Both the position numbers and the translations under genes were made by a program. The notes under the pieces are model-generated. The model ran no database searches, was not told the origin of the DNA, and saw only the letters and a program-made list of their open reading frames with translations. From a virus, in the IMG/VR virus record IMGVR_UViG_3300017748_000122, positions 1-25,364 of that record: 25,364 nt of DNA. The stretch is one strand, 5' to 3'. This document shows, in pieces, positions 1 through 25,364 of the stretch; position 1 is the first letter of the stretch; the number at the start of each line of letters is the position of its first letter.

Positions 1-2
1 TA

Positions 3-83
3 GCAAAAGCGTTTAACGCAGAAGGCGGAGTGGCTAGTTTGGCTAATGGCGGACAAGCTGAATATGGGATAACAACCCTATGA
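3..83 (+). CDS. C-terminal end of a virion protein (partial)
   Basis: Only the last 26 codons are in the window, ending in TGA. The peptide contains GGVASLANGGQAEYG, a Gly-rich tail of the kind seen at the ends of marine phage structural proteins and echoed by ANGG/ADGG motifs in two genes downstream (437-1960 and 3114-5069). The stop overlaps the next start (ATGA at 80-83), so the two are translationally coupled. The function cannot be named from this fragment; a virion component is inferred from the motif and the neighbours. Confidence 0.6.
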   Translation, partial: AKAFNAEGGVASLANGGQAEYGITTL

Positions 84-376
84 GTACACGTAAAGTTGTA
101 CGACCGTTATTTCCACAGGCTCCGGTAGATTATAGTCAGAACTACACTGCCGAGGTTTTACGTGCGTTTTCTGTGTTTTTAGAGCAAGTGCAGAATCCAG
201 GGGACATACGTGCTACAACACTTACATTAACCGATTTACAAGACAATAATCAGGGATTAGAGGTTGGTGCAGTTTTCCAGGTAAATGGTGTATTACACAT
301 CAATCTGGCTAACCAAGCATTTCTTCCTGGAATACAAGCAACAACGGGTGTAGGACAAGTTACAGTTAGTACGTGA
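80..376 (+). CDS. Small hypothetical virion-associated protein
   Basis: This encodes a 98-aa soluble protein without membrane segment or signal peptide. The start is fixed by the ATGA overlap with the upstream gene. The N-terminal third is mixed. The C-terminal half (residues 45-98) is rich in beta-forming and small residues, with a Val/Thr-rich end (GVGQVTVST), which fits a small beta-structured virion or head-tail accessory protein. I do not recognise a named family. It lies directly before the large virion-protein operon and is separated from it by a 60-bp gap holding a promoter, so it probably ends the previous transcription unit. The structural role is inferred from position only. Confidence 0.6.
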   Translation: MSTRKVVRPLFPQAPVDYSQNYTAEVLRAFSVFLEQVQNPGDIRATTLTLTDLQDNNQGLEVGAVFQVNGVLHINLANQAFLPGIQATTGVGQVTVST

Positions 377-381
377 AGGCT

Positions 382-410
382 TTGATGAATTTAAAGTCTT
401 CCGATATAAT
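382..410 (+). promoter_or_regulatory. Sigma70-type promoter for the virion operon
   Basis: TTGATG (382-387), a 17-bp spacer and a perfect TATAAT (405-410) lie in the 60-bp gap before the gene at 437. The predicted start is near 417, giving a leader of about 20 nt that includes the GGAG at about 426. It would let the host RNA polymerase transcribe the virion genes separately from whatever lies upstream. Confidence 0.6.
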
Positions 411-436
411 CATTACTCAATTTACGGAGCAATAGA

Positions 437-1960
437 ATGCAAGCCTCTCTACATAGCTCAGAACCCATAGAACTTCCTGCTGGAGGTATAGCAACCTTTT
501 TAACCGCAGAAACTGGCTCTTGGGCGGATGAAGACGCTATTCCTAACACTGGGATTGCCTCTGTAAAGCAGGTAGCCGATCAATTAGCGGAGTTTGGTAG
601 GTACGAAGACTCTTACATGATACACGCGGCAGAAGGCGAAACCGTAGTACCCATGGCTGTTTTTGATAAAAACCCTTTGCTAAAAGAAAAGTTATTTTCC
701 CAAATGCGGGAAATGGGCATAGACCCCGACGAGTATGTAGTAGGTAACGAGCTTAATTCTTTAAACCCTGTCACAGGCCAGCCTGAGTTTTTCCTTAAAA
801 AGCTATTTGGCAAGCTCAAGAAGGGTATTAAAAAAGCTTTTAAAGTAATTGCCCCTATCGTGGTGCAAACGTTTTTAACACCAATCTTAGGCCCTATGGG
901 TGCATCAGCGGCTACAAGCTTCTTGCAAGCTAAGATTTCTGGAGTAAGCACCAAAGACGCTTTTAAACGAGCAGGGATTGCTGCGCTTACTACGGGTATC
1001 TTAAAAGGTGCGCAAGGTGCAAAAGAATTTGGCAAAGGAGCACGCCTTGACGGGTTTAAAGAGGGCTTTAAGTCTTCGATGACCGGAACGGAAACCTTGG
1101 GCAGTATCGCATCAAACAAAGCCCAAGAGCCTAATAGGTTGGCTCAAATGCTAGGTGTTGAACCTACGGCTACCCAAACTGCAAATACTGCTGCAAGTAA
1201 AGCGGCAGAAAGGGCCCCGTTGTATAGTGCAAGTCGATCTCAGGACGCGATTAACAATCAAACTGGCGTTCAAATTGGAGACGCGGCGACCCTTGTAGAA
1301 CCAAGTGCGTCTTACGTCGATCCAAATTCGCTACCGAATGCAACCTTCGCATCGATGCCAAAAGGGGTATCCGAGGTTGGCACTCAAGCGGCGACGCAAG
1401 ATATGAACTATTTAGGCGATGCACTTTTAAAAGATTTAAATCCTCCAGCGGCCTACACCCCACCTAACAGCGTGTTTGAGCGTGGTAAAAACATCTTTAC
1501 AAGCGGCGGTCGAGGCTCTGGGGTCATGGATACTTTGGGCGACATCAAAGATTTCGTTATAGCTCCCGATGGCGCGGAGAGCTTTATGGACCGGTTCGCT
1601 GTTCCTGCGGGTATAGGCTATTTGGCTTTGGCGTCTAACGCGCCTACCGATGAGAGTGCTCCGGACTTCTTTAGAAGCGGAGCCGCACTGGATGAATTCT
1701 ACAGGGATCGTCCTCGCTACGGTTACGGCTATGGTAACTATCGACCTCCTGGTATGGCAGATGGAGGTCAAGCTTTTCCAAGACGGACCGGTCAGATCGC
1801 TGGACCTGGTACAGAAACTTCTGATGATATTCCTGCTATGTTGTCTGACGGCGAATTTGTAATGACTGCTCAAGCGGTCAGAGGTGCCGGAAACGGTAGT
1901 CGTCAACGCGGAATGAAAAAAATGTACGACGCAATGCGTCAATTTGAGAGTGCAGCATAA
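437..1960 (+). CDS. Virion structural protein with cationic helix and Gly-rich C-terminal module
   Basis: This 507-aa protein starts at an ATG preceded by GGAGC. Residues 62-115 hold the conserved-looking block AAEGETVVPMAVFDKNP and VVGNELNSLNPVTGQPEFF, familiar from marine phage virion proteins. Residues 118-137 form a Lys-rich amphipathic helix (FFLKKLFGKLKKGIKKAFKV), followed by a hydrophobic stretch to about 152 and Ala/Gly-rich helices to about 190. This layout could interact with membranes. The C-terminus (about 440-507) has ADGG, then GPGTETSDDIPAMLSDGEFV and a helical RQRGMKKMYDAMRQF end, a recurring phage virion module. It is joined to the next gene by a 1-bp overlap (TAATG). A virion or ejection role is likely; the exact position in the particle is unknown. 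Confidence 0.75.
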   Translation: MQASLHSSEPIELPAGGIATFLTAETGSWADEDAIPNTGIASVKQVADQLAEFGRYEDSYMIHAAEGETVVPMAVFDKNPLLKEKLFSQMREMGIDPDEYVVGNELNSLNPVTGQPEFFLKKLFGKLKKGIKKAFKVIAPIVVQTFLTPILGPMGASAATSFLQAKISGVSTKDAFKRAGIAALTTGILKGAQGAKEFGKGARLDGFKEGFKSSMTGTETLGSIASNKAQEPNRLAQMLGVEPTATQTANTAASKAAERAPLYSASRSQDAINNQTGVQIGDAATLVEPSASYVDPNSLPNATFASMPKGVSEVGTQAATQDMNYLGDALLKDLNPPAAYTPPNSVFERGKNIFTSGGRGSGVMDTLGDIKDFVIAPDGAESFMDRFAVPAGIGYLALASNAPTDESAPDFFRSGAALDEFYRDRPRYGYGYGNYRPPGMADGGQAFPRRTGQIAGPGTETSDDIPAMLSDGEFVMTAQAVRGAGNGSRQRGMKKMYDAMRQFESAA

Positions 1961-3117
1961 TGGCAGAGACACAATATCAAGTAACGCAACGTACTCCTGA
2001 GATTGAAGCGTATGAGCTTGGGCTTTTACAGGCGGCTCAAGGGCTAACAGATAAAGCTCTATTTGATCCACGTTTTGAGACCCCTGCTTATCAAATTGCT
2101 GGATTATCCCCTTTTGAACAACAAGCTTCCGCGTTAGCACAACAAGGCGTGGGGTCTTACGTGCCCTACTTGCAGCAAGCATCCGAAAGCATAGGCGGTT
2201 CAGGGCGATTTCTAGCGGATTCTGCCGTGCCCACCTTGGCCCAAGGGCAGCAGTATGCTCAAGAAGCAGGGCGTTTAGCGCAGCAGCTACGTGAAATTCC
2301 TTATCAGTATCAGACCGCCGCAGGGGAAGGCTACCTATCTAGCGCAGGGACATTTGATCCAGCGCAAACTGCTAACTTTATGAACCCGTTTACAGAGCAA
2401 GTGATTGATATATCCGAGGCAGACATTGATGAGCGCAATGCCCAACTTCAGAATGAATTAGCCGCTCAAGCTGTGTCGCAAGGGGCGTTTGGTGGATCAA
2501 GGTCCGGTGTAATGGCTTCGAGAACAGCACGGGACATGGAGCGGGAGAAAGCGCGTATTGGTAGTCAGCTTCGTGCATCAGGGTATGAGTCTGCAAGAAA
2601 CGCGGCCCAAGAAGCTTTTGAGAATACGCAGAGCCGTCGTCTGGCTGCTTCACAGGGCATTGGTGGATTAGGTCTACAGTATGGACAATTAAGTCAAGCG
2701 GATATAGAACAAATGCGCGGAATTGGCAGTGACTTTGCTGGATTAGCCGGTGGCTATGGTAATTTAGCGCAGCAAGGTGCAAACATTGGCGTACAGCAAG
2801 CCGCTTTGGGTGAGACAGCCCAATCATTGCTCGGTAGAGACGTCGCCTCATTGGGTGGCATTGGCGGTCTACAGCGTGGTTTACAGCAAGCAGGACTTGA
2901 TGCACAAAGGGCCACGAAAACGGATCAACGTAACCAGCCTTTCCAAACTCTAGCCTTTATGGGTGATATGGTGAGAGGTGTTCCGAGCACGCAACAAACA
3001 ATGACCACGACCACGGGTGGTGGGAGTGCATCTCCTTTCCAACAGCTATTAGGTTTGGGCGGTTCACTTTACGCTGGAAGTAAAGCACTGTCCGGTCTCG
3101 GGAGCATAATGCCATGA
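1960..3117 (+). CDS. Gln/Ala-rich virion structural protein
   Basis: This 385-aa protein starts with the ATG of a TAATG junction. It is rich in Gln, Ala and Gly and appears mostly helical. A central block at about residues 142-225 runs NPFTEQVIDISEADIDERNA, then QAVSQGAFGGSRSGV and a long helix with alternating Arg and Glu. The AFGGSR element is common in uncultivated marine phage structural proteins. The C-terminal 45 residues are Thr/Gly/Ser-rich (TTTTGGGSASPF) and look flexible. There is no signal peptide. It overlaps the next gene by 4 bp (ATGA). A tail, connector or internal virion role is inferred from the operon; I cannot assign a named family. Confidence 0.72.
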   Translation: MAETQYQVTQRTPEIEAYELGLLQAAQGLTDKALFDPRFETPAYQIAGLSPFEQQASALAQQGVGSYVPYLQQASESIGGSGRFLADSAVPTLAQGQQYAQEAGRLAQQLREIPYQYQTAAGEGYLSSAGTFDPAQTANFMNPFTEQVIDISEADIDERNAQLQNELAAQAVSQGAFGGSRSGVMASRTARDMEREKARIGSQLRASGYESARNAAQEAFENTQSRRLAASQGIGGLGLQYGQLSQADIEQMRGIGSDFAGLAGGYGNLAQQGANIGVQQAALGETAQSLLGRDVASLGGIGGLQRGLQQAGLDAQRATKTDQRNQPFQTLAFMGDMVRGVPSTQQTMTTTTGGGSASPFQQLLGLGGSLYAGSKALSGLGSIMP

Positions 3118-5069
3118 CAATACTAGCTCGACCGATGTTCAATATGCCTCGGCGCATGGCAAATGGTGGCGGTGCTTCGTTTCCTGATTTAAGCGGTGAC
3201 GGTCAGGTTACACGCAAAGACATTCTAATGGGTCGAGGCGTTGTACAAAAGGCTAACGGTGGCGGGATTGCCTCTATGATGGACCCTGCGATGATGGGTA
3301 TGGCACCACCGCCCATGGACCCTATGATGGCTCAAGACTTAAACGCCATGGAGAATCAGGGCATGGCGTTGGGTCAAGACTTGGTCGTAAATGCAGAAAT
3401 GGGGATTGATGCGGCTGAAAATCCGCAGCAAGTCATTGATGCGTTACGCGGTAACCAGTTACCCCTGCAAGCTCGATACGATGAGTTAGCAACGTTTGTC
3501 GGACCAGAGGATGCTGCAATCACCCCTACCTCCGTTTTGGCTTTGACCCAACCTGCAATCATCATGGCTAGTGAAGGCGAAGTAGATCAGGGCGTTGGCG
3601 GTCTCATGCAAGGCATGACCGGTGATGTGATGATGGAAAATGAAATGGGCATGGGTGTTGGTGAGTTAATGGCTGGCCCTGCGCCTCAACCTGTTCCCAT
3701 GAACAAAGGCGGTGCCGTCCCAAAGTTACAACGCGGTAGCACAGATCAAGAAACTGCGCCTGGACGTTTCAATTTAGAATCAGAAACGGGTAAGACTTTT
3801 GATGAACTTCAGCGTATGGCTGGTATAACAGAAAATGAGAAAAAACTCCAAGACTTGGCTATTTATAGCAGCCTTTTTGATCGCGCAGTGGGCTTGGTGA
3901 CTAATAAAGATCCACGCACGGGTGAAAATTTAGATGGCAACACCCTTGGTAATATTGCGCAAGTAGCTGGCGGCTTCTTAGGGGATGTTGCTAAAGCCAA
4001 AGCTCCCGAATTAACGCGTAACGCACAGTTAAGAGATTTTTCATTACAAGACACTTTGGCCCGTAGGACCATGCAAGAAAAAGCCGGTTATGACCTACAA
4101 GCGGCAGAAGTTGCAGCAGGTTTGAGGGGCGTAAATACCAATCAGTTAAGGGACGCTATTCGCGACCCTGATTTGTTGCAACGCTATGCGGCAGGTCAAA
4201 CGACTAGTCAAGAAACGGCAGATATTGATTTAGCTTTTGCCTCTCTCTTTCCGCCCAGCCCTACACAAGTAGGAGTTGGACCTAGTGGAGAGTTTGTAAC
4301 TCAAATGGTTTCAAGTCTTCCAGAGGCTTATAAAAGGATTCAACAGCAGCGGGCACAAACGCTTGCCTTGCAAAAGGACCCTACAGTTCAAACACCAGAC
4401 GACACAGGTGACCTTACAGGTATAGTGGGTGCAGGAGGAAGTCCTGAAGAGATTGCTGAGTTGCAAGCAACAGAAGAAACGCAACGAGAAGAAGTTGATC
4501 AAATCATAGCCGATTTAGGAATAGATTCAATTCAAAGTGAAGCTACAGATGCTGTTGCCGACCTATTTTCGGGAATTCCAATTTTTGCTCTTAAAACAAT
4601 TTTTGACCCTGCTGCGACCGCATTGAGTTTGGAGCCAGGTCCTCAAAGAGTACAAAGAGAACGTGCTACTGAATTGTTAAAAAATATAAACACAAACATA
4701 GTAACGGCTAGACTCGCACAACCAGGTATTAAAGACACTACCACTGTTAGAGCCACCTATATGGATTTATTGCCTGACCCTAACCAAGGATCAGCTTTTA
4801 ATTCCGTCGCATCAGCTTTATCAAAATATGAACAAGCAATTGGTCTTTTAAGTGAACAACGCAAAGAGACCCAAAATGATATTACAAGAGGGGAATACCT
4901 CAACGACTTAGCCGGTTTGAGAGACGCAAGAAACTATATTAGTCTAATGGACACGCAAATACTGACAGTGGCTAACGTTGTTAATGCTTTAAGAAAAGAT
5001 ATAGGTATATCGTCTACTAGCTCAAGCTCTTACCGCAAAATTCCAAGAGGGAGCAATAATGGTAGATAA
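3114..5069 (+). CDS. Virion structural protein with dockerin-like calcium loop
   Basis: This 651-aa protein starts in an ATGA overlap. Residues 14-57 hold two ANGG motifs flanking PDLSGDGQVTRKDILMGRG. Within it D25, S27, D29, V32, T33 and D36 match the 12-residue calcium loop of dockerin or EF-hand repeats (DxNxDGxVNxxD). A Met/Pro-rich stretch follows (about 55-90, with MMDPAMMGMAPPPMDPMM), and MNKGGAVPKLQRGS closes the first third at about residue 200. The remainder is predominantly helical, with a Glu/Gln-rich segment around 450-470 and a Ser-rich C-terminus. It overlaps the 1274-aa gene by 11 bp. It is probably a virion component; calcium binding is inferred from a single loop and may be structural or vestigial. 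Confidence 0.72.
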   Translation: MTILARPMFNMPRRMANGGGASFPDLSGDGQVTRKDILMGRGVVQKANGGGIASMMDPAMMGMAPPPMDPMMAQDLNAMENQGMALGQDLVVNAEMGIDAAENPQQVIDALRGNQLPLQARYDELATFVGPEDAAITPTSVLALTQPAIIMASEGEVDQGVGGLMQGMTGDVMMENEMGMGVGELMAGPAPQPVPMNKGGAVPKLQRGSTDQETAPGRFNLESETGKTFDELQRMAGITENEKKLQDLAIYSSLFDRAVGLVTNKDPRTGENLDGNTLGNIAQVAGGFLGDVAKAKAPELTRNAQLRDFSLQDTLARRTMQEKAGYDLQAAEVAAGLRGVNTNQLRDAIRDPDLLQRYAAGQTTSQETADIDLAFASLFPPSPTQVGVGPSGEFVTQMVSSLPEAYKRIQQQRAQTLALQKDPTVQTPDDTGDLTGIVGAGGSPEEIAELQATEETQREEVDQIIADLGIDSIQSEATDAVADLFSGIPIFALKTIFDPAATALSLEPGPQRVQRERATELLKNINTNIVTARLAQPGIKDTTTVRATYMDLLPDPNQGSAFNSVASALSKYEQAIGLLSEQRKETQNDITRGEYLNDLAGLRDARNYISLMDTQILTVANVVNALRKDIGISSTSSSSYRKIPRGSNNGR

Positions 5070-8000
5070 ACGCGACTTAAACGCTGGGTTTGAATCTTTA
5101 AATAAAGCTTTTACTCCTGCCGCTGTTCCTGATCTATCCGCAGATGTAACTTTTGTTGAAAATGAATTAACAAATGCGCCAGAGCGTTCTTTTATTAATG
5201 AAGAAGGAGTCCCTGTTATAGGGCTACCCGTCCCTGTAGATATTTATAAAATGTACACGGGTGAAGGCTATCCAACTGATGTAGGGTATAACGATGAGGA
5301 CATCGCTAGGAGCCTTATAACGTTCGATCATAACTTACCTGATACAAACGCCGTTTACGAAAATTTACTAAGTCAGTATGGTACTGATCAAGGGATTATT
5401 CAACGACTTGCGTCTGACCCTCAAACAGGGCAGCTTTATCGTAGACGCTCTCAAGGGGAAAGCGTTTTTACTAATCTAGCCAGAGGGGCTGGCTATACCG
5501 GTGCAATGATGACAGGGGCTAAAGCTGGATCGATGGCTGGGCCTTACGGAGCAATCTTTGGGGGTGCAGCGGGCCTTGTTGCAACGGCAATAGCGGATCA
5601 GGTGTTTACGGATCAACGACGATCTATGCCTAGTTCTCGAAATATAGAAATGGGTAGTGAATTTTTTGGAAGCGGTTATACCGGTGCTTTTGCTCCGTTT
5701 CTGGCTAAACAAGGCGCAGTAAAAAATACAATTAGTAGCTTAATTAACGATAATGTAAGAAAGCTTCCTTATTTAAACAAAATTACCAACCCTGCGGGTA
5801 AAGCGGTAGATCGTTTAGGTGACTTTGTAGAACGAGGCTTTGAAGCAACAAGGCAAAGTCCCAAGTCCTCGTTAACCGCTGAAGGTCTTTCCATAAGTAC
5901 GGGAACGGGTGCCGGACTTGGGTTTGATGCTATTTATGATAATGTTGACCCCACCTTGGGAAGAGCCGGAACAGAAACTGTTGGGGCTCTTGTTGGTCCA
6001 GGTGCATACCTTAGATTTTTAACTCCAATTAAAAACGGAATGATTGGTTTAGCTCAAAAATTTAACCCGACTCAGCGAAAAAACGAATTTGCGGATGCCA
6101 TGGTTGACATCATTGATCAGATGGGTGTTCGAGATGGGCCGTTCCGATCAGAATCTGAGCAACTTGTACAACTTGCAGGAGAAGGTACGCCTCTTGATCT
6201 GTTAATGAAGCAACAGAACATTGATCCAGGAAATCCTACAATTGCAGAAAGAACAAATAATCCAGCCTTACTAGAATTACAAGCTTTTCAAGCAAGACAA
6301 GATCCTCAAGGTTTTGGTGCTCGGGTTCAAAACCGAGCAGTAGCTCGTGTAAAAGCTTTAGAAAACTTAATGGGTTCTCTTATATATTTAGACACCCCCG
6401 AAACTTTGGGCGCACTGGCAGAGCTTCGAGTAGAGTACTTTGCCAATTCTTTACAGGCAGAGGTAGGCCGAGCTTATGAACTTTACGAAAATGAGCTTAA
6501 CAGCTTATTGAAAGACGGAAATGTATCGGATGAACTTACAGTATTGTATAAACATTTTAATGACGCATTAGAAGGGGCCAGAGTACAAGAACAAGCTTTT
6601 TACAACAGAATTCCTAAAGCTCTTAAAACAGATGCAAGTTTTACTTTAGATGCATTAAAAGTGGCAAATGAATCATATGGAATTGCTACTCAAAACCCAA
6701 GATTGGATAGCGGACAAAATCCTTTAAGCATAAGAATAGCTTTACAAGACTTTAAAGAGATATTGGCAGGGGAAGGCGTTGCTAGCACAAAAATAGACGA
6801 TATAGCTAAAGAAGAAGGTGTAGATCCTGGATTTTTAAACAGTAAGTTTGTATCGGCGGCTGACGGACCTGCCGCCAAAACAGGAAGAAATCCTTTACCT
6901 GATCGAATTACTTCAGGTGATCTTGTAAATTTAAGAGAAATTGTTATTGGTGCTTTACGTCGAGAAAAAAGCGCAGGGCAAGGTTCTTCTGTTTTAGCGC
7001 AATCGCTCGGTGAATTAGACATAGCTATTCGACAAGATCTTGAGGCTTTAGACAATCCTACAAATGAGGGCGTTACGCTATCTTTAAACAATGCTTTAGA
7101 TTTTAGCGACGCCTTAAATGATACGTTTAAACGCAGTTTAGTGGGTGAGGCTTTATATAAGAATAAGTCGGCTCCAGAAGTAGTAATGAAAAAAATGTTG
7201 TTAACTCCACCTGACGAGGCTGCTCTTGCTTTAAGGGACGTCGACAACGCCGTAAATTTTCTTAACAACCAATTAATTGAAGGGTTGTCTTTTGATAACG
7301 AGATTAGAAATCAAATTCTATCTGGTAATTTTATTGCCCCGCCAAATGCTTCGGAGGCAGATCAAGCACTATTCATGCAGTTAAGCGAAACTCCGCTACG
7401 GCAAACAGACATAAGGGTGCTGCAAAACAACGTCATAAGAGGTCTTTTTCAAAAATTCAAAAAACGTGATGGTGAAGGGAATCTAATAACTGATGACGCT
7501 GGAATTACAAATTATTTGGATAATCCAGAAAACATAAAAGTATTGGAAATAATTAGTCCACCCGTTCAAATTGATGGTGTCAGAAAAAGTCCGTTGATAG
7601 ATGATCTACAAAATGTAGAAAAACGAAGAGTTTTGTTTAATCAAGTCAATGCCAATGACCCTATAATAGAGGCTAAAGCACAGATACCCATGTCTGTTTT
7701 TATGGGCATAGAGGACAATCCTGGAAACGCCATTAGAAGGTTGTTAGGAGTGCCTGGACCAAATCGTCCGGACAATGCAATTAGAGATTTTCAAAATTTA
7801 AGTAAAGATGTAGCTAGAGTTTCTCAAGACGATATAGATAATTTAAATTTAAACTTTGAAATCACTCCTGAAGAATTAAAACAAAACTTTTATCAAACGG
7901 TAATTAGTGAAGCCTTCACTGTTTCTCGAGGGGATGTAACAACGCCCTTTAGCTTTAAAATGTTTAAAGAATACATGACTGAACCAATTTTGCCTGGAAA

Positions 8001-8883
8001 CAGGAAAACTTTAGGGCCACAGCCTTCTCCCTTACGGATTTTAGAAACCAACAATATTATAGATAGGGCACAATTTAGTAACTTTAATCGCCTTTTAGAT
8101 GCAGCAGTTGAAGTTGAAGACGCTATAAATAGTAATGATGTAGATCGGATAATAAATGCCTATAGAGACAACCCTGTAACTGCTGAATTAGTACAACGAA
8201 TTGTCGGTGCAAAGATCGGTACAAGTATTGCTGGTGCAATCGGAGGAGGAGGAAGTGCAGATAGCCTCATAGCCGCATCTGCTGGTTCAAAGGCTTTACG
8301 AACTTTATTGAATAAAGCACCTAATCAAGCTGTGACGGATTTGTGGTTAAAAGCGGCAGAAGATGATCAATTTTTATTAGAAATCTTGAACTTAGGTATA
8401 GCTCGTAAACGTCAAGGCAAAGGCAAAAAAGCCTCGGAAACTGCAAAAAAGTATTCTGCTTTAAGCGAAGCTAAAACCGTTGGAAAAGCTGCGCTGGATC
8501 AAAAACTTTTAACTACAGTAAGAGCAGCCTTAACTAGTTTGGGTTATACGGGTTTACCTTCCGAAGAAGAGGTTATGCAAGAAGCTTACGGAGCCAGCTT
8601 ATATACTCCACCAGGTCAACGCCCTTCTCCAGGCAACCTTGCGGGGTTCCGGCGCGAACAACTACGAAACCAAGCGGCAGAACAGGCTCGTGTACAAGGG
8701 CCAGTGCCGCCTCCAATGGCAATGACCGACCAAGCCCAACAGTTCTTGCCCCAAGGGCCTTCATCTGCTCCAACTGCGCCTAATCCACAAGCTCGAGCAC
8801 AGTTTGCGGCAATGTTTCCTGATGACATAACCAGTAACCTCATCAAGGCTGATCAGCAGGGCATTATGTCCTTAAACATATAA
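5059..8883 (+). CDS. Large internal virion / ejection protein (putative)
   Basis: At 1274 aa this is the largest protein here. It starts at an ATG after GGGAG and overlaps the preceding gene by 11 bp. Residues about 143-185 are a Gly/Ala-rich hydrophobic segment (GAMMTGAKAGSMAGPYGAIF onward) that could insert into a membrane, and a second Gly-rich patch (AGAIGGGGSADSLIAASAG) lies near 1058-1077. The bulk is long, charged and helical. The last 80 residues are Pro/Gln-rich and end with a short helix, MFPDDITSNLIKADQQGI, a tail seen in marine phage internal proteins. Size and place at the end of the virion operon fit an internal core or DNA-ejection protein of a podovirus. No lytic transglycosylase motif was recognised. 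A tape-measure protein is the main alternative. Confidence 0.65.
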   Translation: MVDKRDLNAGFESLNKAFTPAAVPDLSADVTFVENELTNAPERSFINEEGVPVIGLPVPVDIYKMYTGEGYPTDVGYNDEDIARSLITFDHNLPDTNAVYENLLSQYGTDQGIIQRLASDPQTGQLYRRRSQGESVFTNLARGAGYTGAMMTGAKAGSMAGPYGAIFGGAAGLVATAIADQVFTDQRRSMPSSRNIEMGSEFFGSGYTGAFAPFLAKQGAVKNTISSLINDNVRKLPYLNKITNPAGKAVDRLGDFVERGFEATRQSPKSSLTAEGLSISTGTGAGLGFDAIYDNVDPTLGRAGTETVGALVGPGAYLRFLTPIKNGMIGLAQKFNPTQRKNEFADAMVDIIDQMGVRDGPFRSESEQLVQLAGEGTPLDLLMKQQNIDPGNPTIAERTNNPALLELQAFQARQDPQGFGARVQNRAVARVKALENLMGSLIYLDTPETLGALAELRVEYFANSLQAEVGRAYELYENELNSLLKDGNVSDELTVLYKHFNDALEGARVQEQAFYNRIPKALKTDASFTLDALKVANESYGIATQNPRLDSGQNPLSIRIALQDFKEILAGEGVASTKIDDIAKEEGVDPGFLNSKFVSAADGPAAKTGRNPLPDRITSGDLVNLREIVIGALRREKSAGQGSSVLAQSLGELDIAIRQDLEALDNPTNEGVTLSLNNALDFSDALNDTFKRSLVGEALYKNKSAPEVVMKKMLLTPPDEAALALRDVDNAVNFLNNQLIEGLSFDNEIRNQILSGNFIAPPNASEADQALFMQLSETPLRQTDIRVLQNNVIRGLFQKFKKRDGEGNLITDDAGITNYLDNPENIKVLEIISPPVQIDGVRKSPLIDDLQNVEKRRVLFNQVNANDPIIEAKAQIPMSVFMGIEDNPGNAIRRLLGVPGPNRPDNAIRDFQNLSKDVARVSQDDIDNLNLNFEITPEELKQNFYQTVISEAFTVSRGDVTTPFSFKMFKEYMTEPILPGNRKTLGPQPSPLRILETNNIIDRAQFSNFNRLLDAAVEVEDAINSNDVDRIINAYRDNPVTAELVQRIVGAKIGTSIAGAIGGGGSADSLIAASAGSKALRTLLNKAPNQAVTDLWLKAAEDDQFLLEILNLGIARKRQGKGKKASETAKKYSALSEAKTVGKAALDQKLLTTVRAALTSLGYTGLPSEEEVMQEAYGASLYTPPGQRPSPGNLAGFRREQLRNQAAEQARVQGPVPPPMAMTDQAQQFLPQGPSSAPTAPNPQARAQFAAMFPDDITSNLIKADQQGIMSLNI

Positions 8884-9044
8884 TGAGTAGAGTCACTATT
8901 GAGTTAGAAGGAGAAGACGCTCTTGAAGCTTTAGAGCGGGTTGCTGCAATGGAAGAGTCTTTGCTTGATCTTAAAGAGATGGTTTTAGAGATAAAGGATT
9001 TAATGCTAAAGCCGACAACCCGTACTAGGAAACCCAAGTCTTAA
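8883..9044 (+). CDS. 53-aa coiled-coil protein
   Basis: The ATG sits in a TAATG junction with the 1274-aa gene, and translation gives 53 residues with a heptad-like acidic helix (LEALERVAAMEESLLDLKEM) and a basic end (TRTRKPKS). No membrane segment or family is recognisable. Its last 20 bp overlap the 3' end of the oppositely oriented helicase gene. A small virion assembly factor or coiled-coil chaperone is possible, but that is inference from position alone. Confidence 0.55.
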   Translation: MSRVTIELEGEDALEALERVAAMEESLLDLKEMVLEIKDLMLKPTTRTRKPKS

Positions 9045-10482
9045 ATTCTTCACCCAACACTTTACTTGCCGTTTTATCTTTCTTCATTAACGCTTCTAGA
9101 ATCTTCTCATCTACTGTATTAGGGCTGACAATATCTATATAGGTGACCGGCTGACCCTGTCCAATGCGATGAGCCCTGTCTTCTGACTGCACTCTCTTCT
9201 CTAAATCATAACCGTTGCTGTAATAGATAACGGTATGAGCCGCCGTTAAAGTTATTCCAAACCCTGCCGTAGCCGGTTGACCTATAAAGTATTGCAGCTT
9301 ACTGGCTTTATCTTGGAATTCAGTGACAATATTTTGACGCTCTTCTTGGGGTGTTCCCCCGTAATACATGGCTACTGAGTCGGGTCCATAGGCTATGCTT
9401 AACTCCCTATGAATGCGGTGTATATCATAGGTATACGTGGCCCATATGATCACTTTACCGTTAGTTTCTTGAAGAATATCAAGGAGTTCCTGAACTCGAT
9501 TGTTCTTTACTTCTTCTATCTCGCCTTCATCCGGTTGCACAAACCCGCACGTAATTTGTTGCAGCCTCATTATTTGCGTCAAAATATTGTTAGTAGTCGT
9601 CAAAATTCCGTCACGTATTTTAGCTAACGCCAACTCTTTCATTTGTACATAGAGCCGCTCTTGTTCTTTGGACAAAGGCACCTCTCGGCGCATATAGATC
9701 TTTTCAGGCAAATCCAAACAATCTTTCTTTAACACCCGAGAGCTAAACTTATCCAGCTTCTGCCCTAGTTCTTCAAGGTTCCGGTAGCCTACTACCATGG
9801 GAAAATGTCCGCCGCCCTTTTTGTGCTGCTTAATTAGCACCGCATAACGCGCCCTGAAGCTGTAGTAACTTGTAAACCCCAAGGCATTGGGTGAAAGAAA
9901 ATCGCATTGAGCGTAAAGGTCCATGGGGTCTTTGGTGATGGGGCTACCGGTCAAGATACGTCGATACTTAGACGTCCGAGCCAGCTTTAAAGCATTCTTA
10001 GTGCGCTTTGCTGCATGATTTTTGATGGTGGTGCTTTCATCCACAATAATTAAATTATTAGGATTTAGTTGCAAAACCTTTAGAGCACTGTCGGCTCCTT
10101 TAGGTGTAGACAACGCCTCAATGTTCATCACCAATATGCTAAGTGTGCCTGGTTCACGGAACTTAGGAACCGCCATATGAGTCATGTTTTTTCTAAAAGC
10201 TTTTGTAAACGCAGGGTTCCAACGAACAATGTTGGTTTTTATTCTATCCGGCAAATGCGCGGGTATTTCTTTTTTTACCCAGTTGTCAAAAACCCCTTTT
10301 GGGGCTATTATAAGTGCTGTATCGATGTCGCCGTTTTCGTACAGCGCACCCATAGTGTCGATAGCAATTTTAGATTTACCTGTACCCATCTCGAGCAAAA
10401 AAGCGTACCACTGCTTTTTCCAAGTAGCCTCGAAGATTTCCTGTTGATGAGCATACGGCTCAACTTTAAAAACATATTTCAT
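9025..10482 (-). CDS. SNF2-family (SF2) DNA helicase/translocase
   Basis: This 485-aa ATPase probably translocates on double-stranded DNA. Visible motifs are Walker A GTGKSK (33-38), DEST as a DEAH-box variant (148-151), motif III LTGSP (177-181) and SEDRAHRIGQ (433-442), the SNF2 motif VI with its arginine fingers. There is no accessory domain, which is normal for phage versions. I chose the ATG at 10482 because AAGGGG lies at good spacing before it; a longer reading frame begins at a TTG 21 bp upstream without such a site. It is the only long minus-strand gene, convergent with the virion operon and divergent from the replication operon. Roles in recombination, replication or stripping proteins from DNA are inferred. 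Confidence 0.88.
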   Translation of the reverse strand: MKYVFKVEPYAHQQEIFEATWKKQWYAFLLEMGTGKSKIAIDTMGALYENGDIDTALIIAPKGVFDNWVKKEIPAHLPDRIKTNIVRWNPAFTKAFRKNMTHMAVPKFREPGTLSILVMNIEALSTPKGADSALKVLQLNPNNLIIVDESTTIKNHAAKRTKNALKLARTSKYRRILTGSPITKDPMDLYAQCDFLSPNALGFTSYYSFRARYAVLIKQHKKGGGHFPMVVGYRNLEELGQKLDKFSSRVLKKDCLDLPEKIYMRREVPLSKEQERLYVQMKELALAKIRDGILTTTNNILTQIMRLQQITCGFVQPDEGEIEEVKNNRVQELLDILQETNGKVIIWATYTYDIHRIHRELSIAYGPDSVAMYYGGTPQEERQNIVTEFQDKASKLQYFIGQPATAGFGITLTAAHTVIYYSNGYDLEKRVQSEDRAHRIGQGQPVTYIDIVSPNTVDEKILEALMKKDKTASKVLGEEFKTWVS

Positions 10483-10491
10483 AACTACCCC

Positions 10492-10548
10492 TTGCTTATG
10501 CAATCTTATCAGATTAGTATGTGCTGCTCAAGTTCATAAAAAGAACTT
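10492..10548 (+). promoter_or_regulatory. Divergent intergenic control region (weak promoter, inverted repeat)
   Basis: The 84-bp gap between the helicase and replication operons holds a weak plus-strand promoter candidate, TTGCTT (10492-10497), 17 bp, TAGTAT (10515-10520). A perfect inverted repeat, AAGTTC (10530-10535) and GAACTT (10543-10548), lies where transcription would begin. The repeat could be an operator or a leader hairpin. A strong AGGAGG follows at 10554-10559. The promoter boxes are poor matches, so they are tentative; the inverted repeat is directly seen. Confidence 0.35.
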
Positions 10549-10566
10549 TAACCAGGAGGTAATACT

Positions 10567-11142
10567 ATGAAAGACTTTTTTGCAGAGATGGAATCTGACG
10601 CCCAAGGTTCTGATGTAGAAACTCTGTCAACCGAAGGGCTGGCTACTGTTGCGGAAATTGCTCGTGCAGTACGTCAAAAAGAAGAAGAAGTGCAATTACT
10701 TGAGTTAGCTGTAAAGAAAGCTAAAACAGAACTGCTCAAACTCACCGATGAAGACCTTCCCAACCTTATACTTGAACTAGGCGTTCGCGACTTTACTTTA
10801 GCCGATGGCTCAAAGGTAGAGCTTCGCACAACCTACGGTGCTCACATCAAGGTGGATAACCGTGAGGAAGCTTTTGCTTGGCTCAAGAAAGCAGGTCACG
10901 ACGATATTATTAAGAACGTCGCGTCTTGTCAGTTTGGTCGAGGGGAAGAAGCCCAAGCCGTGGATTTTGTGAAGTTAGCAGAATCGCAAGGGCTACCTGT
11001 ATTACAAAAGAGAGACGTCCATCCGAGCACCCTCAAAGCGTTTGTGCGAGAGCGTGTTGAAGCCGGTGATGAGTTTCCGATGGATTTATTTGGGGCCTAT
11101 GTAGGCCAACGTGCAACTATAAAAGGAGCTAAAAATGTCTAA
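10567..11142 (+). CDS. Coiled-coil protein of the replication operon
   Basis: This 191-aa protein has a near-perfect AGGAGG 7 bp before its ATG, the strongest ribosome-binding site in the window, so it is probably made in quantity early. Residues 25-60 form a charged coiled coil (RQKEEEVQLLELAVKKAKTE). The rest is mixed alpha/beta, with VDNREEAFAWLKKAGHDDII in the middle and HPSTLKAFVRERVEAGDEFP near the end. I do not recognise a named family. It begins an operon with a candidate ssDNA-binding protein, primase, helicase and polymerase, overlapping the next gene by 8 bp, so a replication-accessory role such as a loader or regulator is inferred. Confidence 0.65.
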   Translation: MKDFFAEMESDAQGSDVETLSTEGLATVAEIARAVRQKEEEVQLLELAVKKAKTELLKLTDEDLPNLILELGVRDFTLADGSKVELRTTYGAHIKVDNREEAFAWLKKAGHDDIIKNVASCQFGRGEEAQAVDFVKLAESQGLPVLQKRDVHPSTLKAFVRERVEAGDEFPMDLFGAYVGQRATIKGAKNV

Positions 11143-11959
11143 AGCAAAATCAGAAGTAGGTACAGTAGAAGTAGAAAGCCAATTACCAGCGTCAATTTCT
11201 TCTTTCGAAGAGGATGGCTTGGAGTTTGTAGAGGATTTGACTTCAGAAGAGATCGGTCTGCCCCGCATTAAAATTGCCGTAGGCACTTCAGATAATCATG
11301 GAACGGCGGCTAAAGATGGCGAAATCTATAACCCTGTAACATCGAAGGTTTATGGTGAAGGAATGCTGGTAGTCCCTGTTCATTTCACCACTAGCTGGTG
11401 CGAATGGAAGTCGGTGCAGGGTGATGCCCCTGTAAATACTTTTTACTCAGAGAAGGACCTGCCCCCCACAGTTAGACGGGAGGACAAACAATGGCGTGAG
11501 ATAATTCAAGTCAATGGTGAGGATCACCCAGAAGATAACTACATTGGGCTAAATCACGATCACTATGTTCTAATCGTTGATCCTGAAACAGGTGCTTGCG
11601 AAAGTGCGCTAATCGCCATGACGAATACGCGAATCAAGAAGTCTAAGGCGTTAAACACGACAGTGTTAAGTCAGATTGCCCAAGGTGCAAATGGTCCTTT
11701 TAGACCGCCACGCTTTGCGTATCTGTACAATTTTAAGACTATTAAAGAGCAAAATGCTAAGAAACAGCTATATCATAACTGGCAGATAACGATAGACCGG
11801 ATGCTTAATCTGGAAAATGCTACTGAGCAGATGTGGTATGGGGCGGCTAAAAGCTTTAAGAAAGCCGTAATTGCCGGAGAGGTTAAAGTTAGTGCAGAAG
11901 TCGCAGAAGAGGCTACTCAGCCAGCAACTGAGACCTTTGAACCTAGCCCCTTTGGATAA
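11135..11959 (+). CDS. Candidate phage ssDNA-binding protein
   Basis: This 274-aa protein has an ATG preceded by AGGAG and overlaps the upstream gene by 8 bp. Residues 40-135 look beta-rich, with LPRIKIAVGT and FTTSWCEWK, a pattern shared by a family of phage replication-region proteins sometimes annotated as ssDNA-binding. Aromatic and basic residues follow (PPRFAYLYNFKTI). The last 30 residues are acidic and disordered-looking, ending EPSPFG, reminiscent of the acidic Phe-containing tails by which SSBs contact partner proteins. It lies immediately before the primase gene. The SSB assignment is inference from layout and tail; a generic replication protein is the alternative. Confidence 0.5.
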   Translation: MSKAKSEVGTVEVESQLPASISSFEEDGLEFVEDLTSEEIGLPRIKIAVGTSDNHGTAAKDGEIYNPVTSKVYGEGMLVVPVHFTTSWCEWKSVQGDAPVNTFYSEKDLPPTVRREDKQWREIIQVNGEDHPEDNYIGLNHDHYVLIVDPETGACESALIAMTNTRIKKSKALNTTVLSQIAQGANGPFRPPRFAYLYNFKTIKEQNAKKQLYHNWQITIDRMLNLENATEQMWYGAAKSFKKAVIAGEVKVSAEVAEEATQPATETFEPSPFG

Positions 11960-11965
11960 ACACTT

Positions 11966-13507
11966 ATGTCAAACGCAAAGCGATTTGCGGACATATTTGA
12001 TGGCCTAAAGCTTGCTTATGGCACTTATAAAATTGACCGCAAAAAAACAAACGGAAAACAGGCTGGTAAAGCCTCGGTCGTGAAAGAACCTCGGGCCCTC
12101 TCTCATTGGGAGGGCCATCTTTCGGGGAAGGGTGATTCCATTGGCATCATTCCGATCAATGAAGATAACGCCTGTAAGTGGGGCTGTATCGACGTTGACA
12201 CCTATCCTTTGGACCATAAAGAGGTTATATCTAGGATTCGCCGAATAAAGCTGCCTTTGGTAGTTTGTCGCAGTAAATCAGGAGGGGCTCACCTTTTTCT
12301 ATTTACTTCCGAGTGGATATCCGCTGCGAAAATGCAAGAGGTGCTCCAACATATTGCAGGGGCTCTTGGCTACGGAGGTTGTGAGATATTTCCCAAGCAA
12401 AAATCTTTGCAACTGGATCGTGGAGATGTGGGCAACTTTCTGAATATGCCTTTTTATGATGCAGAGGAGGGGCTGCGCTATGCTATAAAAGATGATGGGC
12501 AGTCTGCCACCTTAGATGAGTTCTTTGAGTTATATGAACAGTTTGTGCAAACGTCGGAACAGATTGACGCATTAACCATAGAAGACGACCCAGAGACCCC
12601 CGTAAAAGATGGGCCTCCGTGTCTTCAGACATTATGTAGACAGCAGATTTCTGAAGGCGGTCGTAACTCTGGGCTTTTTAATTTGGGTGTTTATCTACGC
12701 AAGGCTTATCCGGATTCATGGGAATCAGAGATCTTAGTGTACAACGCTAAGTATTTAGACCCTCCGCTACCTCTGGCTGAAGTCAACACTGTGGCTAAAC
12801 AGCTACTAAAAAAAGACTATGGCTTTAAGTGTAAGGATGCGCCTATTAATGCTTACTGCAACTCAGAAGTGTGTCGGACTCGTAAGTACGGCATCGAAGT
12901 GGGCCTTGCAGGGGCCGAGATAGCGAATCTTCGCAAATATAATAGTAGCCCACCTATTTGGTTCTTAGACGTCAATGGGACGCCCTTAGAGCTTGATACT
13001 GAGGGTTTGATGATGCAGGGCGCATTTCAACGCGCTTGTGTAGAGCAATTGAACTTTATGCCTCAAACAATGTCAAAGCCGACATGGGAAGGGCGCATCA
13101 ATCAACTGCTTACTGATATGAGCGAGACCGATGGTAGCGTTGTCGAAGTTTCCCAAGATGCCAGTATTTCAGGACAGTTCTATGAGTTTTTAGAAGAGTT
13201 CTGTACAGCCATGCAAAAAGCTGAAAGCAGAGAAGAGATACTACTGCGTAGGCCGTGGCTCGATGAAGAGGAAGACCTCATTTACTTTCGTTTAAAAGAC
13301 TTTGAAGGCTACCTGCGAAAGAATAGGTTCTTTGAATATAAGAGTCATAAGATTGCGCAACGGCTGCGGGACATCAACGGCGACGCTACGTCTTTAAAGA
13401 TTAAAGGCAAGACAACTCGCGTTTGGGCTATCCCCAGCTATGAAACGGGTTCCGGTGTGATTGCTACACCAACCCTTGGTTCTACCGGCGAAAGGGCACC
13501 CTTCTGA
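11966..13507 (+). CDS. AEP-type DNA primase (archaeo-eukaryotic primase superfamily)
   Basis: This 513-aa protein would synthesise primers for phage DNA replication. Residues 73-80 (GCIDVDTY) carry the D76-x-D78 metal-binding pair, and CRSKSGGAHLFLF (101-113) carries the S-x-H-type nucleotide motif with H109, both hallmarks of AEP primases. E140 and D151 are candidate further acidic residues, in EIFPKQ and LDRGDVGNFLNMPF. A helical primase C-terminal region follows, with GGRNSGLFNLGVYLRKA. It contains a small Cys cluster (KC, YCNSEVCRTRKYG, about residues 290-310) that may bind metal. No TOPRIM or DnaB-type helicase domain is seen. The 3' end overlaps the helicase start (TGATG). The start has only a weak ribosome site; no better alternative was found. 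Confidence 0.75.
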   Translation: MSNAKRFADIFDGLKLAYGTYKIDRKKTNGKQAGKASVVKEPRALSHWEGHLSGKGDSIGIIPINEDNACKWGCIDVDTYPLDHKEVISRIRRIKLPLVVCRSKSGGAHLFLFTSEWISAAKMQEVLQHIAGALGYGGCEIFPKQKSLQLDRGDVGNFLNMPFYDAEEGLRYAIKDDGQSATLDEFFELYEQFVQTSEQIDALTIEDDPETPVKDGPPCLQTLCRQQISEGGRNSGLFNLGVYLRKAYPDSWESEILVYNAKYLDPPLPLAEVNTVAKQLLKKDYGFKCKDAPINAYCNSEVCRTRKYGIEVGLAGAEIANLRKYNSSPPIWFLDVNGTPLELDTEGLMMQGAFQRACVEQLNFMPQTMSKPTWEGRINQLLTDMSETDGSVVEVSQDASISGQFYEFLEEFCTAMQKAESREEILLRRPWLDEEEDLIYFRLKDFEGYLRKNRFFEYKSHKIAQRLRDINGDATSLKIKGKTTRVWAIPSYETGSGVIATPTLGSTGERAPF

Positions 13508-15000
13508 TGTTTAGGATATTTGGGCCACCTGGAACCGGTAAAACCACTACCTTGTTGAATATGGTAGATAAGGCTCTTGAGAGCGGTATCGCGCCCCAAG
13601 AGATTGCATTCTTAGCGTTTACGCGAAAGGCTGCTAACGAGGCTAAAGAGCGTGCCAGCACACGCTTTGGCCTTGATCCTAAAACTGATCTTTACTTTTT
13701 TAGGACATTGCACTCTTTGGCCTTTAGGCTGTTAAACATTAAAGCTAAAGATCTGATGCAAAAGAAACATTATGACGAACTGTCGGACATGATTGGGTTT
13801 TCACTTAATGTTAAAGCCAACCCTCATGTAGAGGACTCGCCAATCGCCACAGCCGATCACCCTATTTTATCTTTGATTAACTTGTCTAGGCTTAAAAAGT
13901 CTACGTTAATCTCTGAATACAACACGACTGACATACCTTTTAGTTGGGATGAAGTTGATTACGTCGCACGATCTTATGATAAGTATAAAAAAATTAAAGG
14001 GCTTATTGATTACACTGATATGCTCAGTTTGTTTGCGCAAGACCCTAAACGAGTTATTCCTAACTTTAAGTTGTGCTTTTTGGATGAAGCACAAGACCTG
14101 AGTCCTTTGCAGTGGGATATTGCCTATGCCTTGAACGATCAGTGCGAAAAGATGTATGTCGCCGGTGACGACGATCAAAGCATCTATCGTTGGGCCGGAG
14201 CGGATACCGACACATTTATAAACCTTCCAGGCGGAAGTGAAGTGCTCGAACAGAGCTATAGAATTCCTAAAGCTGTGCATGAAGTAGCTAATCGAATTGT
14301 CGGTCGTATTCAGAACCGCTTCCCAAAGACTTACAACCCTCGCGACGTCGAGGGCACTGTGCAACGTTTGAGCACTCTCGATGACATTAATCTTGATCAA
14401 GACGATTGGCTGATAATGGCGCAAGCTAACTATATGTTGACCTCTTTGGCAGATGACTTGAAGTCACGGGGATACCTTTTTGAGCGCAACGGCTCTCGGT
14501 CTATATCTAGTAAACTGAGCACCGCTGTTAACGCGTGGGAAAGCGTCAGGAAAGGAGGCACCTTAGATGAACCTAGTGCCAAAGTAATGTATAGCTGCAT
14601 GAGCGGTAACGGTAAAAAGATTGCTCGGGGCAAAAAAAATATCGAAGGGGACCTTTTTACTTTCGAGACGTTGGTAGAACACCACGGGTTACTAGCTACT
14701 AAAGACATGATCTGGTCAGAAGCGTTGGACCGCATACCTGACAGTGATAGAGCCTACATAACGGCCCTCCTGCGCAGGGGCGAGAAGTTTAATGCTGTGC
14801 CTCGAATACGTTTGTCCACGATCCATGGAACTAAAGGGGGAGAAGCTACGAACGTTGTGCTCTTTACCGATTTAACTAACGCCGCACTTAACACGCAAGG
14901 CGATGACCTGCATCGCGTTTTCTACGTGGGGGTAACCCGTACACTAGCAAACTTGTTTATCGTTGAGCCGGACGACTATACAAGGGCCTATGCTATATGA
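13507..15000 (+). CDS. UvrD/Rep-like superfamily 1 DNA helicase
   Basis: This 497-aa helicase carries the SF1 motif set: Walker A GPPGTGKTT (6-14), Walker B FLDEAQD (191-197), GDDDQSIYRWAGA (220-232), QSYRIP (249-254), STIHGTKGGEA (437-447) and VFYVGVTRT (471-479). It would unwind DNA with 3'-5' polarity if it behaves like UvrD/Rep, which the motifs suggest but do not prove. It is shorter than bacterial UvrD because accessory subdomains are reduced. Translational coupling to the primase (TGATG) and to the zinc-ribbon gene (ATGA) puts it in the replisome operon. As no DnaB-like helicase is in the window, it may be the replicative helicase, or it may serve recombination. Confidence 0.9.
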   Translation: MFRIFGPPGTGKTTTLLNMVDKALESGIAPQEIAFLAFTRKAANEAKERASTRFGLDPKTDLYFFRTLHSLAFRLLNIKAKDLMQKKHYDELSDMIGFSLNVKANPHVEDSPIATADHPILSLINLSRLKKSTLISEYNTTDIPFSWDEVDYVARSYDKYKKIKGLIDYTDMLSLFAQDPKRVIPNFKLCFLDEAQDLSPLQWDIAYALNDQCEKMYVAGDDDQSIYRWAGADTDTFINLPGGSEVLEQSYRIPKAVHEVANRIVGRIQNRFPKTYNPRDVEGTVQRLSTLDDINLDQDDWLIMAQANYMLTSLADDLKSRGYLFERNGSRSISSKLSTAVNAWESVRKGGTLDEPSAKVMYSCMSGNGKKIARGKKNIEGDLFTFETLVEHHGLLATKDMIWSEALDRIPDSDRAYITALLRRGEKFNAVPRIRLSTIHGTKGGEATNVVLFTDLTNAALNTQGDDLHRVFYVGVTRTLANLFIVEPDDYTRAYAI

Positions 15001-15188
15001 GTGATGACGATTTAAGTGTGATTGAATGTCCAAAGTGCAAGAAGAAGGCTGGTGAAATTTTAAACATGGAGACCGTAATACGAGTGGGTTGGTACTGTGA
15101 GCACTGTAAACATTTTGAGAAAGCTATTTTACGAGAACGAATGTTTATTCCTAAAAAATTAAACGGAAAGCCTGTATATGACAAATAA
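14997..15188 (+). CDS. Small zinc-ribbon protein
   Basis: This 63-aa protein starts in an ATGA overlap with the helicase gene. It has two CxxC knuckles, CPKC (11-14) and CEHC (34-37), separated by 19 residues, the spacing of a zinc ribbon. The sequence between the knuckles is beta-like (METVIRVGWY), and a basic tail follows. Its 3' end overlaps the polymerase gene by 11 bp. A DNA- or protein-binding accessory factor of the replisome is inferred; no family name can be given. Confidence 0.7.
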   Translation: MSDDDLSVIECPKCKKKAGEILNMETVIRVGWYCEHCKHFEKAILRERMFIPKKLNGKPVYDK

Positions 15189-17082
15189 ACTGCAAATGGC
15201 AATGTTTCCCCCAAAATCAGATTGGCTACCGCCCGAGCACCCGTTTCCCGATATTTTAGAAGCAAAGGAGATTGCAATCGATGTCGAGACACGGGACCCG
15301 CATCTTAAAGAAAGAGGTCCTGGTTGGCCTACAAAGAACGGGGAGGTGGTTGGTTACGCCATCGCCGTCGCAGGTTGGAAGGGCTATTTTCCGGTGGCCC
15401 ATGTTGGTGGCGGAAACATCGACACCCGTATACTGAACAAATGGCTCAAAAAGGTCTTTGAGTGCCCTGCGGATAAGATTATGCATAACGCCAGTTATGA
15501 TCTCGGCTGGATACAAGCCATGGGGTTCGAGGTTAAAGGACGCATCATTGATACGATGATGACCGCCGCGCTGCTGGATGAAAATCGTTTTTCCTATAGC
15601 TTGAATGCCCTCTGCTACGACTATCTGGGCAAAACTAAATCAGAAAAAGACTTGGTCGCTGCTGCCCGTGAGTTTTCTTTGGATCCGAAAAGTCAAATGT
15701 ATATGCTTCCTAGTATGTATGTGGGTCCTTACGCGGAGGTCGATGCGGAGATCACCTTAGAATTGTGGACGCATTTAAAAGTGCTGTTAAAGAAAGAAGA
15801 TCTCATGGAAGTTTGGGAGCTTGAAACAGCGTTGCTGCCCTGCTTTGTCGCCATGACCATGAACGGTATAAAAGTTGACCTGGATCGCGCCGAAAGGACC
15901 AAACAAGAGCTTATAAAGCGCGAAAAAGCGACTCTTAAAAAAATACATGACCTGTCTGGAATAAAAGTAGAGATTTGGGCGGCAAATAGCATTGCTGCGG
16001 CCTTTGATAAGGCGGGTCTAAGCTACCCGAAAACACCGAAAGGGGCACCTAGCTTTAAAAAGAATTTTCTTAATGAACACCCCTCTGAACTTGCAAAGCT
16101 GATTGTAGAGGCAAGAGATCTTAATAAAATTTCGTGTACGTTTATCGATTCAATCTTGCGGTATGTCCATAAAGGCCGTGTACACAGTCACATCAATCAG
16201 GTGAGATCCGATCAAGGCGGTACGGTATCAGGGCGCATCAGCGCGAATAACCCTAACCTTCAACAAATTCCTGCACGGCATCCCGAATTAGGGCCCATGA
16301 TACGCAGTTTGTTCCTGCCTGATAAAAAATACTTCTGTAGCATCGATTTCTCGCAACAAGAACCAAGGATCTTAACCCACTATGCACAGATCTACGGTGA
16401 GTTCACAGGCGAAGAGCTTCCTGGAGCTAAGGAATTTGTCGAAGAGTATCGAAACAACCCTAATGCGGATTTTCATAGCTTAGTTAGCGAGATGGCGTCC
16501 ATCTCTAGGAAAGCGGCCAAAACACTGAATTTGGGCCTCATGTACGGAATGGGGGTAGGGAAGATGTGCGTTGAATTGGACATGGAGGAGTCTGAAGCCA
16601 AGGCCCTAATTGAGCAGTACCATAGTCGCGTTCCTTTTGTTAAAATGCTGACTAAAGGCGTGCAAAAAAGGTTGGACGACCCACGATCAAGCGGTAGTAT
16701 ACGCTCACTCAAAGGTCGTAAATGTCGTTTCGAGTTGTGGGAACCGGCCACGTTTGAAATGAATAAAGCGTTGCCGCGTACAGAAGCCATTGCCGAATAT
16801 GGCCCGACCACGCGCTTAAAACGCAGCTTTACATACCGCGCTGCTAATCGGTTAATACAGGCGTCGGCTGCTGATCAAATCAAGGCCGCTACATTAGCGG
16901 TGTATAAAGCAGGTTATACGCCGATCTTACAAGTGCATGATGAGCTTGCTTTTTCGGTAGATTCGTTAGAAGAGGCTAAAATGCTTCGAGATTTAATGAT
17001 TCACGCTGTCGAGTTGGTTGTCCCGTCTAAATGCGACATAGAGATGGGCCCAAGCTGGGGCGAAGCAAAAGAGGTGAAGTAA
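15178..17082 (+). CDS. polA: DNA polymerase I family A with 3'-5' exonuclease
   Basis: This 634-aa protein is the phage replicative DNA polymerase. The proofreading domain has Exo I D35-x-E37 (IDVETR), Exo II N104 and D108 (MHNASYDLG) and Exo III Y185xxxD189. The polymerase domain has motif A with D390 (SIDFSQQEPR), motif B with R444, K448 and Y456 (RKAAKTLNLGLMYG) and motif C H587-D588 (QVHDEL). There is no 5'-3' exonuclease domain, as is usual in phages. The residue matching E. coli Phe762 is Leu452, a substitution known in marine viral PolA. It follows the zinc-ribbon gene with an 11-bp overlap and is joined to the lipase gene by TAATG. The start is the first ATG; one at 15196 is possible. 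Confidence 0.95.
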   Translation: MTNKLQMAMFPPKSDWLPPEHPFPDILEAKEIAIDVETRDPHLKERGPGWPTKNGEVVGYAIAVAGWKGYFPVAHVGGGNIDTRILNKWLKKVFECPADKIMHNASYDLGWIQAMGFEVKGRIIDTMMTAALLDENRFSYSLNALCYDYLGKTKSEKDLVAAAREFSLDPKSQMYMLPSMYVGPYAEVDAEITLELWTHLKVLLKKEDLMEVWELETALLPCFVAMTMNGIKVDLDRAERTKQELIKREKATLKKIHDLSGIKVEIWAANSIAAAFDKAGLSYPKTPKGAPSFKKNFLNEHPSELAKLIVEARDLNKISCTFIDSILRYVHKGRVHSHINQVRSDQGGTVSGRISANNPNLQQIPARHPELGPMIRSLFLPDKKYFCSIDFSQQEPRILTHYAQIYGEFTGEELPGAKEFVEEYRNNPNADFHSLVSEMASISRKAAKTLNLGLMYGMGVGKMCVELDMEESEAKALIEQYHSRVPFVKMLTKGVQKRLDDPRSSGSIRSLKGRKCRFELWEPATFEMNKALPRTEAIAEYGPTTRLKRSFTYRAANRLIQASAADQIKAATLAVYKAGYTPILQVHDELAFSVDSLEEAKMLRDLMIHAVELVVPSKCDIEMGPSWGEAKEVK

Positions 17083-17807
17083 TGCTGAACAAAACCCTTC
17101 TCAAATTGGCCTGTGATTACAGCCTTCAGGCGTACAAAGAAGAGATCCCTAACGCAATAAAAATCGAATCGAAGTTTACTTCGACCACGGCTTTTTTTAT
17201 CGAGGGAGATGGTACTTTACCTGATATTCTTTGTTTTCGAGGCACCGCAGAAAAGTTAGATTGGGTGACTGACGCCATGGTTTTTCCCGTGCCTTACGCC
17301 GGTAGGCTCTGCCACGGCGGCTTTGTAGCTTCTCACGCGTCTGTTTGGGGTAAGATTAAAAAGCTTATACGCATGGATCAGCCCACTTTAATTTGTGGTC
17401 ACAGCTTAGGCGGGGGGCTTGCTGAATTAACCGCCGCCAAATTGCATAAGAAGCACGACGCACTGTCCCTTTGTACTTTTGGCAAGCCGAATACCTTTTT
17501 TAAAGGGTTTAAACGGCCCATGAAGCTTTTAGATCAAATTTCTTGCGTGTCGGGCAGCGATATTGTTGCCCGTATCCCACGGTATTGTTACGGCCCTAGC
17601 GTGTCCCAAACGATTTTGTATCACGCCAATAACAACAAGGACTATATAGATCCAACCAAAGACCTTAAAAGAAAAGATTTTTTGGCAGGAAAGACCGAAA
17701 TGTTTTCTGATCATTTTATGAAAGAATATAAATCAAGACTAACCCGTTATTTGAGCACATCAAAGAAAAAGAAGGGGAAGAAAAATGCGATTATTGATAA
17801 CACTTAG
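17082..17807 (+). CDS. Class 3 lipase-like alpha/beta hydrolase
   Basis: This 241-aa enzyme has the nucleophile elbow GHSLGGG with S108, an LCFRGT strand-loop (about 50-54) like the oxyanion region of class 3 lipases, HGGF at 78-81, and plausible catalytic D160 (VSGSDIVARIPR) and H211 (SDHFMKEY). It would hydrolyse acylglycerols or phospholipids. I see no signal peptide, so it is cytoplasmic until lysis unless exported through the holin lesion. The start is the ATG at 17082 in a TAATG junction, with GAGGTG before it. The C-terminus is Lys-rich. It leads the lysis cassette and overlaps the lipoprotein gene by 23 bp, which suggests attack on host membrane lipids; that role is inference. Confidence 0.82.
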   Translation: MLNKTLLKLACDYSLQAYKEEIPNAIKIESKFTSTTAFFIEGDGTLPDILCFRGTAEKLDWVTDAMVFPVPYAGRLCHGGFVASHASVWGKIKKLIRMDQPTLICGHSLGGGLAELTAAKLHKKHDALSLCTFGKPNTFFKGFKRPMKLLDQISCVSGSDIVARIPRYCYGPSVSQTILYHANNNKDYIDPTKDLKRKDFLAGKTEMFSDHFMKEYKSRLTRYLSTSKKKKGKKNAIIDNT

Positions 17808-18015
17808 TGCAATTGTTATGTTGTCGGGCTGTACTTCAATGCAACAGGTCATGGACAACAAGGATTTATACTGCAACCAGCTTTACAAGGGCATGAGAGC
17901 TGTCGGTCGTTCTGCCCTGTCCGCTACCACTGGAGTGGTTGTCAGAGACGTTTGCGATACCATCGATGGCATCCTAGCCGAGGAGCAGATGCCTTCCGAT
18001 AAGGTAGGCGCGTGA
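17785..18015 (+). CDS. Small lipoprotein in the lysis cassette
   Basis: This 76-aa protein has a short basic start, a hydrophobic segment and a lipobox LSGC with Cys16, so signal peptidase II should cleave before Cys16 and a lipid anchor be added. Residue 17 is Thr, which favours outer-membrane sorting. Two further Cys residues (31 and 57) could form a disulfide in the periplasm. The ribosome site AAGGGG precedes the ATG inside the lipase gene. The place between lipase and holin suggests an outer-membrane lysis factor, such as an o-spanin analogue, but no partner i-spanin is evident and the sequence lacks the Pro-rich look of many o-spanins. The role is therefore uncertain. Confidence 0.75.
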   Translation: MRLLITLSAIVMLSGCTSMQQVMDNKDLYCNQLYKGMRAVGRSALSATTGVVVRDVCDTIDGILAEEQMPSDKVGA

Positions 18016-18488
18016 TGAAATTAGGGGGCTTGCTCAAGTCTCTAGCTCCTAACATAGCCTCGGCGGCGGGTGGGCCGCTGGCCGGTATGGCTGTTAAAAT
18101 GGTGGCATCAAAGTTAAGCTTGCCCGAATCCACTACAGCTAACGAAATTGAGGACTTAATCGAAAGAGAACCAGACAAAGCCGTTCTCGTTAAGCAAGCC
18201 GATGAGGACTTTAAGCTCAAAATTAGAGAGATGGAAATCGACCTTGAGTCATTTAAGACTGAGGTTGAAGATCGTAAAGACGCAAGAGCCGCCTTTTCTA
18301 CAGACCTAACCCCTAAACTTTTCTCTGTATTGACGCTTCTTCTTTATGGTGCTTTTGTGCTTATGGTCACTATGATGCCGCATGATCAGAATGATGAAAC
18401 TATCATTTCTCTAGTTTTGGGGCAGCTTTCGGGGATCCTGGGTACGGCAGCGGCGTTTTACTACGGCGGCTCAAATGGAAAAAAATGA
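18015..18488 (+). CDS. Holin, GTA-type 3TM-like
   Basis: This 157-aa protein has a hydrophobic amphipathic N-terminus (residues 4-33), a charged coiled coil (about 43-90) and two clear membrane spans (about 101-121 and 130-151) separated by a short polar loop. That layout matches the holin family named from gene transfer agents (GTA_holin_3TM). It would permeabilise the inner membrane and release the lysozyme. I chose the ATG at 18015, in a TGATG junction with the lipoprotein gene and behind AAGGTAGG; a GTG at 18012 is the alternative. It overlaps the lysozyme gene by 14 bp, the usual holin-endolysin order. Confidence 0.8.
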   Translation: MKLGGLLKSLAPNIASAAGGPLAGMAVKMVASKLSLPESTTANEIEDLIEREPDKAVLVKQADEDFKLKIREMEIDLESFKTEVEDRKDARAAFSTDLTPKLFSVLTLLLYGAFVLMVTMMPHDQNDETIISLVLGQLSGILGTAAAFYYGGSNGKK

Positions 18489-18933
18489 AATGTATGATTT
18501 AATTGAACAATTAAAACGCCATGAGGGCGTTGTCAAGACCAATGACAGGCACCTAATCTACAAGTGCCCCGCAGGGTTCTATACGTTGGGTATAGGCCGT
18601 AACGTGGACGCTAACGGAGGCATTGGACTTTCGGACGAAGAAGTAGAGCATTTGCTCGAGAACGACATTATCCGCACGATTAAAGAACTGACGCGGGAGT
18701 ATGAGTGGTTTAGGGAGCTTCCTGACGGGGCTCGACGAGATGCGATCATCAATATGCACTTTAACTTGGGCGGCCCAAAGTTTGGTACTTTTCAAAAAGC
18801 TATTGGGTACATGGAAAGTGGGCTATACGACCTCGCTGCTACCGAGTTTCTCGACTCTCGATGGGCTAAACAGGTGAAGGGCCGGTCCATCGAGGTTACT
18901 AATCAAATTAAAACGGACAAATATGATGTCTGA
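18475..18933 (+). CDS. Endolysin, T4-type lysozyme (GH24)
   Basis: This 152-aa muramidase cleaves peptidoglycan glycan strands. The catalytic signature is HEG with E17, then YKCPAGFYTLGIG with Cys31 where T4 lysozyme has Asp20, and Thr37 matching Thr26. Cys at that position is known in P1 Lyz and is tolerated in T4 lysozyme. The loop between E17 and C31 has 13 residues rather than the usual 8. The C-terminal domain keeps INMHFNLGG and SRWAKQV, as in the family. It has no signal peptide, so it depends on the holin at 18015-18488. The start could also be the in-frame ATG at 18490. It overlaps the next gene by 11 bp. Confidence 0.9.
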   Translation: MEKNEMYDLIEQLKRHEGVVKTNDRHLIYKCPAGFYTLGIGRNVDANGGIGLSDEEVEHLLENDIIRTIKELTREYEWFRELPDGARRDAIINMHFNLGGPKFGTFQKAIGYMESGLYDLAATEFLDSRWAKQVKGRSIEVTNQIKTDKYDV

Positions 18934-19339
18934 TCCTTACTTATTTAACTGCACAATTGTAAAAATAATTGATGGAGATACCGTCGATGTTGATGTTGAC
19001 TTGGGGTTTGGCTGCTGGGTTCGTGGCAGTGCTGGTCGTATCCGTCTTTTCGGAGTCGATTGCGAGGAGTCTCGCACTCGAGATTTGGAAGAAAAAAAAT
19101 TCGGTCTACTTGCAAAAGCGTTTGTTGAGGACTTCTTGCCAATCGGGTCCCAAGCAATCCTAAAAACGCACGAGAAGGGCAAATATGGCCGCTATCTTGG
19201 TGACTTTCAGGTAGATGGACTATGGCTATGCGCTAGTCTGCTGGCTCACCACCACGCGGTACCGTACCACGGTCAAAGTAAGCAGGAAATTATTGCCGCA
19301 CATCTTTTAAACCGCGCAAAAGTTGTAGTCCCCAGCTAA
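18923..19339 (+). CDS. Staphylococcal-nuclease-like (SNase/TNase) protein
   Basis: This 138-aa protein matches the thermonuclease fold. IDGDT carries D19; RLFGVDCEE gives R41, D46 and E49 with the same spacing as R35, D40 and E43 of staphylococcal nuclease; and KGKYGR gives R90 for R87. All main catalytic positions are thus present and it is probably an active calcium-dependent nuclease. No signal peptide is visible, so it would act in the cytoplasm, perhaps on host DNA or RNA, or after lysis. It follows the lysozyme gene with an 11-bp overlap and is probably co-transcribed. The start is at the ATGATG; the second ATG (18926) is equally possible. Confidence 0.87.
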   Translation: MMSDPYLFNCTIVKIIDGDTVDVDVDLGFGCWVRGSAGRIRLFGVDCEESRTRDLEEKKFGLLAKAFVEDFLPIGSQAILKTHEKGKYGRYLGDFQVDGLWLCASLLAHHHAVPYHGQSKQEIIAAHLLNRAKVVVPS

Positions 19340-19373
19340 ATCCGATACCATTGCATATACCAGGGGGTAAAAT

Positions 19374-19598
19374 ATGGACCAAAATAAATGGAAATCGGTA
19401 GTGGTGCCCAGAGAGACGTACTACGATATGCGGTTGATTGCAGAAATCGAAGGCCGGACCATTTCTCGGCAGCTTCGCATGATTGTGGAGCAGTGGATGG
19501 ACGAGCATTTGACCGACAATGACAATGAAAGGCTGGCGACAGCTAAAATTAAGTTAGAGATTGAGGAAGGTAAGCATAACACTAGCTTTTCAATTTGA
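19374..19598 (+). CDS. Ribbon-helix-helix DNA-binding protein
   Basis: This 74-aa protein has a strong GGGGG ribosome site 8 bp before its ATG. Residues 6-12 (WKSVVVP) fit the beta ribbon, 13-26 the first helix and 29-44 (TISRQLRMIVEQWMDE) the second helix of an Arc/MetJ-type repressor, followed by an acidic tail. It would bind DNA as a dimer and act as a regulator. Its last 9 bp overlap the end of the convergent HTH gene on the minus strand, so transcription of one may interfere with the other. Its target is unknown; the divergent promoters at 19752-19810 and the inverted repeats at 20228-20303 are candidates. Confidence 0.72.
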   Translation: MDQNKWKSVVVPRETYYDMRLIAEIEGRTISRQLRMIVEQWMDEHLTDNDNERLATAKIKLEIEEGKHNTSFSI

Positions 19599-19745
19599 TG
19601 CTCGACGTCCTCGAAAAATCCAATCGCGAATCGTATCGATGGGGATCTTTAATTCTTTAGCTATCCATTTAATCGACCGCGCTTCGACTTCTCTCAAATG
19701 CCGAACGTGATCAACCACTTCTTGTGAATATTTTTTAGCTGCCAT
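19590..19745 (-). CDS. Small helix-turn-helix protein, probably leaderless
   Basis: Read from the ATG at 19745, this is a 51-aa basic protein. Residues about 6-45 look like a homeodomain-like HTH, with a turn-recognition-helix pattern in IKWIAKELKIPIDTIRDWIF, and it ends in a basic RGRRASN. The frame extends upstream to other ATGs (19751 and 19775), but a good promoter (19752-19779) places the transcription start almost on the ATG at 19745, so translation from a leaderless mRNA is likely, as for lambda cI from PRM. It may repress its own and the back-to-back plus-strand promoter. Alternatively it is a remnant DNA-binding domain of a homing-type endonuclease. Confidence 0.6.
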   Translation of the reverse strand: MAAKKYSQEVVDHVRHLREVEARSIKWIAKELKIPIDTIRDWIFRGRRASN

Positions 19746-19751
19746 ACGCAT

Positions 19752-19779
19752 AGTATACCATACTTTAATGTGCATTCAA
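19752..19779 (-). promoter_or_regulatory. Promoter for the HTH gene (minus strand)
   Basis: Read on the minus strand, TTGAAT (19779-19774), a 16-bp spacer and TATACT (19757-19752) form a good sigma70-type promoter. The start would fall about 7 bp downstream, at or beside the ATG at 19745, giving a leaderless message. Its -35 box is only 2 bp from the -35 box of the plus-strand promoter at 19782. Confidence 0.5.
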
Positions 19780-19781
19780 CC

Positions 19782-19810
19782 TTGACACCACGGACCAAGG
19801 ACCTTATTAT
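19782..19810 (+). promoter_or_regulatory. Strong sigma70 promoter, plus strand
   Basis: A perfect TTGACA (19782-19787), an optimal 17-bp spacer and TATTAT (19805-19810, 5 of 6 matches) make this the best -35/-10 pair in the window. The predicted start is near 19817. No gene begins within the next 70 bp; instead an intrinsic terminator follows, so the product should be a short RNA. Confidence 0.65.
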
Positions 19811-19816
19811 CCATAT

Positions 19817-19891
19817 ACCAAAGATAGCTCCTTGGTAATAAAAGCCTCGCAGGGTCCAGCCATCCTTTCCTGATGCCCTGCGGGGTTTTTT
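19817..19891 (+). ncRNA. Candidate short non-coding RNA (about 75 nt)
   Basis: The interval runs from the predicted start of a strong promoter to the T-run of an intrinsic terminator and contains no convincing reading frame. The 5' end can form a small hairpin (ACCAA at 19817-19821 with TTGGT at 19832-19836). An A-rich linker follows, then the terminator stem with a 21-nt loop containing a pyrimidine-rich TCCTTTCC that could pair with purine-rich ribosome sites. Its partners are unknown. It could instead be a leader whose terminator is overcome by antitermination to reach the gene at 19956. The call rests on promoter and terminator alone. Confidence 0.45.
19845..19891 (+). terminator. Rho-independent terminator
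   Basis: CCTCGCAGGG (19845-19854) pairs with CCCTGCGGGG (19876-19885) in a 10-bp stem with one G-T pair. It is followed directly by TTTTTT (19886-19891). The loop is 21 nt. A-T pairs outside the GC core extend the stem. Confidence 0.8.
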
Positions 19892-19896
19892 CTTGC

Positions 19897-19925
19897 TTGT
19901 AATCCACATAAAACTCATATATATT
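19897..19925 (+). promoter_or_regulatory. Probable promoter for the gene at 19956
   Basis: TTGTAA (19897-19902), 17 bp and TATATT (19920-19925) lie just after the terminator. The start would be near 19932, before the AAGGAG at 19944-19949. The match is moderate. Confidence 0.42.
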
Positions 19926-19955
19926 GCATTTTCTAACAACTATAAGGAGAAAATC

Positions 19956-20165
19956 ATGGGCGATTGGGACGACGACGAAATTATATACGACACGTTACAA
20001 AATCGAGAAGACGAGGATCGAGCGTATCTGCAAAAGAAAGAATCCGATCTTCATAAAGACCGCAACGCGGTAACCCGTATTTTAAAAGACAATATTCACG
20101 CGACAGCCGACCTGGTCGATGAATTGGTTAAACATATGCACTTGGTTCGACACGGCATGGATTAA
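19956..20165 (+). CDS. Small acidic protein
   Basis: This 69-aa protein starts at an ATG 6 bp after AAGGAG; a longer frame from 19893 runs through the terminator and promoter and is rejected. The N-terminus is strongly acidic (MGDWDDDEIIYDTLQNREDE). The remainder is a charged helix that ends in a His-rich stretch (KHMHLVRHGMD). No family is recognised. Small acidic phage proteins made early often bind host proteins or mimic DNA, which is only a possibility here. It is a single gene between a terminator and the repeat region upstream of the small terminase gene. Confidence 0.6.
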   Translation: MGDWDDDEIIYDTLQNREDEDRAYLQKKESDLHKDRNAVTRILKDNIHATADLVDELVKHMHLVRHGMD

Positions 20166-20429
20166 GAAAAACCACTATATAGCTGTGGCTGGAGATTTAT
20201 TTTTTATTTTTTTTTTAAAAAAAGGACGTAACCGACGTAACCACGTAACCTTTGGGCTGAGAAGCACGGCCCAAGGGGCTTTGCGAGGTTACGGCAAGGT
20301 TACAGAAGCCACGCCTCTCGTTAATCTTCAAATTCCGTTAATGTCCTTATATTGTTTTTTTTATTTTTTTTTATTCCAGCCCTATATAACAGTATAGACT
20401 TTTTTAAAAGATCCACATAAACTTCCGGC
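20166..20429 (+). other. Non-coding A/T-tract region upstream of small terminase gene
   Basis: No gene is seen in this 264-bp gap. It starts with a short dyad (CCAC at 20172-20175, GTGG at 20185-20188), then a long T tract followed by an A tract (about 20197-20223), then the GTAACC/GGTTAC cluster (20228-20303). A second T-rich tract (about 20354-20374) follows, then a dyad CTATA (20382-20386) and TATAG (20393-20397) that may overlap a -10 element. A/T tracts on both sides suggest bent or easily melted DNA. The place just before the small terminase gene is where lambda keeps its cos site. Confidence 0.55.
20228..20303. repeat. GTAACC / GGTTAC repeat cluster around a hairpin
   Basis: GTAACC occurs at 20228-20233, 20237-20242 and 20245-20250, and its inverse GGTTAC at 20287-20292 and 20298-20303. 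Between them TTGGGC (20252-20257) and GCCCAA (20269-20274) form a stem that extends to 9 bp with one wobble pair, with an 11-nt loop. The whole is a large imperfect dyad. Spacings of 8-9 bp on the left and 11 bp on the right approach one helical turn. It is a candidate binding array for the terminase small subunit, a replication initiator or a repressor. Confidence 0.6.
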
Positions 20430-20996
20430 ATGGACTTAGAATTAGAAAAGAAAAAGCAAGGCCGCCCTAAAGGCTCCGGACGAATTGGCGTCAATCGCCT
20501 TCTGACTCGAAAGCAAGAACTTTTTGTTAAGGAGCTTGTGAGCAAGGACGGTCAAATTACCAAAAGGCAAGCGGCGATCAATGCTGGCTATCCCGAGGGT
20601 TCAGCACACACTCGAGCCTATGATTTAACTAATCCCAAAAAAACTCCTCACGTTTGTGCGGCAATTCGTCGATATCGACAAGAGCTTGATGAAAAATATG
20701 GCATAGATTTCAAGCGACATGTGAGAGATTTAAAACTTATTCGTGACGAAGCTCTGGCTGCTGGAGCTTTTTCGGCTGCGACGCAGTGCGAAATAGCACG
20801 GGGTCGTGCGCATGGCGATATATATGTTACCAAATCCGAAGTCAGGCATGGTTCAATCGACCAGATGGATCGCGATCAGGTTATGAAAGCTTTGAAGGAA
20901 ATTCAAGAGCAAAATGGAAATGCCATGGGAACTATCATCGACGTCACGCCCGAAGAAAAAGGTGATAAAGGAAAGCAAGCTTTGGCAACGAGTTAA
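20430..20996 (+). CDS. terS: Terminase small subunit
   Basis: This 188-aa protein would recognise the packaging site and recruit the large terminase subunit. It begins with a basic AT-hook-like motif (GRPKGSGR, 11-18). An HTH-bearing Terminase_2-type domain follows (about 25-100), with LTRKQELFVKELV, ITKRQAAINAGYPEGSAHTR and a long helix RYRQELDEKYGIDF. The C-terminal part is helical, probably for oligomerisation, and ends in a charged tail. No clear ribosome site precedes the ATG, so initiation is unusual or weak. The large subunit is not in the window. The nuclease gene at 20914 overlaps its end by 83 bp. The repeat cluster upstream may be its target. Confidence 0.8.
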   Translation: MDLELEKKKQGRPKGSGRIGVNRLLTRKQELFVKELVSKDGQITKRQAAINAGYPEGSAHTRAYDLTNPKKTPHVCAAIRRYRQELDEKYGIDFKRHVRDLKLIRDEALAAGAFSAATQCEIARGRAHGDIYVTKSEVRHGSIDQMDRDQVMKALKEIQEQNGNAMGTIIDVTPEEKGDKGKQALATS

Positions 20997-21339
20997 AGCA
21001 TCTCTTTCCGAACATAAACCGAAATGGACACAAACTCGCATCGAGACTTGGTCAGTGCCAGGCGTTCCGGATGTAATGCTTTGTGACGCCAACGGTAACT
21101 TTCACTTAGTTGAGCTTAAAGTGGTCACCGGATATGCCGTCAAGCTTAGTCCGCATCAAGTTAGTTTCGCTCAAAATCATGCTCATGCTAGTGTCTGGCT
21201 TCTTGCGTGGAAGGACGAAGAATACTACCTGTATAGAGCAGCGGAGGTTGTCAATGTTGCTGAAAAAGGGCTGAAACACATCCCATTACTTAAAACAAAA
21301 GATTTATTTTGGATATTACACTTGATTTGTCCACATTAA
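20914..21339 (+). CDS. PD-(D/E)XK nuclease, VRR-NUC-like
   Basis: From the ATG at 20914 this is 141 aa. The nuclease core shows E20 in an N-terminal helix (KESKLWQRV), GVPDV with D53, LVELK with E67-x-K69 and SPHQ with Q82, the order and spacing of VRR-NUC and related resolvase-type enzymes. It probably cleaves branched or specific DNA and may assist recombination or packaging. The first 83 bp overlap the small terminase gene. A GTG at 20962 just before the conserved core is an alternative start that would shorten the overlap; the upstream sequence does not decide between them. The C-terminus ends in a hydrophobic DLFWILHLI segment. Confidence 0.8.
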   Translation: MEMPWELSSTSRPKKKVIKESKLWQRVKASLSEHKPKWTQTRIETWSVPGVPDVMLCDANGNFHLVELKVVTGYAVKLSPHQVSFAQNHAHASVWLLAWKDEEYYLYRAAEVVNVAEKGLKHIPLLKTKDLFWILHLICPH

Positions 21340-21394
21340 ATATGTAGAGTTCTATGTGTACGACAACATAAATTTAAATTAAGGAGCTATACAA

Positions 21395-21547
21395 ATGCCA
21401 AAAGTTATATTTGATTTTCCAGGACGAAAAGTGACGGAAGTGGATCTTGCGGATCTAAAAGAAGAAAAGGATCTCAAGGCTTGCATTAAGCAGATTCCCT
21501 TGAAAGCCGATGCGGATAAGGGTGTTGATACACCGGAGGCTAAATAA
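21395..21547 (+). CDS. Small hypothetical protein, 50 aa
   Basis: The ATG lies 7-8 bp after AAGGAG, a good ribosome site. The 50-aa product begins with a beta-like MPKVIFDFPGRKVTEV, followed by a charged helix (DLADLKEEKDLKACIKQI) and an acidic tail. It is coupled to the next gene by TAATG. No family is recognised. The 55-bp gap before it lacks a clear promoter; a weak TTGATT-17-TAGAGT lies at 21322-21350. Confidence 0.6.
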   Translation: MPKVIFDFPGRKVTEVDLADLKEEKDLKACIKQIPLKADADKGVDTPEAK

Positions 21548-21759
21548 TGTATTACATTAGCCCTGCTGAAACGAATCCATCTATCTCGAGGATTGTCAAA
21601 AGATTGAAAGACTTCAAGGGAGAGGAAGGTAAAGACTATCATGTGCGTAAAAAAGCTAAGATAGATTATTTAGATGCAATTCCGCATTATACGGTCAAAG
21701 CCGGTAAGCTAACTCGATGTCCTCAAAAAACGTATTCAATCTTCAGATTGTTTGGGTGA
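21547..21759 (+). CDS. Small basic hypothetical protein, 70 aa
   Basis: The ATG is part of a TAATG junction with the preceding gene. The 70-aa product is basic, with a Lys-rich helix (ISRIVKRLKDFKGEEGKD) and a Lys/Arg patch (HVRKKAKIDY), ending TYSIFRLFG. No signal peptide, membrane span or known motif is visible. Nucleic-acid binding is possible from its charge but is not demonstrated. Confidence 0.55.
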   Translation: MYYISPAETNPSISRIVKRLKDFKGEEGKDYHVRKKAKIDYLDAIPHYTVKAGKLTRCPQKTYSIFRLFG

Positions 21760-21763
21760 TAAA

Positions 21764-21892
21764 ATGTTTTTTTTAATGTATGCAAAAGAAAAGCAGTTGA
21801 CTGAAGAAAAGAAAATAAAAGCGATGGAAAACTTGAAGAAGCAGATTCGCGAAAGAGAACAACAAAAGGAGAAACAAAAAAAGGGGCGTTAA
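21764..21892 (+). CDS. Very small coiled-coil protein, 42 aa
   Basis: A 42-aa frame starts 4 bp after the previous stop. After MFFLMYA it is almost entirely a Lys/Glu/Gln-rich helix (EEKKIKAMENLKKQIREREQ). The ribosome site is a weak GGGTGAT overlapping the previous gene end. The last codons lie inside the terminator hairpin, an unusual but possible arrangement. It may be real or a chance frame in A-rich DNA. Confidence 0.42.
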   Translation: MFFLMYAKEKQLTEEKKIKAMENLKKQIREREQQKEKQKKGR

Positions 21893-21903
21893 GCCCCTTT
21901 TTT
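21876..21903. terminator. Bidirectional intrinsic terminator
   Basis: An A-run followed by GGGGC (21883-21887), loop GTTAA and GCCCC (21893-21897) with a T-run (21898-21903) forms a symmetric hairpin with U-tracts on both strands. It lies between the convergent gene groups at 21395-21892 (plus) and 21889-22473 (minus) and can end both. Confidence 0.82.
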
Positions 21904-22092
21904 ATTATCCCGTTTATGCATTATTTGTTTTTGAAGTCTTTGTAAAAGGCCCACTATGTGGTCCAATTCAACCTCGATTGCAACCGTTCCAATTCTTGTA
22001 TTTTTGATTTCTGCAAGATCTTCTTCTAAGTCTTGCTGTGCAGCATACAGAACAACGGCTAAACGTTCTAAGTCGTCCTCACTAAACTTCAT
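21889..22092 (-). CDS. Small acidic coiled-coil protein, 67 aa
   Basis: I chose the ATG at 22092 because TGAGGT lies before it at suitable spacing; the frame is open further upstream. The 67-aa product starts MKFSEDDLERLAVVLYAAQQ, an acidic helix. A short linker follows, then a helix (VELDHIVGLLQRLQKQIMHK) with a basic end. It is the last of three minus-strand genes, overlaps the preceding one by 11 bp and ends in the bidirectional terminator. No family is recognised. Confidence 0.6.
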   Translation of the reverse strand: MKFSEDDLERLAVVLYAAQQDLEEDLAEIKNTRIGTVAIEVELDHIVGLLQRLQKQIMHKRDNKKGA

Positions 22093-22285
22093 CGAAGACC
22101 TCAATTTCTGAGTATTGCCCCGATGAAGGATAAACATAATATCCTTCTGTTTTGCCTACAAGCACTCCCACTTCTGGTCGAGACCTTAACCAAAGAGCTA
22201 CAGCTTTTTTGTGCTCTTGTTCTTTTTCAGCGGATAAAAAAGCTATCCGATTCTCTTCTTCGACCTTTGAATTTAATCTACTCAT
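22082..22285 (-). CDS. Small hypothetical protein, 67 aa
   Basis: Read from the second of two adjacent ATGs (22288 and 22285), which is better spaced from the GGGG ribosome site, the product is 67 aa. A charged helix comes first (NSKVEEENRIAFLSAEKEQE), then a compact segment with VGVLVGKTEGYYVYPSSGQY and an acidic end. The start overlaps the stop of the upstream membrane-protein gene, so the two are translationally coupled. The function is unknown. Confidence 0.58.
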   Translation of the reverse strand: MSRLNSKVEEENRIAFLSAEKEQEHKKAVALWLRSRPEVGVLVGKTEGYYVYPSSGQYSEIEVFDEV

Positions 22286-22473
22286 CATGCGACCCCAATC
22301 ATTGAAAAAGCAATAGTCGCGCTTGCTACTGCAAACCCGAGAATAAAACTCACTAAAATAAACTCCCAAGCTAGAGCGGAGTTTTCCGCGCAGCGTTCGC
22401 GCTTTCTTATCTCTTCTTTTGTATAAAGAATGTCTTCTTCAGTGTGCAATTGCATTACTCGCCATTTATCCAT
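22285..22473 (-). CDS. Small C-terminal membrane-anchored protein, 62 aa
   Basis: The ATG at 22473 follows GAGGTGATAACA, a strong ribosome site; the upstream extension of the frame is rejected. The 62-aa product has a charged helical N-terminal half (EEDILYTKEEIRKRERCAEN) and one hydrophobic span near residues 38-61 (WEFILVSFILGFAVASATIA). It therefore resembles a tail-anchored inner-membrane protein. It leads a three-gene minus-strand operon behind the promoter at 22513-22540. Superinfection exclusion or an accessory lysis role is conceivable, but there is no direct evidence. Confidence 0.62.
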   Translation of the reverse strand: MDKWRVMQLHTEEDILYTKEEIRKRERCAENSALAWEFILVSFILGFAVASATIAFSMIGVA

Positions 22474-22512
22474 TGTTATCACCTCATCAAAGTATTTATA
22501 GTTAGAGCTTGT

Positions 22513-22540
22513 ATTGTACACATAAATGTCACATAATCAA
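22513..22540 (-). promoter_or_regulatory. Promoter for the minus-strand small-gene operon
   Basis: On the minus strand TTGATT (22540-22535), a 16-bp spacer and TACAAT (22518-22513, 5 of 6 matches) precede the gene starting at 22473. The start would be near 22506. It lies in the divergent gap shared with the gene at 22562. Confidence 0.5.
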
Positions 22541-22561
22541 ACTTCATTAGGAGCTATTATT

Positions 22562-23173
22562 ATGTTGAAAATATCAAAAATGACCGGAAAGCTAGAAGGT
22601 ATACCGGCCTTAAATACTAATACCTTAACCAATTCTTTTTGCAAAAAAGCTAGTGCAAATCAACACCCGAAATCTATTTGTGGACAATGTTATTCGGTAT
22701 CTATGCTTAAAACTTATAGATCCAATTGTGCCGAAGCTTGGCAGAAGAACAGCGATATTCTTAGCCATTCTATAATACAGGACCATTTGCTTCCGTCGGT
22801 TAATGCTCACTCATTTAGATTTGATGGACATGGTGAATTGATAAATTTAACGCATTATTTCAATTTAGTGCGCATCTGTAAAAAGAACCCTAATTGTACT
22901 TTTGCGCTATGGACCAAACGACGCGACATAATTAAACGGGCCGAACGCTCAGTTGATCCAAACGCCGTTCGACCGCCGAATATGATTTTGATTTATAGCA
23001 ATCCGAGAATAGACGCTATTCTTGAAAACCCGCCGTCGCCGTTTGATAAAGTGTTTAACAACACGAGCACGTTCACTGAACGCGACAATTGTTCTGGTAA
23101 AAAATGCCTAGAGTGTATGCAATGCTATAAAAAAGACTCAGGGGTGAATGTAATCGTTGAAGAAGTAAAATAG
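22562..23173 (+). CDS. Cys-rich gp88-like protein
   Basis: The ATG at 22562 follows AGGAGC; upstream codons lie in the divergent promoter region and are excluded. The 203-aa protein resembles the family named after mycobacteriophage gp88. It has ten Cys: C27, the pair CGQC (C40, C43), C56, C106 and C112, and a terminal cluster C177-x4-C182-x2-C185-x2-C188. Between them lie FRFDGHGELINLTHYFNLVR and FALWTKRRDIIKRAE, the family-like core. The Cys spacing suggests an iron-sulfur cluster or zinc site, but the biochemistry is unknown to me. It is followed 9 bp later by the methyltransferase-like gene, presumably in one operon, so a link to DNA modification is inferred. Confidence 0.6.
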   Translation: MLKISKMTGKLEGIPALNTNTLTNSFCKKASANQHPKSICGQCYSVSMLKTYRSNCAEAWQKNSDILSHSIIQDHLLPSVNAHSFRFDGHGELINLTHYFNLVRICKKNPNCTFALWTKRRDIIKRAERSVDPNAVRPPNMILIYSNPRIDAILENPPSPFDKVFNNTSTFTERDNCSGKKCLECMQCYKKDSGVNVIVEEVK

Positions 23174-23182
23174 GAGCTTAAT

Positions 23183-24529
23183 ATGGATTATCAATATGCA
23201 AAATTAGGAACAAACAAAGGTCGTCGAAGATTATGGTTTGAGGGCGAGATTTTAAACAAATCGGGATTTGCGCCAAATACGCCTTATCGACGAGTTAACA
23301 ATCCGGACGGAAAACAAATCTCTTTGTTTAAGCTTGACGAAAGCGATTATGTTTCGACAGATCGACGAGTGACTAAATCAATGAGGGGCGACAAGCCAAG
23401 ACCAATTATTGATCTTTGTGACAAATCTATTGAAACGATTCTAGGTGATGTTGAAAGGGTAAGAGTGCAATTGTCCTATGGTCTTATTGTTATTTCGGCC
23501 CATCCAGAAGATCAAGCTAAGAGTGATAGAGAATCGCGTTTTACCGATAATAAAAACAAGGGACAAATTACCCACGCTTCTTTGTTTACTGGTGGTGGCA
23601 TTTCAACCGACGCTATTCACTCTGCACTAAATGAAGAAGGTTTAATTAAAACTGGTTGTACTTGGGTTTGTGAAGCAGATTCAAAATATATTAACGAAGC
23701 CCAACAAAATTGTTTTGCTATTGATGACGAAACAGTAATTTTAAATGGTCTCGTTGAAGAAGTAGAAACTCAACTATTTACAGAAGTAGACGTTTTATCT
23801 TTATCGATGGAATGCGCTGGTTTTAGTAAAGCGGGAAAAGTTAAGCATAAGATGAGTGCGGAACAGCATTCTGGAACAGCTTTGTTTGGTGTAATAAACG
23901 CTATTAAATCCAGCAATCCCGCCGTCATTATTTCCGAGAATGTTATGGAAGCGATGAACAGCCCAATGTACGTTTTGCTAACTTCTGAACTAAAACGATT
24001 AGGTTATAAAGTATTTGAAACAGAACTATCAAATAAACAAACGGGTTCAGTGGAAAGAAGACGCCGGTATTGGTTAACAGCGATCAGTGAAAACTTAGCA
24101 CCGGATGATATTTCGCTCTCGGATGTTGCGCCCAATTTAATTCCGTTGAAGCACTATCTAGACAGTGTTCCGGAAACAATGTGGGCGGACAATCAATATT
24201 TAAAAGATAAACAAATACGAGACGCAGCAGCGGGAAAAGGTTTTGCCAATCGACAACTATTAACTGGTGAAGAAACAGAAGTGGGAACAATCGGTCGTCA
24301 CTATGCTAAACGCAGATCAACCGAGCCCTTTATGGTGAGAGCGGACAATAAAGAAAGACTTTTTACTCCGGAAGAGCACGCCAAACTAAAGTCTATTCCT
24401 CAACGATTAGTGCCTAAAACCGGAATGACAATCGCGCATCAAATTTTAGGACAATCGGTTGATTACTTGCAGCCTTACAAGTTAATGCAATGTGTGATTA
24501 ATCGTATAAGGCCGCTTTTGATCAGTTAA
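23183..24529 (+). CDS. C5-cytosine DNA methyltransferase-like protein
   Basis: This 448-aa protein follows TAGGAGC at good spacing. About 125 residues of N-terminal extension precede motif I, ASLFTGGGIS (132-141, SAM binding). Motif IV is SMECAGFSKAGK with candidate catalytic C211, but Glu stands where the family has Pro (usually PPCQ). Motif VI is SENV (E252), motif VIII GSVERRRRYWLTA (288-300) has Glu where Gln is usual, and motif X is GQSV (423-426). Between VIII and X the target-recognition region holds VGTIGRHYAKRRS and LFTPEEHAKLKSIPQ, typical of phage and plasmid enzymes. It probably transfers methyl groups to cytosine C5 to protect phage DNA. No partner restriction enzyme is seen. Confidence 0.82.
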   Translation: MDYQYAKLGTNKGRRRLWFEGEILNKSGFAPNTPYRRVNNPDGKQISLFKLDESDYVSTDRRVTKSMRGDKPRPIIDLCDKSIETILGDVERVRVQLSYGLIVISAHPEDQAKSDRESRFTDNKNKGQITHASLFTGGGISTDAIHSALNEEGLIKTGCTWVCEADSKYINEAQQNCFAIDDETVILNGLVEEVETQLFTEVDVLSLSMECAGFSKAGKVKHKMSAEQHSGTALFGVINAIKSSNPAVIISENVMEAMNSPMYVLLTSELKRLGYKVFETELSNKQTGSVERRRRYWLTAISENLAPDDISLSDVAPNLIPLKHYLDSVPETMWADNQYLKDKQIRDAAAGKGFANRQLLTGEETEVGTIGRHYAKRRSTEPFMVRADNKERLFTPEEHAKLKSIPQRLVPKTGMTIAHQILGQSVDYLQPYKLMQCVINRIRPLLIS

Positions 24530-24534
24530 ACTAG

Positions 24535-24600
24535 CCCCCCATGGGCGGGGGGCCTTGGGCCCTAATCCTATGGCCTTGAACCAAGAACTGTGGTTCAAGG
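24535..24600 (+). repeat. Stack of hairpins after the methyltransferase gene
   Basis: CCCCCC (24535-24540) pairs with GGGGGG (24547-24552). GGGCC (24550-24554) and GGCCC (24558-24562) form an alternative stem. CCTTGAACCA (24574-24583) and TGGTTCAAGG (24591-24600) form a perfect 10-bp stem with a 7-nt loop. None is followed by a real T-run, so these are not classical terminators. They could mark factor-dependent termination, RNA processing or a protein-binding site. Confidence 0.6.
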
Positions 24601-24611
24601 TTTGTGGTGAT

Positions 24612-24641
24612 TTGCACATATGCAAGGAAAATGTGTATAAT
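24612..24641 (+). promoter_or_regulatory. Sigma70 promoter with overlapping inverted repeat
   Basis: TTGCAC (24612-24617), 18 bp and a perfect TATAAT (24636-24641) precede the gene at 24669. A perfect dyad TTGCA-CATA-TGCAA (24612-24625) covers the -35 box, as expected for a repressor or activator site. The start would be near 24648, before AGGAG. Confidence 0.6.
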
Positions 24642-24668
24642 GACCATTCAACCAAAGGAGCTAAAACG

Positions 24669-24953
24669 ATGACAATAACCAGAGAGCAAATAGAGCAAAA
24701 TTTTAAAACCAATCCCGCCGTTAGCGGGGGGATTGTTCACAAGATCGGGGGACACGAGCCCGAGTCGTATGGAAATTTAGAAAGTTCCGTGATTTTAGTG
24801 GAACGCGACCATGCCCACAGCCCTTTCGTCACATGGGTCGCAACCAAACAGCGCGGCAGCGGCAAGGTAAATTTTGTGTGGGGAAATTATCTAGATAATT
24901 TCGAGACGGCGGAACGTAATTTTGCGGCAAGGGTTAAGGAGACGCAGCGATGA
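24669..24953 (+). CDS. Hypothetical protein, 94 aa
   Basis: The ATG at 24669 lies 7-8 bp after AGGAG and downstream of a promoter with TATAAT; the frame is open to 24555 but that part lies in the promoter and hairpin region. The 94-aa product begins with a helical TITREQIEQNFKTN. A beta-like middle follows (SSVILVERDHAHSPFVTWVA, then VNFVWGNYLD), then a C-terminal helix (AERNFAARVKETQR). No known motif is recognised. It overlaps the next gene by 4 bp (ATGA). Confidence 0.65.
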   Translation: MTITREQIEQNFKTNPAVSGGIVHKIGGHEPESYGNLESSVILVERDHAHSPFVTWVATKQRGSGKVNFVWGNYLDNFETAERNFAARVKETQR

Positions 24954-25364
24954 GTGAAATGACTGAGACATTAGAAGAATTTGTTACTCTCATTGTTAGG
25001 GCAATGGTGTTAGATTTTGAGTCGAATAGTCAGATTGACGAGAATCACCCCTTTTTTCCGGCGGGGTGGGCGACGATGGAATGGGTGAAAGATTATTGTC
25101 AAGAGTATACCGATCGACAGATTGAACGGTTAGATGAGGAATATAATTTTGACGAGATACCCGACGGCGATGACTTTGTGACTAAAGAAAAATTTGATGC
25201 AATCACGAATCATATAAACGAGCGTTTGGATCAAATTAAATGGGATACTGAACCCCGTTCATCGTATGACGATGAAACTGTGCAGTCTGTTCACCGGCTT
25301 CAGGCTCGGGAGCTCAATTTTTCGGAACGGTTAGATCAGATCGAAAATGCCTTGAACCACATCA
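24950..25364 (+). CDS. Acidic helical hypothetical protein (partial)
   Basis: The ATG is in an ATGA overlap with the previous gene. The frame is open to the end of the window, giving 138 residues so far without a stop. It is strongly acidic and helical, with repeated coiled-coil-like stretches that share a similar unit (DRQIERLDEE, INERLDQIKWD and SERLDQIENALN). The (E)RLDQI element occurs twice, about 40 residues apart, which hints at an internal repeat. No family is recognised. Confidence 0.6.
   Translation, partial: MSEMTETLEEFVTLIVRAMVLDFESNSQIDENHPFFPAGWATMEWVKDYCQEYTDRQIERLDEEYNFDEIPDGDDFVTKEKFDAITNHINERLDQIKWDTEPRSSYDDETVQSVHRLQARELNFSERLDQIENALNHI

Follow-up and report, generated by a model that had tools for sequence, protein, structure and literature searches.

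Iteron origins with a covarying initiator are known from phage lambda, where the initiator is the O protein, and lambda also has repeats upstream of its small terminase gene, i.e., the cosB R-sites of cos. In ColE2-type Rep proteins, a primase, a PriCT part and a C-terminal HTH are found in one protein, which recognises, unwinds and primes the origin (PMC5304414, PMC5862659). The C-terminal winged helices of such primases have already been proposed to recognise origins (PMC5862659). In PLE, the repeats of the origin covary with the DNA-binding part of RepA, the initiator, and the two are exchanged (PMC8263062). A further mode of repeat recognition is found in TcpK of plasmid pCW3, a winged-helix protein reported to bind the 9-nt tandem repeats GGAACTTTA via its beta-wing in the major groove (PMC6137059).

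The locus described here lies in a linear fragment of a virus record (hereafter the window, meaning the whole 25,364 bases analysed). We propose, with a probability of about 0.78, that positions 20175-20389 are an iteron-like phage replication origin that is bound by the C-terminal winged helix of an archaeo-eukaryotic primase (AEP). This single phage protein has an AEP and may, like ColE2 Rep, combine it with a PriCT_1-like part and a C-terminal winged helix. However, ColE2 origins have been called the smallest reported, while the present site is symmetric, with five or more short copies and two A/T tracts, and belongs to a phage of approximately 55-60 kb that has its own PolA and helicases. 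PLE swaps the whole RepA_N domain, whereas in the phages it is single wing residues that go with single bases, and a primase that is the proposed reader. As origin/initiator covariation by domain exchange is known from PLE, the pairing of phage array and primase is a variant of a known phenomenon. No description of the array site or of the covariation between primase and repeat core was found in the literature searched, which left out most subscription papers.

The window carries ejection and tail genes, genes for an SNF2-like helicase, a Pam3 gp34-like protein, the AEP primase, a UvrD helicase and PolA, as well as lysis genes, a thermonuclease-like gene, the RHH protein, the array, the small terminase subunit (TerS), a VRR-NUC-like protein and a methyltransferase; some of these names come from a reading of the translation only. 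The array is found approximately 200 bp ahead of the TerS gene (Table 1). Its short repeats stand in tandem at one intergenic site, as in iteron-type origins, and the A/T-rich region that adjoins repeats in such origins is also present and is a putative unwinding region. The A/T-only runs flanking the array are the two longest of the window. With up to three mismatches allowed, the triple pattern occurs once in the window, compared to 0.02 occurrences expected from dinucleotide shuffles. The three direct and two inverted copies, the long A/T tracts on both flanks, the position before the small terminase gene and the AT-hook-like TerS N-terminus had all been pointed out in the first-pass annotation, and all were confirmed; the AT-hook-like stretch at the start of TerS reads GRPKGSGR. 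The 9-bp hairpin that it placed between the repeats stood in part. The arms are present, but eight of the nine positions pair, and the element is the weakest of the array as its sequence varies among relatives. The folding energy was unremarkable in the nine loci folded, so a conserved hairpin element is not supported, and no known RNA family matched. GC skew, named in the same annotation as a check for an origin, gave a mixed outcome: there is no consistent switch at the array, and while G001 and G006 have their detrended minimum close to it, the other contigs do not.

Table 1. Positions of the array elements, the primase and the neighbouring genes in the window.
Feature	Position	Strand	Remarks
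Left arm: CTATATAG (20175-20182), CTGGA (20189-20193), A/T-only run of 29 nt (20195-20223)	20175-20223	+	Relatives have an equivalent arm; mirror image on the right
Three direct core repeats GTAACC (20228-20233, 20237-20242, 20245-20250)	20228-20250	+	Start-to-start spacing 9 and 8
Central imperfect hairpin, arms of 9 nt (20249-20257 and 20269-20277)	20249-20277	.	Between the two repeat groups; sequence not conserved
Two inverted core repeats GGTTAC (20287-20292, 20298-20303)	20287-20303	-	Right copies switch with left copies in other classes
Right arm: A/T-only run of 21 nt (20355-20375), TTCCAG (20374-20379), CTATATAA (20382-20389)	20355-20389	-	Mirrors the left arm
Archaeo-eukaryotic primase (AEP, PriCT_1-like, C-terminal winged helix)	11966-13507	+	Proposed reader, from covariation
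Winged-helix part, residues ~438-490 (helix 460-469; wing strands 473-479 and 482-490)	13277-13435	+	Predicted
Codon of wing residue 478 (Ser in the window)	13397-13399	+	Tracks the core
Small terminase subunit (TerS) gene	20430-20996	+	Neighbour; Pfam Terminase_2; rejected as core reader
RHH protein gene	19374-19598	+	Rejected as core reader

Two scans of IMG/VR with TerS gave 155 loci, including a few contigs entered twice. Nearly all loci with enough upstream sequence share the array layout ahead of TerS, and the same layout is kept in more than 100 related loci, normally one per genome. The shared order runs from a CTATATAG-like motif, an A/T tract and three direct copies at 9,8 (or 9,9) spacing on the left, to a central stretch, more copies, another A/T tract and another CTATATAG-like motif on the right. 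The copies are degenerate in a few loci (L042, L045, L053, L055, L120, L132, L135 and L156). Among the 29 joined contigs, 27 have one array each and the remaining two have imperfect copies; the other triple repeats reported by the scan of these contigs are without the array layout. The repeat core is G-N-N-A-C, most commonly GTAAC, and also GTTAC, GGGAC, GGTAC, GGAAC or GGGAT. Between close relatives the core switches in all copies of the array together, right-hand copies included. These right-hand copies are inverted in most classes, but in the GTAAC class they can point either way, a pattern that favours binding sites over a stem.

The core covaries with the wing of the primase. At residue 478, V or S is found with GTAAC, L or T with GTTAC, Q with GG(G/T)AC and K with GGAAC. 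The corresponding wing pairs are VV, IV, TV, LV and TS for GTAAC, ML, AL and VT for GTTAC, VQ for GGGAC or GGTAC, and SK and NK for GGAAC. This rule was recorded before the test contigs were collected with primase queries, and it holds in all 58 distinct primases from contigs with both features, including 32 outside the discovery set (the 81 locus entries behind the test include some contigs more than once). In the Q class, the second variable base (GGGAC versus GGTAC) is not firmly predicted; L233, for example, has Q-I-K with GGGAC. Close relatives illustrate how few residues accompany a switch. The primases of the near-minimal pair L226/L229 differ at 4 of 513 residues, two of which form the wing pair (ML/TV), and the cores are GTTAC and GTAAC. 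Similarly, the wings of L246 and L247 are one residue apart (V/L), with cores GTAAC and GTTAC.

Changes were counted by simple parsimony on a primase tree built without the C-terminus. The core changes on 10 branches, and residue 478, with 10 changes in all, changes on eight of these, counts that recombination between genes would weaken. The probability of such a branch overlap is 4e-9 uncorrected, and 2.5e-5 after multiplication by 6000 columns. The residue adjoining 478 changes on five of the 10 core-change branches. In seven other usable families analysed on the same tree, no column exceeded five, and the columns reaching five change mostly elsewhere. One of the families, labelled p76 in both screens, is the RHH protein, so that, apart from the primase, the tree-based screen takes in seven usable families that are all different. 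Twelve conserved families, from up to 28 genomes, were also screened by mutual information, and a single column stood out, with a score of 0.86; it lies close to the C-terminal end of the AEP primase. The next-best score in any family was 0.75, for the portal, from eleven sequences only. TerL and portal were covered by the mutual-information screen with few genomes, and the gp34-like protein, which has no usable alignment column for the tree-based screen, was likewise covered by mutual information only.

Other proteins were considered as readers of the core and rejected. The DNA-binding region of TerS is identical across phages with GGGAT, GGTAC and GGGAC (L033, L036 and L037), and also between GTAAC and GTTAC phages. 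In the tree-based screen no TerS column tracks the core. VRR-NUC is identical in L033 (GGGAT) and L036 (GGTAC), and the RHH protein is identical both in L219/L221, from GGTAC and GGGAC phages, and in L226/L229, from GTTAC and GTAAC phages. As TerS, VRR-NUC and RHH stay identical across core switches, none of the three sets the core. SNF2, the 191/217-aa protein, UvrD and PolA lacked a tracking column in both screens.

Based on this covariation, the replicative primase is the most likely reader of the repeats. The protein matches the AEP-TOTE profile at 2.2e-12, within the cut-off, and PriCT_1 at 1.7e-3, below the curated cut-off, and the fold of its AEP domain matches CRISPR-associated Prim-Pol (CAPP) and RepB'. 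The prediction puts residue 478 in the first strand of the wing, immediately following the putative recognition helix. For the C-terminal part, the best fold match is TcpK in complex with oriT. The two systems would be alike in a winged helix that reads short tandem repeats via the wing; however, TcpK is a conjugation protein and not a primase, and the structural match is weak (E 0.04). We do not claim homology, and treat TcpK as a lead on how the repeats might be read.

With the primase as probable reader and A/T tracts on both sides of the repeats, an origin is the most likely function of the array. The iteron-type origin that the first-pass annotation had offered as an alternative is thus supported by the covariation with the phage primase, and the alignment of relatives that it had named as a check revealed a conserved layout, cores that switch in concert and a primase residue that tracks them. 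For binding, melting, priming and initiation at the array we infer the following course. The C-terminal winged helix of the primase would bind the tandem GNNAC repeats, and the wing strand bearing residue 478 would read the two variable bases of the core. The duplex would then open at the neighbouring A/T tracts, where the primase could lay the first primer for the phage DNA polymerase A, together with the phage helicases.

Arrays are also found outside the group of the window. A distant phage group, with primases approximately 40% identical to the query, has the same kind of array with other cores; here the wing pair QA occurs with GTAAACA (L265, L284) and QH with GGATACG (L285, L294). In these distant relatives the equivalent arrays are found ahead of the primase, approximately 6-10 kb upstream, and not downstream of it. 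Cultured phages with approximately 30% identical primases carry arrays as well. Kokobel2, VLCpiS6a, K21lambda1, PSA28 and PMBT28 combine K with GGAAC, Barton and JeffCo have V and GTAAC copies but no perfect triple, and DSL-LC04 has S and scattered GTAAC copies. In Acinetobacter phages, A is found with GCAAC (SH-Ab 15497, DMU1, AbaSI_2) or with mixed GAAAC/GTAAC (53, pB23), and S with mixed GGAAC/GTAAC in Bhz9. The mixed arrays run GAAAC/GTAAC/GAAAC or GGAAC/GTAAC/GGAAC. In Acinetobacter phages with A or S, then, the first variable base is not fixed, and so the rule is not universal. The cultured loci L505, L506 and L507, with two arrays each, may have two origins, or an origin and an autoregulatory operator.

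The main rival to an origin is that the primase binds the array mainly to regulate the terminase/late operon or early genes, and that no initiation takes place there. SH-Ab 15497, Kokobel2 and VLCpiS6a have two arrays each, one of them directly upstream of the primase gene where an autoregulatory operator would sit, and the other array of SH-Ab 15497 is found just upstream of TerS. However, in the group of the window the primase gene is not preceded by an array, a consensus search detected no sigma-70-like promoter at the array in the window, and the mirrored layout with two flanking A/T tracts fits an origin better. We consider such an operator role unlikely.

A cos/pac packaging site bound by TerS as in lambda, which the first-pass annotation had favoured, would explain why the array sits just before TerS, between the variable region and the late genes, and it would agree with direct and inverted repeats accompanied by A/T tracts. 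Unlike in lambda cos, the identity of the repeats does not follow TerS, as seen from its invariant DNA-binding region and the lack of any tracking column. The displaced arrays of the distant relatives also speak against packaging, as does, weakly, the lack of a pile-up of metagenome contig ends at the array. Altogether, this makes a packaging site highly improbable. The same annotation had named the RHH (CopG/Arc-like) protein as a third candidate ligand, and its gene is conserved in these phages, but a protein that is identical across core classes has a negligible chance of being the one for which the array is an operator.

If the primase does read an origin here, an abundant group of marine phages, most of them uncultured, would have both a place where replication starts and a rule by which it is recognised; the literature searched gave no origin for this group. 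Cultured phages of Klebsiella, Salmonella, Providencia and Acinetobacter follow the rule in part, and it is thus testable with purified proteins. Since all repeat copies have switched again and again in step with one or two primase residues, the phages offer a natural experiment on how protein and DNA coevolve, and prompt the question of why origins switch. More tentatively, a wide range of phage AEP initiator primases might carry a short specificity code in the wing, made up of residue 478 and its neighbours, with an origin identity that switches repeatedly. If so, one or two substitutions would switch the identity of the origin while all repeats follow, and relatives or satellites infecting the same cell would perhaps be denied a share in the replication machinery.

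A few arrays have more than one core. In L094, the left copies are GGGAC and the right copies GGTAC, i.e., the array is hybrid or transitional. L262 (1700-1960) has left copies mixed between GTACTCA and GTTCTCA and uniform right copies of GTGAGAACA, and is possibly an array in transition. In L031 (511-650), and also in L014, an additional array, alike in layout but with another core (three copies of GTGTCCTAG and inverted copies), is found upstream of the GTAAC array.

The genes upstream of the array differ among close relatives right up to the array, and the HTH and 75-aa ORFs found there in the window were rejected as readers, being present in the closest relatives only. L006, L007, L008 and L012 have near-identical arrays and TerS genes after entirely different upstream genes, and the break falls on the left edge of the element.
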